Shown piece after piece: positions 1-64,000 of a stretch of DNA of 64,000 nucleotides. The position numbers were made by a program, and so were the translations under genes. Position 1 is the first letter of the stretch, and every line of letters begins with the position of its first letter. The stretch is from Azotosporobacter soli. Its GTDB lineage: Bacteria > Bacillota > Negativicutes > SG130. Location: positions 1 through 64,000 of the forward strand of contig NZ_JAUAOA010000013.1 in NCBI RefSeq assembly GCF_030542965.1, given 5' to 3'. The notes under the pieces are model-generated. The model did no database searches, had not been told where the DNA came from, and saw only the letters and a program-made list of their open reading frames with translations.

Positions 1-80
1 AGGGGTATATTACCGCCTGTTTTTCAACGTTTTTTCGAAAAACTGCGTTTTTGCAGTGAAAATTGGATAACTGAAATTGA

Positions 81-115
81 AAAATGCACCTTACGCTTTG
101 CGTAAAGTGCATTTT
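81..115 (+). terminator. Hairpin with terminator-like form
   Basis: The sequence forms a stem of aaaatgcac / gtgcatttt with an inner ttacg/cgtaa stem, giving an A-tract/T-tract hairpin that could terminate in either direction. The gene it serves would lie before the window. It directly precedes the first copy of the dispersed element. Confidence 0.55.
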
Positions 116-126
116 GTCGACGGTCT

Positions 127-363
127 GGAGCGAGCGGCGCATGCCGCTCGCTTCCTTGAGATTGTCGAGAAAACGAAAGCAAGCGGGATTTTTTTAACAC
201 GAAGAGTCGAAGAAGGGAAGGTGGGAAGATTTTATTATTCTGCCATACTTTTTGCCGGGCCGATAGCATCGGCCCGCTTCGCTTCTTCGTGTTATATTCG
301 TACCCATTCTATTTTAAAATCGTCTACGTTCTGAAGGGAGCGAGCGACGCGCGTCGCTCGCTC
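127..363. repeat. Dispersed structured element, copy 1, with flanking duplicated hairpins
   Basis: The core (158-336) shares most of its sequence with 1571-1740 and 30909-31081. It contains the conserved string cgaaagcaagcggg, an outer stem (acacgaag ... cttcgtgt) and an inner hairpin gggccgat/atcggccc at about 257-274. It is bracketed by two near-identical GC-rich palindromes, ggagcgagcggcgc... at 127-154 and ggagcgagcgacgc... at 337-363. The right palindrome is followed by six T and looks like a Rho-independent terminator. No coding potential was seen. The element fills most of the 618-base gap before the first gene. Confidence 0.8.
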
Positions 364-618
364 TTTTTTGTCTGCGGAAAAATAAGACCGAGAAAAATTC
401 CCGGCCGCGGGGAAAAATTCCCGACCGGTCGGCGGTGGCGGCGATGCGTTTGCGGCGCTAAGTTGAAAAAAAGATGGCCGCAGAGCGCGAAAAAACAGGA
501 AACGATAAAAAAATTTGCTGTGGGAAAAAGTTGGCACGGAACTTGCAATAATAAAAAGCAAGCGAAGCGCGGAGGGCGTCGCGAACGAGCGGAGCGCAAA
601 AGAAAAAAGGAGGTAACG

Positions 619-1353
619 ATGGTGTCTAATGTATTTGGTGAGTTTTTTGGCATGATGATTTTTATTGCATTTGGTTGCGGCGTGGTAGCAAACGTGCTAC
701 TGAAAGATTCAAAAGGCAACGGCAGCGGCTGTATTGTCATCTACACCGGTTGGGCGATGGCGATCCTGATGGGGGTGACGGTCGGTCTGGCTGCCGGCAA
801 TTCGGCGGATTTGAACCCGGCAGTCACGCTCTTTAAAATGTTGATGGGGGCGTATACGCCCGGCCTTGCTCTTGGCCTGATGGCAGCGCAGACGCTTGGC
901 GGCGCGGCAGGCGCGCTGCTTGTCTGGCTGATCTATCTGCCGCACTGGTCCATTACCGAAGACAAGGGGCTCAAACTTGGCGTGTTTTCTACTGGCCCTG
1001 CGGTACGCAACTATACGGCCAACTTCATTTGCGAATGCCTGGCTTCGACGATCCTCTTCGTCTGCCTGCTTTCGTTCGGCAGCAAGTTCGTCAGTGGTAC
1101 AAACGGATTTGCAAGCGGTTTCGGCAATTACATGGTCGGCATGGCCGTATGGGCAGTCGGTCTGTCGTTTGGCGGACCAACCGGATATGCATTGAATCCG
1201 GCGCGTGATTTAGGGCCGCGCATCGCGCATGCGATCCTGCCGATCGCCGGCAAAGGCAGCTCGGACTGGGCCTATTCCTGGGTTCCGGTTGCCGGACCGA
1301 TGGCGGGCGGCGTGATTGCTTTCGTACTCTGCCGTGCAATCGGCATCATTTAA
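619..1353 (+). CDS. glpF: MIP-family glycerol facilitator / aquaporin
   Basis: This is a 244-aa polytopic membrane channel of the major intrinsic protein family, which passively conducts glycerol and other small neutral solutes across the inner membrane. Both half-helix signature motifs are visible: DLNPAVT (NPA about residues 66-68) and ALNPARDLGPR (NPA about 193-195). The Asp directly after the second NPAR is typical of glycerol facilitators rather than water-only aquaporins. Length fits the family (about 235-280 aa). The ATG is chosen for the strong upstream aaaggagg at a good distance; the frame is open further upstream, but that region is the non-coding repeat. No glpK is adjacent, so substrate is inferred from sequence only. 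It stands alone, followed by a terminator. Confidence 0.9.
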   Translation: MVSNVFGEFFGMMIFIAFGCGVVANVLLKDSKGNGSGCIVIYTGWAMAILMGVTVGLAAGNSADLNPAVTLFKMLMGAYTPGLALGLMAAQTLGGAAGALLVWLIYLPHWSITEDKGLKLGVFSTGPAVRNYTANFICECLASTILFVCLLSFGSKFVSGTNGFASGFGNYMVGMAVWAVGLSFGGPTGYALNPARDLGPRIAHAILPIAGKGSSDWAYSWVPVAGPMAGGVIAFVLCRAIGII

Positions 1354-1431
1354 GTAACGCTTGATTCTTGCCGGGCCAGCACCCTGGCAGATCATGATAA
1401 ACAAGTTTGTCAAAGTCCAATCCAGGAAAAA

Positions 1432-1458
1432 AGTCGTCGCATTTGCGGCGGCTTTTTT
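1432..1458 (+). terminator. Terminator downstream of glpF
   Basis: A nine-pair stem (agtcgtcgc / gcggcggct, with G-U pairs) and a four-base loop are followed by a run of T. It lies about 80 bases after the glpF stop codon. Confidence 0.75.
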
Positions 1459-1556
1459 CTATGCCGGACGTTACGGTTGAAAAAGAACGATTTGAGGCAC
1501 CGGCGGCATAGGCGACACGGAAATCGTTGCGTGTTTAACTGTTTTAAATGCTAAGC

Positions 1557-1753
1557 CGTGCAGCGATTTGCGACTGTCGACAAAACGAAAGCAAGCGGGG
1601 TATTTTTACACGAAGAGTCGAAGAAAGGAAGGTTGGAAGAATTTTTTATTCTTCTTCTTTTCTTTCCGCCAGGCCGATGCGATCGGCCCGCTTCGCTTCT
1701 TCGTGTTATCGCATTTAAATTTTCAATTGTCCACACTCTGAGGCGTGCAGCGA
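1557..1753. repeat. Dispersed structured element, copy 2
   Basis: The core at 1571-1740 is about 80% like copies 1 and 3 by eye. It begins ctgtcgacaaaacgaaag and ends gtccacactctg, an imperfect terminal inverted repeat. Inside are a purine/pyrimidine stem (ggaaggttggaagaa with ttcttcttcttttctttcc) and the hairpin ggccgat-gcg-atcggcc. It is flanked by a direct repeat cgtgcagcga at 1557-1566 and 1744-1753. The rest of the 537-base gap between glpF and the SMR gene shows nothing else recognisable. Confidence 0.8.
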
Positions 1754-1890
1754 CTTATGTGTTTCAAAATAAATCTTCAACAGCTTCGCTTATTTTTGGT
1801 TACGGTTGGCAGAGAAAAAGATTGCCAGCATCGGCGATGTCTGATATAACGGAGTAGGACTTTTCACCGGGAAGAAAGGAAGCGAAAAAG

Positions 1891-2211
1891 ATGGCATGGA
1901 TTTGGCTGTTGATTGCAGGCGTGTTTGAGGTAGCATGGGCGATCGGTTTGAAATATACGGAAGGCTTTAGCCGTTTGGGGCCAAGCGCATTTACGCTGGC
2001 GGCGATGGGCGCGAGCATGTACTTTCTATCAGCTGCTGTGAAGGAACTGCCGATCGGCACGGCGTATGCAGTTTGGACAGGAGTCGGCGCAGCCGGTACT
2101 GCAATAATGGGCATGATTCTGCTTGGCGAACCACGGGAGGCGGGACGTATCGCTTGCCTCGGACTCATTGTCGCCGGAATTATCGGGCTTAAAATATTAT
2201 CACCGGAATAG
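1891..2211 (+). CDS. gdx: SMR-family exporter, Gdx/SugE type
   Basis: This 106-aa protein with four membrane segments belongs to the small multidrug resistance family, proton-coupled antiporters working as antiparallel dimers in the inner membrane. The N-terminus [19 protein letters not shown] carries the essential Glu13 (GVFEVAW). The segments [11 protein letters not shown] and [12 protein letters not shown] closely match SugE/Gdx guanidinium exporters rather than EmrE drug pumps, so guanidinium export is the best prediction. A weak aaaggaagcg precedes the ATG. The upstream 130 bases were inspected for a guanidine riboswitch and none was recognised. The gene is monocistronic as far as can be seen. 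Confidence 0.9.
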
Positions 2212-2300
2212 AAAATAATGCCTGAATCTAAAGAATTTCCAAAGATTGCGGGCGTATAATCAGGCGGCATGGAATATGGAAATTGAGAGGGATATGTTAA

Positions 2301-3572
2301 ATGCCGAATCGCCAAAAGAGCGCAGAATCTGTTGCGACGCACACAAGGGAAGAGGTAAGGGCGCGTTGGGGGTTTCAACCCTTTGTTGATGCTGCCGTTG
2401 AAGAAGGCTTCTTTTTTGATTTATTAACTACGCAAAGCCCGGTTGGTCCGACCATCCAGTATGGTGAGCAAACAATGGTCAACTTTGCCAGCATCAATAT
2501 TTTAAATACGCACCAGGAAGCGGACGTCATGGCGCATTTTCACCAGGCGGCCGATCAATATGGTTTGGTGACTGGCGGCTCGCGCGTTACGCAGGGCGTC
2601 AGTCAGGCGCACATGGGCATGGAACAGGAACTGTGCCGGATCACCGGCAAGGAACGTTCGCTGTCCTTTGCCAGCGGTCTGCTGGCAAACATCGGTTTCG
2701 TCAACGCGATGAGCAGCCAGTTCAACTTCAGCCCGACCTGCAACATCGACAACCGGGACACGATCTTCGTTCTGGATCGCGACAGCCATTGGAGCCTTTG
2801 GAAAGCGGTCTCGCATCTGAAGTTCGGCAAGCAGGTCTTTGTCTTCCGGCACAATGATCCGAAGGATCTGGACAAGGTGCTGCACCGCTTAGAAGGCAAG
2901 GCAAGCAAAATCGTTGTTATCTTTGAAAGCGTCTATTCGGCTGACGGCAGCATTGCGCCGATGGGCAAGCTGCTCGATGTTTGCGAGGCGCACGAAGCGC
3001 TCAGCTATGTCGATGACGCTAACGGCTTCATGATTTATGGACCGGAACATCGTCCGTTTGCTAAAGAATATGCCGAAATGAAACGCGCTACGTTCATCAT
3101 GGTTTCCTTTTCCAAAGCGATTGGCATGGAAGGCGGCGCTATTTCCGGCCCGGATAAATTCATCCACGGCTTTGAAGTTTTGTCGGGAACGTCGCTCTTT
3201 ACTGCGGCGATTCAACCGCCGACCGCCAGCACGATTCACTATGTGATGCGGAAACTGGATCAGAATCCGGCGATCATGGATGAATATCTGCGCCGCGCGC
3301 TTGATTTGCGCAACGCATTGGCCGAGATGGGCTGCCAACTCAATGAAACGCCGAGCTACATTACGTCGGTCTTTATCGGCAAAGATGAGAAAGCGGCGCG
3401 CATCTGGCAGGAGTTTTGTGAAATGGGCTTTTCCGTGCCGATGTTCCGTTATCCGGCGGTTAAGCCGGATCAGGCGCTGATCCGCATTATGCTGAACAGC
3501 CATCATACGGAGGAACAGATCCAAGGCCTGCTGAAAGCGATGAGGATGCTGAAAGAAAAATACGAGTTTTAA
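2301..3572 (+). CDS. Alpha-oxoamine-synthase-like PLP enzyme (fold type I)
   Basis: A 423-aa cytosolic pyridoxal-phosphate enzyme resembling 8-amino-7-oxononanoate synthase, KBL and CqsA, which condense an amino acid with an acyl-CoA and release CO2. Visible motifs are TGGSRVTQGVSQAHMGME (about residues 91-108), ASGLLANIGF (124-133), YVDDANGFMIYG (237-248) and the Schiff-base lysine in SFSKAIGMEGGA (Lys272). In typical members the aspartate segment reads DE/DDAHG; here the His position is Asn. The 40-50 extra N-terminal residues are also longer than BioF. No bio, kbl or quorum-sensing genes are adjacent, so the substrate is unknown. The ATG follows a gagaggg ribosome site. It ends in a strong terminator. 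Confidence 0.8.
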   Translation: MPNRQKSAESVATHTREEVRARWGFQPFVDAAVEEGFFFDLLTTQSPVGPTIQYGEQTMVNFASINILNTHQEADVMAHFHQAADQYGLVTGGSRVTQGVSQAHMGMEQELCRITGKERSLSFASGLLANIGFVNAMSSQFNFSPTCNIDNRDTIFVLDRDSHWSLWKAVSHLKFGKQVFVFRHNDPKDLDKVLHRLEGKASKIVVIFESVYSADGSIAPMGKLLDVCEAHEALSYVDDANGFMIYGPEHRPFAKEYAEMKRATFIMVSFSKAIGMEGGAISGPDKFIHGFEVLSGTSLFTAAIQPPTASTIHYVMRKLDQNPAIMDEYLRRALDLRNALAEMGCQLNETPSYITSVFIGKDEKAARIWQEFCEMGFSVPMFRYPAVKPDQALIRIMLNSHHTEEQIQGLLKAMRMLKEKYEF

Positions 3573-3574
3573 GC

Positions 3575-3615
3575 GAAGAGGCTGTCTCAATAATTTGAGA
3601 CAGCCTCTTCTTTTT
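3575..3615 (+). terminator. Strong Rho-independent terminator
   Basis: A perfect 16-bp stem (gaagaggctgtctcaa with ttgagacagcctcttc), a four-base loop and a T run directly follow the PLP-enzyme stop codon. Confidence 0.9.
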
Positions 3616-3733
3616 AAAAATTAAACGCTATTTATGGAAATGACCGAAAACTATTTGAAATCGAGCAGGTCTTTACCGATCTTTGTCAAAGAAGATAAAA
3701 GAAGTAGAGGATTGTGCAAAAGGAGAGATGTCA

Positions 3734-4993
3734 ATGGCAAAGCAAAAGCGTACAAAATGGAAACGTTGGCTTGGGGTTTTAGCGGTCGTATTTTTGCTTG
3801 CGGCCACGCCGGCTCAGGCGGCAACGCCGCAGAGCGATTTGCAGCAACGCTGCGTCGCGCAACAGGATGCCGTGCTGCAGGACTTGGAACAGTTTGTCAA
3901 TATTGACAGCGGCAGCGGTTATGAGCCGGGCTTGAACCAGTTCCAGGGTTTGTTAATCGAACGTTTGCAGCAATTAGGCGCGGAAGTGGAAACGACGCAA
4001 GTCGAGAAACCGCAGGCCGGGCGGATTATCAAGGCGACGCTGCGCGGCAACGGTAAAGGGAGCATATTGCTTCTTGCGCATGCCGACACGGTATATGCGG
4101 AGGGAACCGCGGCAAAACGTCCGTTCAAGCAGGAAAACGGAAGGGCTTATGGCCCCGGCGTGTCCGATGAGAAGGGCGGCCTGACGTTGGCGCTGCACTC
4201 GCTCGCGCTCTTGAAAGAGATGAACTACACTGATTATGAGAAGATCACCTTTTTGATCAATCCGGATGAAGAGAAGAGTTCGCTCATGTCACGCGACGCG
4301 ATCATGGCGGCAGCTAAAGAGCATCAGTACACGCTCTCGGTGGAACCGGGCATTCCCGGTGATGCAATCATGAACTGGCGCAAGGGAATCGGTCGACTGA
4401 CGCTCGAAGTCAAGGGGCGCAATGCGCATGCCGGAATCGAACCGGAAAAAGGGCGCAACGCCACCGTGGAACTGGCGAATCAGATTTTGCAACTCAGTAA
4501 TTTGAACGATGCTGGGAAAATGACTACGGTGAACTGGACGCTGTTGGAGAAAACCAAAACGCCGGTCAATGTGATACCGGACTATGCATGGGCACAGGCT
4601 GACGTCCGGGTGCTGTATCCGGAAGAATTCGACCGGATACTCAAGGACGCCAACCAATTGATCCGCCAAAAGCGCATTGCGGATACGGAAGTGAAAGTGG
4701 ATTTGTTCAAAGGCCGGCCGCCGTTTGCCAAGAATGAGCGGACCGATAAACTGGCCGCGCACCTGCAGGCGATCTATGCCGATGAATTAGGCCTGGCATT
4801 GAAAGTCGAAGGCTCCGGCGGCGGTTCCGATGCGAATTATGCCGCGATCGTCGGTTCGATCGCCGTTGATGGCATGGGGATCGTCGGCGGCAATGACCAT
4901 ACGCCGGAAGAATATATCGAAGTCGGATCGATCGCGCCGCGCCTCTATTTATTGACGCGGACCATCATGGACATCGGCAGCGGCAAGCTGTAA
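3734..4993 (+). CDS. Exported M20-family zinc peptidase (CPG2-like)
   Basis: About 419 aa. The N-terminus (KRTKWKRWLGVLAVVFLLAATPAQAA) is a signal peptide with an AQA-A cleavage site, so the enzyme is exported to the periplasm of this diderm. The mature part shows the M20 metal-binding signatures: LLLAHADTVYAEG (His and Asp ligands), YGPGVSDEKGG, INPDEEKSS (catalytic Glu) and, near the end, GGSDAN plus GGNDHTPEEYIEV. The arrangement matches glutamate carboxypeptidase G2 and related aminoacyl hydrolases; the exact substrate cannot be told. Two closely spaced ATGs exist (3728 and 3734); 3734 is preferred by its spacing from aggag. It is monocistronic, ending in a bidirectional terminator shared with the convergent ferredoxin-type gene. 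Confidence 0.85.
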   Translation: MAKQKRTKWKRWLGVLAVVFLLAATPAQAATPQSDLQQRCVAQQDAVLQDLEQFVNIDSGSGYEPGLNQFQGLLIERLQQLGAEVETTQVEKPQAGRIIKATLRGNGKGSILLLAHADTVYAEGTAAKRPFKQENGRAYGPGVSDEKGGLTLALHSLALLKEMNYTDYEKITFLINPDEEKSSLMSRDAIMAAAKEHQYTLSVEPGIPGDAIMNWRKGIGRLTLEVKGRNAHAGIEPEKGRNATVELANQILQLSNLNDAGKMTTVNWTLLEKTKTPVNVIPDYAWAQADVRVLYPEEFDRILKDANQLIRQKRIADTEVKVDLFKGRPPFAKNERTDKLAAHLQAIYADELGLALKVEGSGGGSDANYAAIVGSIAVDGMGIVGGNDHTPEEYIEVGSIAPRLYLLTRTIMDIGSGKL

Positions 4994-5000
4994 GCAAAAG

Positions 5001-5045
5001 AAAAGAGTCCGCTCTACCGCGCGCAGCGGCAAGGCGGACTCTTTT
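5001..5045. terminator. Bidirectional terminator between convergent genes
   Basis: The stem aaaagagtccgc ... gcggactctttt, with A and T tracts on both sides, lies between the M20 peptidase (+) and the 4Fe-4S protein gene (-). Confidence 0.85.
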
Positions 5046-5049
5046 CGGC

Positions 5050-6330
5050 TTATACGCCAAGTTTACGGATCAACGCTTCAAAATAGCGCGACTGGATCTG
5101 GTCGCTGGCTAGCGTGCGTTTGATCGGCGGCAGACGCAGCAACGCGCCAAGAATGGCGGACATTACGCGGTGGCTGGTTAATGCGTGATTGTCGAAGATC
5201 AGGTTCTGCAGTGTGCCGCGCTCGACCGCCATCTTGACGATGCGGTGCGCCGAGTTGAGCGGCGTGATGACTCGTTTGGCACGGGCGGTTAAGTGCAGCG
5301 CGTTGCTTGGACAAGCGCGCGTACATACGCCGCAGCCAAGGCAGAGTTCTTCCTGCAGCTTGGCCCAACGCGCCCGCGGCATGGAGGCTCGGTTGGCGGA
5401 GACGAGGCTGAGCGCTTCGACCGGACAGATGTCAACGCATTTACCGCAGCCACTGCAACGCTCATTTAGGATGTGCGGGATGAAATTCGATGTGTGCACC
5501 GGGTGCAGAAAGGCGAAGCGGCGCGCGCCGAGCAATGCTTCACAGCAGCAACCGCAGCAGTTGCAGATGAAATTCACGCTTTCACGCACGTTTTCGCCGA
5601 ATTGAACCAGATTCGCTTCATAAGCCTGATGCAGCAATTCATGGCATTCGCTCTTATCGACCGCGCGCGCGATCTTGTGTTTGATCAAAGAGGCGGCCGC
5701 ATTGTTGAAGCTCATGCAGATGTCCTGCGGCGCGTCGCAGGCCTGACCGACATGCTCCATCTTATGCCGGCAATAGCAGAGGCCGATTGCGATATGGCTG
5801 GCGTTTTCGATGACCTGACTGGCCCGTTCATAATCGAGCACGTGCAGCGACAGTTCGGCAGGCAAAGCGGGTTCCTGCACGAAGGCGCGTCCGAGATGCG
5901 TCTCTTCAGCGAACATCGCCTTCACGAAATCGTCTTCCACATTAAGATACTGATAGAATAACTCCGCCAAGGCTCCCTGGTCGAGTTCCGGTCGGATGCG
6001 CATCAAAGAAAACTCAAAAAAACCGGCCATGGGCGGCGGCAGAAGAAAAATCTGTCCGTCTTTGGGGTCTGGCATATCGAGCATCAGTCCGCGATCGGCG
6101 AAGCGTTCGAGGCGCGTGCGGGCTTCGGCGCTTGAAATGCGCCAGATTTTAGCCGCGCGTGCGGCGCTGAACGGACGCATCGGCAGTTGGGCGAGCATGG
6201 CGGCATCCTGTTCGGAAAAAAGCGTGCGCAGGATTTGATAAAGCAGGTCGTCCGGCGGCGCGCCTTCCGGCATTTTGTTAATGCGCGTCACCAAGTCGTG
6301 ATAGCCCGAGCGGGAAGTGAGATGTGCCAT
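5050..6330 (-). CDS. 4Fe-4S ferredoxin-type protein with winged-helix-like N-terminus
   Basis: 426 aa. The C-terminal half carries two classical 4Fe-4S motifs, CSGCGKCVDICPVEAL and CLGCGVCTRACPSNAL. A cysteine-rich stretch upstream (CNCCGCCCEAL) and another (CYCRHKMEHVGQACDAPQDIC) could bind further metal. The N-terminal 100 residues (FSAARAAKIWRISSAEARTRLERFADRGL) resemble a helix-turn-helix, suggesting sorting by a winged helix or a scaffold role. Such proteins are common in anaerobic Firmicutes and usually annotated only as 4Fe-4S binding protein. Electron transfer is the likely role; the partner is unknown. It is transcribed away from the nitroreductase-yjjW operon direction's end and has its own 185-base leader region. 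Confidence 0.8.
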   Translation of the reverse strand: MAHLTSRSGYHDLVTRINKMPEGAPPDDLLYQILRTLFSEQDAAMLAQLPMRPFSAARAAKIWRISSAEARTRLERFADRGLMLDMPDPKDGQIFLLPPPMAGFFEFSLMRIRPELDQGALAELFYQYLNVEDDFVKAMFAEETHLGRAFVQEPALPAELSLHVLDYERASQVIENASHIAIGLCYCRHKMEHVGQACDAPQDICMSFNNAAASLIKHKIARAVDKSECHELLHQAYEANLVQFGENVRESVNFICNCCGCCCEALLGARRFAFLHPVHTSNFIPHILNERCSGCGKCVDICPVEALSLVSANRASMPRARWAKLQEELCLGCGVCTRACPSNALHLTARAKRVITPLNSAHRIVKMAVERGTLQNLIFDNHALTSHRVMSAILGALLRLPPIKRTLASDQIQSRYFEALIRKLGV

Positions 6331-6469
6331 AACGTGCCCTCCTTGATAGAAATGGATGATACTACCATTTCGCTAAGGCGCAGCAGAAATCCTGTTATCG
6401 CGCAGTAGAAGATACTGGGCTGATTTGTAGTCGAAGAATCGCGCCGAACAAGATGGTGAGAAAAAGAAA

Positions 6470-6504
6470 GCTCCAAGCGTTGTCGATACGACAATGCTTG
6501 GAGC
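6470..6504 (-). terminator. Terminator of the nitroreductase-yjjW operon
   Basis: A 15-bp stem (gctccaagc(g/a)ttgtcg) is read on the minus strand and followed there by a T-rich stretch (ctttctttttctc). It lies 12 bases after the yjjW stop codon. Confidence 0.85.
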
Positions 6505-6515
6505 ATCTAGGAGTC

Positions 6516-7355
6516 TTAAAGACTTGTTGTTATGCGCGTACCCAAGTGGTTTCGCGCTACGCTGAGCAGTTCCTGATAGCGTTCGTTTGAGAACGGGGCT
6601 AAATTCTTTAGTTCGCTGCGCACGCCCTGCGGACGAAACGGAATCAGTTTCCAGTGGAAAGATCCGGGCAGGCCGGCCAGCCAAGCGCCGATTGCGTCGA
6701 TTTCTTCCGCTGAATCCGTATAGCCTTCGATTAGTACCGTGCGCACTTCATAGAGTTTGCCCGCCTGCGCCGTACGGCGTAAGTTTTCTTTGATCAGCTG
6801 ATTGCCGACGCCGGTCAGTTTTTGGTGCAGCGCAGCGTCGAAGGCTTTGAGATCGAAACAAAATCCGTCGCTTACTGCCAGGAGCGTGCTAAGATCGTCC
6901 GGCGGCAGCAAACCGTTCGTATCGACAAAGGCAGTCAGGTTGGTTTGACGATGCAGCTCTGTAAAAAGCTGCACGAGTGCGCTTGTCTGCAGCGTGCATT
7001 CGCCGCCCGAGACGGTAATGCCCGATAAGAACGGTGCGGCTCGTTTGATGCGTTCGAGCAAAGTCGCAAGAGAAAGTATGTGCGCCTTAGGTGTGGAAAA
7101 GTGAGGACAGGCCGCCAAACATGCGTCGCAGCCAAGGCATTTTTCCGGATCGTGTACGATTCGTCCCTCTTGTTGCGTCAGCGCCGCTGCCGGGCAGACC
7201 GGCAGGCACAAGGCGCAGTGGCAGCAGTTTTGCTGCGTCTCCGGGTTGTGGCAGTAGAGGCAGGCCATATTGCAGCCTTGGAGAAAAATAGCCATCCGGC
7301 TGCCAGGTCCGTCAATGAACGAGCAGGGCAGGATGCGGTTCACGCAGATGTTCAT
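6516..7355 (-). CDS. yjjW: Glycyl-radical enzyme activase, YjjW family
   Basis: 279-aa radical-SAM activating enzyme that installs a glycyl radical on a partner enzyme. The cluster motif is GCNMACLYCHN (Cys28, Cys32, Cys35, CxxxCxxC). A two-cluster ferredoxin insert follows (CCHCALCLPVCPAAAL and CLGCDACLAACPHF), as in activases with auxiliary 4Fe-4S clusters. ITVSGGECTLQ is the SAM-binding GGE motif. Its cognate YjjI is encoded 11.6 kb away at 18963-20447, whereas in E. coli yjjI and yjjW are adjacent. It is the second gene of an operon, six bases after a nitroreductase gene, and ends at a strong terminator. Confidence 0.88.
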   Translation of the reverse strand: MNICVNRILPCSFIDGPGSRMAIFLQGCNMACLYCHNPETQQNCCHCALCLPVCPAAALTQQEGRIVHDPEKCLGCDACLAACPHFSTPKAHILSLATLLERIKRAAPFLSGITVSGGECTLQTSALVQLFTELHRQTNLTAFVDTNGLLPPDDLSTLLAVSDGFCFDLKAFDAALHQKLTGVGNQLIKENLRRTAQAGKLYEVRTVLIEGYTDSAEEIDAIGAWLAGLPGSFHWKLIPFRPQGVRSELKNLAPFSNERYQELLSVARNHLGTRITTSL

Positions 7356-7361
7356 GCGTAA

Positions 7362-7931
7362 CTAGTCCAACTCTTTCCAGGCGATGATTTCGGCCGGCTT
7401 TTTCGCGATCGCAGCGCTTGGCAATGCAGGATAGCCGAGAATGATCGGCGCAACCAGCTCATAATCGGCAGGAATGCCGAATGCGGCTTTTTGCTCCGGC
7501 TGGTTCAGATAATAGCTGGCAAAACCGATCCAGCAACTGCCGAGGCCTTTTTCATGCGCGGCGAGCATCAGATTTTGCGCGGCCAGACAGCAGTCGCCAA
7601 AGCCGTGAATGTTGTTCGGCTTGGCGAAAATGAGCACCAGCGTGCCTGTGCCGTAAAAAATATTGAACTTGGGATTGGCCAGCGCGGCTTTATATTTGCT
7701 CAATGGATGATCATCGCTGATATGCGGCAAGAGAAAAGCGCGTGCCGCTGTCGAATGTTTTTCGAGCGCTTCGGCGCCCCGCAGCACGGCGAAGGCCCAA
7801 GGCTGCGAATTTGTCGCGCTCGGCGCCTGAACTGCAGCATCCAGCAACTCCTCGATTGTTTCCCGGCTGACGACTTCCTGCGTATACTGACGGACAGAGC
7901 GACGCTGATACAAGGCTTCTTTCAATTCCAT
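7362..7931 (-). CDS. Nitroreductase-family flavoprotein
   Basis: About 189 aa. The start MELKEALYQRRSVRQYTQE carries the RRSxRxY FMN-contact motif of the nitroreductase family. APSATNSQPWAFAVL (about residues 38-52) and GSCWIGF with the C-terminal LGYP are also characteristic. These homodimeric FMN proteins reduce nitro groups, quinones or flavins with NAD(P)H; the physiological substrate is unclear. The start at 7931 is preferred to the ATG nine bases upstream because agaaggg is then at normal spacing. It forms an operon with yjjW and is divergent from an ArsR regulator, with a palindrome in between. Confidence 0.88.
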   Translation of the reverse strand: MELKEALYQRRSVRQYTQEVVSRETIEELLDAAVQAPSATNSQPWAFAVLRGAEALEKHSTAARAFLLPHISDDHPLSKYKAALANPKFNIFYGTGTLVLIFAKPNNIHGFGDCCLAAQNLMLAAHEKGLGSCWIGFASYYLNQPEQKAAFGIPADYELVAPIILGYPALPSAAIAKKPAEIIAWKELD

Positions 7932-7962
7932 AATAATCATCCCTTCTGTTGTTCAATGTAAA

Positions 7963-7984
7963 TAGTTTGATTGTAATCGAACTA
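7963..7984. promoter_or_regulatory. 22-bp palindromic operator candidate
   Basis: The site reads tagtttgattgtaatcgaacta, a near-perfect inverted repeat (tagttNgatt-NN-aatcNaacta). It lies between the divergent nitroreductase and ArsR genes, beside the ArsR promoter. The form resembles ArsR/SmtB-type 12-2-12 operators, so autoregulation and control of the nitroreductase-yjjW operon are inferred. Confidence 0.6.
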
Positions 7985-7991
7985 TCGATGT

Positions 7992-8020
7992 TTGCATTAT
8001 ACTACCCTGTTTGTTATAAT
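7992..8020 (+). promoter_or_regulatory. Sigma-A promoter of arsR-like gene; leaderless start
   Basis: TTGCAT (7992-7997), a 17-base spacer and a perfect TATAAT (8015-8020). The expected transcription start (about 8026-8028) coincides with the ATG at 8027, and no ribosome binding site is visible, so the transcript is probably leaderless. Confidence 0.75.
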
Positions 8021-8026
8021 TCAAGC

Positions 8027-8344
8027 ATGAAAATTATGCATCATCCTAAGACAGAAGAATTGCAATTGACTGCGGTGCTCTATGCGCTTAGCGATCCGAC
8101 GCGCCTCGGGATTGTAACGAAATTGACCGGACGGGTGCGCTGCAGCTGCAGCGATTTCATTTCCGGCGTCAGTAAATCGACGATGTCGCATCACTTTCGC
8201 GTGTTGCGCGAAGCCGGCTTGATCCAGGTCGGACGCGAAGGGACGCAGCATGTCATTCAACTGCGCCGCGCCGATATGGAAGAACGCTTTCCCGGTCTGT
8301 TGGAATCGGTGCTGGCGGCGGCGCAGACGTGCGAAACGCAATAG
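8027..8344 (+). CDS. ArsR/SmtB-family transcriptional regulator
   Basis: 105-aa winged-helix repressor. LYALSDPTRLGIVTKL and SKSTMSHHFRVLREAGLI are the classic ArsR helix-turn-helix signatures (recognition helix around residues 50-66). It contains CSCSDF (about residues 40-45), a cysteine pair close to the position of the ELCVCDL metal-binding motif of ArsR/SmtB sensors, so metal or thiol/redox sensing is possible. Other ArsR members use no metal. The start is fixed by the promoter (see 7992-8020). It is divergent from nitroreductase-yjjW, which it probably represses together with itself. The gene is followed by a terminator. Confidence 0.88.
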   Translation: MKIMHHPKTEELQLTAVLYALSDPTRLGIVTKLTGRVRCSCSDFISGVSKSTMSHHFRVLREAGLIQVGREGTQHVIQLRRADMEERFPGLLESVLAAAQTCETQ

Positions 8345-8358
8345 GCTTCGTCTGCGCA

Positions 8359-8388
8359 AAAAGCCGTCTTACAAAAAAGACGGCTTTT
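8359..8388. terminator. Bidirectional terminator, arsR-like / HPP genes
   Basis: A 12-bp stem (aaaagccgtctt with aagacggctttt) lies between the convergent ArsR gene (+) and HPP gene (-). Confidence 0.85.
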
Positions 8389-8423
8389 AAAGTAAAGCAA
8401 GGCAAGGTCATTGCGCTTAAGGC

Positions 8424-8984
8424 TTAAATACGCGACTGCTTCGTAAGTCGGCGCAAGAAAAGTTGGCTTTTGACGCAGCTGTTAGCGATATGAAAGAGGC
8501 CGATCCGGTAGTAGCGATGCGGCGCGATTAGCGTATGGAACAGTTTGGCGAGCAGGGCCAGAACGATGCTGCCGCTGAGCACCGGCATCAGTAGAAAATC
8601 GAAAGAGAGCGGGGGTTGCAGCAAGATTAGAAGCGGATCCGCGGCGGCAGGCGGGTGTTGGATGCGCAAAAGCTGCATTGCTGCGATCGCGCATCCGGTC
8701 GCCAGTGCGAAGGAAAGCGGACTTGGCCCGAGCAAATGCAGGAAGAACAGGCCGACGGCGCTGGAAAAAAGATGCCCGCCGATGATGCTCTTCGGCCGGG
8801 CAAAGGCGCTGTCGGGGATGACGAAGGCGATAAAGCAGGTTGCGCCTAGAGGCGGCATTAAAGCAGGCATGCCTGCGGCGAGCGAAAGATAGGCGATGCT
8901 GGCGATGCCGAGCGTCGCGCCGAGCGACGAGGTGATGATGCGTTTCAGATTAAGCCGACGATAACGATTCTTGCGCGTTGTCAT
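8424..8984 (-). CDS. HPP-family membrane protein
   Basis: 186-aa inner-membrane protein with four to five hydrophobic segments and the family motif IQHPPAAADPLL (His-Pro-Pro, about residues 106-117). MPALMPPLGATCF near the N-terminus is also typical. HPP proteins of cyanobacteria and chloroplasts have been reported to take up nitrite; the role in Firmicutes is not established. The ATG at 8984 is preferred to 8990 by its spacing from aggtg. It is divergent from a NarX-like kinase gene, sharing a 185-base intergenic region with a CRP/FNR-type palindrome. A nitrogen-oxide connection is inference only. Confidence 0.8.
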   Translation of the reverse strand: MTTRKNRYRRLNLKRIITSSLGATLGIASIAYLSLAAGMPALMPPLGATCFIAFVIPDSAFARPKSIIGGHLFSSAVGLFFLHLLGPSPLSFALATGCAIAAMQLLRIQHPPAAADPLLILLQPPLSFDFLLMPVLSGSIVLALLAKLFHTLIAPHRYYRIGLFHIANSCVKSQLFLRRLTKQSRI

Positions 8985-9003
8985 ATTCATACACCTGTTT
9001 TCT

Positions 9004-9021
9004 GCTTCGCTGCAGCGAAGC
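9004..9021. promoter_or_regulatory. 18-bp perfect palindrome upstream of HPP gene
   Basis: The sequence gcttcgctgcagcgaagc is self-complementary. It lies 20 bases before the HPP start codon, so it would form a hairpin in that mRNA leader or serve as an operator. Immediately beside it is a second inverted repeat, gtattat...ataatac, at about 9022-9040, which includes TATAAT. Confidence 0.45.
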
Positions 9022-9058
9022 GTATTATGAAAGTATAATACTGCGCCGCTTTGTGAAA

Positions 9059-9074
9059 TGTGATTTAGATCACA
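9059..9074. promoter_or_regulatory. CRP/FNR-family binding site
   Basis: TGTGATTTAGATCACA is an exact TGTGA-N6-TCACA palindrome, the consensus of the CRP branch of the CRP/FNR superfamily. It lies between the HPP gene (-) and the sensor kinase gene (+), about 95 bases before the kinase ATG. The regulator is not in the window. Confidence 0.65.
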
Positions 9075-9169
9075 CGCCAAACTCTTCGCCGGATGAGGCG
9101 GAGAGCAGGCGTGTTAGGGAACCGCTGCGCTACAATGAGAAAAAATCGATAAACCGATGAGGCGAAGAG

Positions 9170-10207
9170 ATGAAGTGGTTTAGAGAAAAAAGTCTGTACG
9201 GACAGCTGATGCTGTCGGCGGCGCTGCTTTCGACCGCGACGCTTGTTTTGGGCTTGATTGCCGCTTGGGAGGCACTTCGGGCGCTTGATGCGCTGGAGTC
9301 GCAGCGTCTATTCGGGCAGATGCTGCTCGCGGGAACGGCGCTTTGGCTGCTGGCGGATCGCCTTGCGGTCTGGATTGCCAAGCCGTTTCATGCGCTGGCG
9401 CGGCAGTTCCGCGTGCAGGGACAGAACGCGCATACGGAAAGCGAAGCGCTACGCGAGAGTTTGCAGCGCGCCACGCATGCTCTGCAAGAGGCGGAAGCGG
9501 AGCGGCAGCGCTTGCTTGCCGCAGTTGCGAACAAGGAAGAAGTGAAGAACACGCTCTTAAAGCAACTGATTCAAATTCAGGAAGAGGAGCGACGCCGGAT
9601 ATCGCGCGAATTGCACGATGAAACCGGACAGGCGCTGACGACGCTCTTGGTTACGATGCGCGTCCTGGCGGAAAGCCTGCAGGAAGAACAACAGCGCAAC
9701 ATTGTCAGCAGTGCGCGCGATTTGGCGATGGACACGCTGCACGGCATACGTGATCTGGCGGTCGATTTACGTCCGCCCGCGATTGACGATTTGGGACTGG
9801 CAGCGGCGATGAATCGTCACCTGAGCCGTTTTCGTGAATTGCACGGCCTGGCGGTCGACTTTCGCGTTCAGGGTGGACAGGATCCGATTACAGGACATAT
9901 TGCGCTGGCGCTGTATCGAATCGTGCAGGAGGCGCTGACGAATATTTTAAAGCATGCGGCGGCGCGCAGCGTTGAGATCCGGCTGCAGATTCATGCGAAT
10001 CATGTGCTGCTGACGATTGCCGATGACGGCAAAGGTTTTGCGCCGATGCTGCAGGAACGAGCGGTGCAGGAAAACCGGCTCGGCTTGTTTGGGATGATGG
10101 AACGAACAAAATTGCTGGGCGGCAGTTTTCAGATCGAATCGGCGCCGGAGGCGGGAACGCTGCTGCGCGTGATCGTACCGAATTGGAAGGAGGAATCGGC
10201 AACGTGA
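9170..10207 (+). CDS. NarX/NreB-like sensor histidine kinase
   Basis: 345 aa. Two N-terminal hydrophobic segments (about residues 10-32 and 45-66) with almost no extracytoplasmic loop, then a coiled coil (90-135). A HisKA_3 dimerisation domain follows with the phospho-acceptor His in EEERRRISRELHDETGQAL (about residues 138-150), and then a HATPase_c domain (NILKHAA N-box, ADDGKGF G1 box). The lack of a periplasmic sensor loop suggests a membrane or cytoplasmic signal. Its stop overlaps the GTG start of the response regulator by four bases (GTGA), so the two are translationally coupled. ATG follows gaggcgaaga. Confidence 0.88.
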   Translation: MKWFREKSLYGQLMLSAALLSTATLVLGLIAAWEALRALDALESQRLFGQMLLAGTALWLLADRLAVWIAKPFHALARQFRVQGQNAHTESEALRESLQRATHALQEAEAERQRLLAAVANKEEVKNTLLKQLIQIQEEERRRISRELHDETGQALTTLLVTMRVLAESLQEEQQRNIVSSARDLAMDTLHGIRDLAVDLRPPAIDDLGLAAAMNRHLSRFRELHGLAVDFRVQGGQDPITGHIALALYRIVQEALTNILKHAAARSVEIRLQIHANHVLLTIADDGKGFAPMLQERAVQENRLGLFGMMERTKLLGGSFQIESAPEAGTLLRVIVPNWKEESAT

Positions 10208-10857
10208 CGGAAGCGATACGGGTTGTACTGGCGGATGATCATTGCCTGCTGCGTGCGGGTCTCAGGATGCTGCTCGAAGCGAAGCCGGGAATCGCGGTGG
10301 TCGGCGAAGCCTCCGACGGGCGCGAGGCGCTGCGCGTGATCCAGGAGACGCAGGCGCAGGTAGCGGTGCTTGATCTGGCGATGCCAAAGATGGACGGCAT
10401 GCAATGTCTGCAGGAAATTAAAGCGCTGGGTCTTGAGACTAAGGTGATCGTTCTGACGATGTATGAAGATGAAAATTATATTCGCGCGGTGATGAAAGCC
10501 GGTGCGATGGCCTTTATTCAAAAAAGTTCGGTCGATACCGAATTGTTCAAGGCGATTCAGGCGGTGCAGGAAGGCCGCATCTATTTAAGCCAGCGGGACA
10601 CACAGGCGTTGTTGGGCCTGCTCCTGACCGACGGCGCGCCGCCGGATGACGGACAGGATCCGTATCAGGCGCTGAGCATGCGTGAGCGCGAGGTGCTGAA
10701 ACTTTTGGCTGGCGGTTTTTCCTGCAGCGAAGTGGCCGAAAAACTGACGCTCAGCGTCAAAACGGTGGAAACGTATAAGGCGAGGATCATGGAAAAGCTG
10801 CATTTCTCGCATAAGAGCGAAATGATCCGCTATGCGGTAAAACATCATATGTTGTAA
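10204..10857 (+). CDS. NarL/FixJ-family response regulator
   Basis: 217 aa. Receiver domain with VVLADDHCLL (acidic pair), phospho-acceptor Asp in VAVLDLAMPKMDG and Thr/Lys in VLTMYEDE / FIQKSS, then a LuxR-type helix-turn-helix at the C-terminus (LSMREREVLKLLAGGFSCSEVAEKLTLSVKTVETYKARIMEKL). GTG is chosen because it follows aaggagg and overlaps the kinase stop. It works with the preceding kinase; the ABC importer just downstream after a terminator is a likely target. Confidence 0.9.
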   Translation: MTEAIRVVLADDHCLLRAGLRMLLEAKPGIAVVGEASDGREALRVIQETQAQVAVLDLAMPKMDGMQCLQEIKALGLETKVIVLTMYEDENYIRAVMKAGAMAFIQKSSVDTELFKAIQAVQEGRIYLSQRDTQALLGLLLTDGAPPDDGQDPYQALSMREREVLKLLAGGFSCSEVAEKLTLSVKTVETYKARIMEKLHFSHKSEMIRYAVKHHML

Positions 10858-10860
10858 GCA

Positions 10861-10895
10861 AAAGCATGTAAGAAGTTTTCTTACATGCTTTTTGC
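10861..10895 (+). terminator. Terminator of the two-component operon
   Basis: Stem aaagcatgtaagaa with ttcttacatgcttt and trailing T run, four bases after the response-regulator stop codon. Confidence 0.85.
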
Positions 10896-11008
10896 GCATA
10901 ATCCTGACAATGGTAAAAAAACTTCCCGATAGTTGAGGATTCGAAACTGTGCGATAATTTAAAATGAGAGCGGCGTAGGCTGCTATTTTCGGAGGAGGGA
11001 TTGGTATT

Positions 11009-12040
11009 ATGCAAAAGAGAAGCCGATTACTGGCGCTGCTGTTGACGGTGCTGATGCTGTCCACGCTGCTGGCAGGCTGTGGCGGGCAAAGTGCGAAGCC
11101 GGAGGCGAAAGGGCAGAAACTGACGCTGTACTGCGGCCTGATGGAAGATCATATGGTAAAAGCGGTGCAGGAATTTGAAAAGGAAACCGGCATCAAGGTG
11201 GAAGCGGTGCGTATGAGCTCCGGCGAAATCATGGGCCGGATCAAGGCGGAAAAAGGAGCGCCGAAGGCCTCGGTCTGGTTTGGCGGCCCGGCGGATGCGT
11301 TTGTCCAGGCGAAGGAAGACGGTCTGCTGGAAAAGTATGCGTCGCCTAACGCGGTCAAGGTTCCCGCGCAGTTTAAAGATGCGGACGGCTACTGGACCGG
11401 CATTTACGTCGGCTATCTCGGTTTTGTCTCCAACCAGAAACTGCTGGCGGAAAAGAATGTCGCTGCACCGGCGAGCTGGGATGATTTGCTGAAACCGGAA
11501 TTCAAAGGACAGATCGTTTTGGCGAATCCGGGTTCTTCGGGAACCGCGTATACGATGCTGGCGACAATCGTGCAGCTGATGGGCGAAGAAAAAGGCCTCG
11601 ATTACATGAAAAAACTTAACGCGCAGGTCAAGACCTATCCGAAATCCGGCACTGCGCCGGGACGAATGGCAGGACAGGGCGAAGCGATGGTAGGCATCTC
11701 GTTTTTACATGACGGCATCAAATACCGCGAAGAAGGCATGAAGGATATTGTCCTGACTGCGCCGAGCGACGGCACAGGCTATGAGATCGGTTCGGTCGCA
11801 GTGATCAAAGGCGGCCCGGATCAGGAAGCCGCACAGAAATTCGTCGATTGGGTACTGTCTAAGAAAGGGCAGGAACTCGGGCAAACGGTCGGCTCCTATC
11901 AGTTCCTGACAAATCCGGACGCATTGGCGCCGAAACAGGCTGACGAATTGAAAGCGACCAAGCTGATCAAATACGATCTGGATTGGGCGGGTAAAAACAA
12001 AAGCGCACTGGTGGAAAAATGGAGCAATGCCATTAAATAA
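11009..12040 (+). CDS. ABC importer substrate-binding lipoprotein (Fe3+ type)
   Basis: 343 aa. A lipoprotein signal peptide with lipobox LLAGC (Cys24) is followed by a class-1 extracellular solute-binding fold like AfuA/FbpA/IdiA. GPADAFVQAKEDGLLEKY, the FKGQIVLANPGSSGTAYTML ligand segment and YEIGSVAVIKGGP are characteristic. The Tyr pair typical of Fe3+ chelation is not clearly present, so substrates such as phosphonates or phosphorylated sugars handled by related proteins remain possible. It is the first gene of a three-gene importer operon behind a two-component system. ATG follows ggaggag. Confidence 0.88.
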   Translation: MQKRSRLLALLLTVLMLSTLLAGCGGQSAKPEAKGQKLTLYCGLMEDHMVKAVQEFEKETGIKVEAVRMSSGEIMGRIKAEKGAPKASVWFGGPADAFVQAKEDGLLEKYASPNAVKVPAQFKDADGYWTGIYVGYLGFVSNQKLLAEKNVAAPASWDDLLKPEFKGQIVLANPGSSGTAYTMLATIVQLMGEEKGLDYMKKLNAQVKTYPKSGTAPGRMAGQGEAMVGISFLHDGIKYREEGMKDIVLTAPSDGTGYEIGSVAVIKGGPDQEAAQKFVDWVLSKKGQELGQTVGSYQFLTNPDALAPKQADELKATKLIKYDLDWAGKNKSALVEKWSNAIK

Positions 12041-12056
12041 ATCGTGCGGCAAAACG

Positions 12057-12085
12057 GCGGCGGGACAATCGACGATTGCCCCGCC
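12057..12085 (+). other. Intra-operon GC-rich stem-loop
   Basis: cggcgggacaatc ... gattgccccgccg forms a 12-13-bp stem with one mismatch and no T tract. Between binding-protein and permease genes such structures usually protect the upstream mRNA, allowing more binding protein than permease. Confidence 0.6.
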
Positions 12086-12105
12086 GGAAAGTTTAGAGGT
12101 GGTTT

Positions 12106-13782
12106 ATGAGTATTGTTGACCGTCAGATAGACGAAATGAAAAAAATTGTGCGTGATCCGATTCTGTTGGCCACCATTGTCACCGTCATTATATCGTTAAT
12201 CATCTTTATCATCTGGCCGATTTATGAAGTGCTGGTGGAAGGGTTTGTCGGCAAGGACGGCGCGTTCACGCTGAAATATTACCAGGAAGTGTTTCAACAA
12301 AAGGAAAACATGCGCGTACTCGGCAATACGCTGACGCTGGGCGTGGTGGTCGGCGTCATTTCAACCGCGATCGGTTTTCTCTTCGCGTATGCCGACGCAT
12401 TTTTGAAAATCCGTTTTAAAAGAGTGTTCAGCATCCTGGCGATCTTGCCGATCGTGTCGCCGCCGTTCGCGCTGTCGATGGCGTTCATCATGCTCTTTGG
12501 TCAGCGCGGTTTCATCACCTATTCGCTGCTCGGCATCAAAGACGCCAACATCTACGGTTTTGCCGGACTGGCGGCGGTGCAAATCCTGGCGTTTTTTCCC
12601 ACCGCGTATCTGGTGCTGGCCGGACTCTTAAAGCAGATCGATCCGTCGTACGAAGAGGCGGCCCGCAACATGGGCGCATCGCGTTGGCATATCTTCAAGA
12701 CCGTCGTTCTGCCGCTCGTCACGCCGGGCATTGCGAACAGCTTTTTGCTCGTCTTTATCCAGACCGTCGCCGACTTCGGCAACGCAATGGTTATCGGCGG
12801 CAATTACACGGTGCTGGCGGCCAAAGTTTACCTGCAGGCGATGGGCAACTACGACATCAAGGGCGGCACTGCTTTGGCGACGGTGCTGATGCTGATTTCG
12901 GTCATCATGTTCGTCGTGCAAAAATATTGGGTCGGCGGCCGCTCTTACGTCACCGTTACCGGAAAACCGTCGCGTGAACGCGAACTGGTTGACGATCCGG
13001 TGATCCGCTGGGTCGTCGGGCTGCCCTGCTTTGCGATCAGCCTCTTTATTTTACTGCTCTATGTGCTGATTCCTTACGGCTCGTTCGTCAACTTGTGGGG
13101 CATCGACTTCACGCCGACGCTGAAACATTACAGCTATGTGCTGTCGCTCGGCCTCAAACCGATTCTCGATACGACATACCTGTCGCTGCTCTCGATGCCG
13201 ATTACCGGCATCATGGGCATGGTAATCGCCTTTTTGATCGTGCGCAAACGCTTCATGGGGCGCAGCATGATCGAATTCACCTCGATGCTCTCGATGGCAA
13301 TCCCCGGCACGGTCGTCGGCATGGGCTACGTTCTGGCTTACAATCAGGAACCTTTAGTTTTGACCGGTACGGCGACGATCATTATTTTGTCGTTCCTCTT
13401 CCGCAACATGCCGGTCGGCATCCGCGCGGGCGTAGCATCGCTGCAGCAGATCGACCCGGCGATCGAAGAAGCGGCGCAGGATCTCGGCGCGAACTCGTTC
13501 AAGGTGTTTAGCTCGGTGACGATTCCGCTGATCAAGGACGCGTTCTTCAGCGGACTGGTCTACAGCTTCGTGCGCAGCATGACGGCGGTCAGCGCGGTCA
13601 TCTTCCTCGTTTCGGCCAGTTATAGTCTGCTGACCGTTTCGATTATGTCGCAGGTCGACGTCGGTCGGCTGGGCGTCGCGGCCGCGTATTCGACGGTGCT
13701 GATCGTGATTGTCTTGGCGGTGACCGGAATTTTGAAACTGCTGCTCAACCGGATGGGCATTAAGGTGAACATGCAAGGTTAA
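12106..13782 (+). CDS. ABC importer permease, fused two-module (FbpB type)
   Basis: 558 aa with about 12 membrane segments: two BPD_transp_1 modules in one chain, as in FbpB/SfuB. Both EAA loops that dock on the ATPase are visible: EEAARNMGASRWHIFKTVV (about residues 184-202) and EEAAQDLGANSFKVFSSV (about 460-477). It forms the inner-membrane channel for the upstream lipoprotein's ligand and is energised by the downstream ATPase. The ATG follows gaggtgg. Confidence 0.9.
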   Translation: MSIVDRQIDEMKKIVRDPILLATIVTVIISLIIFIIWPIYEVLVEGFVGKDGAFTLKYYQEVFQQKENMRVLGNTLTLGVVVGVISTAIGFLFAYADAFLKIRFKRVFSILAILPIVSPPFALSMAFIMLFGQRGFITYSLLGIKDANIYGFAGLAAVQILAFFPTAYLVLAGLLKQIDPSYEEAARNMGASRWHIFKTVVLPLVTPGIANSFLLVFIQTVADFGNAMVIGGNYTVLAAKVYLQAMGNYDIKGGTALATVLMLISVIMFVVQKYWVGGRSYVTVTGKPSRERELVDDPVIRWVVGLPCFAISLFILLLYVLIPYGSFVNLWGIDFTPTLKHYSYVLSLGLKPILDTTYLSLLSMPITGIMGMVIAFLIVRKRFMGRSMIEFTSMLSMAIPGTVVGMGYVLAYNQEPLVLTGTATIIILSFLFRNMPVGIRAGVASLQQIDPAIEEAAQDLGANSFKVFSSVTIPLIKDAFFSGLVYSFVRSMTAVSAVIFLVSASYSLLTVSIMSQVDVGRLGVAAAYSTVLIVIVLAVTGILKLLLNRMGIKVNMQG

Positions 13783-13806
13783 TATAAGGAAGCGGAGGAC
13801 GGTAGG

Positions 13807-14889
13807 ATGCAAGACGCCAACTTTAAAAGCGTAACGGTAAAGAATCTGGAAAAAATATATAGCGGCCACAGCGGCAAGCAGGTGCGTGCGGTCGACAACG
13901 TGTCGCTCGAAATCAAGCACGGCGAATTCATGACGCTCCTCGGCCCGTCCGGCTGCGGCAAGACGACGATCCTGCGCATGATCGCCGGTTTTGAAAATCC
14001 GAGCAGCGGCGATATCTATATCGGCCAGGAAAGGGTCAACAATCAGACGCCGGACAAGCGTGACACCGCGATGGTTTTTCAAAGCTACGCGCTGTTTCCG
14101 CATCTCAATGTCTTTGAGAACATTGCGTACGGTCTGAAAATCAAGAAACTGAGTGCGGCCGTGATCCGCGAAAAGGTGGAAGCCATTCTTGCGCTGGTCG
14201 GCCTGAGCGGACTCGAAGAACGCGCGCCGAACCAGCTCTCCGGCGGGCAGCAGCAACGGATCGCATTGGCGCGGGCGCTCGTGATGGAACCGTCGGTATT
14301 GCTCTTTGACGAACCGCTTTCCAATCTCGACGCCAAACTGCGCGTCTATATGCGCAGCGAAATCCGCAAGATTCAGCAAAAGATCGGCATCACCAGCATT
14401 TATGTGACGCATGACCAGGCGGAAGCGATGAGCATGTCGGATCGCGTCATCGTAATGAACAAAGGCGTGGTCGAGCAGATCGGCACGCCCTATGAAATTT
14501 ACAACACGCCGGCGACCCAGTTCGTCGCCGATTTCATCGGCGTCGCCAATGTTCTGCCCGCCGAAGTCATGGCCGTCGCGCCGAAAGCGGTGACGGTTCG
14601 CTGCGTCGGCCATCTCTTCGAAGTGGCCAGCGAATTGCCGCTCAGCGTCGGCGACGAGATCAAAGTCATTCTTCGGCCCGAAGCGCTGCACATCGGAAGC
14701 AGCGGCCAAGTCGCGGCGCGTGTTTCCAGTTCGGTTTTCATGGGCGCGTACCAGGATTATAAGATCGACGTGGAAGGACAGGAACTGATGCTGATGGATT
14801 ACAATCCGATCGGCAAAACCGTCTTTGCCGCGGGCGACGACGTCTTCCTCAGCGTCGAACAAGGCAGCATGCATATCGTAAAGCGTTAA
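13807..14889 (+). CDS. ABC importer ATPase (FbpC/PotA type)
   Basis: 360 aa. Walker A GPSGCGKTT (about residues 45-53), Q-loop FQSYALFPH, signature LSGGQQQRIALARAL, Walker B VLLFDEPLSNLDAKL, H-loop YVTHDQAEAMS. A C-terminal TOBE domain (about 275-355) is typical of carbohydrate/iron/polyamine-type importers. It powers the preceding permease, 24 bases upstream. Ends in a hairpin. Confidence 0.92.
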   Translation: MQDANFKSVTVKNLEKIYSGHSGKQVRAVDNVSLEIKHGEFMTLLGPSGCGKTTILRMIAGFENPSSGDIYIGQERVNNQTPDKRDTAMVFQSYALFPHLNVFENIAYGLKIKKLSAAVIREKVEAILALVGLSGLEERAPNQLSGGQQQRIALARALVMEPSVLLFDEPLSNLDAKLRVYMRSEIRKIQQKIGITSIYVTHDQAEAMSMSDRVIVMNKGVVEQIGTPYEIYNTPATQFVADFIGVANVLPAEVMAVAPKAVTVRCVGHLFEVASELPLSVGDEIKVILRPEALHIGSSGQVAARVSSSVFMGAYQDYKIDVEGQELMLMDYNPIGKTVFAAGDDVFLSVEQGSMHIVKR

Positions 14890-14892
14890 GCG

Positions 14893-14935
14893 AATACAGC
14901 CGTTTCTCTGTACGTTGCAGAGAAGCGGCTGTATT
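14893..14935 (+). terminator. Hairpin ending the ABC importer operon
   Basis: An 18-bp stem (aatacagccg... with ...cggctgtatt) lies four bases after the ATPase stop. The downstream T content is low, so it may act as an mRNA 3' end more than an efficient terminator. Confidence 0.6.
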
Positions 14936-15017
14936 ATGTAGTAGGCAGAGACGGAAAAAGTGGAGAACATTGGTAGGCTGTTTTCTAATAAAATTTTACG
15001 TGAGGAATTGATGCAGT

Positions 15018-15332
15018 TTGAATAAGTTATTTGACAAAGATGACTTTATCAGAAAAAATAATGAAATTTCATATCGACTATTAGAAAATTTTTTAAAAAC
15101 AGAGTTAAACAAAGAAACTTTTTCAACAATATATCGGTTTCTTGAATGGCAAAATTTTAGATGTGGAGAATACGAAGGAAATCAATATCTAATACAAAAG
15201 CAAAGTGTTGAGGAAGTCAGAATCATTGACATTGTATCGGAGGAATTTTGTGATGATTTTTCTCAGACTAGGATTAGTATTAGGGTAACTGAACTTTTAA
15301 AATTAATGGATGAAATGGCGGAAACAAAGTAA
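15018..15332 (+). CDS. Hypothetical AT-rich small protein
   Basis: 104 aa, with a TTG start after gaggaa. Not recognised. The product is acidic and soluble with no signal peptide, membrane segment or cysteine cluster. Its DNA is strikingly AT-rich (roughly 30% GC against about 55% around it), a sign of recent transfer. Size, acidity and composition are those of orphan immunity proteins of polymorphic toxin systems, but no toxin is next to it. The second AT-rich islet at 17.9-18.9 kb has similar character. Confidence 0.55.
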   Translation: MNKLFDKDDFIRKNNEISYRLLENFLKTELNKETFSTIYRFLEWQNFRCGEYEGNQYLIQKQSVEEVRIIDIVSEEFCDDFSQTRISIRVTELLKLMDEMAETK

Positions 15333-15368
15333 ACGTCTCTTACGTGCGCCCCAACAGGCCGCTGCGGT

Positions 15369-15556
15369 CACTGTTTTAAAAAGACTTTAGGGCGAAGACG
15401 CCGAGCAGGGAGCGGGGGACAAGCCCATTGGCATTGGAAACAGGACGTTTCCAACCAGCATTGCGCCATGGACGACGCGTATGCTGGGCATGGCGATGGG
15501 CGCAGGCAACTGCGAGCATGCTTGGCCGGAAGCCCGTCCGTCTTTTTAAAATAGTG
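15369..15556. repeat. MITE-like element with 17-bp terminal inverted repeats
   Basis: cactgttttaaaaagac (15369-15385) and gtctttttaaaatagtg (15540-15556) are inverted repeats matching at 16 of 17 positions. The 154-base interior is GC-rich and strongly foldable: ttggaaac/gtttccaa, cgccatg/catggcg and gcccat/atgggc are nested stems. No open frame of interest was seen. It lies in the 467-base gap between the AT-rich gene and the alkaline phosphatase. No transposase is present, so it would be a non-autonomous element if mobile. Confidence 0.65.
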
Positions 15557-15799
15557 AGCGTAGCATAGGGCTAAGAAGGGCAAAAGAACGCAGGCATTAT
15601 CAAGTTAAATTTGCCAAGTGAGCAAAGATGTGAAGTCGGGATACCGTTCTTCTTTCATTGTTGGAAAAAAATCCAATGAATGGCAGGCTTTTTTCGTTGA
15701 AAGAAGAAGTCTTTTTAGGTGAAGGACAGGCTGCCGTAGAGAGCGGTGGGCGGAAAAATTTTGATCTGCCTTATGAGGCGGGGAAAGAGGACGGAAAAG

Positions 15800-17449
15800 A
15801 TGAAGAGAAGACTTCAACGCAGTTTGGCCAGCGTGCTGCTGGGAACTTGTCTTGCCTTGGCCATGCCAAGCGCTGCATGGGCGGAACAGGCAAAGAACGT
15901 CATCGTTTTGATGAGCGACGGAACCGGTACGACGCACACCACCTTGACGCGCTGGTATTTAGGCGGCGGTTTGCTGCCGCAGGATCCTTACATCGTCGGC
16001 GCGATGCGAACCTATTGCGCCAATTCGATCATCACCGATTCGGCTCCGGCGGCCAGCGCCTTTGCCACCGGGCATAAGACCGATGACAAATTCATCAGTG
16101 TATTGCCGCCGGAAACGACGATACCGGGCTTGCAGCCGGTTGCCAAAGACTTGCAGTACAAGCCGGTCGCCAGCGTATTGGAAGGCGCGAAGCTGCAGGG
16201 CAAGGCCGTGGGCTTAGTCGCGACGTCCAACATTCAGCATGCCAGCCCGGCCGGTTATTCGGCGCATTGGCCGGATCGCAACAATTATGAGGAAATCGGC
16301 GAACAGCAGGTCTATTTGAATATTGACGTAGTTCTGTCGGGCGGCAAGAAATATCTGCTGCCGAAAGAGCAGGGCGGCACAAGACAGGACGGCGAAAACC
16401 TGATCGAAGTCCTGCGCGGCAAAGGTTATGGTTTTGTCGAGTCGCGCACGGCGATGAAGCAGTACCATGGCGACAAATTGTGGGGACTCTTTGCGCCGGA
16501 TGCGCTCGACTATGACATGGATCGCGCGGCGCTGCATCCCGAACAGCCCAGCCTGGCCGAAATGACAGGCAAGGCGATTGAAGTGCTGAGCAAAAATCCC
16601 AAAGGCTTCTTCCTTTTCGTCGAAGCGAGCAAGGTGGACTGGGCATCCCATTCCAATGACCCCATCGGCGTGATCAGCGATTCGAAGGCGTATGCCGAAG
16701 CGATCAAGGTAGCGCTTGATTTTGCCAAACGCGACGCCAATACGCTGGTGCTTTGCTTTGCCGATCATAGCAATGGCGGCATGGCGATCGGCAGCAAAAC
16801 AAGCGATAAGACGTATTCTACGACGCCGTACGGCCAGTTGGTCGATCCGTTGCGCAAAGCAAGTTTGACAGGGGAAGGCGTGGAACGGATGCTCGGTGAA
16901 GACCGCTCGGCAGAGAGGGTGCAAGAAATCGTCGGCCGCTATTATGGCGTCGATGATTTGACGGACAAAGAAATTGCGGCGATCCAGGCCGCGAAGCCGG
17001 GAACGTTGATTGCTGTACTTGGCCCAATCATCAGCCAGCGTTCGATTATCGGCTGGACGACCACCGGTCATACCGGCGAAGATGTTTTGCTCTACGCCTA
17101 CGGGCCGAATAAACCGGCCGGGTTGGTGGAGAATACCCGCATCGCCTACCACAGTGCGGAAAGCTTAGGTTTTGACCTGGATCAGGCCGATGCCAAGCTC
17201 TTTGCCGAGGCCGGCGCACTGTTTAAGGAAATCGGCGCGACGACCAGCCTGGATCGTCAAGATCAAAATAACCTGGTGCTGGTAGCAACCAAGGACGGCA
17301 AAAACGCCCGTCTGCCGCTCAGCAAGAACATCATCCAATTCAACGGACAGAAACTCGAAATGACAGGCATCACCGTATATGCGCCGAAAACGGATAAGGT
17401 GTATTTGCCGCGTCAAGCGATTGAACTGTTGCGTAAGGCTGGGTTTTAA
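15800..17449 (+). CDS. Alkaline phosphatase (PhoA superfamily)
   Basis: 549-aa exported enzyme. The start MKRRLQRSLASVLLGTCLALAMPSAAWAE is a signal peptide with AWA cleavage. VIVLMSDGTGTTHTT supplies the first metal-ligand Asp; SIITDSAPAASAFATG contains the nucleophile Ser (DSAxAATA-like); FVEASKVDWASHSND and FADHSNGGM carry the Asp/His metal ligands, and TTGHTGEDV the last His. It hydrolyses phosphomonoesters in the periplasm. The C-terminal 100 residues form an extra beta-rich tail seen in some bacterial members. The ATG is chosen over an earlier one because it gives the signal peptide directly and follows gagg. Monocistronic, with a terminator. Confidence 0.9.
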   Translation: MKRRLQRSLASVLLGTCLALAMPSAAWAEQAKNVIVLMSDGTGTTHTTLTRWYLGGGLLPQDPYIVGAMRTYCANSIITDSAPAASAFATGHKTDDKFISVLPPETTIPGLQPVAKDLQYKPVASVLEGAKLQGKAVGLVATSNIQHASPAGYSAHWPDRNNYEEIGEQQVYLNIDVVLSGGKKYLLPKEQGGTRQDGENLIEVLRGKGYGFVESRTAMKQYHGDKLWGLFAPDALDYDMDRAALHPEQPSLAEMTGKAIEVLSKNPKGFFLFVEASKVDWASHSNDPIGVISDSKAYAEAIKVALDFAKRDANTLVLCFADHSNGGMAIGSKTSDKTYSTTPYGQLVDPLRKASLTGEGVERMLGEDRSAERVQEIVGRYYGVDDLTDKEIAAIQAAKPGTLIAVLGPIISQRSIIGWTTTGHTGEDVLLYAYGPNKPAGLVENTRIAYHSAESLGFDLDQADAKLFAEAGALFKEIGATTSLDRQDQNNLVLVATKDGKNARLPLSKNIIQFNGQKLEMTGITVYAPKTDKVYLPRQAIELLRKAGF

Positions 17450-17465
17450 TTTAAATAGAAGAGTA

Positions 17466-17510
17466 AAAAAGTCGGAACCGAGGTGCTAATACCGCGGTTC
17501 CGACTTTTTA
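17466..17510 (+). terminator. Terminator of the alkaline phosphatase gene
   Basis: A stem aaaagtcggaaccg with cggttccgactttt plus T tract, about 15 bases after the stop codon. Confidence 0.9.
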
Positions 17511-17570
17511 TTTAGCAAACCATTAAAGGGCCAATTGGGATATAATGAGAGAGGTTGTTTCGCTGAAAAC

Positions 17571-17644
17571 GGCGAGAAATAGGCCTTGCTAACGCTACGC
17601 CGTTGGCACTCGACCTGCGCTTATAGCAAGCCCTATTTCTCGCC
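17571..17644. repeat. Inverted repeat with 21-bp arms
   Basis: ggcgagaaataggccttgcta (17571-17591) pairs with tagcaagccctatttctcgcc (17624-17644) with one mismatch, around a 32-base loop. It sits directly before the ribosome site (cggagg) of the broken zinc-ribbon gene and would form a very stable hairpin in its leader. It may be a small palindromic insertion. Confidence 0.7.
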
Positions 17645-17667
17645 TAAGAATAACCGGAGGAGAAGCG

Positions 17668-17873
17668 ATGAGTTTTGAGCAACGTGAAAAGTGGCTTGAG
17701 GCTGCTCGGCAGCTAGCCGTAGAACCGACAAAAAACATCAGCTGTCCGGAGTGCGGAAAAAGTAAATTGATGGTTAAAGATGTTAGAAGCTGAGCGAAGT
17801 GGATGTTGAGAGGCATATGTATTGTCCGTTATGCAACGCTTATAATGCTCTGCGCTTGAAGCGACCGATTTAG
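17668..17873 (+). pseudogene. Frameshifted small zinc-ribbon protein gene
   Basis: Starting at ATG 17668 after cggagg, the first frame reads MSFEQREKWLEAARQL ... ISCPECGKSKLMVKDV and stops at 17793. The next frame, from about 17787, continues KLSEVDVERHMYCPLCNAYN and stops at 17873. Joined, the two halves give a protein of about 67 aa with CPxCG and CPxC knuckles, the form of a two-cysteine-pair zinc ribbon. A one-base loss (or two-base gain) near 17784-17787 explains the break. The gene is either dead, read through by frameshifting, or the victim of an assembly error. Confidence 0.65.
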
Positions 17874-17990
17874 AATATCTTTCAGAAAGATATATTGCTA
17901 AAATGATATTTGTCTTGAAAATAAAAAATCTATTATTGTAAGGCATCAAAAGATGTACAAAGAAGGTTTATTAATTAGGCAGGTGAAAAA

Positions 17991-18659
17991 GTGGGCGCCA
18001 AAATAAATTTAGCATTTCTTTCTGACTTATCAAGTGAAGAAGCTTTGATTAAAATCGTGAATTGTTTGAGAGAAAGAGCGTGGACAATTGATTGCTCTGA
18101 AAAAGGCGAATACACATATTGGCTTGATGGACCGATATGGATGTTCGGCAATTCGCGAACTTTTAAAAATATCGAAAAAAAGGAAATAGAACAAGTTATC
18201 GAAACGTATGGCAAAGGATTTTCACCAACAATCATATTGCATAGCAATCGTTTTGCAAACAGTATGAGCGCCAGAGTTTCAGTTATTGAAAATCAGAGCG
18301 AATGGAAAGAGGTTTCTTTTTCTGTCGACAGATATGAGGTGTTGGATGCAGCGAATGCTGCAATACAGACTGAAATTGTAGTCGAACTGTGCAGCATCTT
18401 TACGGATATGGTGGAAAGCATTAAGCCGTATTATGGAATTGGAGCAACAGAAATAGAAGGTCTTGTTGAGAGGCCGGAAAAATTAGCCATTGGGGGAAAT
18501 ATGCTAGGCGATATAGCGTATTTTTCGGCAAAAGCGGCAAAAAACTTGAAAATAAGAGAGATTGAGGGTTCATATGAATGCAAAAAATTGAGTGATTCGG
18601 GATGGCTGCTGACAAGAAGAATAAACTTGTTTAGGCTAGTAGGCGAAGGGGGCTCTTGA
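17991..18659 (+). CDS. Hypothetical protein in AT-rich islet
   Basis: 222 aa from a GTG start after aggcaggtg. Not recognised. Soluble, acidic, mixed alpha/beta, no signal peptide or membrane helix. The DNA is clearly AT-richer (about 40% GC) than the chromosome around it. The next gene starts two bases after its stop, so the two form an operon. Pairing with a DUF1871-like gene and the zinc-ribbon remnant suggests a mobile immunity-type cassette, without a toxin in view. Confidence 0.6.
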   Translation: MGAKINLAFLSDLSSEEALIKIVNCLRERAWTIDCSEKGEYTYWLDGPIWMFGNSRTFKNIEKKEIEQVIETYGKGFSPTIILHSNRFANSMSARVSVIENQSEWKEVSFSVDRYEVLDAANAAIQTEIVVELCSIFTDMVESIKPYYGIGATEIEGLVERPEKLAIGGNMLGDIAYFSAKAAKNLKIREIEGSYECKKLSDSGWLLTRRINLFRLVGEGGS

Positions 18660-18660
18660 T

Positions 18661-18906
18661 TTGAATATAGAAGAAGTAACGGAAATCATTAATGAATGGG
18701 ATCCTATAAATTTACTGAGCCATGCCCCTCCTGATGAATATAAGTTAGAAATTGCATCAGTAATGGTGGTGCTAAGCGATACAAATCGTATCGAGGAAGT
18801 AGCGGACGGCATTCAGAAAATATTTATCTATTGCTTCGGTGCTGATGTTTTTAAAAGAAGTTATCAAGAGTGTTTTGAGATTGCGGAAAAATTGTTAAAG
18901 AAATAG
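18661..18906 (+). CDS. DUF1871-like small protein
   Basis: 81 aa, TTG start one base after the previous gene's stop with gaaggggg as ribosome site. The N-terminal stretch INEWDPINLLSHAPPDEYKLEI matches my memory of the DUF1871 family (WDPxxLL...PxDEYxxEI), acidic helical proteins of about 80-90 aa found in Firmicutes and often near toxin-immunity genes. Function unknown. AT-rich like its neighbour. Confidence 0.6.
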   Translation: MNIEEVTEIINEWDPINLLSHAPPDEYKLEIASVMVVLSDTNRIEEVADGIQKIFIYCFGADVFKRSYQECFEIAEKLLKK

Positions 18907-18917
18907 GTTCTCGTGCA

Positions 18918-18965
18918 AAAAAATACAAGCCGAAAGCAACAGTGCTTCCGGCTTGTATTTTTTTA
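18918..18965. terminator. Bidirectional terminator
   Basis: Stem aaaatacaagccg with cggcttgtatttt flanked by A and T tracts, between the DUF1871-like gene (+) and yjjI (-). It overlaps the last codon of yjjI. Confidence 0.85.
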
Positions 18966-20447
18966 TAACTTGCGTACCCTGCGCTCTAAAATCCGATTAT
19001 TCGCCACGCTTTCCGCGCCGAGTTTTACGGTGTCTTCACGCAGCGGCTGGCCTTGGAAATATTTTTCGATGTCGCAGCGTTTTACCAGATAACCGGTGAT
19101 GCGCACCAGTTCTCCGTCCTGCCGGTTCAGCGCCATGATACGGACGCCTTCGCGCAGTGCGCCTTTTACCAGCGGCAGCAGACCGGAGAGATTCGCCTGC
19201 GCAGTTTGGTCGAAGAGATAAATGTCGCTGGCTCCGGCGTCGAAGAAGGGCTGCAGTCTGGCGGCGGTGCGCAGTTGTTCGATCAGATCCGGCTCTTCGC
19301 CGATTCTAATGCGCACGCCTGCGGTGACGTCCTGATCGCTGTCGATGCCGGACTGGGCATGAAAGGCGAGCGCGTCGCCGCTGCCGGCGCAATAGGAGGC
19401 CGGTTGTTCTTTAAGTAAGCGACGCGTCGCGCTGAGAATCGTCTCTGCCAGTTCCAGCGCGCGGTCGTCGCTGCCGAGCCGCTGTCCGTCGCTTAGCTGC
19501 GCTACGCATTCATAAAGACCGAAGATGCCGGCCATCGAGGTGAAGCGGTCAAGACGGACCAGGCCTTCGCGGGCCAGGAAGGACGTTTCGAAGAAGCGGC
19601 TCTGTTCGACGAGAAAGTCCGCTTTCGCGTTGATGACTTCAGCCAACGCGCGCACTGCGAGCGGCAGTTTGTCGGCGAGGAAATCTTCGAGGCTGGCGGC
19701 GCTGGCGGCCAGATTTTTCAGGTTGAGGCGAACCAGCGTGTGGCTGCCGCCGCCGATTAAGAGCGTATTGTAGCAACTGGCGACGCCATAGTCGGGATCG
19801 ACCTCTTTACTTAAGGCCTCGTGATTGACGAAATAAGGTTTGCCGACCGTCAATGCGGTATCGAGCGCCAGGAGGGCGAATTCGTCGGGCGTTTCGCTGC
19901 TGTATTTCAGCGAGAGGTTAGGAACCGCCTGTTTTAATTCTTTTTCCAGACGCAGCAGTGTCCGGCCGATCAGCGTATCGCGCGGCCCGATGTTCATATG
20001 CACAAACGCGTCGGGCAAGGTGCGGTCAATCTGCACCAGAAAAAGGCGCAGCAGTTTATCCAGCTCATTAGTCGAGACACTGGCAGCAAAAGGTTCAAGC
20101 AGTTCGTCGACCTGCCCGAGGTAAACCGGATAACTGGTGATCGACGGGACGTAGCGGTAGAGAATCAAGAGCGCGTTGACCGCCTCATAGAGGTCGGTTG
20201 GCGGTTGGATTGCGAGATATTCGCTGCCCTGCTTCAGATAACGGGCGTAATCCGGCAGAATGTAGCGCGGCCGGTAAGGGGCGTGGCCTTCAAAAATGTC
20301 GCACAGGACGCCGTCGGCTAAAAGCTTGCTGGCCGTAGCGCTGATCGCCGGATACGGCAGCGAACATTCGGCGGCGTAGGCCAACTGGTTGCGTTTTTCA
20401 TGATATTCCAAGCGGTTGCTCTGAATTAAATTAAGAATGTTGTCCAT
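18963..20447 (-). CDS. yjjI: Glycyl-radical enzyme, YjjI family
   Basis: 494-aa oxygen-sensitive enzyme of unknown substrate, matching E. coli YjjI (DUF3029) along its length: FEGHAPYRPRYILPDYARYL (about 52-71), LPDAFVHMNIGPRDT, catalytic-site Cys225 in GVASCYNTLL, and GGGSHTLVRLNL. The C-terminal glycyl-radical loop is VRITGYLVKRCDIEKY (Gly452). It needs the activase YjjW, encoded in this window at 6516-7355 but in a different operon. The start at 20447 follows gaggtgacatac; an earlier in-frame ATG lacks a ribosome site. It lies downstream of fetAB on the same strand, with an 89-base gap and a TATAAT at 20482-20487 on the minus strand, so it probably has its own promoter. Confidence 0.9.
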   Translation of the reverse strand: MDNILNLIQSNRLEYHEKRNQLAYAAECSLPYPAISATASKLLADGVLCDIFEGHAPYRPRYILPDYARYLKQGSEYLAIQPPTDLYEAVNALLILYRYVPSITSYPVYLGQVDELLEPFAASVSTNELDKLLRLFLVQIDRTLPDAFVHMNIGPRDTLIGRTLLRLEKELKQAVPNLSLKYSSETPDEFALLALDTALTVGKPYFVNHEALSKEVDPDYGVASCYNTLLIGGGSHTLVRLNLKNLAASAASLEDFLADKLPLAVRALAEVINAKADFLVEQSRFFETSFLAREGLVRLDRFTSMAGIFGLYECVAQLSDGQRLGSDDRALELAETILSATRRLLKEQPASYCAGSGDALAFHAQSGIDSDQDVTAGVRIRIGEEPDLIEQLRTAARLQPFFDAGASDIYLFDQTAQANLSGLLPLVKGALREGVRIMALNRQDGELVRITGYLVKRCDIEKYFQGQPLREDTVKLGAESVANNRILERRVRKL

Positions 20448-20536
20448 GTATGTCACCTCGCTCTGCGATCGATCTGCTTTCATTATACAATAACAACGCG
20501 GAAAAATTAAGAAGAATCATTTTTGTTTAATAAATA

Positions 20537-21280
20537 TTAGATGAGTTGCATATAGCGATTGAAAAAGCCGCGGCAGGCCCAATAGCTGGCGATGAAGGAA
20601 GAAAGCGATACCGCGCCGGCCAGCATGAAAGCGACCATGATTTGATAGCGGATGGCAAGCTGCGGATCAGCGCCTGCTAAGATCAGGCCGGTCATCATGC
20701 CGGGCAGCTGCACAAGGCCCAGCGTCTTCATGCCGTCGACGGTCGGGACGAGGGCGGTGCGGATGCTGCTGCGCACGATCGCGCGACTCGCTTCGCGCGT
20801 GCCCGCGCCGAGGCAGAGTTTGGCTTCGATTTCGCCGCGCTGCGCCGCGAAAGACTGCAGCAGCGTTTTAAAGAGCAGACCGGTGGCGACCATCGAATTG
20901 CCGACGACCATGCCGCTGACCGGAATGACTTCGCTCGGCTGGTAATGCAGCGCGCCGACCGAGAGCAGACAGGTCAGCGTAATCGCAAGACCGCTGGCGA
21001 TCGAAACGAAAGCGATGGCGAGTGCGTTCGGGATGCCTGCGCCGCGCTTCGCTGCGACCCAGGCCGCGTTAAGGACCATCGAGACGAGAATCAGCGAGGT
21101 GAACCAGAGATTGTCGACTTGAAAGACAAATTTCAGTACCGCGCCGATCAAAAACAATTGGATCACGGCGCGGATACTGCCGAGGATCAGATCCTTTTCC
21201 AGACCCAACTGTTCTTTATAGGAGATCGCCATCGCGATCAGAACCAGAATAAAGGTCATTGCCAGTGTCAGATCATTCAT
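20537..21280 (-). CDS. fetB: FetB-type ABC export permease
   Basis: 247-aa membrane protein with about six to seven segments, of the UPF0014/FetB (YbbM) family. Motifs include GSIRAVIQLFLIG (about 33-45), VIPVSGMVVGNSM, and GAGTREASRAIVRSSIRTALVPTVDGMKTLGLVQLPGMM split as the conserved coupling region. In E. coli FetAB exports iron and improves oxidative-stress tolerance. Its start overlaps the fetA stop by eight bases, so the pair is translationally coupled. Confidence 0.9.
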   Translation of the reverse strand: MNDLTLAMTFILVLIAMAISYKEQLGLEKDLILGSIRAVIQLFLIGAVLKFVFQVDNLWFTSLILVSMVLNAAWVAAKRGAGIPNALAIAFVSIASGLAITLTCLLSVGALHYQPSEVIPVSGMVVGNSMVATGLLFKTLLQSFAAQRGEIEAKLCLGAGTREASRAIVRSSIRTALVPTVDGMKTLGLVQLPGMMTGLILAGADPQLAIRYQIMVAFMLAGAVSLSSFIASYWACRGFFNRYMQLI

Positions 21281-21971
21281 GTACCGTCACCTCCGCCAAA
21301 ACATCGTCCACTTTGCCGAGCCGCATCAAACGGCCGGCTTTCAGATACAAGAGCCCCTGCCCGATTCGGCGGGCCTGCTCGGCCTGGTGTGTGACCCAAA
21401 GCCAGGCCAGTCCTTCCGCTTCTGCTTTGGCTGTGAGCAGCGCTTCGACACGCAAGCTGTTTTCTTCATCTAAAGCGGAGGTCGGTTCGTCGAGCAGCAA
21501 GACTTTGGGGCGCGCCAGCAGCGAACGGATCAAAGCGATGCGCTGCTGTTCGCCGCCGGACAGTTCCGCTGGCGTCTTCTCCAGCAGCGAAGCAGGCAAG
21601 GCCAACGCGTCGAGCATGCTTTCCAGCTCGCCGTCTTTCGCCTTGTCCTTCCAAAGCTGGAGTGGATAGGCGAGATCTTCGGCGGCTGTCTTGCCGAAGA
21701 GAAAAGGTTTTTGCGGCACGTAGCCGACTAAGCGGCGCAGCAAGGAAGGCGGATACGCCTCCACTTCTTTGCCCTGAAAGAGGACATTGCCGGAGGACGG
21801 CGAGAGCATCAGGTTAAGCAGGCGCAAGAGCGTCGATTTGCCGGAACCGGATGGGCCCATCACCGCCAGACGTTTTTCATTCGGCAGGCCGAATGTGATG
21901 TCGGACAGAATCGTTTGCGTATTTCGTTGCAGCGTGACATGGCTGCAGGCCAATAAATCCAAAACGGACAC
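21273..21971 (-). CDS. fetA: FetA-type ABC transporter ATPase
   Basis: 232 aa. Walker A GPSGSGKST (about residues 39-47), Q-loop YVPQKPFLF, signature LSGGEQQRIALIRSL, Walker B VLLLDEPTSALDEENS, H-loop WVTHQAEQA. A single short nucleotide-binding domain without TOBE, as in export ATPases of the YbbL/FetA type. It partners with the overlapping FetB gene. A ribosome site (taaggagg on the minus strand) precedes the ATG. Confidence 0.9.
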   Translation of the reverse strand: MSVLDLLACSHVTLQRNTQTILSDITFGLPNEKRLAVMGPSGSGKSTLLRLLNLMLSPSSGNVLFQGKEVEAYPPSLLRRLVGYVPQKPFLFGKTAAEDLAYPLQLWKDKAKDGELESMLDALALPASLLEKTPAELSGGEQQRIALIRSLLARPKVLLLDEPTSALDEENSLRVEALLTAKAEAEGLAWLWVTHQAEQARRIGQGLLYLKAGRLMRLGKVDDVLAEVTVHE

Positions 21972-22046
21972 CTCCTTAAAATAAACGATTCGCGGAAAGA
22001 TATCCTCTATGATATCACGCTAGGCGCGTGCGGTGAAAAGATTTTA

Positions 22047-22074
22047 TTGCACTTTGGTCACGGTATGGTAAAAT
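22047..22074 (+). promoter_or_regulatory. Promoter of the type III decarboxylase gene
   Basis: TTGCAC (22047-22052), a 16-base spacer with TGg just before TAAAAT (22069-22074); the start codon is 43 bases downstream. Confidence 0.6.
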
Positions 22075-22116
22075 CATATCGGTATAAAAGTCTTTATAAG
22101 AAGATGGGAGAGGGAT

Positions 22117-23256
22117 ATGAACGGACAATTTCGATTAACGGAGACTGAAGTAAGAAAAGTTGCGGAGCGCTACGGCACGCCAGTCCTGGTGTTATCGCTG
22201 GCACAAATTGAGGCCAATTATCGTTTCCTCAAGGAACGGTTGCCGCGCGTGAATTTGTATTACGCAATGAAATCCAATCCAGACGAAAGAATCATCCGGA
22301 CCCTAGAGCGGCTCGGCGGTTGCTTTGATGTAGCCTCCGACGGCGAAATTATGGCCCTGGCCCAGATGGGCGTGGCCCCTGAGCGTATCGTATACGCCAA
22401 TCCTGTGAAAACAAAGCAGGGATTGGCGGCTGCTCGGCGGACCGGTGTGAATAGATTTACCTTTGATAGTGAAAGCGAGATCGACAAGATGGCCAAGGAG
22501 GCGCCGGGCGGCAGCGTTCTGCTGCGCGTACGCGTCGTGAATCCCGATGCGCTGGTCGATCTGAACCTCAAATTCGGCGCACGGCCGGATGAAGCGATTG
22601 ATCTACTGACAAAAGCCAAGGCCGCCGGACTCGATGTGGCGGGACTTTGCTTTCATGTCGGCAGTCAGTCGACGACGCCGGACGCCTACCTGACGGCGCT
22701 GAAGGCCTGTCGCGAAATTTTTGATCAGGCGGCGGCGCTCGGCATGCCGCTGCGCACGCTCGACATCGGCGGCGGTTTTCCGATTCCGACGCTGGAGCAT
22801 GAGGTTGATGTTGACGGCATTGCTGCGACGTTGCGTGCGGCGCTTGACGAGCTGTTCCCGGATACCGAGCTGTGGGCTGAACCGGGCCGCTTCATCTGCG
22901 GTACGGCGCAAAACCTGATTACGAGCGTGATCGGTTGCCAGATTCGCAACGGACAGGAATGGTATTTCCTTGACGACGGTTTGTACGGCAGTTTTTCCGG
23001 CGTGATTTTCGACCATTGGGATTTTGAACTGGTTACGTTTAAAGACGACGCAGAACTCTATCCGGCGACGATCGCCGGACCGAGCTGCGATTCGCTGGAC
23101 GTGCTCTTTAAGGATCGGATGCTGCCGAAACTGGCAATGGACGATCTGATCTATGTGCCGAACTGCGGCGCTTATACCTCGGCGTCGGCGACGACGTTCA
23201 ACGGTTTTGCCAAGACGCAGATTTTGGCCTGGGAAGAGATTAAAGACAGTCTATAA
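22117..23256 (+). CDS. Lysine/ornithine decarboxylase, fold type III
   Basis: 379-aa PLP enzyme of the eukaryotic-ODC/DapDC fold. Schiff-base Lys52 in YYAMKSNPD, CFHVGSQS (about 185-192), LDIGGGFPIP glycine loop, LWAEPGRFI, and the active-site cysteine in GPSCDSLDVLF. The ODC-type GPxCDxxD ending, not the LysA form, favours decarboxylation of L-lysine/L-ornithine to cadaverine/putrescine, as in Selenomonas ruminantium LDC. In Negativicutes these diamines are attached to peptidoglycan and help anchor the outer membrane. ATG follows gggagaggg; a terminator follows. Monocistronic. Confidence 0.85.
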   Translation: MNGQFRLTETEVRKVAERYGTPVLVLSLAQIEANYRFLKERLPRVNLYYAMKSNPDERIIRTLERLGGCFDVASDGEIMALAQMGVAPERIVYANPVKTKQGLAAARRTGVNRFTFDSESEIDKMAKEAPGGSVLLRVRVVNPDALVDLNLKFGARPDEAIDLLTKAKAAGLDVAGLCFHVGSQSTTPDAYLTALKACREIFDQAAALGMPLRTLDIGGGFPIPTLEHEVDVDGIAATLRAALDELFPDTELWAEPGRFICGTAQNLITSVIGCQIRNGQEWYFLDDGLYGSFSGVIFDHWDFELVTFKDDAELYPATIAGPSCDSLDVLFKDRMLPKLAMDDLIYVPNCGAYTSASATTFNGFAKTQILAWEEIKDSL

Positions 23257-23294
23257 AAAGAGTGCGCGATCGCTGGCCGATCGCGCATTCTTTT
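23256..23294 (+). terminator. Terminator of the decarboxylase gene
   Basis: Stem aaaagagtgcgcgatcg with cgatcgcgcattctttt immediately after the stop codon. Confidence 0.85.
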
Positions 23295-23400
23295 AAAATT
23301 TCTTGTTTGAAAGCGGCAAATTTGCAGGGAGATTGCTTGAGCGCAGCGAATCCTTGTATGACTCGGGTTGTTAAATGACGGAAACAGGGTGGCATAGGCA

Positions 23401-24546
23401 ATGGATGAGACGGAAAAGACGTTGGATATAAAGATGCTCGATAAGATCGTCAAGGACACGATGGCCGCCGTAGAAAAGAGCAAGGAACGGATCTACGATA
23501 TTTACGAAGCGGCGCGCGTCGAGGCGGAGCATGTCAAAAAAGACTTGGAACGGGTGAAACAGGAAGCGGCTGACGTGATTTTCGTAGTGGACGAGGTTGA
23601 AAAACGCGAACGGCGCGCCCGTCTTAAGCTGATGGAAGTGAGCCGGAACTTTCGCGTCTATGCGGAAGAAGATATAAAAAAAGCGTACGACGAAGCGAAG
23701 AATTTTCAAGTGGAGTTGGCCGTGACGCGCGAGCAGGAACAGAATCTGCGCCGTCAGCGCGACGATTTGGAAATACGCCTGAAAACGCTTAAGGGCACAG
23801 TTGCGAAAGCGGAGGACCTGACCACGCAGGTCGGCGCGGTGCTTGGCTATCTGGGCAATCAGATGGACGGCGTCGTCAATACGATCGAATCGATGCAGCA
23901 GACGCAGCAATTCGGCGCGAAGATCATCAAGGCGCAGGAAGAAGAGCGGCGGCGCGTGTCGCGTGAGATTCATGACGGACCGGCGCAGGCGATGGCGAAC
24001 ATCGTTTTTCGCGCCGAGGTCTGCGAGCGCCTGATCGACGTCGACGTCGAACGTTCGAAAAGGGAACTCGGCGTATTGCGCGAGCAGGTGCGCGGTTGCC
24101 TGAAGGAAACGCGCAAGATCATCTTCGATCTTCGCCCGATGACGCTCGATGATTTGGGTTTGGTGCCGACCGTGCGGCGCATTGTCGATAATATAAAAGA
24201 ACGCCAGTCTTTGTTCGGCGAGGTGCAGGTGATCGGCGAAGAACGCCGTCTCGACGCCTATGTCGAAATCGGCCTCTTTCGCATCATTCAGGAAGCGCTC
24301 AACAATGTCGAGAAGCATGCGAAGGCGACGCAGGTGCGCGTGCTTGTCGAATTCCATCGCGATTTCATCCAGGCGGTAGTGGAAGACGACGGCAGGGGCT
24401 TCGATGCGGAAGCGGCTTCCGGCAATGAAAGCTTTGGTCTGATGGGGATGCGCGAAAGAGTGAATCTCTTGAAGGGCGAACTGACGCTGAAGTCCGCGCC
24501 TGGACAGGGAACGAGGATCGCGGTGCGCGTCAGCTTCAAATTATAG
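23401..24546 (+). CDS. DegS-like cytoplasmic sensor histidine kinase
   Basis: 381 aa, no membrane segment. N-terminal 190 residues are mostly coiled coil of the DegS sensor type. HisKA_3 phospho-acceptor in EEERRRVSREIHDGPAQAM (about residues 181-199), then HATPase_c with NNVEKHAKA and VEDDGRGFD. DegS normally pairs with a LuxR-type regulator DegU, but none is adjacent, so this kinase is an orphan or acts on a remote regulator. The start codon ATG has only a weak ribosome site (aaacagggtggca). Confidence 0.87.
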   Translation: MDETEKTLDIKMLDKIVKDTMAAVEKSKERIYDIYEAARVEAEHVKKDLERVKQEAADVIFVVDEVEKRERRARLKLMEVSRNFRVYAEEDIKKAYDEAKNFQVELAVTREQEQNLRRQRDDLEIRLKTLKGTVAKAEDLTTQVGAVLGYLGNQMDGVVNTIESMQQTQQFGAKIIKAQEEERRRVSREIHDGPAQAMANIVFRAEVCERLIDVDVERSKRELGVLREQVRGCLKETRKIIFDLRPMTLDDLGLVPTVRRIVDNIKERQSLFGEVQVIGEERRLDAYVEIGLFRIIQEALNNVEKHAKATQVRVLVEFHRDFIQAVVEDDGRGFDAEAASGNESFGLMGMRERVNLLKGELTLKSAPGQGTRIAVRVSFKL

Positions 24547-24597
24547 GGGAGATGTTTCAAGAGAGGTCTTGGAACACTCTCTTTTCTTTTATCCGGA

Positions 24598-24626
24598 TTG
24601 AGGAAGCGGCAAGAGCATGGTATAAT
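24598..24626 (+). promoter_or_regulatory. Promoter of the DUF192 gene
   Basis: TTGAGG (24598-24603), 17-base spacer ending TGg, TATAAT (24621-24626): a good sigma-A promoter with extended -10. Confidence 0.75.
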
Positions 24627-24690
24627 GAAATCAGAAAAATCTGACAATAAAGCGAAGTGAGTGTGTTTACAGCGAAAGGAGGCCGTCGAT

Positions 24691-25035
24691 ATGCGCTTGT
24701 ATAACCGGAGTCAAGGCCGGAAAGTAATCGCCCGGCAGTTGCATCTTGCGGATACGTTCTGGAAACGACTGCAGCGGCTCATCGGCAAGGACGAATTGCT
24801 GCTCGATGAAGCGGTGCTGATCGTTCCTGCGAATTGCCTCAATACCTATTTTCTCTCGCTGCCGGTCGATGTCGTCTTTCTCGATCAGGAGGGAAAAGTG
24901 GTCGGGATGCTGGAAAGCGTGATGCCGTGGCAGACTGTTTGCGAAAAAAAGGCGCAGGCCGTGCTCGAATTGGCCGCAGGCGCGCTCTGCCGTCATGGCT
25001 GCCAAATCGGCGACCAACTGACTTGGGAAGCTTAA
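24691..25035 (+). CDS. DUF192 family protein
   Basis: 114 aa. Small beta-rich domain of the DUF192 family, recognised by LADTFWKRLQRLIGKDEL and by NCLNTYFLSLPVDVVFLDQEGKVV, where most members read NCxxIHTFFMxxPIDVVFLD; the His-Thr pair is replaced here by Asn-Thr. No signal peptide, unlike many exported DUF192 proteins. Function unknown. ATG follows aaaggagg at ideal spacing. A separate promoter follows for the next gene. Confidence 0.75.
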   Translation: MRLYNRSQGRKVIARQLHLADTFWKRLQRLIGKDELLLDEAVLIVPANCLNTYFLSLPVDVVFLDQEGKVVGMLESVMPWQTVCEKKAQAVLELAAGALCRHGCQIGDQLTWEA

Positions 25036-25054
25036 AATAATCTTTGCAGGAGTT

Positions 25055-25084
25055 TTGGCAAAAAGCAAGAACACCTCTTATAAT
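25055..25084 (+). promoter_or_regulatory. Promoter of the AIM24-family gene
   Basis: TTGGCA (25055-25060), 18-base spacer, TATAAT (25079-25084), 36 bases before the start codon. Confidence 0.65.
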
Positions 25085-25119
25085 AACAACGATGTCTGTA
25101 TTTGAGGAGGTCTATCCGG

Positions 25120-26148
25120 ATGCAATGGTATATCAGCTATGATGGAAAACAATATGGGCCGATGGAACTGTCGAAAGCCCAGGAATATGCGCGCCAGAAC
25201 AACAATGGTTTTGCCTGGCGGGAAGGGTTTGACGAGTGGAAACCGATTCCGCAAGTCTCCGAATTGGCCTTCCCTGGCGTATCCAACCTGCCCCCTGCAG
25301 CGACAGCGGCGCTGCGTACGGATGAGATAGATTACAAGATTATCGGTACGGAAATGCAGTTTGTCGAAGTCGAACTCGATCGCGGCGAAAGTGCGGTCGC
25401 GGAAGCCGGTTCGATGATGTACAAAGATATGACGGTCGATCTTGATACGATCTTCGGCGACGGCTCGAAGAGCAGCGGCAGCGGCGGCTTCATGGACAAG
25501 CTGCTCGGCGCGGGCAAACGGTTGCTGACCGGTGAGAGCCTTTTTATGACCGTGTTTACGAACAACGGCCAAGGCAAAGCTAAGGTCGCTTTTGCCGCGC
25601 CGTATCCCGGCAATATCATTCCGGTCGATCTGAAAACGGTCGGCGGAACCTTGATCTGCCAAAAAGACGCTTTTCTCTGCGCGGCGCGCGGCGTATCGAT
25701 CGGTATCTTCTTTCAGAAACGCATTCTTACCGGCCTTTTTGGCGGCGAGGGCTTCATCATGGAGAAACTTGACGGCGACGGCATGGTCTTCATGCATGCC
25801 GGCGGCACGATCGTCGAGCGCGAATTGCAGCCCGGCGAAGTGCTGCATGTCGACACCGGCTGCATCGTGGCGTTTCAGCCGAGCGTAGAGTTTGACATCC
25901 AGCAGGTCGGCGGCATCAAGTCGGCGCTCTTCGGCGGCGAAGGCTTCTTCTTCGCGACGCTGCGCGGGCCGGGCAAGATCTGGCTGCAATCGCTGCCGTT
26001 TTCTCGACTGGCCGGACGGATTCTGGCCAATGCCAACCGCGGTACCAGCGCCGACGGCGGTCACGGCAGCAGTGCGCTGTTGGGCAGCGTGGGCACGATC
26101 GGCGCGCTTGGCGCGCTCGGCAGCATGTTTGAAGGCGACAGCGACTAA
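25120..26148 (+). CDS. AIM24/TIGR00266-family protein with N-terminal GYF_2 domain
   Basis: 342 aa. Residues 1-45 (WYISYDGKQYGPMELSKAQ ... FDEWKPI) form a GYF_2-like domain, thought to bind Pro-rich or membrane partners. The remainder is the AIM24/TIGR00266 beta-sandwich: VEVELDRGESAVAEAGSMM, GGTLICQKDAFLCAARG, HMHAGGTIVERELQPGE-type core and LFGGEGFFFATLRGPG. The C-terminus is Gly/Ser-rich. Role unknown; yeast AIM24 acts in mitochondrial organisation, bacterial members are uncharacterised. The ATG follows gaggagg. Confidence 0.85.
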   Translation: MQWYISYDGKQYGPMELSKAQEYARQNNNGFAWREGFDEWKPIPQVSELAFPGVSNLPPAATAALRTDEIDYKIIGTEMQFVEVELDRGESAVAEAGSMMYKDMTVDLDTIFGDGSKSSGSGGFMDKLLGAGKRLLTGESLFMTVFTNNGQGKAKVAFAAPYPGNIIPVDLKTVGGTLICQKDAFLCAARGVSIGIFFQKRILTGLFGGEGFIMEKLDGDGMVFMHAGGTIVERELQPGEVLHVDTGCIVAFQPSVEFDIQQVGGIKSALFGGEGFFFATLRGPGKIWLQSLPFSRLAGRILANANRGTSADGGHGSSALLGSVGTIGALGALGSMFEGDSD

Positions 26149-26181
26149 ACAAACATTGCCGACGATTTGTATAAAGAATAT

Positions 26182-26213
26182 GCAGGATGTGAAACGTTTT
26201 TTCACATCCTGCA
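26182..26213 (+). terminator. Terminator after the AIM24-family gene
   Basis: Stem gcaggatgtgaa with ttcacatcctgc around a T-rich loop, in the 97-base gap before the dehydrogenase gene. Confidence 0.6.
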
Positions 26214-26245
26214 TTGCTATATTGCGATAAAAAGGGGGAGGTAGG

Positions 26246-27163
26246 ATGAACGCGTGCGGTATCATCGGTCTCGGTAGAATGGGGGCTGCCGCGGCAGCGC
26301 ACTTGGTAGAGCAAGGGCATCGGGTAGTTGTCAGCGATTTGGCGCAGGACCAGGTCGCGGCGCTCGCGGCGAAGGGCGCGACGCCGACGGCATCGATTAA
26401 AGAGCTGGTGCGACTTTTGCCGCAGCCGCGCGTCGTTTGGCTGATGCTGCCGGCGGGTGAGGCGGTGGAAAGCGTCTGTTTTGCAGCGGGTCAGCTGTTT
26501 GACTGTCTGGCGGCGGGCGATATCGTCATCGACGGCGGCAATTCGTTTTACCGTGACGCCGTGCGGCGTGCGGCGCGCTTTGCGGAAAAAGACGTTTCTT
26601 ATCTCGACTGCGGCAGCAGCGGCGGCTTGGAAGGCGCGCGCAGCGGCCTTTGTCTGATGCTCGGCGGCGAACGTAGCGCTTTTGAAGAGAGCGAATGGCT
26701 TTTCAAGGCTTTGAGCAGCCCGGCGGGCGACTACGCCTATATCGGGCCAAGCGGCAGCGGTCATTTCGTTAAGATGGTGCACAATGCGATCGAATACGGC
26801 ATGCTGCAAGCGATCGGTGAAGGCTTTGAACTGCTTGAAGAAGGACCGTACGATGTTAATATGGCGCAAGTAACGGCGCTGTGGAACAAAGGCAGCGTGA
26901 TCCGCTCTTGGCTGATGGAACTGCTGCATGACGCGCTGGTCAAAGATCCCGGCCTCGCGGGCATCGGCGGCGTTGTCGGCGGCGGCAGTACCGGCAGTTG
27001 GGCGATCGAAGAAGCATGGCGCGCAGGCGTGCCCTTTGCAACGATTGCGGCATCTTACGCCGCACGTTTGCAAACAAGGCAAAGCGAAGCCTTTTCCGGC
27101 AAAGTCGTAGCCGCGCTGCGCAACGAATTCGGCGGCCATCCCATTGTCCCGGCGAAAAAATAA
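26246..27163 (+). CDS. gnd: 6-phosphogluconate dehydrogenase, short NAD-type
   Basis: 305 aa. Rossmann start GIIGLGRMGAAAAAHLVEQGH (GxGxxG), an acidic residue after the second strand (VSDLA) favouring NAD+, substrate motif DCGSSGGLEGARSG, and catalytic GHFVKMVHNAIEYGMLQ (Lys and His-Asn). The enzyme oxidatively decarboxylates 6-phosphogluconate to ribulose-5-phosphate. The approximately 300-aa length matches the YqeC/GndA-like short class, not the 470-aa Gnd. ATG follows gggggagg. No other pentose-phosphate gene is adjacent (rpiB is 30 kb away). Confidence 0.88.
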   Translation: MNACGIIGLGRMGAAAAAHLVEQGHRVVVSDLAQDQVAALAAKGATPTASIKELVRLLPQPRVVWLMLPAGEAVESVCFAAGQLFDCLAAGDIVIDGGNSFYRDAVRRAARFAEKDVSYLDCGSSGGLEGARSGLCLMLGGERSAFEESEWLFKALSSPAGDYAYIGPSGSGHFVKMVHNAIEYGMLQAIGEGFELLEEGPYDVNMAQVTALWNKGSVIRSWLMELLHDALVKDPGLAGIGGVVGGGSTGSWAIEEAWRAGVPFATIAASYAARLQTRQSEAFSGKVVAALRNEFGGHPIVPAKK

Positions 27164-27169
27164 GGACAT

Positions 27170-27214
27170 AAAAAGGAGCTGTCTCAAAATAAGATTTGAG
27201 ACAGCTCCTTTTTG
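27170..27214. terminator. Bidirectional terminator
   Basis: A 19-bp stem (aaaaaggagctgtctcaaa with its complement) and T tract between gnd (+) and the small basic protein gene (-). Its stem core gctgtctcaa also occurs in the 3575-3610 terminator. Confidence 0.9.
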
Positions 27215-27221
27215 GCTTGTT

Positions 27222-27359
27222 TTATTTACCCCGACCCGCTTTGCGCATCGGCATTTGGCGGTTGGTGTTGGCGCCGGCCGGTTTCAGCGGCTTTTGGAAG
27301 GCTTTATTGTTTTCGGCGGCCTTCTTTTTCTTTTCGGCTAACAGAGCGGCTAAATCCAC
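27222..27359 (-). CDS. Small basic protein, 45 aa
   Basis: A short frame on the minus strand with GTG start after an excellent ribosome site (gggaggg, nine bases away). It encodes VDLAALLAEKKKKAAENN ... QKPLKPAGANTNRQMP and ends MRKAGRGK. It is strongly basic (lysine-rich helix followed by a Pro/Asn-rich tail) and probably binds nucleic acid or ribosome. It sits convergent to gnd with a bidirectional terminator between. Not recognised as a named family. Confidence 0.65.
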   Translation of the reverse strand: MDLAALLAEKKKKAAENNKAFQKPLKPAGANTNRQMPMRKAGRGK

Positions 27360-27553
27360 GCGAAGTCCCTCCCTTTACATTGTTTATTAGCATAGTAGAT
27401 TCGCCGTACATGCGCGGATATCCTGCCGGAAAAAGAAGAAGCTTTGCGGCTTTGCCGACGCTGCGCTACGAGAAGGCGGGCAGGATTTTACCGCGGGCGC
27501 GGCGAACATCAAAGAAACGAAGAGACGAATAGGAATGCGAAGGAGCTGTCGTT

Positions 27554-28189
27554 ATGCAGGGGCCAACGCCGCCGACCAAGCCGACGCCGCCAACGCCGCC
27601 GACGATGAACAGGCAGACAAGCGGAGAATCGACGGAAGCGCCGCCGGAAAAGAGCCAGGATGCGCAGACAAAACCGGCAGCGCCGCTAAAAGAACAGCAA
27701 ACGAATAAAGCCGCTCAGGACAAGACGGTTCAGGATAAGGCTGCGCAGGGCAAAGAAGGCGGCGAGAAGACGCAAAAGAATACGCCGCTTGCTTCATATC
27801 CCGGGGATTCTGCGGCCAAGACGGAAGTTCCGACCGTACAGCCGGTTGCCGCAAAAGCAACCTCCGGCGGCATGGGTTTGTTCTCCGCCTTGCTGTTCGT
27901 TGTTGCGCTGACGGCCGTTCTCGCGACTTGGTGGCGCAGCAAGCGCAAGAAGAAAACGCTCCTGGCGCAGTCGCTGCAACAGGATGCGCCAGCGGAAAAA
28001 GGCGCGGCGCAAAACGCGCTCGAGATGATTGCCGCCTTGCAGAATCCGGCAACAGAGACAAAAGCGAAAGCGGCGTTATCATCCGCCAAAGCGCCCGAAC
28101 CGCCAACTGCTGCCGCGTCGCCCAACAAAGGGGTGCAAGGGGAGGGCAAAGCGCCGCAGAGTACGAGTACCTTTGATTTTCGCGTCTGA
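27554..28189 (+). CDS. Proline-rich single-pass membrane protein, function unknown
   Basis: 211 aa. Residues 1-17 are a TPP-type repeat, 18-100 a charged low-complexity stretch rich in Lys/Gln/Ala/Glu, 108-126 one membrane helix (FSALLFVVALTAVLATWW) followed by RSKRKKK as a cytoplasmic anchor, then a second low-complexity tail ending TFDFRV. No signal peptide and no recognised domain. ATG after aaggagctg. Topology would put the Pro-rich part outside and the C-terminus inside. Confidence 0.6.
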   Translation: MQGPTPPTKPTPPTPPTMNRQTSGESTEAPPEKSQDAQTKPAAPLKEQQTNKAAQDKTVQDKAAQGKEGGEKTQKNTPLASYPGDSAAKTEVPTVQPVAAKATSGGMGLFSALLFVVALTAVLATWWRSKRKKKTLLAQSLQQDAPAEKGAAQNALEMIAALQNPATETKAKAALSSAKAPEPPTAAASPNKGVQGEGKAPQSTSTFDFRV

Positions 28190-28351
28190 GAAAGGCGGTG
28201 CCGCGTGCAGCGTCTTTTTTTCTGCCGATTTTACGCGAAAGATAACGCGCAGCTCGCCGTGCTATAGCATGCAGCGGAAGTTTGATCTTCTGGCGCAACG
28301 CGAATGCCTGGAGTATAATAAGCAAAGAGAGCAAGACAAGGGGGAACGCAG

Positions 28352-29851
28352 GTGCAACTGAAACAGAGCGATACGCCGCTCTTGTCGGCTATGCGACGGT
28401 ATGTCGAAGATGGCGTGACGCCTTTTCACACGCCGGGCCATAAACAGGGCAAAGGCATGCATCCGCTATTGGAAGAGCTGATCGGCCGTCCGGCGCTGGA
28501 ACTTGATCTGGCGCTGATGGAAGAGATGGATGATTTTTTTGAACCGTACGGCTGCATTAAAGAGGCGCAGGAACTGACCGCGGCGCTCTATGGCGCGGAT
28601 CACAGCTTTTTTGTCATTAACGGTACGACCGGCGGAATTTACGCGATGATTCTGGCGACGGTCGGACCGGGCGAGACAATCATCGTGCCGCGCAATGCAC
28701 ACCGCTCGATCATCGGCGGCATCGTATTGAGCGGCGCCACGCCGGTCTTCATCCAACCGGAAGTCGATCGGCAATTGGGTCTTGCGATGGGCGTGACGAA
28801 AGAAACCGTCGCGGCGGCGCTTACGACGCATCCGGAGGCCAAAGCGGTGCTGCTGATTAATCCGACGTATTATGGCGTGGCGACGGACTTGGCCGCGATC
28901 ATTGAACTCGTGCATGAAGCGGGCATGGTCGCTTTGGTCGACGAGGCGCATGGACCACATCTGGCCTTCAGTGAGCATTTGCCGCTGCAGGCTTTGGATG
29001 CCGGAGCCGATATCTGCGCGCAAAGTACGCATAAGATCATCGGCGCACTGACGCAAAGTTCACTCGTTCATTGTCGTGAGGGACGCATAAATGTAGAAAA
29101 ACTGAAGACGATGCTGCAGCTGGTCCAGTCCACCAGCCCAAACTATCTGATGCTGGCGTCGCTCGACGTCGCGCGTATGCAAATGGCGACGCAAGGGCGC
29201 GAACTGGTTGCGCGTTCGATCGAACTGGCGCAGTGGCTGCGGCGCGAAATCAACACGATTGCGGGGCTGTATTGTTTTGGTGCGGAAAAGATCGGTCAGC
29301 CCGGCTTTTATAGTTTCGATCCGACCAAGGTGACGGTCGCGGTGCGCGGCATCGGACTCAGCGGCGCGGAGGCGGAGCGCCTCCTGCGCCAGCGTTATAA
29401 GATGCAGGTCGAACTGTCGGATGCTGACAACATCCTCTTCCTAATCACGCTTGGCGACAGCGAAAAGGATGTCCGCGCCTTGGCGGAAGCGCTGCGTGAC
29501 CTGGCGCTATGCCAGTCAGAAAGACGGCCGCGGGAAAGCGAGGCAAGCTTGATGAGCGAAGCGTCCCTGCCGCCAGTTCCGGAACGCGTCCTCTCGCCGC
29601 GTGCGGCTCTGTTTGCGCAAACGAATAGCGTTCTGTTCGAAAAATCGGCCGGTGCGGTTTGTGCGGAGATCATCACGTTTTATCCGCCGGGAATTCCGGT
29701 CTTGTGTCCGGGCGAAAGGATCAGTCAGGAAATGATCGATTATTGCCGCCGTCTTCAAGCAGACGGCATGCATATCTCCGGTGCGGCGGATAAGAATCTT
29801 GCCTTGATCAAAGTGGTGCAAGAGGAAAAAGAAAGGCGGAATGAAGAATGA
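28352..29851 (+). CDS. Orn/Lys/Arg decarboxylase, fold type I
   Basis: 499-aa PLP enzyme. PFHTPGHKQGKG (about residues 24-35), FVINGTTGGIYAMI, VDEAHGPHLAFSEHLP and Schiff-base lysine in AQSTHKIIGALTQSS (about 230-231) are hallmark segments; a C-terminal domain follows (PPGIPVLCPGERIS). It matches YaaO/SpeA-type biosynthetic decarboxylases found upstream of tmk in Bacilli. The substrate (arginine, lysine or ornithine) is not decidable from sequence. It is the window's second amino-acid decarboxylase. GTG start; its stop overlaps the next gene by ATGA. Confidence 0.88.
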   Translation: MQLKQSDTPLLSAMRRYVEDGVTPFHTPGHKQGKGMHPLLEELIGRPALELDLALMEEMDDFFEPYGCIKEAQELTAALYGADHSFFVINGTTGGIYAMILATVGPGETIIVPRNAHRSIIGGIVLSGATPVFIQPEVDRQLGLAMGVTKETVAAALTTHPEAKAVLLINPTYYGVATDLAAIIELVHEAGMVALVDEAHGPHLAFSEHLPLQALDAGADICAQSTHKIIGALTQSSLVHCREGRINVEKLKTMLQLVQSTSPNYLMLASLDVARMQMATQGRELVARSIELAQWLRREINTIAGLYCFGAEKIGQPGFYSFDPTKVTVAVRGIGLSGAEAERLLRQRYKMQVELSDADNILFLITLGDSEKDVRALAEALRDLALCQSERRPRESEASLMSEASLPPVPERVLSPRAALFAQTNSVLFEKSAGAVCAEIITFYPPGIPVLCPGERISQEMIDYCRRLQADGMHISGAADKNLALIKVVQEEKERRNEE

Positions 29852-30207
29852 TTAAATGTTATTTGGGCCTCGAATATGTTTCGCGCGGTATGATTAAGGC
29901 GAAGAAAGGTCTGATCGGCGAGATGCGCCGCTGCATGCGTGAACTGGCGCGCAGGAACAAATGCCTGCCGCGCGCCGAACGCCTGCATGGCCTGGAATTC
30001 TTGCTGCTTTCTGATGCGATCGCGATGTCCAGACATTTTACGAAATGGGAAAACAAGGCGGAGTTCTATGCGAAGTGGGAAGCGGGCGTGCAACTTGACA
30101 AGCTGGCGATCATCAAAGAACGCTTGGCGTTGACGCAGGCGCAGGAGCTTACGCTGCAGCGATTTGAAAAATGGGCGGCGCATTTTAAGCAGGTTTGCCT
30201 GAAATGA
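29848..30207 (+). CDS. Conserved hypothetical protein between decarboxylase and tmk
   Basis: 119 aa, Arg/Lys-rich and mostly helical, with no recognisable domain. Both ends overlap neighbours by ATGA (29848-29851 and 30204-30207), so it is translationally coupled with the decarboxylase and with tmk. Position corresponds to the yaaO-tmk junction in B. subtilis, where no such gene exists (yaaQ, a cyclic-di-AMP receptor, follows tmk there). It does not look like YaaQ. Confidence 0.7.
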   Translation: MIKCYLGLEYVSRGMIKAKKGLIGEMRRCMRELARRNKCLPRAERLHGLEFLLLSDAIAMSRHFTKWENKAEFYAKWEAGVQLDKLAIIKERLALTQAQELTLQRFEKWAAHFKQVCLK

Positions 30208-30875
30208 AGGATAAAGGAACACTGATTATCATCGAAGCGGGCGACGGCTGCGGCAAGGCGACGCAGACGAAAAGGCTTTATGAGCGTCTTTTGGCCGAAG
30301 GGCGCAACGTAAGAACAATCACGTTTCCCGATTATGACAGTTCGTCGTCGGCGCTCATTAAGATGTACTTGCGCGGCGAATTCGGCGCGCAGGCGGAAGA
30401 TGTGAATCCATATGCCGCATCGACGTTTTATGCGGTAGATCGCTACGCCTCTTTTAAAAAAGACTGGGGCGAATTTTACCGGCAAGGCGGCATCATCATC
30501 GCCGACCGCTACACCACATCGAATATGGCGCACCAGGCGGTAAAACTGCGCGACGCCGCAGAGCGCGATCAATTTCTCGATTGGCTGTGGGATTTGGAGT
30601 TTACCAAGTTCGGTTTGCCGGTGCCTGACAGCGTCATCTTTCTTGACATGCCGCCGACTTGCAGTCTGGCGCTGCGTCAAGTGCGCGCAGAGAGTGAAGA
30701 CCGCGCCGATATCCATGAACTGGATGAAGCGTATCTGGAGGCTTGTTACCGGGCGTACGGCCTGATTGCCGAAAAATACGACTGGCAGCGTGTTGCATGC
30801 GCAGAAAATGGTGCGGTGCGCAGTATCGAGGCGATTCACGCGGATGTCTACCGCTATGTAAAAGCGATATTGTAA
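30204..30875 (+). CDS. tmk: Thymidylate kinase
   Basis: 223 aa, phosphorylates dTMP to dTDP. The P-loop is IIEAGDGCGKATQTKR (about residues 9-24), the clostridial GKATQ variant of the usual EGxDGxGKTT. FPDYDSS and ADRYTTSNMAHQ (DRY motif) line the dTMP site; VIFLDMPP and the LID region RAESEDRADIHELD follow. ATG overlaps the previous stop. It ends about 10 bases before the third copy of the dispersed element. Confidence 0.92.
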   Translation: MKDKGTLIIIEAGDGCGKATQTKRLYERLLAEGRNVRTITFPDYDSSSSALIKMYLRGEFGAQAEDVNPYAASTFYAVDRYASFKKDWGEFYRQGGIIIADRYTTSNMAHQAVKLRDAAERDQFLDWLWDLEFTKFGLPVPDSVIFLDMPPTCSLALRQVRAESEDRADIHELDEAYLEACYRAYGLIAEKYDWQRVACAENGAVRSIEAIHADVYRYVKAIL

Positions 30876-30882
30876 ACGGGAA

Positions 30883-31107
30883 GGCCGTCTTGTTTTGGCA
30901 AGGCGGCCGAGACTGTCGACAAAACGAAATCAAGTGGGACGTTTTTACACGAAGCGTCGAAGAAGGGAAGGCAGGAAGAGGTTTTAAATTCTTCTTCCTT
31001 TCTTTCCACCGAGCCGATACGATCGGCCCGCTTCGCTTCTTCGTGCTATCGGATGTTGTTTTTAAAATTGTCTTCACTCTGGGCCGTCTTGCTCTGGCAA
31101 GGCGGCC
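30883..31107. repeat. Dispersed structured element, copy 3, between duplicated terminators
   Basis: The core (30909-31081) matches copies at 158-336 and 1571-1740. It has termini gagactgtcgacaa and ttgtcttcactctg (imperfect inverted repeats), an outer acgaag ... cttcgt stem, a purine/pyrimidine stem, and the hairpin gccgat-acg-atcggc. On both sides stands the same hairpin, ggccgtcttgttttggcaag... (30883-30908) and ggccgtcttgctctggcaag... (31082-31107), 24 of 26 bases identical. Only the right one is followed by a T tract. It fills most of the 387-base gap after tmk; nothing else is recognised there. Confidence 0.85.
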
Positions 31108-31262
31108 TTTTTCTTTGCGGCAATTAGTAAAGTATTTAAAGCCGAGCAAGCGTGCGTGCGCAGGAGGATTTAACGAATAAGCGGCGAATTTGCCAAAATA
31201 GAATGCTTAAAAGAGCGCGTAAGCGCGAACGATAAAATTCAGGATAGGGCAGAGGTGGCAGA

Positions 31263-31781
31263 ATGCTTCTTATTTTATTGGGTCCGAGTGGCTGCGGCAA
31301 GACGACATTAGAAACGAAACTGACCGAACGCGGCATTGTCCGCCTGCGTTCGCATACGACGCGTCCGCGTAAAAGCGGCGAAACGGATGATGCTTACTAC
31401 TTTGTCAGACGGGACGAGTTTAAGAAAGCGCAGATCGTGGAGAGCGTTTTGTATAAGAACTTTTTCTTTGGCCTGAGCGCCAGTGAAGTGGAGAAGGCGG
31501 CGACGCAGGATTGCGTGGTCACGCTGGACTGGAACGGTGCGCAGCAGTTGAAGCGCTTATATCCGTTTGCGCTCACGGTCTTCATCGATGTGCCGATGTA
31601 TCAACTGGAAAAACGCTTGACGGCTACGCTCGATAATGAGAGACGCAAAGAGATTCTCGAGCAGATAGAAACGGATTCGCGCTGTGCGACCGACTGCGAT
31701 TATATCGTGCGCAATTTCGACGGGCAGCAGGAAGAGGCGCTCGAGGAATTGTTGAAAATCTTCGCCAACGGGAAAAAATAG
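31263..31781 (+). CDS. Guanylate-kinase-like P-loop protein
   Basis: 172 aa. LLGPSGCGKTTLETKL is the P-loop; LRSHTTRPRKSGETDDAYYFV matches the GMP-binding SxTTRxxRxxExxGxxYxFV of guanylate kinase, but the central part is shorter (usual 200 aa) and the C-terminal LID-hinge is divergent. It may be a second, specialised nucleotide kinase. It is inserted between tmk and yaaR relative to B. subtilis. The ATG follows gaggtgg, and a PilZ gene follows after 21 bases. Confidence 0.8.
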   Translation: MLLILLGPSGCGKTTLETKLTERGIVRLRSHTTRPRKSGETDDAYYFVRRDEFKKAQIVESVLYKNFFFGLSASEVEKAATQDCVVTLDWNGAQQLKRLYPFALTVFIDVPMYQLEKRLTATLDNERRKEILEQIETDSRCATDCDYIVRNFDGQQEEALEELLKIFANGKK

Positions 31782-31802
31782 CGATAATGGGAGATAACGG
31801 GC

Positions 31803-32462
31803 ATGGAACATGTTTTTATCACGCAGAAAGTAGAAGTGATTGAAGAGGATCTGCGCACCGGAAAACGAGAGATTTATTACAGCCGCGTCGAAGATGTCAA
31901 AGGAGAGCGGATTTGGATCACTTCGCCGTATCGGCGCGGTTTCAATCTGCCGCCGCACGTCGGTCGGAGCCTGACGCTCAAGGTGCCGGGCGACAATTGC
32001 GCCTATGTTTTTCAGGCCGAGTTGCGCCGCGTTGAAAACAATGTCATCGCGCTTTGGGAAATTCAGCCGAGCAGTGAGGCGAAACGCGTCCAGGTCAGAG
32101 AATATGTCCGGGTCAACATCGCGATAAAAGCAAGGATCGAAGTCACCGATGGTCCGGATGCCGGAAAGAAACTGACGACGCTGACACGCGACCTCAGCGC
32201 CGGCGGCATGCGCGTCGTCTTGCCGCACGCCTTGTTCGAAGGTTCTTCCGCCGGCGTGCTGCTTTTGATTCCGGGGCATCAGGCCGTTGCGCTCAAAAGC
32301 AAAGTGCTCAGAGTCATTGCGCCCGAGACGGAAAACGACAAGATGACCGGCGTGCTCGAGTTCGTCGATGTCGACGAACGGGTGCGCAAACACATCATCC
32401 GCTATCTCTTTCATAAACAGGCGGAACGGCGCAAGAAAGACAAAGAACTTTTTGAAGAATAA
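31803..32462 (+). CDS. PilZ-domain c-di-GMP receptor (YcgR-like)
   Basis: 219 aa. N-terminal YcgR-like barrel (residues 1-95), then a PilZ domain with the two c-di-GMP motifs RVQVREYVRV (RxxxR, about 97-106) and DLSAGGMRV (D/NxSxxG, about 138-146). Such proteins bind c-di-GMP and brake flagella or control exopolysaccharide. No flagellar gene is nearby. It is likely co-transcribed with the guanylate-kinase-like gene. Confidence 0.87.
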   Translation: MEHVFITQKVEVIEEDLRTGKREIYYSRVEDVKGERIWITSPYRRGFNLPPHVGRSLTLKVPGDNCAYVFQAELRRVENNVIALWEIQPSSEAKRVQVREYVRVNIAIKARIEVTDGPDAGKKLTTLTRDLSAGGMRVVLPHALFEGSSAGVLLLIPGHQAVALKSKVLRVIAPETENDKMTGVLEFVDVDERVRKHIIRYLFHKQAERRKKDKELFEE

Positions 32463-32655
32463 CGGCGGCGAAGAGAAAGCGCTGCAAGGACAAGCGTTTT
32501 CAGCATCTTGGTTTGCTAATTTGATATAAAACAATTATAATCAAAGTAATCTGGAGTTTTATACGATATATAGGATAGAGAGAGGCGAATGCAGGTTGAA
32601 AGGCGTTTTAGGCGCGCTTTTAGCTTAGCCGCCGGAGAGAAAGGCGGGCGACCGC

Positions 32656-33108
32656 ATGGGGATGAAAATTAATAAGCTCGGCAGCGGCAATCCGTTGACG
32701 ATTCCGGAACGCGACAGCGCAGGCAAGGCCGAGCAGACGCAGGGGCATTTTGCCTCTAACCTGATGAAACAGCAGGACGACCGTTATAAAGAACGTCTGA
32801 ACGCTCTGATGAGCAAGATCGACGAGCAAGGGCAGCGTCTGGGCCAGGTTCCGACTTACGCCGAACTGAAGAAGTATCGTGAATTGGTGCGCAGTTTTGT
32901 TGGCGAGGCCGTCGGACGCATGTATTCTTTGCAGTCGCAGGCGGGCTGGGACCGTCAGGGGCGGCAAAAAGTCTATACCATCATTCGTAAGGTGGATACG
33001 ACGCTCGAGAGCATGACCGAAGACGTCCGCTCCGGCCAGGAGAAGCAACTCGACATCATGGCAAAGCAGGATGCGATTCGCGGCATGCTGGTCGACCTGT
33101 ACATGTAA
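32656..33108 (+). CDS. yaaR: YaaR/DUF327 family protein
   Basis: 150 aa. The DUF327 core LMKQQDDRYKERLNALMSKIDEQGQRLGQ and YAELKKYRELVRSFVGEAVGRMY is well kept; mostly helical and soluble. Function unknown; constantly found between tmk and holB in Firmicutes. ATG at 32656 (MGMKINK). Ten bases separate it from holB, so the two are in one operon. Confidence 0.88.
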   Translation: MGMKINKLGSGNPLTIPERDSAGKAEQTQGHFASNLMKQQDDRYKERLNALMSKIDEQGQRLGQVPTYAELKKYRELVRSFVGEAVGRMYSLQSQAGWDRQGRQKVYTIIRKVDTTLESMTEDVRSGQEKQLDIMAKQDAIRGMLVDLYM

Positions 33109-33117
33109 GGGGATGTC

Positions 33118-34104
33118 ATGACGAAAACTTGGCAGGATATCATCGGGCATGACGAAATGATAAAACGGCTGCAAGCGATGACGAAGGCTGGGCGCAGACC
33201 CCATGCCTTTTTGTTTAGCGGCCCAAGCGGCATCGGCAAAGCGCTGGTCGCAGAGACGTTCGCCGCCGCGCTGCTTTGCCAGGCGGCAGAAACGCCCTGT
33301 ACACGTTGCCTTTCCTGCCGTCAGATGAGAGACGGCGTGCATCCCGATTATCTGCGCATCATGCCGGACGGGGCCAGCATCAAGATCGAACAGATCCGCA
33401 TGCTGCAAAAGGAAACGGCGCTGGCGCCTTATAGCGGCGGTTGCCGCGTCGTCGTCATCGACGGCGCGGAAACAATGACCGCGCCGGCTGCGAACAGTCT
33501 GCTGAAAACATTGGAAGAGCCTGAGGGCGATTCGGTTTTTATCCTCCTGACGTCGGCGAAGCAGTCGATGCTGCCGACCGTGCTGTCGCGCTGCATGCAG
33601 CTGAGTTTTAATCCGCTGGCGCTTGCGGAGGTAGAAACGGTTTTGACCGCGCGAGGCATAAGGCAGGACGTGGCTATTACCGCGGCGCGCCTGAGCGGTG
33701 GCCGCTTGGGACGGGCGCTGCTCTTGGCCGAACCGGAAGGTTTGGCGGAGCGCGATGCGGCGCTGGAATGGTTGAAATGCTTAGGCGAGGATGGCGTCGT
33801 TGCGGCTTGGTCGCTGGCGACGCAATGGGATAAGGCGGAGCGGCCGCTTGTCCTGAATCAGTTGGCGGGACTTGCTCTTTGCCTGCGTGATCTGATGATG
33901 CTGGCGGTGACGGCCGATGGCCGACTGCTGATTAATGCGGATCGGCAAAGTGAGCTGAAGCTCTTACTGCCGCGATGGCGGGAAGAGACGCTTGCCAAGG
34001 CTTGGCAGGCGGTGGGACAGGCGCAAAGAGCCGTAACGGCGAATGCGAATTTACGCTTAACGGCGGAAAGTCTCTTGCTTCAGTTAGAGGATTTGATGGA
34101 ATGA
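33118..34104 (+). CDS. holB: DNA polymerase III delta-prime subunit
   Basis: 328 aa. AAA+ clamp-loader subunit: FLFSGPSGIGKALVAE (P-loop), zinc-binding CTRCLSCRQM (about residues 61-70) plus upstream Cys, sensor region VVVIDGAETMTAPAANSLLKTLEEP and FILLTSAKQSMLPTVLSRC with the SRC arginine finger. The C-terminal collar domain is helical. Works with tau and delta in loading the beta clamp. Confidence 0.92.
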   Translation: MTKTWQDIIGHDEMIKRLQAMTKAGRRPHAFLFSGPSGIGKALVAETFAAALLCQAAETPCTRCLSCRQMRDGVHPDYLRIMPDGASIKIEQIRMLQKETALAPYSGGCRVVVIDGAETMTAPAANSLLKTLEEPEGDSVFILLTSAKQSMLPTVLSRCMQLSFNPLALAEVETVLTARGIRQDVAITAARLSGGRLGRALLLAEPEGLAERDAALEWLKCLGEDGVVAAWSLATQWDKAERPLVLNQLAGLALCLRDLMMLAVTADGRLLINADRQSELKLLLPRWREETLAKAWQAVGQAQRAVTANANLRLTAESLLLQLEDLME

Positions 34105-34120
34105 CGGGAGTGGATGCAGC

Positions 34121-34927
34121 GTGCATACAGTAGTAGGCATACGCTTTAAACAAGCGGGAAAAATTTATTATTTTGATCCGGGCACGATCAAGCTGGAAGA
34201 AAAAGAGTTTGCAATTGTCGAAACGGCCAGAGGGATGGAATACGGCGAAGTGGTCATCGGTCCGCGCGAAGTTTCGGAAGAGCAGATCATACCGCCGCTC
34301 AAGCCGGTGCTGCGCAAGGCGACCGCGCAGGATACGAAACGCGTCAAGGACAACAAGGCGAAAGAAAAGGATGCGTTTTCCGTCTGCCAGCAAAAGATCA
34401 AGGTGCACAAGCTAGATATGAATTTAGTCGATGTAGAATACACGTTTGACGTAAACAAGATCATCTTTTATTTTACCGCCGAAGGGCGTATCGATTTCCG
34501 CGAGTTGGTCAAGGATTTGGCGGCGGTCTTCAGGACGCGCATCGAACTGCGCCAAATCGGCGTACGTGATGAGGCGAAAATGATGGGCGGCATCGGCTGC
34601 TGCGGTCGCCCGCTCTGCTGTTCGACATTCTTGGGCGATTTCGAACCGGTTTCGATCCGCATGGCGAAGGAACAGAACCTGTCGCTTAACCCGACGAAGA
34701 TCTCGGGAATTTGCGGCCGTCTGATGTGCTGCCTGAAATATGAAAGCGACACCTATGCAGGCTGCTGCAAAAAAAAGGCGACGCCGCCTGCGATTGGCGC
34801 GCCGGTCGCGACGGTGGATGGCGAAGGTAAAGTAACGGCAGTTAATCAAGGGAAGAAAACAGCGACCGTGCAAATGTCGGCCGGTCACGCCGTTACAATT
34901 CCCTGGGATGAAATTGTGGAGAAATAA
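34121..34927 (+). CDS. ricT: PSP1-domain protein RicT (YaaT)
   Basis: 268 aa, GTG start. The PSP1 core contains FYFTAEGRIDFRELVKDLA, GGIGCCGRPLCCSTFL and SGICGRLMCCLKYE: a cysteine-rich pattern that in B. subtilis, with RicA and RicF, binds 4Fe-4S clusters and governs RNase Y-dependent mRNA processing, competence and biofilm. Located as in B. subtilis after holB. The stop lies one base before the trmN6-like gene. Confidence 0.92.
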   Translation: MHTVVGIRFKQAGKIYYFDPGTIKLEEKEFAIVETARGMEYGEVVIGPREVSEEQIIPPLKPVLRKATAQDTKRVKDNKAKEKDAFSVCQQKIKVHKLDMNLVDVEYTFDVNKIIFYFTAEGRIDFRELVKDLAAVFRTRIELRQIGVRDEAKMMGGIGCCGRPLCCSTFLGDFEPVSIRMAKEQNLSLNPTKISGICGRLMCCLKYESDTYAGCCKKKATPPAIGAPVATVDGEGKVTAVNQGKKTATVQMSAGHAVTIPWDEIVEK

Positions 34928-34928
34928 G

Positions 34929-35708
34929 ATGAGTGATCATGCTTCGTTTTTGCAAGATGGTGAACGGCTGGATGAGCTGTTGATCGGCGGCTGGAAAATT
35001 ATTCAGCATGCGGAGGTCTTTTGCTTTGGCATGGATGCCGTTTTGCTGGCCCATTTTGCCACTGTGAAGTCAGGGGTGCGGGCGGTGGATCTCGGTACGG
35101 GTACCGGGGCCATCGCTTTTCTCTTGGCTGCGCGCGGCGCTGCACATGTGGCGGCGCTTGAATTGCATCCGCGTCTGGCAGACATGGCGCGCCGCAGCAG
35201 CACGCTCAATGAGCTGGCTGACATTGTTCAGGTTGTCGAGGCGGATTATCGTGCCTTAAGCGGAATTCTGCCGGCAGGCGAGAGCCAGCTGGTCGTTGCG
35301 AATCCGCCGTATCGTCCGCTGGGGCAGGGCTATTTGAACCGGGAAACGCCGGTCGCCAGCGCCTGCCACGAATTGACCGCGACGCTGACCGATGTGGTCA
35401 ACTCTGCGGCCTGGCTGCTCGGCGACCGGGGGCGCTTTGCAATGGTGCACCGCGCCGACCGCTTATGCGACGTTATCGCTGCGCTGCGCGAAGCTTCGCT
35501 TGAACCGAAGCGGCTGCGTTTTGTCCAGTCACGCGAAAACGTGGCGCCGAAGCTGCTATTAATAGAAGGAATTCGCAGCGGCAAACCGGGTTTGGCGGTC
35601 GAACCGCCGCTGATCATTTATGATGCGGCGGGCGAATACAGTGAAGAGATCCGTTCGTATTACCGGCAGGAACCGGTTCTTTATAAGGGCAAAGGAGGCG
35701 GACGCTGA
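34929..35708 (+). CDS. yabB: tRNA1(Val) A37 N6-methyltransferase-like (YabB)
   Basis: 259-aa SAM-dependent methyltransferase. Motif I VDLGTGTGAIAFLLAARG (about residues 49-66), motif IV VVANPPYRPLGQG (NPPY, exocyclic-amine target). Related to E. coli TrmN6/YfiC. In B. subtilis the replication regulator yabA precedes it; here yabA is missing. ATG after ggag, one base from the ricT stop; followed directly by rsmI. Confidence 0.88.
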   Translation: MSDHASFLQDGERLDELLIGGWKIIQHAEVFCFGMDAVLLAHFATVKSGVRAVDLGTGTGAIAFLLAARGAAHVAALELHPRLADMARRSSTLNELADIVQVVEADYRALSGILPAGESQLVVANPPYRPLGQGYLNRETPVASACHELTATLTDVVNSAAWLLGDRGRFAMVHRADRLCDVIAALREASLEPKRLRFVQSRENVAPKLLLIEGIRSGKPGLAVEPPLIIYDAAGEYSEEIRSYYRQEPVLYKGKGGGR

Positions 35709-35709
35709 C

Positions 35710-36546
35710 ATGGCGGGAACTTTATATCTTTGTGCAACGCCGATTGGCAACCTGGAAGACATGACGTACCGGGCGGTTCGCGTCTTAAGCGAGGTTTCGC
35801 TGATTGCCGCCGAGGATACCAGGCACAGCCGGAAACTGCTGACGCATTTTGACATCCATACGCCGCTGATAAGCTATCATGAGCACAACAAAGCCGAACA
35901 GGGGCCGCGCCTCTTGGAGCGTCTTGCGGCGGGCGAAGACATCGCTTTAGTCAGCGATGCGGGCATGCCGGGCATTTCCGATCCGGGCGCCGATCTGGCC
36001 GCAGAGGCGATCGAGCAGGGGATTGTTGTGACCGCGCTGCCCGGTGCGAATGCAGCGCTGACTGCATTGGTCTGCTCCGGTCTCGATACGACCAGTTTCT
36101 TGTTTGTCGGTTTCTTGCCGAAGACGACGAAGAAACGGCGCGAACAACTGGAAGAGCTGACGGCGATACCTCAGACGCTGCTCTTTTATGAATCGCCGCA
36201 TCGCCTGCGCCAGACCTTGCGGGAGATGATTGCTGCGTTCGGTGCGGAACGAAAGGCGGCAGCCGGCCGTGAACTGACGAAAAAATTCGAGGAATTTATT
36301 CGCGGCAGTTTGGGTGAGGTGGCGGAGCATTTTACCCGATGCGAACCGCGCGGCGAATTCGTGCTGGTTCTTGCCGGCGCGCCGGAAGCGGCGCTCAAAG
36401 AGGCTGTCTCCTACGGCACTCCGGCGCAGGAAGTGGCCAAGCTGGTCGCGCTCGGCGTCGACAGCAAGCAGGCGCTGAAGGATGTGGCGCTGAAGCTCGG
36501 TCTGTCCAAGCGCGATGTTTATCAGGCGGTACTGGCGGAAAAATAA
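35710..36546 (+). CDS. rsmI: 16S rRNA (cytidine1402-2'-O)-methyltransferase
   Basis: 278 aa. GTLYLCATPIGNLEDMTYRA at the N-terminus, AAEDTRHSRKLL, ALVSDAGMPGISDPGADL and PGANAALTALVCSGL are RsmI signatures of the tetrapyrrole-methylase fold. The C-terminus has a helical tail (KLGLSKRDVYQ) typical of Firmicute members. The ATG is set by aaaggagg and by homology; the frame is open further upstream inside yabB. Ends at a terminator facing abrB. Confidence 0.93.
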   Translation: MAGTLYLCATPIGNLEDMTYRAVRVLSEVSLIAAEDTRHSRKLLTHFDIHTPLISYHEHNKAEQGPRLLERLAAGEDIALVSDAGMPGISDPGADLAAEAIEQGIVVTALPGANAALTALVCSGLDTTSFLFVGFLPKTTKKRREQLEELTAIPQTLLFYESPHRLRQTLREMIAAFGAERKAAAGRELTKKFEEFIRGSLGEVAEHFTRCEPRGEFVLVLAGAPEAALKEAVSYGTPAQEVAKLVALGVDSKQALKDVALKLGLSKRDVYQAVLAEK

Positions 36547-36561
36547 GCGCAGACAAAAAAA

Positions 36562-36590
36562 GATAGAGGTTTTTCAACCTCTATCGATTA
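36562..36590. terminator. Terminator between rsmI and abrB
   Basis: Stem gatagaggtt with aacctctatc, preceded by an A tract, between convergent genes. Confidence 0.75.
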
Positions 36591-36607
36591 CAATATAATA
36601 TAGAATC

Positions 36608-36862
36608 TTAAACCGTTTGTTTGGTCATTGCGGTCATGCAATCGCTGCAGACGTTTTTACCGCGGAAGTTGGTGACTTCGTCGGCGTTGCCGCAGAAAGT
36701 GCAGGCGCAAGACGGCTCGTATTTACGAAGGATGATACGATCGCTGTCTACGTAGATTTCCAGAGCGTCTTTTTCCTCGATGGAAAGCGTGCGGCGCAAT
36801 TCGATAGGAATTACGACCCGGCCCAGTTCGTCGACTTTTCTAACAATACCAGTGGATTTCAT
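36608..36862 (-). CDS. abrB: AbrB-type transition-state regulator
   Basis: 84 aa. N-terminal swapped-hairpin DNA-binding domain MKSTGIVRKVDELGRVVIPIELRRTL, almost identical to B. subtilis AbrB. The C-terminal part carries CTFCGNADEV ... NVCSDCM, a four-cysteine zinc-knuckle-like tail. B. subtilis AbrB lacks this CxxC pair arrangement, but many clostridial AbrB proteins have it. Global repressor of stationary-phase genes. Start at the second Met, after gagaggag; a near-consensus promoter lies upstream. Confidence 0.92.
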   Translation of the reverse strand: MKSTGIVRKVDELGRVVIPIELRRTLSIEEKDALEIYVDSDRIILRKYEPSCACTFCGNADEVTNFRGKNVCSDCMTAMTKQTV

Positions 36863-36916
36863 GCTTGATAATTCTCCTCTCAAACAACATGCTTCGACAA
36901 AAATTGATCTACCTAA

Positions 36917-36945
36917 ATAATAGCAGAAGGCAAAACGAGTGTCAA
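36917..36945 (-). promoter_or_regulatory. Promoter of abrB
   Basis: Read on the minus strand: TTGACA (36945-36940), 17-base spacer, TATTAT (36922-36917). Close to consensus, about 55 bases before the abrB start codon. Confidence 0.85.
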
Positions 36946-37084
36946 CCTATATTTTCCAAAAAATTGGATTTTTACCATGTGGTTCGAGTGAGTATAGGGG
37001 TGGGCGATTGTTTTTTCTGGGTGCACGAGTGTTGTTTATGATGCTGAAATGGGAAAAAAGCGACGCGAATGCGAACGAGAGGAA

Positions 37085-37114
37085 TTGCGGAAAATGACGA
37101 TTTAATGGTAAAAT
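37085..37114 (+). promoter_or_regulatory. Promoter of metG
   Basis: TTGCGG (37085-37090), 18-base spacer ending TGg, TAAAAT (37109-37114). It predicts a leader of about 85 bases. No T-box or SAM riboswitch was recognised in the 341-base abrB-metG gap. Confidence 0.6.
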
Positions 37115-37203
37115 GCAAGTGGTTGTGTCGAAATGTGTTGAATGAAAAAAATGTAAACTTTTTGCTGCGAAATAAAAAACAACTTATGGGGAGGTCCTTT
37201 CAC

Positions 37204-39129
37204 GTGAAGAAAAAAACTTACTACATTACAACGCCTATCTACTATCCGAGTGACCGGTTGCATATTGGTCATGCCTATTGCACGACGATTGCCGATGCCG
37301 TGGCGCGTTATCGTCGCATGTCCGGGTATGACGTTTTCTTTCTGACCGGCTCGGATGAGCATGGACAAAAAATCCAGCGCAAGGCAGCAGAAGGAAATGT
37401 CACGCCGAAAGAATACGTCGACGGCATCGTGGCTTCCTTTCAACAACTCTGGCTTAAGCTCGGCATTTCGAATGATGATTTCATCCGTACGACCGAAGAG
37501 CGGCATCATAAAGTCGTGCAAGCGATCTTTCAAAAGATTTACGATCAGGGCGACATTTATAAAGCCGCTTATGAAGGGAAATACTGCACGCCGTGCGAAA
37601 CATTCTGGACGGAGCGTCAGTTGCAGGACGGAAATTGCCCGGACTGCGGACGCGGCGTAGAGACGGTGCAGGAAGAAAGTTATTTCTTCCGGATGTCAAA
37701 ATACCAGGAGCGTCTGCTGCAATTTATTGAAGAAAACCCCGAGTTCATTCAGCCGGTGTCGCGGCGCAATGAAATGATTAACTTCATTAAACAGGGGCTG
37801 GAAGACCTTTGCGTATCGCGTACTACGTTCGATTGGGGCATCCAGGTGCCGTTCGATTCCAAACATGTCGTCTATGTCTGGTTTGACGCGCTGACCAACT
37901 ACATCACGGCGGCCGGCTACGGCCAGGATGACGGCAAGTTTGAAAAATACTGGCCGGCCGATGTTCACTTGGTCGGCAAAGAAATTGTTCGCTTCCATAG
38001 CATCATCTGGCCGGTTATCTTGATGGCGCTCGACCTGCCTTTGCCGAAAAAAGTATATGGACATGGCTGGCTGGTCGTCGAAGGCGATAAGATGTCAAAA
38101 TCAAAAGGCAATGTGATCGATCCGGTCGGTTTGATTGAAGAATTCGGCCCGGATGCGATCCGCTATTTCCTCCTGCGCGAAATCACGCTCGGCAATGACG
38201 GCAATTTTTCGCGCGAAGCGCTGATCAATCGGATCAATGCCGATTTGGCGAACGATCTTGGTAATCTGCTGCATCGCAGCCTGAACATGATCGGCCGTTT
38301 TAGCGACGGAAACCTGCCGCCTTGCGGCGAACTCGGCGAGTTTGACAAACAGCTGCAGGATTTGGCGAAGACAACGGTCGCGCAATATGAAACGGCGATG
38401 GATGCGATGGACATTAACCAGGCGTTGAAATTAGTCTGGACGCTGATCGGTCGGACTAATAAATATATTGATGAAACGGCGCCGTGGGCGTTGGCGAAAG
38501 AGGAAGCGAAGCGTGAACAGCTCCATACGGTGCTTCACCATCTGGCTGCGATACTGCGTGTAGTGGCGATACTAATCTCACCGTTCATGCCGCATACTGC
38601 ACCGAAGATTTGGCAGCAGTTGGGCTTGGGCGACGATTTTGCGGCCAGTCTCGATGATGCGAAACGCTTTGACGGTCTGCCGGTCGGCAAAGCAGTCGCC
38701 AAGCCGGAACCGATCTTCCCGCGTATTGAGGAGAAGAAGGAAGAAGAAGCGAAGACGTCGCCGGTTGCGGCGGCAAAAACGGCCGTTAAAGAAAAAGCGC
38801 CGGAGCAGGCAGCGGAAATCAGCATCGATGATTTTGCCAAAGTCGATCTGCGTGTAGTGAAAGTGTTGGCGGCCGATAAAGTCAAAGGCGCGGATCGTCT
38901 TTTAACACTGACGGTCGATCTGGGCGAAGAACAGCGAACGATCGTTTCCGGCATCGCGCAGCATTATGCGCCGGAAGATCTGGTGGGGCGGCATGTTGTC
39001 ATGGTCGTCAATTTGAAAGCGGCGAAAATTCGCGGCATCGAATCGCGCGGCATGGTTTTGGCAGCATCCTGTGACGGAAAACTGGCGGTGGTCGAGTCGA
39101 GCTTGCCGCCCGGCAGCAAGGTGAAATAA
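37204..39129 (+). CDS. metG: Methionyl-tRNA synthetase with C-terminal tRNA-binding domain
   Basis: 641 aa, class I synthetase. HIGHAYCTT is the HIGH box (about residues 20-28), zinc knuckle CTPCE ... CPDCG (about 124-145), KMSKSKGNVI the KMSKS box (about 296-305). A charged linker (about 505-535) leads to the EMAP-II-like domain (KVDLRVVKVLAADKVKGADRL to the end) that gives dimerisation and tRNA binding. The GTG start follows ggggagg at correct spacing; an in-frame ATG 18 bases upstream overlaps the ribosome site. Terminator follows. Confidence 0.94.
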   Translation: MKKKTYYITTPIYYPSDRLHIGHAYCTTIADAVARYRRMSGYDVFFLTGSDEHGQKIQRKAAEGNVTPKEYVDGIVASFQQLWLKLGISNDDFIRTTEERHHKVVQAIFQKIYDQGDIYKAAYEGKYCTPCETFWTERQLQDGNCPDCGRGVETVQEESYFFRMSKYQERLLQFIEENPEFIQPVSRRNEMINFIKQGLEDLCVSRTTFDWGIQVPFDSKHVVYVWFDALTNYITAAGYGQDDGKFEKYWPADVHLVGKEIVRFHSIIWPVILMALDLPLPKKVYGHGWLVVEGDKMSKSKGNVIDPVGLIEEFGPDAIRYFLLREITLGNDGNFSREALINRINADLANDLGNLLHRSLNMIGRFSDGNLPPCGELGEFDKQLQDLAKTTVAQYETAMDAMDINQALKLVWTLIGRTNKYIDETAPWALAKEEAKREQLHTVLHHLAAILRVVAILISPFMPHTAPKIWQQLGLGDDFAASLDDAKRFDGLPVGKAVAKPEPIFPRIEEKKEEEAKTSPVAAAKTAVKEKAPEQAAEISIDDFAKVDLRVVKVLAADKVKGADRLLTLTVDLGEEQRTIVSGIAQHYAPEDLVGRHVVMVVNLKAAKIRGIESRGMVLAASCDGKLAVVESSLPPGSKVK

Positions 39130-39144
39130 TGCGTGAAAGAATGG

Positions 39145-39188
39145 CCTCGGGACAAGCGGCTCTAACCGCTTGCCCGGGTCTTTTTTCT
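39145..39188 (+). terminator. Terminator of metG
   Basis: Stem ctcgggacaagcgg with ccgcttgcccggg plus seven T. Confidence 0.85.
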
Positions 39189-39328
39189 CGATACGACATT
39201 ATATAGAAGAAAGTCGTAAAAAAGAGGCGAAAAAAGCGCTTCTGCGACGCAGGAAAACGCCTTTTTCCCTAAGGCTATCTGTGATATAGTTAAGGCGTCT
39301 ATTTTATCCAAGCGAGGAGTTGTCAAAG

Positions 39329-40102
39329 ATGCTATTTGATTCACATGCGCATTTGACGGACGAACGTTTTGACGATGACAGGGATGATGTCATAGAAAGA
39401 GCGAAATCCGAAAAAATTTCAGGGATTATCAATGCCGGAGCTTGCATGAAGTCGTCTGCGGCGTCAATTGCACTGGCTAATCGTCACCCGTTTATTTATG
39501 CCGCGGTGGGGATTCATCCGCATGATGCAAAAGATGCCGTGGAAGCCGATTATGCGCAGATGGAAGACTGGTTGCGCCAGGAAAAAAAGGTTATCGCGGT
39601 CGGCGAAATCGGGCTCGATTATTACTATGATTTTTCGCCGAAGGAAGTGCAAAAAGAAGTGTTTTTGCGCCAGCTTCAACTGGCGAAAAAAAACGACAGG
39701 CCGGTTATCATCCATAACCGTGATTCGCACGGCGACATGATGGAGATCCTGAGACGGGAAGCGAAGGGAATGCAAGGCGTACTGCACTGTTTCTCCGGCG
39801 GTTTGGAGATGGCGCGCGAGCTCTTGAAAATGGGCTTTTACCTTTCGGTTGCCGGACCGCTGACATACAAAAACGCGGCTGTTTTACCCGAGGTGGTAAA
39901 GGAAATTCCGCTGGAACGCTTGCTGATCGAAACCGACTGCCCATACCTGACGCCGCAGCCGCATCGCGGCAAACGAAATGAACCGGCCTACGTGCGCTAT
40001 GTTGCGGAAAAAATCGCCGAAATCAAAGGGAAAACCTGGCAAGAAGTGGCATCTGTGACGCGAGAAAACACGCTGCGATTGTTCCGCATTGCAGCTAAAT
40101 AA
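39329..40102 (+). CDS. tatD: TatD-family metal-dependent DNase
   Basis: 257 aa TIM-barrel hydrolase (YabD). FDSHAHLTDERF (HxH metal ligands), GIHPHDAK, AVGEIGLDYYYDFSPKEVQ, VIIHNRDSHGD and LIETDCPYLTPQPHRGKRNEP are all standard. Member of the metG-tatD-yabE order. ATG preferred to the upstream TTG by distance from gcgaggag. Followed by a terminator. Confidence 0.93.
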   Translation: MLFDSHAHLTDERFDDDRDDVIERAKSEKISGIINAGACMKSSAASIALANRHPFIYAAVGIHPHDAKDAVEADYAQMEDWLRQEKKVIAVGEIGLDYYYDFSPKEVQKEVFLRQLQLAKKNDRPVIIHNRDSHGDMMEILRREAKGMQGVLHCFSGGLEMARELLKMGFYLSVAGPLTYKNAAVLPEVVKEIPLERLLIETDCPYLTPQPHRGKRNEPAYVRYVAEKIAEIKGKTWQEVASVTRENTLRLFRIAAK

Positions 40103-40110
40103 TTATGTTA

Positions 40111-40145
40111 AATGAGAAGACTCGTTGGCGAGTCTTCTCATTTAT
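40111..40145 (+). terminator. Terminator of tatD
   Basis: Stem aatgagaagactcg with cgagtcttctcatt, four-base loop and T-rich tail. Confidence 0.85.
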
Positions 40146-40417
40146 TTACATAAACAAAGAAAAAACGAAACCAAAACCCAGTAAATGTCAGTGAATAGGC
40201 GGGGTAAAAAAAGTTGCGAAAAAAAGTTAAATAAATATAAAGTCGAAAAATGCTGAAAATTCAGACGCCTGTCGCGGCGGCGATACGCCTAAATTGTCGG
40301 AAAATAATTTAAGATAAATAAAAAAATAACAATGTCGTTGTCATAATTTTGAGACAAAAGAACGGGCCCAGATAAAATAAGCCGTGGAAGCTTGTTTACC
40401 GGCATGGATTGCTTGGT

Positions 40418-40447
40418 TTGACACTCTGGAAAGACGCATGCTATAAT
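40418..40447 (+). promoter_or_regulatory. Promoter of yabE
   Basis: TTGACA (40418-40423), 18-base spacer, TATAAT (40442-40447): both boxes are perfect consensus. Start codon 31 bases downstream. In the preceding AT-rich part of the 375-base gap (40146-40410) nothing else was recognised, and no ydaO/c-di-AMP riboswitch was found. Confidence 0.9.
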
Positions 40448-40477
40448 CCAAAAACGCTTCGAAAGGAGAGATTGCAG

Positions 40478-41452
40478 ATGCGTCAAATGAAAGTTAACCG
40501 ACACAAAATGCTGTCTGTGTTCCTTGCCCTGTTCACTGTCCTACTGTTGGCGACAGGTTTCACTTTTGCCTACAAGAACGTGCAGATTGAAGCTGATGGA
40601 ACGATGCTACCGCTAAAAACATTACATAACCACCCTCGCGATGTGTTGGCGCAAGCCAATATCGAACTGGGTCCGCAGGACCAATACCGCTTGTCGACCA
40701 CGGCTGTGGCTGACGGCACCACCATCAGGGTGCACCGGGCGGTACCGGTGACGGTTGTTCGGCAAGGACAAAGCGAGACGATAAGCAGCGGCCAACCTAC
40801 GGTTGGTGAGCTGGCACAAAGTTTAGGTTATAAACAGGAAGAAATCGTAACGATTCCGCCGGCTGCTACGGCAGTCAAGGCGGGCATGCAAGTGGTCATC
40901 AAGGGACGTAGTGAACAGATCATGGAACAAGAGATTGAGGATGCCGCGCCGGTGATTCGGCAGGCGGACCCGACCCTGGAAAAAGGGGTGGAACGGGTCG
41001 AGGAAGAAGGAAAGCCCGGACGGCGTCATGTGACACTTAAACAAATTTATGCCGACGGGGAAGAGTTTGGTACGGAAGTCTTAAAAGAGACGGTTGAGGA
41101 ATTTCCGCAGGCGCGTGTTTTGCGCGTCGGCAACCGCGAAACGGTTGCGACTTCGCGCGGCGATGTACGATTCAGCAGAGTGATGCGGATGGAAGCGACC
41201 GCATACCTGCCGACCGACGGTTCCGGTGAAGGGATCACCGCGTCGGGCATTCGCGCGCAGCATGGTGTCGTTGCCGTGGATCCGAATGTAATTCCGCTCG
41301 GCACGCGCCTCTTCATTCCCGGTTATGGAGTGGCCTTGGCTGCCGATACCGGCGGCGCAATTATCGGAAATCGTATTGATTTATGCGTCGAAGATTACGG
41401 CGAGGCGGTACAGTTTGGCCGTAGGGCGATAAAAGTATACGTGCTGGAATAG
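40478..41452 (+). CDS. yabE: YabE-like cell-wall protein (DUF348-G5-3D)
   Basis: 324 aa. N-terminal signal anchor (LSVFLALFTVLLLATGFTFA, about residues 12-31), two DUF348 repeats (about 33-75 and 80-135), a G5 domain (about 140-215) and a C-terminal 3D domain MEATAYLPTDGSGEGITASG ... AADTGGAIIGNRIDLCVED with the three Asp residues. Domain order matches RpfB/YabE/Sps-type resuscitation factors, though a lysozyme-like domain is replaced by 3D, a lytic transglycosylase-type fold. It probably trims peptidoglycan. ATG after aaaggag. Confidence 0.9.
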   Translation: MRQMKVNRHKMLSVFLALFTVLLLATGFTFAYKNVQIEADGTMLPLKTLHNHPRDVLAQANIELGPQDQYRLSTTAVADGTTIRVHRAVPVTVVRQGQSETISSGQPTVGELAQSLGYKQEEIVTIPPAATAVKAGMQVVIKGRSEQIMEQEIEDAAPVIRQADPTLEKGVERVEEEGKPGRRHVTLKQIYADGEEFGTEVLKETVEEFPQARVLRVGNRETVATSRGDVRFSRVMRMEATAYLPTDGSGEGITASGIRAQHGVVAVDPNVIPLGTRLFIPGYGVALAADTGGAIIGNRIDLCVEDYGEAVQFGRRAIKVYVLE

Positions 41453-41455
41453 GAG

Positions 41456-41485
41456 AGGGGGGTATACTCCCTCTTCTTTTTTTGG
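41456..41485 (+). terminator. Terminator of yabE
   Basis: Stem gagggg / tccctc with a T tract (ctttttttt), starting four bases after the stop codon. Confidence 0.65.
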
Positions 41486-41598
41486 TAACATAGATAAGAC
41501 GGCCAGTTTGACTTTTTACAATCACGTGATGGCTGGGCTAAGTTTGGGCGGACGATGCAGCCGAAAGGATCGTCGCCTTTGGGATAGGTGAGAAGAAC

Positions 41599-42141
41599 AT
41601 GATTCAGGAAGTTATCGTGGTAGAAGGAAAAAATGATATTGCAGCGGTGAAACGCGCGGTTGATGCCGACTGCATCGCGACGCAGGGTTTCCGTCTGGCG
41701 CCGCGTGAACAGGCGCAACTGCGCCAGGCGTATGAGAAGCGCGGCCTGATCATTCTGACGGATCCGGACAGCGCAGGTGAGCGGATTCGTCGTTGGCTGA
41801 CGAAAGCGTTTCCGCTTGCCAAGCACGCGTTTGTACCGAAGGAAGAAGCGACGGTGCCGGGCGACATCGGAATCGAGCAGGCATCGCCGGATTCGATCCG
41901 CAATGCACTGCGCAAAGTACGCTACCGCGAATGGCAGCCGGTCGAGGAGTTCGACTGGGCCGATCTCTTGACCTATGGACTGAACGGCAGTCCGGCGGCG
42001 GCGAGCCGTCGCGCGGAAGTAGGCGCGAAACTCGGCATCGGTTATGCCAATGCCAAAACGTTTTTGCAGCGATTAAACCATTATGGGGTGGCCCGTGCGG
42101 AATTTACCGCAGCCGTGGCGGAAGGCGAAGGTGCAGAGTGA
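41599..42141 (+). CDS. rnmV: Ribonuclease M5
   Basis: 180 aa. TOPRIM domain with VVEGKNDIAAVKRA (catalytic Glu) and LTDPDSAGERIRRWL (DxD), which matures the 5S rRNA 3'/5' ends. FVPKEEATVPGDIGIEQA is the family's conserved middle. Coupled to rsmA by a GTGA overlap, the same order as B. subtilis. Confidence 0.92.
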   Translation: MIQEVIVVEGKNDIAAVKRAVDADCIATQGFRLAPREQAQLRQAYEKRGLIILTDPDSAGERIRRWLTKAFPLAKHAFVPKEEATVPGDIGIEQASPDSIRNALRKVRYREWQPVEEFDWADLLTYGLNGSPAAASRRAEVGAKLGIGYANAKTFLQRLNHYGVARAEFTAAVAEGEGAE

Positions 42142-42989
42142 AGCAACCGATGATAGCGCGCAAGGAAGTGACCTTGCATGTATTGAAAACATTTGACATT
42201 CGGGCCAGCAAGAAACTGGGCCAGAATTTTTTGATCGATCCCCAGGTGGTGGACGGCATTGTCGGCGCGGCGGATATCGGCCCGGACGACCGGGTGCTTG
42301 AAATCGGCCCCGGCATCGGAACGCTGACGCAGGCGCTGGCGGAAACCGGCGCGGCGGTGACCGCGGTGGAGCTTGACCAACGCTTGCTGACGGTTCTTGA
42401 AAAGACGCTGGAAGGCTACGAGAATATCCGCGTCGTGCATGGCGATATCTTAAAAGTCGATATTGCCCGGGAAATGGGGGAAGGCGGCTATAAGGTCGTG
42501 GCCAATCTGCCGTACTATATCACGACGCCGATTGTGATGGCGCTCTTGGAACGCCGCTTGCCGCTCGAACGCCTTGTCACGATGGTGCAAAAGGAAGTGG
42601 CGCTGCGCATGGTGGCAAAACCGGGCAGCAAGGATTACGGCGCATTGTCGGTCGCGGTTCAGTATTATACCGAGCCGGAACTTTTGTTCGTCGTACCGCC
42701 GCGTTCGTTTATCCCGGCTCCGGCCGTGGAGTCGGCGGTTATTTGCTGCAAGGTACGCAAAGCGCCGCCGGTTGAGGTGGAAAGTGAGAAATTATTTTTC
42801 CGTGTCGTAAAATCGGCGTTCGGGCAGCGTCGCAAGACATTGAATAATGCATTGAAGCTGACCGGCTTATCGAGTGAAGGCGTAGGGAAAATTCTATCCG
42901 GCGCCGGAATCGATGGCGTGCGTCGCGGCGAAACGCTGTCGTTGCAGGAATTTGCCGACTTGGCCAATGAGTGGCATAAGCTGCTGTAA
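42138..42989 (+). CDS. rsmA: 16S rRNA dimethyladenosine transferase
   Basis: 283 aa KsgA. SKKLGQNFLIDPQVVDGI, VLEIGPGIGTLTQAL (SAM motif I), VVANLPYYITTPIV (NLPY, motif IV) and FIPAPAVESAVI are diagnostic; it dimethylates A1518/A1519. The GTG at 42138 overlaps the rnmV stop and gives the normal N-terminal length; ATG at 42150 is the alternative. Confidence 0.92.
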   Translation: MKQPMIARKEVTLHVLKTFDIRASKKLGQNFLIDPQVVDGIVGAADIGPDDRVLEIGPGIGTLTQALAETGAAVTAVELDQRLLTVLEKTLEGYENIRVVHGDILKVDIAREMGEGGYKVVANLPYYITTPIVMALLERRLPLERLVTMVQKEVALRMVAKPGSKDYGALSVAVQYYTEPELLFVVPPRSFIPAPAVESAVICCKVRKAPPVEVESEKLFFRVVKSAFGQRRKTLNNALKLTGLSSEGVGKILSGAGIDGVRRGETLSLQEFADLANEWHKLL

Positions 42990-43130
42990 CGGAAACGATT
43001 TCAGTGACGAATTTGCCGCCAGTGCTTCCGCTATGCTGCAAACTAAGAAAAAAATTAGAGCAGGCAGGCAAAATAGCCCTGTCTGGCGAATACAGTATAA
43101 ATTACACATGGATAAGTGAGTGAATGCGGC

Positions 43131-44027
43131 ATGAAGATGCAAGTGTTGGCGAAAGCGAAAATCAATCTGACGTTGGATGTGCTCTACAAGCGTCCTGACG
43201 GTTATCATGAAGTGGAGATGGTCATGCAGTCGTTGCAGGTGGCGGATTTGATTGAGCTTGCCTTGCGCCAGGATGACACGGTTTCTTTGCAGGTGGATCG
43301 CAGCGATCTGCCGGCGGATGAAAGCAACCTGGCTTACCGGGCTGCCCGTTTGCTGCAGCGGGAACATGGCGTGAAGCTCGGCGTCGACATGGCTTTGCAA
43401 AAAAGAATCCCGATGGCGGCCGGTCTGGCTGGCGGCAGCGCCGATGCGGCAGCTGTCCTGTGGGGCTTGAACCGACTCTGGAATTTGAATCTGCCGCAGA
43501 GCGAACTGGAACGGCTCGGCGCGTTGCTGGGCTCGGACATTCCATTTTGCCTGCGCGGCGGCACGGTGCTGGCCCGCGGACGGGGCGAAGAACTGCTGGA
43601 ACTGACGGCGATGCCGGAATGTGCCGTGGTGTTGGTCAAACTGCCGATCGATGTGCCTACGGCGTGGGTCTATGGCCAATATCAGGCGAGAGCCGATTTG
43701 CGCCATCCGGACACGAAAGCCATGTTGGCCGCCCTCGCGGCGAAAGATCTTGCGGCGGTTGCCGCCAACGTCGGCAATGTGCTGGAATGCGTTACGATTG
43801 CCGCATATCCTGCGATTGCCGAAGTGAAGGCGGAACTTGCCAAGCGTGGTGCGAAAGCGGTGCTGATGTCGGGCAGCGGTCCGACCGTGTTTGCCCTGGC
43901 GGATGATGAGGCGGCGGCCGAAGCGCTGGCGGACGGATTGGCAAAGCGCTGGCAGGCGGAAGTGATTGTTACAAAGACGAGCAAGGTGGGGTGCGAAGAT
44001 GGAAGAACGTCGTTTGTTGCCGATTAA
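43131..44027 (+). CDS. ispE: 4-diphosphocytidyl-2-C-methyl-D-erythritol kinase
   Basis: 298-aa GHMP kinase of the MEP isoprenoid pathway. AKAKINLTLDVLYKRPDGYHEVEMVMQ is the IspE start; PMAAGLAGGSADAAAVLWGL is the GHMP ATP loop; VLMSGSGPTVFAL the C-terminal motif. The ribosome site is weak; ATG 43137 is an alternative. The following GntR gene begins 29 bases inside ispE, so the two are coupled. B. subtilis yabG, veg and sspF, which separate ksgA and ispE, are absent. Confidence 0.92.
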   Translation: MKMQVLAKAKINLTLDVLYKRPDGYHEVEMVMQSLQVADLIELALRQDDTVSLQVDRSDLPADESNLAYRAARLLQREHGVKLGVDMALQKRIPMAAGLAGGSADAAAVLWGLNRLWNLNLPQSELERLGALLGSDIPFCLRGGTVLARGRGEELLELTAMPECAVVLVKLPIDVPTAWVYGQYQARADLRHPDTKAMLAALAAKDLAAVAANVGNVLECVTIAAYPAIAEVKAELAKRGAKAVLMSGSGPTVFALADDEAAAEALADGLAKRWQAEVIVTKTSKVGCEDGRTSFVAD

Positions 44028-44694
44028 ACTGGACAGCTATCAACCGCTGCGCGAGGTGGTATGCGAAACATTGCGCAATGCGATTGTCGCGGGCACCTTG
44101 AAACCGGGCGAACGTCTGATGGAGATTCAGGTGGCCGAAGAATTGGGCGTCAGCCGTACGCCGGTGCGCGAGGCGATTCGCAAGCTGGAATTGGAAGGCT
44201 TTGTCGTCATGATTCCGCGGCGCGGTACGTATGTTTCCGATTTGTCGATCAAGGATGTCAATGAGGTGTATGAAGTGAGAACCGCGCTGGATGTACTGGC
44301 AGCCGGACTGGCGGTAGAACGGATTACGGAAGAAGAATTGGAAGAGATGGAACGTCTTTTGGTCATCTTTGGCGAGTGCATCGAAGCGAACGATTTGGAC
44401 AAGATCGTCGAAGCGGACGGCAAATTTCATGATATTTTATATAAAGCGACGCGCAATGAGCGTTTGGTTGGCATTGTGAACAATTTACGCGAACAGCTGA
44501 CGCGTTTTCGTTCGCTCTCGATGTCGTATCCGGGCCGTCTCAAGGACATGCTGGAAGAGCATACGCGTCTGGTCGAAGCGCTTGGCCAGCGTAATGCCTC
44601 GGTCGCGCGGAAACTGGCCAATGATCATATGGCCAATGCGGAACAAACGTTGTTAAAGACCATGCTCGAACGTAGGCAGCATGGTGAACAATAG
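43999..44694 (+). CDS. GntR-family regulator with FCD domain
   Basis: 231 aa. Winged helix RLMEIQVAEELGVSRTPVREAIRKLELEGFV (about residues 36-66), then an all-helical FCD ligand domain (about 80-215) with a probable metal-binding His/Asp set (VEADGKFHDILY, EEHTRLVEAL). Such FadR-type regulators sense carboxylates. It sits between ispE and a nucleotidyltransferase gene, a position without equivalent in B. subtilis but common in Negativicutes and clostridia. Start chosen by aaggtgggg. Confidence 0.87.
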   Translation: MEERRLLPIKLDSYQPLREVVCETLRNAIVAGTLKPGERLMEIQVAEELGVSRTPVREAIRKLELEGFVVMIPRRGTYVSDLSIKDVNEVYEVRTALDVLAAGLAVERITEEELEEMERLLVIFGECIEANDLDKIVEADGKFHDILYKATRNERLVGIVNNLREQLTRFRSLSMSYPGRLKDMLEEHTRLVEALGQRNASVARKLANDHMANAEQTLLKTMLERRQHGEQ

Positions 44695-44712
44695 GATAGC
44701 GGAGGACTGACT

Positions 44713-45486
44713 ATGTACGATGCCATTATACTGGCTGGCGGCGAAAACAAGGGACCCCTGCGCGGGTGTTCGGACCAGCCGTATGAGGCGCTGATTGAAA
44801 TTGCCGGAAAGCCGATGGTTTCTTTTGTTGCCGTGGCGTTGGCGGCCGTACCTGAGATCGAAACAATCTGGGTCGTCGGCCCGGCGGCCCAGCTGGCAGC
44901 TTGTCCGCTGCCGCCTAAGGCCAAGCTGCTGGAAGGCGGCGCTTCGATCATCGAAACGATCCGGTTGGGTTTGGCGAAATTGGAACCTGGACGAAAAGCG
45001 ATTGTGGCTACGGGCGATATTCCGCTATTGACGCCGGAAGCGGTGCAGGAATTTCTGCGTCTTTGTCGGCAGCAGGCCGCGGAAGTCTATTATCCGATTA
45101 TCAGCCGCGAGCTGAATGATGCGCATTATCCCGGCAGCAAACGGACGTATGTGCGTTTTACCGATGGCGTTTATACGGGGGGGAATCTGTTTCTTGTTGA
45201 TCCGGTCGTGGTGCCGCGTTGTGTCGCGGTAGCGGAAAAAATCATCGCCAATCGAAAGAATCCGCTGCAGCTCTGCCGGATTCTTGGCTGGGGCTTTGTC
45301 GTCCGCTTTATTCTCGGCCGTCTGAGCCTGGAAAAGGTGAAGGACCGTGTCGCCCAATTGCTTGGCGTTAGCGGCGCTGTCATTTATTCACAGCATCCGC
45401 AGGTTGGAATCGATGTGGACAAACCAAGCGATCTGGAGTTGGTGCGCGATGTTTTTGCGCGCACGGTCGACGCTGCAAGGCAATGA
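44713..45486 (+). CDS. MobA-like nucleotidyltransferase
   Basis: 257 aa. NTP-transferase fold: DAIILAGGENKGPL (nucleotide loop, lacking the usual GxSxRxG), IAGKPMVSFVAVAL, and the metal Asp in VATGDIPLLTPEAV. The C-terminal 120 residues (KIIANRKNPLQLCRILGWG) are an extra helical part. It could make an NDP-sugar, CDP-alcohol or Mo-cofactor-type product; the target is unknown. ATG after gcggagg, 18 bases after the GntR stop, so same operon. Confidence 0.82.
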   Translation: MYDAIILAGGENKGPLRGCSDQPYEALIEIAGKPMVSFVAVALAAVPEIETIWVVGPAAQLAACPLPPKAKLLEGGASIIETIRLGLAKLEPGRKAIVATGDIPLLTPEAVQEFLRLCRQQAAEVYYPIISRELNDAHYPGSKRTYVRFTDGVYTGGNLFLVDPVVVPRCVAVAEKIIANRKNPLQLCRILGWGFVVRFILGRLSLEKVKDRVAQLLGVSGAVIYSQHPQVGIDVDKPSDLELVRDVFARTVDAARQ

Positions 45487-45488
45487 AC

Positions 45489-45540
45489 AAGGACTGTTTC
45501 AAGATGGGGTTTCGAACCTGTCTTGCGACAGTCTTTTTGA
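45489..45540 (+). terminator. Terminator after the nucleotidyltransferase gene
   Basis: Imperfect stem aaggactgtttcaaga with tcttgcgacagtcttt, followed by T residues. Confidence 0.6.
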
Positions 45541-45672
45541 CTGTCTAAGAGGAAAAAGCAAAATTAAGTGAACTTTTTTTCTTCAAATTTGCAATCTTTG
45601 CGGAAAAAATTGAATAAAAATGGTACACTAAGGGGAGATTATTCGGATTTGTGGAAAACGGAGGAAGTCAAG

Positions 45673-46503
45673 ATGGAAAAACTGCGACGAGTGGAACGGG
45701 TGGCGGCGCTTACGAAGCTGCTGACCGATATGCCCGGTCATCTTTTTTCGCTGGGCGCTTTCAGCCAGACCTTCGGCGCGGCCAAATCAACGCTGAGTGA
45801 AGACATGGTCACGATACGCCAGGCGTTGGCTGAACTTGGCATGGGACTCCTGGAAACCGTACCGGGCGCTGCAGGCGGCGTGCGCTATCTGCCTAACTAT
45901 TCTAAAGAACGCATGCAGGCGGTTCTCGATGAATTGGCGGTGAAGCTGTCGGCGCCGGAGCGGATCATTCCGGGCGGTTTTTTGTATATGACGGACTTGC
46001 TCTTTCAGGCGGATCGAATGGCGCGGGTGGGCGAAATATTTCGCACCCGCTTTGCGCATTTGCAGCCCGACTATATCATGACGGTCGAGACGAAGGGGAT
46101 TCCGCTGGCTTTCATGACGGCCAGAGCCTTCGGCATTCCGCTTGTGACAGCGCGGCGCGGCAGTAAAGTGACGGAAGGATCGTCGGTCAATATCAATTAT
46201 GTGACCGGGTCGTCAAAACGCATCCAGACGATGTCGTTGCCGCGCCGGGCGATCGAACCGGGGTCCAAGGTCTTGATCATTGACGATTTCATGAAAGCCG
46301 GCGGCACGGCGCGCGGCATGGCGGATCTGGCGCAGGAAGTCGGCGGCCGGGTTGTCGGAATCGGCGTTTTGGTCGCGACGATCGAGCCGGAAGAAAAACT
46401 GATTGAGAATTATCTGGCGCTATTAACGCTGCATGCGGTGGAACAGCAAAAGAAAACGATCGATATTCGTCCGTTGCAGCCTGATGCGGCCTTGGCGGAA
46501 TAA
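45673..46503 (+). CDS. purR: Purine operon repressor PurR
   Basis: 276 aa. N-terminal winged helix (RVERVAALTKLLTDMPGHLF ... AKSTLSEDM), then a type I phosphoribosyltransferase fold with the PRPP loop VLIIDDFMKAGGTARGM (about residues 199-215). B. subtilis-type PurR, which binds PRPP as effector and represses purine genes at PurBoxes. ATG chosen after cggagga; an upstream open frame with TTG/GTG-like start lacks support. spoVG and yabJ, its neighbours in Bacillus, are not present. Confidence 0.92.
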   Translation: MEKLRRVERVAALTKLLTDMPGHLFSLGAFSQTFGAAKSTLSEDMVTIRQALAELGMGLLETVPGAAGGVRYLPNYSKERMQAVLDELAVKLSAPERIIPGGFLYMTDLLFQADRMARVGEIFRTRFAHLQPDYIMTVETKGIPLAFMTARAFGIPLVTARRGSKVTEGSSVNINYVTGSSKRIQTMSLPRRAIEPGSKVLIIDDFMKAGGTARGMADLAQEVGGRVVGIGVLVATIEPEEKLIENYLALLTLHAVEQQKKTIDIRPLQPDAALAE

Positions 46504-46674
46504 ATTTAATGAAAATTCGCCCTAGTGGAACTTTCACTTTTGGGCAGGAATGCTTGCAGCGGTGTCGAAAGAGAAAAAAGTTTGGCTCAATTCAATGCAT
46601 AGATGCATGCAAATAGAAGGAAAGCAACGTCGGCAGGCGGCGGTCGCGGCGTGGAAAGCAAGGGGGATGCAAGT

Positions 46675-48036
46675 ATGGCGGAATGGCTGACCGTTATTTT
46701 GGCGGCGGGCAAAGGGACGCGGATGAAATCGGCGCTGCCCAAAGTATTGCACAAAGTGGGCGGCAAACCGATGGTGCAACAGGTGATGGATGCTGCGACA
46801 CAGGCGGGTGCTTCGCGCAATATCGTGGTAGTCGGTTTTGGCGGCGATGAGGTCAAAACGGCGATTGGCGAGCAGGCGCAGTGCGTTGTGCAGCAGGAAC
46901 AGTTGGGCACCGGGCACGCGGTGATGCAGGCGCAGGGGCTTTTGGCGGGGTTTAGCGGTACGGTGATGGTACTGGCGGGCGATACGCCGCTCTTGACGGA
47001 GGCGCTTTTAAAACGACTGCATCAGGAGCATGAAGCGAAAGGCGCTGCGGCGACGGTACTGACTTTTATTCCGGATGATGCGGCCGCGTACGGCCGGGTT
47101 GTCCGCAACGAAGCGGGACAGGTCGTCAAGATCGTTGAACGCAAGGACGCTACGGAAGAAGAAGCGGCGATTCGCGAAGTGAACTCCGCGATTTACTGTT
47201 TCGATTGCAAGGCCTTGCTTGACGCATTGGGAAAAATCAATTGCGACAACGCGCAGGGCGAGTATTACCTAACCGACGTCATCGGCATATTGGCCGCACG
47301 GGGCGATTTGGTCTGGGCGGTAGTGGCCGATGATCACCAAGACACGATGGGCATCAATTCGCGTCGCCAACTGGCCGAAGCGGAACAGATCATGCGGCGG
47401 CGCAAGCTGGAGCAGCTGATGGATGACGGCGTCACCGTCATGGATCCGGCCAGCACCTATGTCGACGCGCAGGTTCAGGTCGGACGGGATACGATTCTCT
47501 ATCCGAATACCTGGCTCGAAGGCGCGACGGTGATTGGCGAAAACTGTGCGATCGGTCCTGACGTCAGGCTGCAAAATGTTGCGGTCGGCGACGGCTGTAC
47601 GCTGCATTTTCTTTACGGACACGACTGCCGGGTTGGCGACGGCGTCATTGCCGGACCGTATGTTCATCTGCGTCCGCAGACGAAACTGGCCGACAAGGTT
47701 AAAATCGGCAATTTCGTCGAAGTGAAAAACAGTTCGATCGGGCAAGGCAGCAAGATTCCGCATCTGAGCTATATCGGCGATGCCGATATGGGGGCGGGCG
47801 TCAATATGGGTTGCGGTTGCGTGACCGTCAATTACGACGGTAAGCAGAAGCATCGCACGACAATTGCCGACGGCGCGTTTGTCGGCTGCAATGCCAACTT
47901 GGTCGCACCGGTGACGGTCGGCGAAGGCGCCTATGTGGCGGCCGGATCGACGATTACCAAGGATGTTCCCGCCGAATCGCTTGGTGTAGCCCGGGCGCGG
48001 CAAACGAATATTGACGGTTGGACCAAACGTCGTTAG
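46675..48036 (+). CDS. glmU: Bifunctional GlmU (uridyltransferase/acetyltransferase)
   Basis: 453 aa making UDP-N-acetylglucosamine. N-terminal uridyltransferase: VILAAGKGTRMKSALPKVLHKVGGKPM, QLGTGHAV, VLAGDTPLL. C-terminal left-handed beta-helix acetyltransferase (about 250-453): hexapeptide repeats, HLRPQTKLADKVKIGNFVEVK, SYIGDADMGAGVNMGCG, NYDGKQKHRT. The start MAEWLTV follows gggggatgcaagt. Upstream 170 bases show nothing else. Confidence 0.94.
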   Translation: MAEWLTVILAAGKGTRMKSALPKVLHKVGGKPMVQQVMDAATQAGASRNIVVVGFGGDEVKTAIGEQAQCVVQQEQLGTGHAVMQAQGLLAGFSGTVMVLAGDTPLLTEALLKRLHQEHEAKGAAATVLTFIPDDAAAYGRVVRNEAGQVVKIVERKDATEEEAAIREVNSAIYCFDCKALLDALGKINCDNAQGEYYLTDVIGILAARGDLVWAVVADDHQDTMGINSRRQLAEAEQIMRRRKLEQLMDDGVTVMDPASTYVDAQVQVGRDTILYPNTWLEGATVIGENCAIGPDVRLQNVAVGDGCTLHFLYGHDCRVGDGVIAGPYVHLRPQTKLADKVKIGNFVEVKNSSIGQGSKIPHLSYIGDADMGAGVNMGCGCVTVNYDGKQKHRTTIADGAFVGCNANLVAPVTVGEGAYVAAGSTITKDVPAESLGVARARQTNIDGWTKRR

Positions 48037-48095
48037 TTTGGCTTACTAAAATAAAATAGCGTAGGATGTAGAAAGCGTAGGAGGTAAATAGCAGT

Positions 48096-49049
48096 ATGTT
48101 GGTGGATCTAAGCAAATTGCGGATTTTTTCCGGTAATTCGAATCAGGGGTTGGCCAGAGAAATTGCGGAACACATGGGGACGAAACTCGGAAATGCCTTT
48201 GTCGGTCATTTTAACAATGGCGAGACGCAGGTCATCATTGATGAAAGCGTACGAGGCAAAGATGTTTACATCGTTCAGCCAACCAGTTATCCGGTAAATG
48301 ACAACATGATGGAACTGTTGATCATGATTGATGCGGCGAAACGGGCTTCGGCCCGGACCGTTACGGCCGTGGTACCTTACTACGCGTATGCGCGTCAAGA
48401 TCGCAAGACGCGAGGCCGCGAGCCGATTTCCGCAAAATTGATTGCTAATCTGCTGACCACCGCCGGCGCATCGCGTGTTGTGACGATCGACTTGCACGCC
48501 GGACAGATCCAAGGTTTCTTCGATATTCCGGTCGACCATTTTACTGCGGTGCCGTTACTGGGCGATTATATCCGCAACAAACGGCTGGATGATTTGATCG
48601 TTGTCTCACCGGATCTCGGCGGCGTGACGCGTGCGCGTCAGCTTGCCGATTTGCTGCATGCGCCGATCGCGATCATCGAAAAGCGCCGTCCGATGCCGGG
48701 CGTCGCGGAAGTAATGAACCTGATCGGCAGCGTCGAAGGACGTACGGCTGTGATTGTCGACGATATCGTCGATACCGCGGGCTCGCTGACCGAGGGCGCG
48801 AATTCGCTGGTCAAGTTTGGCGCCAAAGAAGTCTATGCGGCTTGCACGCATGCGGTGCTTAGCCATCCGGCGATCGAACGTCTCGAAAAATCATCGATCA
48901 AAGAACTGATCGTTACCAACAGCATTCCGTTGCCGCCGGAAAAAATACATCCTAAAATTAAAGTTGTTTCGATTGCGCCGCTGATCGGCGATGCCATCCT
49001 CAGCATCTTCAGCGAAAAATCGGTCAGCTTGTTGTTCGACGGAAAATAA
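48096..49049 (+). CDS. prs: Ribose-phosphate pyrophosphokinase
   Basis: 317 aa PRPP synthase. [63 protein letters not shown] (flexible ATP loop), and PRPP loop [21 protein letters not shown] is the effector of PurR encoded upstream. Start ATG after ggaggtaaatagcagt. Terminated downstream. Confidence 0.94.
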
Positions 49050-49059
49050 GCGAGAATGG

Positions 49060-49107
49060 AAAAGCAGTCCGGAGCAGATTTGTTTCGGACTGCTTTTCTT
49101 TTTTTGT
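49060..49107 (+). terminator. Terminator of prs
   Basis: Stem aaaagcagtccg with cggactgctttt followed by eight T after one C. Confidence 0.88.
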
Positions 49108-49139
49108 GGTATAATCCCATATAGAAAGAAGGTGGCGGC

Positions 49140-49802
49140 ATGACGATTTGCGTGCGCAATTTGACGGAAGGCGATATTCCGGCGGTCGCTGCGTTGTTCA
49201 ACGCTTGTTTTGCAGCCAGCGTCCTGCATCATTGCCGTGGCCGTCTGCCGAAAGCCGCGGCGATGGAGGATGTTTTTTCGCTGGTGCGTCGCGCCGAAGC
49301 GCAGGCTGCCTTCGGCGTCTGGTCGGAAAACGGTGCGCTGCTTGGTTATTGTTTCGCGCCGACCAGTTTGGGGCGGCTATGGCGAATCGCGTTGGGACGA
49401 GGCGGCGTTTTGTACTGGGCATGGCGTTGGCTGAAGGGCGATTACGGGATTGGACTTTGGCCGCTGCGTTTGATTTTAGTGAATAAACTGGGCTTTATCC
49501 GTTCGGCGTTGACGCCGGGGCAGAGCGCCGGGGCTAGGATACTGTCCATCGCAGTTAACGAAACGGCGCGCGGCGCGGGCTGCGGCCAGGCATTGCTTAC
49601 GACGGCGCTTGCCTATCAAAAGCGTCAGGGTGCGAAGAAAGTTCGGCTGGAAGTGCGGCCGGAAAATCGGGCGGCGCTGCGTTTGTATGAACGAAATGGC
49701 TTTGTCCCTGGCGGCAAAACCGCCGATTCGCAGGGCGATTGGCTAATTATGTGGAAAGAGATGGCGGATAAGCATGTGGGATCTGAAACTGCGCCTCGTT
49801 AA
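49140..49802 (+). CDS. GNAT-family N-acetyltransferase
   Basis: 220 aa. Acetyl-CoA-binding motif ILSIAVNETARGAGCGQALLTTAL (R-G-x-G-x-G/A-type, about residues 138-161) and the C-terminal LRLYERNGFVPGG. A middle helical insert (about 75-125) is unusual for small GNATs. Acceptor substrate unknown. Its 3' end overlaps the deacetylase gene by 29 bases. The B. subtilis ctc gene, expected between prs and pth, is absent; these two genes occupy its place. Confidence 0.82.
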   Translation: MTICVRNLTEGDIPAVAALFNACFAASVLHHCRGRLPKAAAMEDVFSLVRRAEAQAAFGVWSENGALLGYCFAPTSLGRLWRIALGRGGVLYWAWRWLKGDYGIGLWPLRLILVNKLGFIRSALTPGQSAGARILSIAVNETARGAGCGQALLTTALAYQKRQGAKKVRLEVRPENRAALRLYERNGFVPGGKTADSQGDWLIMWKEMADKHVGSETAPR

Positions 49803-50604
49803 TATGCTGGGCTTGATTACGCTGGTTGTCGTCGCGGCGCTGCTGATCGATTATTTTCGTCTCTTGCGCCGTCCGACGCGTCTTGGCGTTACGGTAGCGC
49901 TCTGCGGCTTGGTGGTCGGCGGTGCGTTGACGCTGACCGCGGTGCTGCCGGACAATGAAATATTGGGTCCGGTCGTGTTTCGCGGCGACGGCGGCGAAAA
50001 GCTGGTGGCGCTGACTTTTGACGATGGACCGTATCCGCCGTATACCGGAGAGGTTTTGGATCTGCTGGCCGAGTTTCGTGTGCCGGCAACCTTTTTCGTG
50101 GTCGGCGAAAATGCCGATCGCCATCCGGAGCTGCTAAAGCGAATGGCGCGCGAAGGCCATCAGGTCGGCAGCCACACCTACCATCACGTTGATCTTTTGA
50201 AGCTCAACGCGCGGGAGCTGGCCGCAGAAATGGATCAGACAAGCCGGGCGATCCAATCGATCACCGGTCATGCGCCGACGGCGATGCGACCGCCGCACGG
50301 CTTTCGTGATCCGGCGATCCTGGCGGCGATGAAGGAACGGAATTTGAAAGTGGTCGAATGGTCCGTGATGAGCCGCGACTGGACCAATCCGGGCGTGGAA
50401 ACAATCGTCGAACGGACGCTGAGCAAGGTGAAGAATGGTTCGATCATCCTGCTGCATGACGGCGACGGTTTGGAAGCAAAAGCGTCGCGCGCGCAATCGG
50501 TCGCGGCCGCAAGGATCATCATCGAACGCCTGCAGGAAGAGGGCTACCGTTTTGTTACGGTGGATGAACTGCAGCGACAAAAAACGGAGGGTGCTTGGCA
50601 ATGA
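49774..50604 (+). CDS. Membrane-anchored polysaccharide deacetylase
   Basis: 276 aa. Two N-terminal hydrophobic segments (about residues 8-27 and 39-57), then a NodB domain: ALTFDDGPYPPYT (catalytic and metal Asp), GSHTYHHVDLL (metal His pair), RPPHGFRD and IILLHDGDG. Removes N- or O-acetyl groups from peptidoglycan or polysaccharide outside the cytoplasmic membrane. Its stop overlaps the pth start (ATGA). Confidence 0.88.
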   Translation: MWDLKLRLVNMLGLITLVVVAALLIDYFRLLRRPTRLGVTVALCGLVVGGALTLTAVLPDNEILGPVVFRGDGGEKLVALTFDDGPYPPYTGEVLDLLAEFRVPATFFVVGENADRHPELLKRMAREGHQVGSHTYHHVDLLKLNARELAAEMDQTSRAIQSITGHAPTAMRPPHGFRDPAILAAMKERNLKVVEWSVMSRDWTNPGVETIVERTLSKVKNGSIILLHDGDGLEAKASRAQSVAAARIIIERLQEEGYRFVTVDELQRQKTEGAWQ

Positions 50605-51161
50605 AGATAATCGTGGGATTGGGAAACCCCGGTCAGGAATATAGCGCGACAAAGCATAATGTCGGTTTCATGGTGCTGGATGAACTGGCCAGCCGCTGGA
50701 ACGTTACCGGCTGGCGAAAACGAAGCAACGCGGAAGTCGCGGAATATCGCCTTGGTTCGGAGGCGGTGCTGCTCGTAAAGCCGCAGACGTACATGAATCT
50801 CAGCGGCACGGCAGTCGGAGAGCTGGCGCGCTGGTATAAGGTCGCGGAAGAAGATATCGTGGTGATTTTCGATGACATGGATCTGCCGACCGGAAAGCTT
50901 CGCTTGCGGATGAAAGGCGGTTCGGGCGGGCATCGCGGCATCGAATCACTGCTCCAGCATCTGGCCAAGGATTCTTTTTTGCGCCTGCGCATGGGCATCG
51001 GTCGTCCGCCTGCCGGCTGGCAGGTCGTAGACTATGTTTTAAGCCGTTTTACCGCCGAAGAGCAACCGCTGATCGCGGCGGCGATCGAGCGCAGCGCGGA
51101 AGCGGTGGAGGCGATCGTGAAGGATGGCATGAATAAGGCGATGAATCTCTTCAACAAGTAG
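50601..51161 (+). CDS. pth: Peptidyl-tRNA hydrolase
   Basis: 186 aa. KIIVGLGNPGQEYSATKHNVGFM with catalytic His20, KPQTYMNLSG, VIFDDMDLPTGKLRLR and GGSGGHRGIES are classical. Recycles stalled peptidyl-tRNAs. ATG overlaps the deacetylase stop. A palindromic element begins directly after its stop codon. Confidence 0.94.
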   Translation: MKIIVGLGNPGQEYSATKHNVGFMVLDELASRWNVTGWRKRSNAEVAEYRLGSEAVLLVKPQTYMNLSGTAVGELARWYKVAEEDIVVIFDDMDLPTGKLRLRMKGGSGGHRGIESLLQHLAKDSFLRLRMGIGRPPAGWQVVDYVLSRFTAEEQPLIAAAIERSAEAVEAIVKDGMNKAMNLFNK

Positions 51162-51285
51162 AGACTGCTGAAAAAGCGCCATCTGCATCGCTTTTCCTGC
51201 GGGCCGCTGGCTTGCGTACTTCCCAGTACGCGGCGCTGCGCAGTCCTCGGTACAGCTAGCACCTGGCACTTTTTGAGCAATCTCT
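51162..51285. repeat. Palindromic MITE-like element abutting pth
   Basis: gagactgctgaaaaagcgcca (51162-51182) and tggcactttttgagcaatctc (51265-51285) are inverted repeats agreeing at 18 of 21 positions. The interior contains the perfect hairpin gcgtact-tccc-agtacgc at 51214-51231. I recall similar intergenic sequences in other anaerobes. No coding potential was seen; the 51286-51368 remainder shows nothing recognisable. Confidence 0.65.
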
Positions 51286-51368
51286 GGCTAGGGCGGCTGA
51301 TGGCAGAACGGGCAGGACGGCTAGTAGCTTCGGGCTAATAGCCAAGCGCCGTGCGCCACGAGCAAACT

Positions 51369-51398
51369 AAAACGGCCCGACGATTGTCGGGCCGTTTT
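51369..51398. terminator. Bidirectional terminator
   Basis: Perfect 13-bp stem aaaacggcccgac / gtcgggccgtttt with a four-base loop, immediately before the end of the uspA-like gene on the minus strand. Confidence 0.9.
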
Positions 51399-51404
51399 GT
51401 CCAT

Positions 51405-51833
51405 CTATTTAACCACTAACACAGGCATATCGGCGTAGGTGACCAGCTTATGCGCGACGCTGCCGAGCAGGAGCGAGGTGAAATTACCGAGGCCGCGCGT
51501 ACCGCAGACCAGCAGATCGGCGTGCTGCTGTTTAGCGTAATTGATCAGCTCATCGGCGGCGTTGCCTTCGAGCACCTTCGTGCGGACGGTGCAGGAGTAG
51601 CCGTCGCAAAGCTTGGCGGTCGACTCGTTTAGTTGTTGCAGGTATTGTTCGCGGATGTTTTCCATGTCGATGAGCTGGCTGGTCGGTTCGAGGCTGATCA
51701 TGCCGACCGATTCCAGTATCGTTACTACGTGAATCTCAGCTTGCGATTGTTTGGCGAATTCCAAGGCCCACTCCAGAGCTTTTTTGCTGCCCTCGGAACC
51801 TTCAAAGGCTAAAACAATTTTTTTTACAGCCAT
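51405..51833 (-). CDS. Universal stress protein (UspA family)
   Basis: 142 aa. KKIVLAFEGSEGSKKALEWALEFA at the N-terminus and the ATP-binding pattern GTRGLGNFTSLLLGSVAHKLVTYADMPVLVV at the C-terminus (G-x2-G-x9-G-S). Cytosolic dimer of general stress. Single gene; promoter not clear. Confidence 0.9.
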   Translation of the reverse strand: MAVKKIVLAFEGSEGSKKALEWALEFAKQSQAEIHVVTILESVGMISLEPTSQLIDMENIREQYLQQLNESTAKLCDGYSCTVRTKVLEGNAADELINYAKQQHADLLVCGTRGLGNFTSLLLGSVAHKLVTYADMPVLVVK

Positions 51834-52005
51834 GATGGAACGCCCCCTCTTTTTATATGCTGTTGATTCTTATTATAAAATGTTCGCGCTTTTCCGTAAT
51901 TTTCCTGCTGTGCTTGCCCGATTATTGAGACTTTGCTATACTGAATCTGGGAAAATTGGTTCGAGTATGGGAAAGTAATAATTTGCCGTAATCGTGAAAT
52001 GACTG

Positions 52006-52035
52006 TTGCGGCGACTTGACCTCCTGTGCTATAAT
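52006..52035 (+). promoter_or_regulatory. Promoter of rpmE
   Basis: TTGCGG (52006-52011), 18-base spacer, TATAAT (52030-52035). About 50 bases before the start codon. In the rest of the 251-base gap upstream nothing was recognised. Confidence 0.65.
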
Positions 52036-52084
52036 AATCGGGTATAAAACGTATTGCGGATTGACAAAGTGAGGTGCAGGATAA

Positions 52085-52282
52085 ATGAGAGAAAATATTC
52101 ATCCGGACTATAACGAAGTGCAAGTGACTTGCGGTTGCGGCAATAAATTCGTTACCGGTTCCGTGAAAAAAGAGCTGCGGGTAGACGTTTGCTCCAAGTG
52201 CCATCCCTTCTACACTGGCCAGCAACGTGCTATTTCCGTTGGCGGTCGTATCGAGAAATTCAATAAGCGTTACAGCAAATAA
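52085..52282 (+). CDS. rpmE: Ribosomal protein L31, zinc-binding type
   Basis: 65 aa. Cys16, Cys18, Cys36 and Cys39 (VTCGCGNKF and [12 protein letters not shown]) identify the C+ zinc-containing L31. Ends with the basic [13 protein letters not shown] after gtgaggtgcagg. First of the rpmE-DUF1385-prfA-prmC order. Confidence 0.95.
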
Positions 52283-52356
52283 GAATTTCTACCAGCTAGC
52301 AGAGCAGCAATGCTCTGCTACATTTATATAACCGGGACGTATAGGTAGGTGTAGTT

Positions 52357-53253
52357 ATGGAAGCAAAGAAACCGTTGGTTGGCGGCCAAGCCGTCATCGA
52401 GGGCGTGATGATGAAAGGTCCGGGACGCTTGGCGACTGCGGTGCGCGAGCCAAGCGGCAACATTGTCGTGCGCGAAGAAAGCAGCCGTTCGCTGGGCGAA
52501 CGCTATCCCATGCTGAAGAAACCGATGCTGCGCGGCGTTGTGATTCTTGGCGAATCACTGGTTCAGGGCATGAAGGCACTATCTTTTTCTGCCCAGGCGG
52601 CCGGTGAGGAAGGCGAAGAGCTGAGCAACCGTGAAATCGTCTTGACGATGTTATTTGCGTTGGGCTTGGCGGTCTTGCTCTTTGTGATCGTACCGACCTA
52701 TGCGGCTAAATATATCCATAGCGCCGTTACGGATCCCCGACTGTTGAATCTGTTCGAAGGCATCTTGCGCCTGGTCATCTTTTTGCTCTATATCGGTGCG
52801 ATATCGCGCATGAAGGACATCCAAAGAGTGTTCGAATATCACGGCGCCGAACATAAGAGCATTCATGCCTATGAAGCCGGCGTACCGCTGACCGTGGAAG
52901 AGGTGCAGAAGTTCAGCACGCTGCATCCGCGTTGCGGCACGAATTTTCTTTTGATCGTGATGGTGGTAAGCATCATCCTGTTCGCCTTTTTAGGCTGGCC
53001 CGATCTGTGGCTGCGCATCGCCACGCGCGTCGTTTTGCTGCCGTTGGTGGCAGGCATTGCGTATGAAATCATTCGCTTCGCCGGATCGAGCAAGGCGGCC
53101 TGGGTACATTACGTGATTCTGCCCGGACTGTGGCTGCAAAAGCTGACGACCCGCCAGCCGGACGACGCGCAGGTGGAAGTCGCGATTCGCGCGCTGCTTG
53201 CGGTATTGCCGGAACAGGAGCCGCTGGCGGAAAAAGAAACGGTTTCGGCGTAG
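52357..53253 (+). CDS. DUF1385 membrane protein (YqhQ-like)
   Basis: 298 aa. GGQAVIEGVMMKGP at the N-terminus is the family signature. About four membrane segments lie between residues 90 and 230. FEYHGAEHKSIHAYE and FSTLHPRCGTNFL contain conserved His/Cys residues suggesting a metal-dependent enzyme. Function is unknown; the gene is nearly always next to prfA in anaerobic Firmicutes. ATG after gtaggtgtagtt. Confidence 0.88.
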   Translation: MEAKKPLVGGQAVIEGVMMKGPGRLATAVREPSGNIVVREESSRSLGERYPMLKKPMLRGVVILGESLVQGMKALSFSAQAAGEEGEELSNREIVLTMLFALGLAVLLFVIVPTYAAKYIHSAVTDPRLLNLFEGILRLVIFLLYIGAISRMKDIQRVFEYHGAEHKSIHAYEAGVPLTVEEVQKFSTLHPRCGTNFLLIVMVVSIILFAFLGWPDLWLRIATRVVLLPLVAGIAYEIIRFAGSSKAAWVHYVILPGLWLQKLTTRQPDDAQVEVAIRALLAVLPEQEPLAEKETVSA

Positions 53254-53305
53254 CGGCGACGCCAACATTGTTAAGAATACGGCTGTTTAGGAGCGTAACA
53301 TAAGC

Positions 53306-54373
53306 ATGTTAGACAAATTACAGGTCATTGAAGACCGTTATCTGGAATTGGAAAATCTGATCAGCGACCCGTCCGTGATTGCCAATATGACGGAATGGCA
53401 GAAGCATACCAAGGCGCATTCGCGCATGACGCCGATCATCGTCAAGTTTCGTGAATACAAAGAGGTGCGTAAGGGCCTGGCCGACACCTTGGAAATGCTC
53501 GATGAGAATCTGGACGATGAGATGCGTTCGATGGCGCAGGCGGAGTTGAATGAACTCAAGGAACGCAACAGCCAGCTCGAAGAAGAAATGCGCATTCTCC
53601 TGATGCCGCGTGACCCTAATGATGAAAAAAGCGTCATCGTCGAAATCCGCGGCGGCGCAGGCGGTGATGAAGCGGCCTTGTTCGCCGGCGATCTCTTTCG
53701 CATGTATACGCGTTATGCCGACAATCGGGGCTGGCGGACGGAACTGCTTGACTCCAATGCATCCGATCTCGGCGGCTTTAAAGAAGTCGTCTTTGAAATC
53801 GATGGCGACGGCGCTTACAGCCGTCTGAAGTTTGAAAGCGGCGTGCATCGCGTGCAACGGGTACCGGAAACGGAATCAAGCGGGCGCATCCACACTTCGA
53901 CGGTCACGGTCGCGGTATTGCCGGAAGCCGAAGAAGTCGATGTCGCAATTAACAACAACGATCTGCGCATCGACACCTATTGCGCGAGCGGCGCGGGCGG
54001 ACAGCACGTCAATAAGACGGAATCGGCGGTGCGGATCACGCATCTGCCTACCGGCGTCGTCGTACAGTGCCAGGATGAAAAATCGCAGCTGAAGAATAAA
54101 GAAAAATGCATGCGCGTTCTGCGCGCAAAACTGTTGGAACTGGCGCAGGCCGAGCAACATGCCGAGCAAGCCGAGGTGCGCAAGAATCAGGTCGGAACCG
54201 GCGACCGCAGTGAACGGATCCGAACCTATAATTTTCCTCAGGGACGCGTTACCGATCATCGCATCGGCCTAACGCTGCACAAATTGGATTTCGTACTGAA
54301 CGGCGATTTGGACGAATTGATCGACGCGCTCAACACGGCCGCTCAAAGCGAGCGGATGAAACAGGTGGACTAG
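53306..54373 (+). CDS. prfA: Peptide chain release factor 1
   Basis: 355 aa. GGQ catalytic motif in [16 protein letters not shown] (Gln is methylated by PrmC) and the stop-codon reading segment (MRI... [14 protein letters not shown] with the PxT tripeptide seen here as PET). DHRIG(L)TL near the C-terminus is typical. One base from prmC, whose product modifies it. Confidence 0.94.
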
Positions 54374-54374
54374 A

Positions 54375-55241
54375 ATGGAGCAGCGCAAGGAAAAATGGAA
54401 CATTGGTTCTATCTTGCAGTGGACCGGGCAGTACTTTGCGGACAAAGGGGTGGAAAATCCCCGCCTGGATGCGGAAGTACTGCTTTCCCATGTCCTAGGC
54501 AAGGATCGGTTGTATCTTTATGTTCATTTCGATCAGCCGTTGCAGGATGAAGAGTTGACGGCTTTTCGCGCCGCCGTGCTGCGCCGGGCCAAACGGGAAC
54601 CGGTCGCTTATATTCTGTCGTGCAAGGAATTCATGGGCTATGATTTTTTTGTCACGCCGGCGGTGCTGATCCCGCGCCCCGACACGGAGATCTTGGTGGG
54701 AGCGGTACTGGAAAAACTGACGCAGCGCGCAGGAAAACTGCGCTTGCTTGACATTGGAACCGGTAGCGGCGCGATTATCATCAGTTTACTGAAAGCATTG
54801 CCGGAAGCGAGCGGCGTCGCGGTGGACTTATCGCCGGATGCGCTGGCCGTTGCAAAGCAGAATGCGCAGCGCCTCGGCGTTGCGGAGCGTTTGGAATTCA
54901 GAGAGGGCGATCTCCTGAAGCCGGTGAACGGCGAAACCTTTGACTTGATCGTATCCAATCCGCCCTATATCCCGCAAGCGGATATGGCGACGCTGGAGCC
55001 GGAAGTCCGCAGCGAACCGACGCTGGCGCTTGTCGCGGGCGTCGATGGTCTCGATTGCTATCGGCGTTTGCTGCTGGACGGGCGAAAATACCTGGCAGAG
55101 GGCGGCTTGCTGGCTTTGGAAGTCGGAATTCACCAGGCGAAAAGCGTCGCCCGTTTGGCGCAGGAAGCGGGCTGGGGGGCGAGTGAGATCTGCCTGGATT
55201 ACTCCGGCATCGAACGCGTGGTGCTGGTGGAAAGAGGGTGA
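54375..55241 (+). CDS. prmC: Release factor glutamine N5-methyltransferase
   Basis: 288 aa. N-terminal helical RF-binding domain (1-85), FMGYDFFVTPAVLIPRPDTE, SAM motif LLDIGTGSGAIIISLL, and SNPPYIPQADM (NPPY). Methylates the GGQ Gln of RF1/RF2. In B. subtilis spoIIR follows; here ywlC follows directly. Confidence 0.94.
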   Translation: MEQRKEKWNIGSILQWTGQYFADKGVENPRLDAEVLLSHVLGKDRLYLYVHFDQPLQDEELTAFRAAVLRRAKREPVAYILSCKEFMGYDFFVTPAVLIPRPDTEILVGAVLEKLTQRAGKLRLLDIGTGSGAIIISLLKALPEASGVAVDLSPDALAVAKQNAQRLGVAERLEFREGDLLKPVNGETFDLIVSNPPYIPQADMATLEPEVRSEPTLALVAGVDGLDCYRRLLLDGRKYLAEGGLLALEVGIHQAKSVARLAQEAGWGASEICLDYSGIERVVLVERG

Positions 55242-55249
55242 ATGCTGGG

Positions 55250-56317
55250 ATGGAAACACGCTATCTGACGATCCGGCGCGAAGCGCCGGACGAGGAAATC
55301 ATGCAAATCGCGGCTGCGCTGCTCAGAGAGGGGCGGCTTGTCGCATTCCCGACCGAGACGGTATACGGGCTCGGCGCAAACGGTCTCGACTGCGCGGCGG
55401 TCAAAGCGATTTACCTTGCAAAAGGCCGTCCGTCGGATAACCCGTTGATCCTGCATATCGCAAAGCCGGAAGACGCGGCGCGTCTGGCGCGCGAAATCAA
55501 TGCCAACGCCCGTGCGCTGATGGCGGCCTTCTGGCCGGGCCCGCTGACTCTTGTCCTGCCGCGGCGCGACAGTGTGCCGGATGCGGTGACAGGAGGCCTC
55601 GACAGCGTGGCGATCCGGCTGCCGAATTGTCCGGTGGCGCGTCGGCTGATAGAACTGGCTGGTGTGCCGATTGCAGCGCCGAGCGCCAATACGTCCGGTC
55701 GTCCGAGTCCGACGACTGCGCAGGCGGTCATCGATGATTTAGCCGGACGCATTGACGCCGTGCTTGACGGCGGACCTTGCGGCATTGGCCTTGAGTCGAC
55801 CGTCGTCGATTGCACGACGCCGGTGCCCACGATTCTTCGCCCCGGCGGCATCACGCGCGAGCAGCTCGAGGCGGTGCTCGGCGAAGTCGAAATCGATGCG
55901 GCGCTGACGCAGCCGAAAGAGACGCCGCGTTCGCCGGGTATGAAATATAAGCATTATGCACCAAAGGCGCCGCTTTTTCTTTTTGAAGGCGAGGCGGAAG
56001 CAACTGCCGCAGCGCTCCTGGCGGAAGTAAAAGCCGCGCTTGGGCGCGGCGAAAAAGTCGGCGCGCTGGTCGATGAGACAACGGCGCTGCTTTTGCCGCA
56101 GGAAACCGTGACGGTCTGTTATGGCCCGCGCGGCGACATCAAGGCCGCGGCGGCGAGACTCTATACGGCGCTGCGCAGTTTTGACCGCCAGGCGGTGGCG
56201 GTCATTTATGCGACCGGCGTAGCGGAGGATGGTTTGGGTCTTGCGTTGATGAATCGCCTGCGCAAAGCGAGCGGTTATCAGATTCGCTGCATCAAAGGAG
56301 GAGTCGATCATGGCTGA
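55250..56317 (+). CDS. ywlC: Threonylcarbamoyl-AMP synthase (Sua5 type)
   Basis: About 355 aa. YrdC domain (REGRLVAFPTETVYGLGANGL, KGRPSDNPLILHI, APSANTSGRPSPTTAQAV with the SxN motif) plus the C-terminal Sua5 domain (about 240-355), linked by SPGMKYKHYAPKAPL. Makes TC-AMP for t6A37 tRNA modification. An alternative GTG at 55238 overlaps the prmC stop. The phosphatase gene overlaps its end by 8 bases. Confidence 0.92.
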   Translation: METRYLTIRREAPDEEIMQIAAALLREGRLVAFPTETVYGLGANGLDCAAVKAIYLAKGRPSDNPLILHIAKPEDAARLAREINANARALMAAFWPGPLTLVLPRRDSVPDAVTGGLDSVAIRLPNCPVARRLIELAGVPIAAPSANTSGRPSPTTAQAVIDDLAGRIDAVLDGGPCGIGLESTVVDCTTPVPTILRPGGITREQLEAVLGEVEIDAALTQPKETPRSPGMKYKHYAPKAPLFLFEGEAEATAAALLAEVKAALGRGEKVGALVDETTALLLPQETVTVCYGPRGDIKAAAARLYTALRSFDRQAVAVIYATGVAEDGLGLALMNRLRKASGYQIRCIKGGVDHG

Positions 56318-56774
56318 GATTGTCTTCGTCTGTACAGGGAATATTTGTCGCAGTCCGATGGCGGAAACACTGCTGCGCAACAAGATTGCGCTTGCCGGCT
56401 TGCAGGACCGACTGACGGTTCGCTCTGCTGGCTTGGCGGCGCCGACTGGCAGCCCGGCATCGGAGGGCGCAAAAAAGGCGATGGCCAAACGCGGCCTTAC
56501 GATAGATGCGCATCGGGCGACGCAAATGACGCTGGGCCTTGTCGATCAAGCCGATTTGGTATTGACGATGACCGAGCGCCACCGCCTCAGCATTTTGCAG
56601 GCGGCGCCGGAAGCGGCCAATAAAACATGGGGTCTGAAAGAATACGCCGGATTATTGGGCGATGTGGAAGATCCCTATGGCGGCAGCGACGCGGTTTACG
56701 AAAGCTGCGCGGCAGAACTGGAAGAATTGCTGGACGCCGTCTGGGAAAAAGTTAGCCGACTGGCAGGAAAATAG
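56310..56774 (+). CDS. Low-molecular-weight protein phosphatase
   Basis: 154 aa. P-loop VCTGNICRSP (residues 7-16, nucleophile Cys8) and catalytic Asp in DVEDPYGG. Positional homologue of B. subtilis YwlE, a protein-arginine phosphatase that has Thr in CTGNTCRSP; here the residue is Ile, as in tyrosine phosphatases. Tyrosine specificity is therefore more likely. ATG after aaggagg inside ywlC. Confidence 0.9.
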   Translation: MAEIVFVCTGNICRSPMAETLLRNKIALAGLQDRLTVRSAGLAAPTGSPASEGAKKAMAKRGLTIDAHRATQMTLGLVDQADLVLTMTERHRLSILQAAPEAANKTWGLKEYAGLLGDVEDPYGGSDAVYESCAAELEELLDAVWEKVSRLAGK

Positions 56775-56805
56775 AGCCGGCGGTAGAAAGTAGAGGAGAT
56801 GCAAA

Positions 56806-57249
56806 ATGAAAATAGCAATCGGCAGTGATCATGGCGGTTTTCGTTTGAAAGAAGAAATTGTCGCCCAACTGGCGCAGCTTCAACTGGAGGTCAAGGATTT
56901 CGGCACGCACTCCGGCGAAGCGATTGATTATCCTGAAATTGCCGAGGTGGTGGCCAAAGCGGTTGTCACCAAGGAATTTGATTTGGGCATCCTGATCTGC
57001 GGCACCGGCATTGGCATCAGCATCGCGGCCAACAAGATCAAAGGCGTCCGCGCGGCGGTCTGCGGCGATGTTTTTTCCGCGCAGATGGCGCGCGAGCATA
57101 ATAATGCCAACATCCTGGCGCTGGGCGAGCGCGTGATCGGCAGCGGTCTGGCGCGCATGATCGTCGAAACGTTCTTGAAAACGGAGTTTGCCGGTGGACG
57201 GCATGCCAAGCGGGTAGATAAGATCAGCCGCTTAGAGGAAGACTGCTAG
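56806..57249 (+). CDS. rpiB: Ribose-5-phosphate isomerase B
   Basis: 147 aa. KIAIGSDHGGFRLKEEIVAQL, DYPEIAEVVAKAV, LICGTGIGISIAANKIKGVRAA (catalytic Cys) and HNNANILALGERVIG. Interconverts ribose-5-P and ribulose-5-P, feeding PRPP synthesis and pentose recycling. Follows the phosphatase after 31 bases; ywlG follows after 18 bases. Confidence 0.94.
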   Translation: MKIAIGSDHGGFRLKEEIVAQLAQLQLEVKDFGTHSGEAIDYPEIAEVVAKAVVTKEFDLGILICGTGIGISIAANKIKGVRAAVCGDVFSAQMAREHNNANILALGERVIGSGLARMIVETFLKTEFAGGRHAKRVDKISRLEEDC

Positions 57250-57267
57250 CAAAGGCGGGTGGCAGGC

Positions 57268-57813
57268 ATGGAGTTTAGACAAGAAATAGCGGATGAAACA
57301 AGCCGTGCGATCGACGAACTCTTACGTCTCAGCGAGATAAAGCCGGGACAGATTGTGGTCATCGGCTGCAGCACCAGCGAAGTCTGCGGCGAGAGAATCG
57401 GTTCGGCCGGGTCGAGCGAAGTGGCGGCGGCCTTGTTGGACGCCTTGCTGGCGGCCGGCAAAACGGCGGGCGTTTATCTGGCGATCCAGTGCTGCGAGCA
57501 TTTGAACCGTGCGCTGGTGGTCGAAAAAGCGGCGGCCGAACGATATGGCCTGGACGAAGTTTGCGTGCTCCCGGTACGGCAAGCCGGCGGTGCGCTGGCG
57601 GCCTGTGCGATGCAGCGTTATGAAGCGCCGGTGGTCGTTGAGGCTATCGAGGCGCATGCCGGGCTCGACATCGGCCAGACGCTTATCGGCATGCACTTAA
57701 AACGCGTGGCAGTACCGCTGCGCTTAGAACAAAAAAGCATTGGGCAGGCTGCGTTGACAGCGGCTAAGACTCGGGCGAAACTCATCGGCGGCCCACGGGC
57801 CGTCTATCCCTAA
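57268..57813 (+). CDS. ywlG: TIGR01440/DUF436 family protein (YwlG)
   Basis: 181 aa. VVIGCSTSEVCGERIGSAGS at residues 31-50, VYLAIQCCEHLNRALVVE and PVRQAGGALAA are the conserved blocks. Unknown function, possibly a metal-binding enzyme by its conserved Cys/His/Glu residues. Constantly between rpiB and glyA. The start ATG is preferred to GTG 57259 by spacing from aaaggcggg. Confidence 0.9.
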   Translation: MEFRQEIADETSRAIDELLRLSEIKPGQIVVIGCSTSEVCGERIGSAGSSEVAAALLDALLAAGKTAGVYLAIQCCEHLNRALVVEKAAAERYGLDEVCVLPVRQAGGALAACAMQRYEAPVVVEAIEAHAGLDIGQTLIGMHLKRVAVPLRLEQKSIGQAALTAAKTRAKLIGGPRAVYP

Positions 57814-57881
57814 GCAGTTCATTTTGCGGCAATGCCGCAGGTAGATGAATATAAATCTGGCAAATGGGGGAATAAAGAGTT

Positions 57882-59117
57882 ATGAGTAAATTGGCAAGCT
57901 TTGATCCGGAAATCGCAAAGGCAATGGACCTGGAGCTGCAGCGTCAGCAAAACAAATTGGAATTGATCGCTTCGGAAAATTTCGTCAGTCCGGTGATTAT
58001 GGAAGCCCAAGGCTCGGTACTGACTAACAAATATGCCGAAGGGTATCCGGGCCGTCGTTACTACGGCGGCTGCGAACACGTCGATGTCGTGGAACAGCTG
58101 GCTATCGACCGGGTAAAAGCGCTGTTCGGCGCGGAACACGCCAATGTCCAGCCGCATTCCGGCGCATCGGCTAACACCGCGGTATACTTCGCCTGTTTGA
58201 AACCGGGCGATACGATTCTCGGCATGAACCTGGCGCATGGCGGCCATCTGACGCATGGCAGCCCGGTCAATATTTCCGGCAAGTATTTCAACATTGTGCC
58301 GTACGGCGTCGAAGAAGGCAGTCATACGATCGATTATGACAAAGTGGCTGAGTTGGCGCGCGAGCACAAGCCTAAAATGCTGGTTGCCGGAGCGAGCGCG
58401 TATGCGAGAATCATTGATTTTGCACGTTTGGGTGAAATAGCCCGCGAAGTCGGTGCATTGTTCATGGTCGACATGGCGCATATCGCCGGACTGGTAGCCG
58501 CCGGCCTTCATCCGTCGCCGGTACCGCATGCCGATATCGTAACGACGACAACGCATAAGACGCTGCGCGGACCGCGCGGCGGCGTGATTCTCTGCAAGCA
58601 GGAACTGGCGGCCGCGATCGACAAGGCGGTTTTCCCCGGTTTGCAGGGCGGCCCATTGATGCATGTCATCGCGGCCAAGGCCGTTTCGTTCAAGGAAGCT
58701 TCGAGCGAAGAATTTCGGCGTTATCAAAAACAGATCGTCAAGAATGCGGCGGCGCTGGCCGCCAAACTGATGGAACGCGGCTTTACGCTGGTCTCCGGCG
58801 GAACCGACAACCATCTGATGCTGGTCGATTTGCGTCCGCAGAACTTAACCGGCAAAGTGGCGGAAAAAGTGCTCGATGAAGTGGGCGTGACCGTCAACAA
58901 GAATTCGATTCCGTTCGATCCGACCAGTCCGTTCGTCACCAGCGGCATCCGCATCGGTACGCCCGCGCTGACCTCGCGCGGCATGGACGAGGCGGCGATG
59001 GCCGAAGTCGGCGAAATTATCGCGCTGGTATTGCTGCAGCCGGAAGACGAAGCCGCAAAAGCGGAAGCAAAAACGCGCATCGCCGCGCTTTGCAAAAAAT
59101 TCCCGTTGTATGCCTAA
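57882..59117 (+). CDS. glyA: Serine hydroxymethyltransferase
   Basis: 411 aa PLP enzyme: serine + THF to glycine + methylene-THF. [38 protein letters not shown] and the Schiff-base lysine in [15 protein letters not shown] (about residue 226). ATG after gggggaataaagagtt. Upstream 68 bases contain a weak hairpin (ttttgcggcaatgccgcag). Confidence 0.95.
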
Positions 59118-59137
59118 TGTGTAATAAGGAAAGGTAG

Positions 59138-59773
<636 letters not shown>

Positions 59774-59777
59774 AAGG

Positions 59778-59821
59778 AAACGCCGCCGCTTTTCTGCGCA
59801 GAAAAGCGGCGGCGTTTTTAC
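59778..59821 (+). terminator. Terminator of upp
   Basis: Perfect stem aaacgccgccgcttttctg / cagaaaagcggcggcgttt with T tract. Confidence 0.92.
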
Positions 59822-59963
59822 GTAGTCGCAAAGTCCTAGCAGGGAGGATAAGTGGTGCTTTTACCCAGGAAGAGGAGGATTTACCTGCTTTATGTGGAAG
59901 GTAATTGATACATCGCTTATCGAGGCCAATTGTTGCGGATCAAATGCTAAAGGGGTGAAGGCT

Positions 59964-60875
59964 ATGGCATCGCGGTTGGATTTTTATCGTGAAATGGTAA
60001 TGCAGCTCAGTGACGGAGTCATATTCGTGAACAGGGAGAAGAAGATTACCTTGTGGAATCGTGCGATGGAGCAGATGAGCGGCATTCGCGAGCAAGACGC
60101 CATCGGCAAGAGCTGTTGTGAGATATTGACCGTGTACAATGTGCTGGGCCAGACGGTGTGTCCGAAATATTGTCTCTTGACGCATACGCTGGGCGATAAT
60201 GTGGTACGCCGTTCCAGCGTCTACATGCTGCGCGGCGACGGCAGCGGCAACGGCTACCAGGTTCTGACGCATACCTATCCGCTGCTCGATATCGACGGAG
60301 AGGTGGAAGGCGCGCTGCAGATTTATTATGCGCCAAAACAGCCGCATCTCGAAGCCGATCAGCTGGTGGAGAAGATGAAGACGCTGACCAAGGCGGCTTA
60401 TATCGACGGCGCGACCGGACTCTACAACAAGTCGTACATGGCGGGCAAACTCGATCAGATGGTTGCCCGTTACAGGGAGAGCAAGGAGATGTTCGGCGTC
60501 ACCTTCATTAACGTCGTACAGACGGAGCGGATTAACGAGCAGTATGGTCAAGCCGGCGGTGATCGTGCGCTGAAAGAAATCGCCACGGTGCTGGCGAACA
60601 ATGTCGACGCCTCTGACAGTTTGGGGCGCTGGCACGGCGCGAACTTTTTGATCCTTTCGCCGCAGGCGAAAAAAAGCGTGCTCTATATGTACGCCGAACG
60701 GATCAAGTCGCTCGTGTCGCAGCTCGAGCTCGAAATTCAGGGCAATCGTGTGGCGCTCAAAGTCTCGGTCGGTTGCGCGTTTATCCAGACCGGCGATACG
60801 GCGACGAGCCTTTTGGAGCGGGCAAAAGAGACGGTCGGGCGGGAAACTCTCAGCGACGAGTCTGTCAGCGGCTGA
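59964..60875 (+). CDS. PAS-GGDEF protein with degenerate GGDEF motif
   Basis: 303 aa. PAS domain (residues 5-130) with cysteine pairs SCCEIL and CPKYC that may bind metal or sense redox, then a diguanylate-cyclase fold (YIDGATGLYNKSYM to the end). The catalytic GGDEF reads HGANF (about residues 224-228, RWHGANFLIL), so cyclase activity is not expected; it may bind GTP or act as an effector. An upstream ATG (59892) with aggaggat is a possible longer start. Confidence 0.82.
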   Translation: MASRLDFYREMVMQLSDGVIFVNREKKITLWNRAMEQMSGIREQDAIGKSCCEILTVYNVLGQTVCPKYCLLTHTLGDNVVRRSSVYMLRGDGSGNGYQVLTHTYPLLDIDGEVEGALQIYYAPKQPHLEADQLVEKMKTLTKAAYIDGATGLYNKSYMAGKLDQMVARYRESKEMFGVTFINVVQTERINEQYGQAGGDRALKEIATVLANNVDASDSLGRWHGANFLILSPQAKKSVLYMYAERIKSLVSQLELEIQGNRVALKVSVGCAFIQTGDTATSLLERAKETVGRETLSDESVSG

Positions 60876-60883
60876 TCTTTTTC

Positions 60884-60913
60884 TTGCCAGACCGGTCGGT
60901 TGTTTGTTATAAT
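60884..60913 (+). promoter_or_regulatory. Promoter of the paaK operon
   Basis: TTGCCA (60884-60889), 18-base spacer, TATAAT (60908-60913), followed by the ykkC-family leader. Confidence 0.7.
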
Positions 60914-60949
60914 TCATAGCAAATGCGTTACAGAGTTACGCGTTTGTGG

Positions 60950-61080
60950 AAGTGCGTCTAGGGTTCCGGTCTGCTTAAGGCGGACGCTGGTCCGAGCGGC
61001 GCAGGTGCAGCGTTGCACAACACCGTGGGTACAAAAGACCCGGCGGAAAGTTCCATGAGGACTTTTTGCCGGGCTTTTTT
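60950..61080 (+). ncRNA. ykkC-family riboswitch before paaK
   Basis: Matches the ykkC core: tctagggttccgg, ctggtccgagcg, acaccgtgggtacaaaaga and cccggcggaaag. Its 3' part pairs (cccggcggaaagttcc with ggactttttgccggg) with a sequence followed by six T, so a terminator competes with the aptamer and ligand binding should switch expression on. Subtypes sense guanidine, ppGpp, PRPP or NDPs; the subtype here is unproven. The second copy before ilvN favours the ppGpp (2a) subtype. Confidence 0.85.
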
Positions 61081-61101
61081 ATATCTTGAAGGAGGCTGAA
61101 T

Positions 61102-62415
61102 ATGCAGTACTGGAACAAGACGATGGAGACGATGGAACGTCAGGAATTAGGCCGCTATCAGTTGAAGCAATTGCGGGAACTGGTGGAGCGCGTTTATACG
61201 AAAGTACCGTTCTATCGGGACAAGATGCAGGCGGCGGGCTTATTGCCGCAGGACATTCAAAGCCTGGACGATATCAGCCGTTTACCGTTCACAACGAAAC
61301 AGGACATGCGCGACAATTATCCGTACGGCTTGTTCGCGGTACCGCCGCGCGACATCGTACGCATTCACGCGTCGAGCGGCACAACCGGCAAGGCGACAGT
61401 CGTTGGCTATACGAAAAAAGACCTGGGCATCTGGTCGGAAGTGATGGCGCGCACGCTTACCGCAGCCGGGGTCAGCGATAAATCGTACATTCAGGTGGCT
61501 TACGGCTACGGTCTCTTCACCGGCGGGCTTGGTATTCATTATGGCGCGGAACTGGTCGGCGCTTCGGTGATTCCCGTGTCGAGCGGCAATACGGGCAGGC
61601 AAATCAATCTGATGACCGATTTCGGCACGACCGCGTTGGCCTGTACGCCTTCGTACGCGCTGCATATCGCCGAATCGATGCGGGAAATGGGCATCGATCC
61701 GAAAGCCACGCAGCTGCGGGTGGGCATCTTCGGCGCGGAACCGTGGACCGAAGCGATGCGCCGGCAAATTGAAGAGGAGCTGTCGATCAAGGCGGTCGAT
61801 ATTTACGGACTGAGTGAGATCATCGGGCCGGGCGTGGCGAGCGAATGTCCGGCGCAGCAGGGGCTGCACCTTAGCGAGGACCATTTCTATCCGGAAATCA
61901 TCGATCCGCTCAGCGGCGAGGTGCTGCCGCCGGGCAGTAAAGGCGAGCTGGTGATTACCACCCTGACCAAAGAAGGCATGCCGATGCTGCGTTATCGGAC
62001 GCGTGATCTCACGCAGCTCGACTATAGTCCGTGCACTTGCGGCCGGACGCTGGTGCGCATGGCGAAAGTGATGGGGCGCAGCGACGACATGCTGATCATT
62101 CGCGGCGTCAATGTGTTTCCGTCGCAAGTCGAAAGCGTGCTGCTCGAAATGGGGCAAACGACGCCGCATTATCAATTGATTGTGGAACGCAGCGGGCATC
62201 TCGATATCCTGACGGTGCTGGTTGAAGTGAACGAGGCGTCTTTTTCCGATGAGGTGCGCCGTCTGGAAGAACTGGAACGCAAGATTGCGGCGCAACTGGC
62301 TTCGGTGCTTAAAGTCAGCGCCAAGGTGAAGCTTGTCGGGCCAAAGACGCTGCAGCGCAGCGAAGGGAAAGCGCAGCGTGTCATTGACAAACGAAATTTG
62401 ACGCAGGAGGCATAG
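61102..62415 (+). CDS. paaK: Phenylacetate-CoA ligase
   Basis: 437-aa adenylate-forming enzyme. [22 protein letters not shown]-loop [45 protein letters not shown] and the C-terminal QVESVLLEM with catalytic lysine in [13 protein letters not shown]. Activates phenylacetate or related arylacetates (indoleacetate) to CoA esters, linked in anaerobes to aromatic amino-acid metabolism with indolepyruvate ferredoxin oxidoreductase, which is not in view. Operon with the ACT protein. Confidence 0.92.
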
Positions 62416-62417
62416 CG

Positions 62418-62834
62418 ATGATTATTCAACAGATTTCGGTGTTTTTGGAAAATCGGCCGGGTACCCTAGCCGAAGTGCTCGAAGTCTTAGGCGAACGTGA
62501 GGTGAATATCCGGGCGATGTCGGTTGCCGATACCGCCGATTTCGGCATTGTCCGTTTCGTGGTCAACCGTCCGGCTGCGGTCGAGACGCTGCTGCGAGAC
62601 GCGGGCTTTACGGTCAAGAGCAACCAGGTGCTCTCGCTTGCCCTGCACGACCAACCGGGCAGTTTGCTGCGCCAGGTGAAACGGCTCGGTGAGGCGGGCA
62701 TCAATGTCGAATATTTCTATGCGTTTGCCGGCGGACAGGCGGATGCCCGCATTGTTTTCAAGGTTGACGATATTGAACGCGCGGCCGGTATGCTCGGCGA
62801 GGAAGCGGCCGAAGTTCCGGAAGTATATTGGTGA
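62418..62834 (+). CDS. Tandem ACT-domain protein
   Basis: 138 aa of two ACT domains: QISVFLENRPGTLAEVLEVLGE (1-66) and LALHDQPGSLLRQVKRLGEAGINVEY (72-138). ACT domains bind amino acids. The gene is two bases after paaK and routinely accompanies it, presumably as an amino-acid-responsive subunit or regulator. Confidence 0.88.
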   Translation: MIIQQISVFLENRPGTLAEVLEVLGEREVNIRAMSVADTADFGIVRFVVNRPAAVETLLRDAGFTVKSNQVLSLALHDQPGSLLRQVKRLGEAGINVEYFYAFAGGQADARIVFKVDDIERAAGMLGEEAAEVPEVYW

Positions 62835-62850
62835 AAAAGGCGATAATCTC

Positions 62851-62879
62851 TTGACAAAATACTTGTGTGCGACGATAAT
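62851..62879 (+). promoter_or_regulatory. Promoter of the ilvN operon
   Basis: TTGACA (62851-62856), 17-base spacer, GATAAT (62874-62879). Drives the second ykkC-family leader. Confidence 0.8.
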
Positions 62880-62934
62880 GTATAGTAATTGCTAAGACGT
62901 GTAACAGTGTAAAGTTAAAGATGAGAGATGGTTA

Positions 62935-63075
62935 AGGGAGTGTATCTAGGGTTCCGCTGCACGGCAGGCCTGGACCGAGCGATACAGAGTGCGGCCGATG
63001 CCCACTACACCGTGAGGATAAAAGACTCTGCGGGAAGTTTCTTACAAGCGGTAGGATTCTTCCTGCATTTTTTTA
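62935..63075 (+). ncRNA. ykkC-family riboswitch before ilvN-ilvD
   Basis: Core strings: tctagggttccgc, cctggaccgagcg, acaccgtgaggataaaagac and tctgcgggaag. A downstream complementary arm cttcctgca with seven T makes an alternative terminator stem (tgcgggaag / cttcctgca). ppGpp-sensing ykkC subtype 2a RNAs are known before branched-chain amino-acid genes, so ppGpp is the likeliest ligand; this is inferred from context. Confidence 0.88.
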
Positions 63076-63125
63076 TTACTTGAAAAGTGGATACAGTGTG
63101 CAATTGGTGGGAGGGAGAGAGAAAA

Positions 63126-63662
63126 ATGCGACATACGTTGGCTGTTTTGGTACTGAATCAGCCGGGGGTGCTGATGCGGGTGGCGGGCATGTTTTCACGC
63201 CGCGGTTTCAATATTGAGAGCTTGGCGGTTGGCGTGACGGAAGTGGCGGAATGTTCAAGGATTACCGCTGTGATGCAAGGGGATGCGGCAACGGTCAAGC
63301 AAGTGGTCAAGCAGCTGGAAAAACTGGTGGAAGTCCAATCGGTTGCGATCCTGCCGCCGGAGGCGGCGGTGGTCAGAGGCCTGGCGCTGATCAAGGTGAA
63401 ATCCTGCAGCGAACGGCGGCTTGAAATTCTCAAGCTGGCGGAAGTGTTTCGCGCCAAGGCGGTCGACGTGGCGGAGCAATCAATCACGCTGGAGTTGACC
63501 GGCGATGAAGAAAAGATCAACGCATTTTTAGAAGTCCTCGCTCCGTACCAGGTGCTTGAAATGGTTCGCACCGGCGTCATCGGCTTGCAGCGCGGCGAAG
63601 AAACGATCCTGAATTCGAGTAAGGAATGTCAATTAACCGCATTATTAGCGGCAGAAGTCTAA
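63126..63662 (+). CDS. ilvN: Acetolactate synthase small (regulatory) subunit
   Basis: 178 aa. ACT domain HTLAVLVLNQPGVLMRVAGMFSRRGFNIESLAVG (about 2-75), then the C-terminal ACT-like domain. Confers valine feedback control on IlvB. No ilvB precedes it: the gene opens the operon after the riboswitch and is followed by ilvD, so the catalytic subunit is encoded elsewhere. ATG after ggagggagag. Confidence 0.92.
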   Translation: MRHTLAVLVLNQPGVLMRVAGMFSRRGFNIESLAVGVTEVAECSRITAVMQGDAATVKQVVKQLEKLVEVQSVAILPPEAAVVRGLALIKVKSCSERRLEILKLAEVFRAKAVDVAEQSITLELTGDEEKINAFLEVLAPYQVLEMVRTGVIGLQRGEETILNSSKECQLTALLAAEV

Positions 63663-63674
63663 GGAGGTCAGAAT

Positions 63675-64000
63675 ATGCGAAGTCATGCAGTAACCAAGGG
63701 CTCTACCCGGGCTGCGCATCGCGCACTTTTTCATGCGATGGGCTATGGACCGGAAGATTTGAACAAACCGCTGATCGGCGTCGTCAACGCTTTTAACGAA
63801 ATCATTCCCGGTCACAATCATTTGGGCGAACTGGCGGCCGCCGTGAAGCTCGGCATTGCTTCGGCGGGGGGAACGCCGATCGAATTTCCGGCGATCGGCA
63901 TCTGCGACGGCATCGCGATGGGTCATGCCGGAATGCGCTATCCGTTGGCCAGCCGCGAACTGATTGCCGACTCGCTCGAAGCGATGGCGGTGGCGCACGG
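63675..64000 (+). CDS. ilvD: Dihydroxyacid dehydratase (5' part)
   Basis: The gene runs off the window end. The visible 108 residues read [63 protein letters not shown]: the IlvD N-terminus with the first iron-sulfur and Mg ligand regions. Converts dihydroxyacids to 2-oxoacids in Ile/Val synthesis. ATG after aaggagg, 12 bases after ilvN. Confidence 0.93.

Follow-up and report, generated by a model that had tools for sequence, protein, structure and literature searches.

In the genome of Azotosporobacter soli, a short element recurs between doubled palindromes. The best interpretation makes it a MITE belonging to the IS1182 family, and makes the doubling of the palindrome a target duplication as long as the hairpin. 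It is highly probable, in our judgement, that this IS1182-type MITE is mobilised in trans, that the transposase targets palindromes, and that joining near the feet of the palindrome leads to duplication of the whole of it. The reading draws on the family of a resident insertion sequence (IS), the ends that it has in common with the MITE, the duplications around both, their centring on the dyad, and empty and filled sites in related systems, all of which we observed directly.

Doubled palindromes in the window

The window (the whole stretch of DNA that was analysed, 64,000 nucleotides) holds three copies of the MITE. The contig start falls inside a 1544-bp IS, whose end at 1-127 was absent from the earlier note. 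The features are as follows (no strand is given for palindromes and target duplications).

1..127, minus strand: end of an IS1182-family IS (IS nucleotides 127 to 1 of 1544 bp; blastn 100%, NF033551)
1-105, plus strand: C-terminus of the transposase, coding, inside the IS end
110-127, minus strand: terminal repeat of the IS, CAGACCGTCGACAAAATG (end-motif search)
128..153: left palindrome of copy 1, GAGCGAGCGGCGCATGCCGCTCGCTT, doubling as one of two 26-nt target duplications of the IS at 1-127
158..333, plus strand: MITE copy 1, without a gene of its own, ends GAGATTGTCGAG and CGTCTACGTTCTG
337..363: right palindrome of copy 1, GGAGCGAGCGACGCGCGTCGCTCGCTC, then TTTTTT; intrinsic-terminator-like
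1554..1569: left target duplication of copy 2, AGCCGTGCAGCGATTT, poorly palindromic
1570..1740, plus strand: MITE copy 2
1741..1756: right target duplication of copy 2, AGGCGTGCAGCGACTT
30883..30908: left palindrome of copy 3, GGCCGTCTTGTTTTGGCAAGGCGGCC, without a T tract
30909..31081, plus strand: MITE copy 3
31082..31107: right palindrome of copy 3, GGCCGTCTTGCTCTGGCAAGGCGGCC, then TTTTT; terminator-like

The near-identical palindromes that the earlier note had described on both sides of copy 1 are present at 128-153 and 337-363, and the T tract (TTTTTT) does follow the right one only. The note had placed the left palindrome at 127-154; the palindrome is real, but base 127 belongs to the IS, being its terminal base, and lies outside the hairpin. 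Folded as RNA, the left palindrome reaches -21.7 kcal/mol (128-157) and the right one -23.4 kcal/mol (336-368). The hairpin of copy 3 is unrelated in sequence to that of copy 1 and has the same layout, with a T tract on the right side only, as had also been claimed. Copy 2 has a duplication of 16 nt, with 14/16 positions matching, that is hardly palindromic. Elsewhere in the window, an inverted repeat at 27150-27233 (39-nt arms, 77% complementary, T-rich end) resembles a long terminator.

A resident IS1182-family insertion sequence

A search of the genome for the ends of the MITE returned the 1544-bp IS, collapsed at contig ends, window positions 1-127 included. Its terminal inverted repeats, CAGACCGTCGACAAAATG and AGTTTTGTCTACAGTCTG, bracket a single open reading frame for a transposase of 485 aa, which NF033551 assigns to IS1182 (428.9 bits against a cut-off of 270, E = 2.7e-128) and which carries the Pfam domains DUF772 and DDE_Tnp_1_6. 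It is the sole intact IS1182 member in the genome. At C6:43135-44098 lie remnants weakly similar to IS1182 transposases, too decayed to be assigned as the parent of the MITE, and viral contigs gave no relatives of the transposase.

Five copies of the IS are essentially identical, which suggests recent movement, and the assembly breaks contigs at each of them. They are flanked by five different palindromes of 24-41 nt, each identical left and right. The left flanks (contigs C26, C32, C35, C37 and C13) and the right flanks (C30, both ends of C9, C12 and C20) pair one-to-one via identical palindromes of 41, 33, 33, 24 and 26 nt; no contig of the assembly runs across the IS, and the pairing of contigs is deduced from these palindromes. 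The second 26-nt target duplication of the IS at the window start is the end of C20. This IS interrupts the hairpin to the left of MITE copy 1, and the hairpin has therefore undergone two rounds of duplication. The order of events would be that the MITE came first and that the full-length resident IS1182 later entered its left hairpin, duplicating it again.

The ends of the IS and the MITE agree at 15/18 positions on one side and 13/17 on the other. Since the terminal repeats of the IS match those of the element, and the IS copies too are flanked by palindromes, we read the element as an IS1182-family MITE: it is short, has no transposase gene, carries terminal inverted repeats like those of the resident IS and makes the same type of target duplication. 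Its interior does not derive from the resident IS by deletion, as blastn with the IS matches the window at 1-127 only; the two have only their ends in common.

A MITE family with a hairpin of its own at nearly every locus

The core occurs in about 40 copies of 170-210 nt in the 3.78-Mb genome; by length the copies form three groups, near 174, 191 and 206 nt. We placed 39 copies from stretches around core matches, and 22 of them have both ends intact. The ends, GAGACTGTCGACAAAACG and TTGTCTACACTCTG, are imperfect inverted repeats. In the 22 intact copies, the similarity of a copy's own left and right flanks averages 15.1, against 5.7 for mismatched copies, a value reached by none of 20,000 permutations of the flank matching. 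Folding is also much stronger in the flanks than in the DNA nearby (P = 2e-6 on the left, 1e-4 on the right). An ungapped duplication of 16-33 nt is seen in 17 of the 22 (assessed partly by eye); three loci have a duplication with small indels (L009, L019 and L020, again partly by eye), L005 and L022 have partial duplications only, and the flanks of L012, searched likewise, gave none. Where an element end has been lost, the hairpin on that side is absent (L010, L015, L018, L025 and L028, by eye). That the duplication goes with the element, as the earlier note had claimed, thus holds genome-wide, with a hairpin of its own repeated left and right at nearly every locus. The label of terminator, which the earlier note had given to the palindromes, suits most sites and is slightly too narrow: L003, like copy 2, is not a good terminator, because the T tract or a well-formed hairpin is missing there. 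The commonest arrangement of the neighbouring genes is convergent (18 of the 36 sites classified, from a crude ORF call).

One further copy, L037 (about 1400-1620), has a right flank that is an inverted, not a direct, copy of its left flank, perhaps because the insertion split the loop of a long palindrome. In 60 class-level relatives the element is absent, save for one weak 30-nt match; viral contigs lack the conserved core, and a contig search for the syntenic glpF region returned only distant Kbl relatives.

The left and right hairpins of a MITE differ less in the stem (27/292) than in the loop (22/94; P = 0.001). Compensatory changes occur in copy 1, L003 and L026 and, by eye, in L009 and L019. 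Such separate changes indicate that each hairpin keeps its own pairing, which argues against pairing between left and right. The cause could be selection on terminators in both directions, or correction of palindromes during replication.

Left-right pairing would be central if the two hairpins and the core formed one RNA regulator, in which this pairing switches the terminator as an attenuator or antiterminator. The stems are alike on both sides, so that they could pair, and the core folds strongly: the interior (197-293 in the window, and its counterparts) adopts a conserved branched structure with pairs kept in 786/814 cells. However, the compensatory changes spoil the left-right pairing; the genes that precede the sites are unrelated to one another, and many sites fall between convergent genes; and the same duplication surrounds protein-coding IS1182 elements without any MITE core. 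Nor does any Rfam family match the element, the sole match being a sub-threshold CsrC at 1423-1459, outside it. We rejected the antiterminator reading on these grounds. A regulator of this kind is therefore very improbable.

Duplications of hairpin length in other IS1182 insertions

Among 31 IS1182 insertions in Bacillota, which include the five copies of the resident IS and several from the same IS in one genome and are not all independent, 27 have a duplication of 17-41 nt. The duplication is centred exactly on the dyad in 24 of the 27, and its end bases are paired in 22. At least 75% self-pairing is reached by 25/27 duplications, compared with 0.18% of random windows. Some palindromes run a few pairs past the duplication; hence the joining points are near the feet and not always at them. 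In three IS1182 copies (L110, L119 and L130) the hairpins on the two sides are not alike, as would follow from recombination between two IS copies. More distant members of the family, at L093 1380-2980 and L094 1370-3000 (31-32% identity; 31% for L093), look like insertions into a palindrome's loop that leave one arm to the left and the other to the right. At L093 the duplication appears to comprise the 5-nt loop AAGTT only, and intact palindromes occur nearby.

One could argue that the target duplication has a fixed length and that the element merely lands in terminators, the palindrome being included by chance. The duplication of copy 2, with little palindrome in it, and the palindromes that outrun their duplications would fit. 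Yet the lengths vary, even among the five identical IS copies, and chance inclusion sits badly with the dyad centring. We give this explanation only a slim chance.

Plasmids provide sites before and after insertion. Six of the seven plasmid IS1182 copies examined agree with palindrome duplication, and at three sites in Enterococcus plasmids the empty form holds one palindrome and the filled form two, at 98-100% identity. The empty sites, each with a single palindrome, are in:

pELF_AA55
pVEF3 and pJF3A-4253-2
pMP8-1

The earlier note had foretold that an empty site would hold one palindrome followed by a T tract, and this form was found here for related IS1182 insertions. Hairpins that travel with the element, as part of it or as tandem terminators attracting it, would account for every intact copy having hairpins on both sides, but we rejected this reading, the least credible of all, because no two loci have the same hairpin, in contrast to a core that is about 84% identical among copies, and because the empty plasmid sites hold a single palindrome.

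A proposed mechanism for copying whole palindromes

We propose that the MITE, with its IS1182-type terminal repeats, is mobilised in trans by an IS1182-family transposase, presumably that of this or a related IS. The target would be DNA palindromes, mostly intrinsic terminators, recognised in an extruded or symmetric state; extrusion as a cruciform is our supposition. Each end of the element would be joined to a different strand, at symmetric positions close to the palindrome's two feet, and gap repair would then copy the whole palindrome. The upstream A tract would be left behind on the left side and the T tract on the right side. A bidirectional terminator that is split in this way would thus have a hairpin for each direction, and terminator function would probably be kept after insertion.

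We lean slightly towards a broader statement: in a large branch of IS1182, the secondary structure of the target DNA would set the length of the duplication, with both strands of an extruded palindrome attacked near its feet and the whole copied. This terminator-sparing mode would have been used by the MITE family to reach about 40 copies, and both hairpins would be maintained by selection or palindrome correction even as the loops drift apart. For most transposases the target duplication is short and of fixed length. Here the duplication follows the palindrome, over 17-41 nt, in a widespread bacterial family and with both filled and empty sites. This suggests a way of spreading with little harm, in which a hairpin is left for both neighbouring genes after each insertion.

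Comparison with known systems

The preference of IS1182 elements for hairpins and terminators is already published; for the copying of whole hairpins, the literature that we found holds a proposal only. ISfinder reportedly lists IS1182 duplications as long and variable, and existing records, ISfinder above all, may document whole-hairpin duplication already.

Nearly all sites of ISCbo5, of the IS1182 family, are gene-end hairpins resembling transcription stop signals (PMC3098183), the same kind of target as here; the parts of that report available to us mention no hairpin duplication, duplication length or MITE (PMC3098183). The terminators of ISBma2 have been reported as IS-borne attenuators (PMC2965389). 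As a conjecture, some of the terminators that adjoin IS1182 transposases could be target hairpins that were duplicated. MITEPye1 of Paracoccus yeei (PMC11578231) is like our MITE in being non-autonomous and intergenic, with IS1182-like ends and strong folding. It differs in having 4-bp direct repeats and 1-3 chromosomal copies, whereas here there are about 40 copies and hairpin-length duplications.

A close parallel in targeting is given by IS1272 and TnSha1, IS1182-family elements of staphylococci that insert at inverted repeats and terminators unrelated in sequence (PMC5678879, PMC4923244). They have the transposase family and the targeting of hairpins in common with the Azotosporobacter elements. 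At IS1272 insertions the stem-loop is replaced or loses a part, and the target is not duplicated (PMC5678879, PMC4923244). We did not find this type of replacement in Azotosporobacter: IS1272 and TnSha1 lose the stem-loop, whereas the Azotosporobacter IS and MITE duplicate the whole of it. The apparent 5-nt loop duplication of L093 resembles pathway c of the published scheme (PMC5678879). Duplication of the whole stem-loop was drawn there as the hypothetical pathway b (PMC5678879), which now gains a data set and becomes testable.

Follow-up and report, generated by a model that had tools for sequence, protein, structure and literature searches.

In all likelihood, a family of MITEs in the genome of Azotosporobacter soli is mobilised by an IS1182-type transposase that targets terminator hairpins and duplicates each hairpin whole, and it is the hairpin that sets the length of the duplication. 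DDE transposases normally keep their two active sites a set distance apart, which gives target duplications of near-fixed length. At the sites tested here the repeats span 17-41 bp and match the target hairpin in length. This is comparative evidence for a stem-loop-duplicating pathway that had earlier been drawn only as a possibility, and it could account for the extreme spread of direct-repeat lengths in the IS1182 family. It also shows a transposon spreading through terminators and leaving a hairpin on each side. For annotators, near-identical paired terminators may signal an old insertion.

The window locus

The window is the whole stretch of DNA analysed, 64,000 nucleotides. The features that matter here are these:

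1 to 127, + strand: right end of the 1,544-bp IS1182-family element; the left part of this IS terminates contig 20
128 to 153, no strand assigned: 26-bp hairpin, exact duplication made by the IS; the second copy adjoins the IS left end on contig 20
158 to 333, + strand: MITE copy, 176 bp
340 to 362, + strand: third copy of the hairpin at 128-153, 83% identical to the left copy, T run present
1570 to 1740, + strand: MITE copy, 171 bp, flanked by a 16-bp non-palindromic repeat (1554-1569 / 1741-1756, 14/16)
30883 to 30908, no strand assigned: left copy of the duplicated terminator hairpin, 26 bp, 7 bases past the stop codon of the upstream gene
30909 to 31081, + strand: MITE copy, 173 bp
30909 to 30922, + strand: left terminal repeat, GAGACTGTCGACAA
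30947 to 31046, + strand: conserved internal branched stem of 37 pairs, 97% paired over 24 copies, no excess covariation
31068 to 31081, - strand: right terminal repeat (TTGTCTTCACTCTG on the + strand)
31082 to 31107, + strand: right hairpin copy, 24/26 identical to the left; a T run starts at 31108

A first-pass annotation, made from the sequence of the window, had described a core with imperfect terminal repeats standing between two 26-bp hairpins (24/26), and all of these are present; the T tract lies beside the right hairpin copy only (31082-31107). The terminator at the start of the window has been used by two insertions, the IS and the MITE at 158. The hairpin at 128-153 doubles as the left hairpin copy of this MITE, so that here too the hairpin is duplicated (130-152 / 340-362, 83%). 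Since the duplication made by the IS is exact and that made by the MITE is inexact, the MITE insertion at 158 is probably the older of the two.

An apparently lineage-specific MITE family

Three loci had been said to share the core. BLASTN exceeds that figure by far: there are about 40 copies in the same 3.78-Mb genome. We examined 43, of which 26 have two recognisable ends. Most are 171-208 bp long, and the longer copies carry about 30 additional bases close to the right end. The ends match each other at 11 of 14 terminal positions. Several copies are truncated, and in two short variants (L048 near 1506 and L049; G000:C1:407705 and C15:28096) the branched interior is partly gone and a simpler long hairpin is left. 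The family is thus short, multi-copy and devoid of coding capacity of its own, with terminal inverted repeats and target duplications (19/26), as a MITE should be.

Where do the copies lie? By a reading-frame heuristic, 13 of 30 sites fall between convergent genes, 16 between tandem genes and 1 between divergent genes; the heuristic is a simple one and is wrong for the window locus at least. Sites between convergent or tandem genes fit terminators as targets.

The search of the genome and of related Negativicutes that the first-pass annotation had recommended gave a split answer, the roughly 40 copies at home being set against 0 in 120 related genomes, the nearest of which share only the class. 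The exact core pattern occurs on no contig of GTDB R220, a collection from which records very close to the window's own genome are possibly excluded. Absent from both sets, the MITE looks lineage-specific, apparently a fresh member of an already known sort of element. No empty site of the MITE itself came to light in these sets, which offer no close relatives.

Duplicated hairpins at the MITE flanks

The flanks of the 26 complete copies were aligned copy by copy, the sequence running up to the element on the left against the sequence leading away from it on the right. All 650 left-right pairs taken from different loci served as the null. True pairs scored above the null's 99th percentile (score 9) in 19 of 26 cases and above its maximum (12) in 14. 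The repeats found in this way are nearly all palindromic, and their sequence differs from locus to locus: AACCCCCGGCATTCGCCGGGGGTA stands on each side at L012 (24/24), AAGCCTGCGGC faces GCAGGCTT at L010 (27/29) and the hairpin CAAGTGCGC faces GCGCACTTG at L035 (28/33). Two observations count against our explanation. A clear repeat is missing from 7 of the 26 complete copies, and the locus at 1571 is an exception, with its short non-palindromic repeat of 16 bp.

The first-pass view of a common core amid flanks that are particular to each locus holds. That annotation had left a second option, that the element itself carries hairpin ends resembling its target. Hairpins do bound each copy, as this option would have it. 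They vary by locus, however, and match only their same-locus partner, so that the option fails; moreover, the same hairpin stands alone at a relative's empty site (G542, described below). Ruled out by the mismatched-pair null, hairpin ends carried by the element retain a vanishingly small probability in our judgement.

The interior of the element

Whichever strand is folded, the interior forms a branched stem (z -3.7 on the + strand, -3.2 on the - strand), and its pairing is kept in 97% of cells over 24 copies. Among the non-Watson-Crick cells, G.U is commoner than A.C on the + strand, the strand on which the structure was chosen. All three features suit a reading in which the core is retained for its function as a regulatory structured RNA or an element of 3' UTRs, and in which the hairpin pairs arose separately, for instance through gene conversion or the usefulness of both terminators. 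Compensatory change does not bear this reading out: it is seen in 3 of 37 pairs, a figure that 117 of 500 shuffles reach, so that there is no excess over controls. Rfam gives no match at the gathering threshold in the window and none at E<=1 in the locus. The lack of copies in the 120 related genomes, the truncated copies and an IS with the same ends that makes the same duplications, exactly, likewise speak against an RNA. On the Rfam result and the shuffle range the structured RNA was rejected as a candidate, and we rate this reading as very improbable. The remark in the first-pass annotation that pairing is kept while loops differ is true as a description; it is not evidence of selection on RNA, and covariation of the internal stems is not supported.

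An IS1182 element with the same ends and the same target

What moves the MITE? Sites that match its terminal repeat lie about 1.5 kb from the ends of several contigs, and these proved to belong to a 1,544-bp insertion sequence. Its ends are CAGACTGTAGACAA (left) and TTGTCGACGGTCTG; like other IS1182 elements it has terminal inverted repeats, and its direct repeats vary in length. Its product of 485 amino acids is an IS1182-family transposase, scoring 428.9 bits against a cut-off of 270 with the NCBIfam family model NF033551. The next-best transposase model, IS5_4, stays under its own cut-off, and IS1182 is the sole model above cut-off. In Pfam, PF13751, PF05598 and PF01609 exceed their gathering scores, giving at the profile level a DDE domain with an N-terminal DUF772. 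A search for a solved structure with sequence similarity to the transposase found none, nor was a second full IS1182 type found in the genome.

Copies of the IS break the assembly, so that left and right junctions fall on separate contigs. Five left junctions match five right junctions one to one through exact palindromic repeats of 33, 24, 41, 26 and 33 bp (AAATGGACCAGCAATTAATTTGCTGGTCCATTT, AGCAGTCTGCATAGGCAGGCTGCT, AAAACAGGGATTGTCTTATATAAAAAGACAATCCCTGTTTT, GAGCGAGCGGCGCATGCCGCTCGCTT and AGGAAAACAGACGGCAATGCCGTCTGTTTTCCT, respectively). Each of the five (24-41 bp) is an entire hairpin. The fourth, GAGCGAGCGGCGCATGCCGCTCGCTT, links contig 20 with the start of the window.

A single terminal search motif picks up the ends of both elements. 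MITE and IS have like ends and the same target habit, both being flanked by duplicated hairpins. Their resemblance is confined to about 14 bp of the ends, so that this very IS is a candidate for the mobiliser. Judged from these ends and targets, the MITE is most likely mobilised in trans by an IS1182-family transposase of the same genome. The first-pass annotation had recognised no known family. That stands for the MITE itself, which is unmatched in Rfam and in the other genomes searched; it does not stand for the ends and target habit, which match those of the IS1182 element.

Two further features of the IS deserve mention. It has a near-perfect hairpin of its own, CTCCCGCTAATGATATGATAAAATCATTAGCGGGAG, at L043:613-652 (IS positions 20-59), upstream of the transposase start at 658; the opposite-strand self-match of this hairpin is 90%. 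One possible role is to protect the transposase gene from transcription reading out of the gene whose terminator the IS has invaded. At G000:C30:21066-21241, two degenerate IS fragments, from positions 75-162 and 1475-1535 (78-84% identical), adjoin. This is an old, internally deleted IS copy, an intermediate of the type from which MITEs can arise.

Close relatives in other genomes

Whole-hairpin duplication is wider than the window shows. We surveyed IS1182 relatives with a transposase identity of at least 38% in the host's class and phylum and on plasmids, locating duplications at IS flanks by a search anchored on the terminal motif. Among 50 loci, incomplete ones and multiple copies per genome included, 32 have duplications of 17-35 bp, 29 of them exact. 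The duplicated arms are self-complementary at 298 of 328 positions. Hosts with hairpin duplication include Cetobacterium somerae, Enterococcus faecium, Bacillus pumilus, Staphylococcus agnetis, Klebsiella pneumoniae, Vibrio penaeicida and Rhizobium binae.

Exact duplications of 19-35 bp flank 28 of the 29 IS1182 copies examined in a complete Bacillota genome, G335, and the axis of the palindrome coincides with the centre of the repeat, to the base, in 26 of the 28. The genome is a single contig of 2.28 Mb with at least 29 near-identical, near-complete IS1182 copies, and it offers a natural laboratory for this transposon. Its congener G542 has many copies too and supplies an empty site, which concerns the IS relative and not the MITE: the L122 locus is there without the IS and holds a single, slightly diverged hairpin, and the matches to the two L122 flanks overlap by about 30 bases. 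The proposal of the first-pass annotation that the element targets and duplicates terminator hairpins is thus borne out at three levels, by the MITE at 19 of 26 copies, by exact duplications around its IS partner and the relatives, and by an empty site with one hairpin in a relative's congener.

Some loci look different. At L079, L081, L095, L104, L143, L176 and L183 there is no common repeat, and the apparent hairpins at the two ends differ. These mismatched hairpins probably reflect recombination between copies, and such traces would probably imply rearranged chromosomes. At L106 (G367:C44) the hairpin copies differ in the loop only, GA on the left vs TC on the right: the loop is the same but inverted, which would fit a flip of one copy via a hairpin intermediate.

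Distant relatives duplicate the loop

When transposase identity falls to about 33% or less, only a loop of 4-5 bp is duplicated. The repeat is 4 bp at L114, L134, L136 and L147 and 5 bp at L084; in all five the insertion has parted the two arms of a palindrome, and the repeat lies at its centre or loop, as in cgtcggctttc-GGCG-gaaagccgacg at L147. This is loop duplication, pathway c of the IS1272 model. ISPsp5 (L145) is like the loop duplicators, with a weaker stem, and ISCfr1 (L146) has a 4-bp repeat where a clear stem is absent.

In a tree of the transposases, the copies that duplicate the stem-loop lie within one clade of 27 rows (support 98/96). This clade contains 0 loop-duplicating copies, and its remaining nine rows are without a detected repeat. 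Long branches make the deep joins uncertain.

Geometry of the target and a proposed mechanism

Pooling the 28 sites of G335 with the 5 of this genome gives 33 IS sites, at which self-complementarity is 95% over the eight outermost positions of the repeat. A frame of equal length displaced by 1-6 bases gives 16-31%. The repeat edge usually lies one to three A-T pairs beyond the G+C stem, and the first pair is A...T in 27 of 33. The cuts in the target lie symmetrically on either side of the hairpin axis; a transposase attacking an extruded cruciform at its two feet would produce this pattern.

We propose the following sequence of events. The transposase would recognise a DNA palindrome, in practice usually an intrinsic terminator, which is probably extruded as a cruciform. 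The opposed hairpins of the cruciform have two 5' feet, which would meet at the four-way junction, and it is to these that the 3' ends of the element would be joined. Gap repair or fill-in would duplicate the entire hairpin, one per side. The feet are adjacent in the cruciform and one hairpin-length apart on linear DNA; repair therefore would copy the hairpin, and the length of the duplication would be the length of the hairpin.

The main rival is an enzyme bound to duplex DNA. Here the same pair of MITE and IS1182 element would act with no cruciform, the transposase reading dyad symmetry in the duplex, or following a terminator-bound guide, and cutting at the edges of the palindrome. The A-T pairs outside the G+C stem suit a preference for sequence or flexibility, as does A-T pairing that often runs on past the edge. 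The spread of 17-41 bp, however, is hard to square with two active sites held at a fixed distance on duplex DNA: sites so far apart can be joined only if the target draws them together, as a cruciform does. Duplication of the loop alone in distant relatives also points to a hairpin. We consider the duplex mechanism unlikely, albeit deserving of attention, and prefer the cruciform.

Extending the cruciform mechanism to the family, we find it fairly probable that one IS1182 clade joins at the cruciform feet, distant members at the loop and IS1272 at opposite feet, the host hairpin setting the length. If this is true, foot, loop and opposite-foot joining would together explain direct repeats of 2-60 bp in the family, and this would be a mode of integration whose target is read by DNA shape. 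Cruciform-directed integration becomes testable by a simple laboratory assay.

Comparison with known systems

Long target duplications are found elsewhere. In the IS1202/IS481 group they reach 24-29 bp (PMC10045372). The elements described here have a different transposase family, with no IS481/IS1202-type transposase, and the IS1202/IS481 lengths form discrete classes about a helical turn apart that are not tied to hairpins. The IS1182 transposase and the spread of lengths rule out a fixed-length long duplication of the IS1202 kind.

The IS of this genome shares with the IS1182 family (NF033551) its transposase, its ends and its variable direct repeats. For that family, PMC7335449, citing ISfinder, gives direct repeats of 2-60 bp; that paper offers no reason for the variable length, which here is that of the hairpin (17-41 bp) or, in distant members, of the loop (4-5 bp). 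MITEs of 160-169 bp linked to ISMac2, an IS1182 element, occur in Methanosarcina acetivorans (excerpts of PMC3852290). They too are small and non-autonomous; unlike the MITE described here, they have repeats of 0-4 bp, and those excerpts describe no hairpin targeting.

The closest parallels are IS1272, TnSha1 and TnSha2 of staphylococci, which by the papers' account belong to the same IS1182 transposase family (PMC4923244, PMC5678879). Furi et al. (2016, PMC4923244) demonstrated that TnSha1/IS1272 uses hairpins as insertion sites, among them several confirmed terminators, and that part of the hairpin is lost. Joining at the cruciform feet with duplication of the whole stem-loop was drawn independently as the hypothetical 'pathway b' for IS1272 (PMC5678879). 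In the openly licensed literature, with ISfinder outside our scope, we found no paper showing such a duplication, and priority is not certain. Like IS1272, TnSha1 and TnSha2, which take any stem-loop as a target, often a confirmed terminator, the elements studied here target stem-loops with no sequence consensus. They differ in the outcome: IS1272 deletes its target stem-loop, entirely or in part, without creating a duplication, whereas here the whole stem-loop is kept and duplicated, with a hairpin on both sides of the insertion and a single one at the relative's empty site. What the MITE and its IS1182 clade share is a variant form of stem-loop targeting, earlier a proposal on paper and here documented in many genomes.
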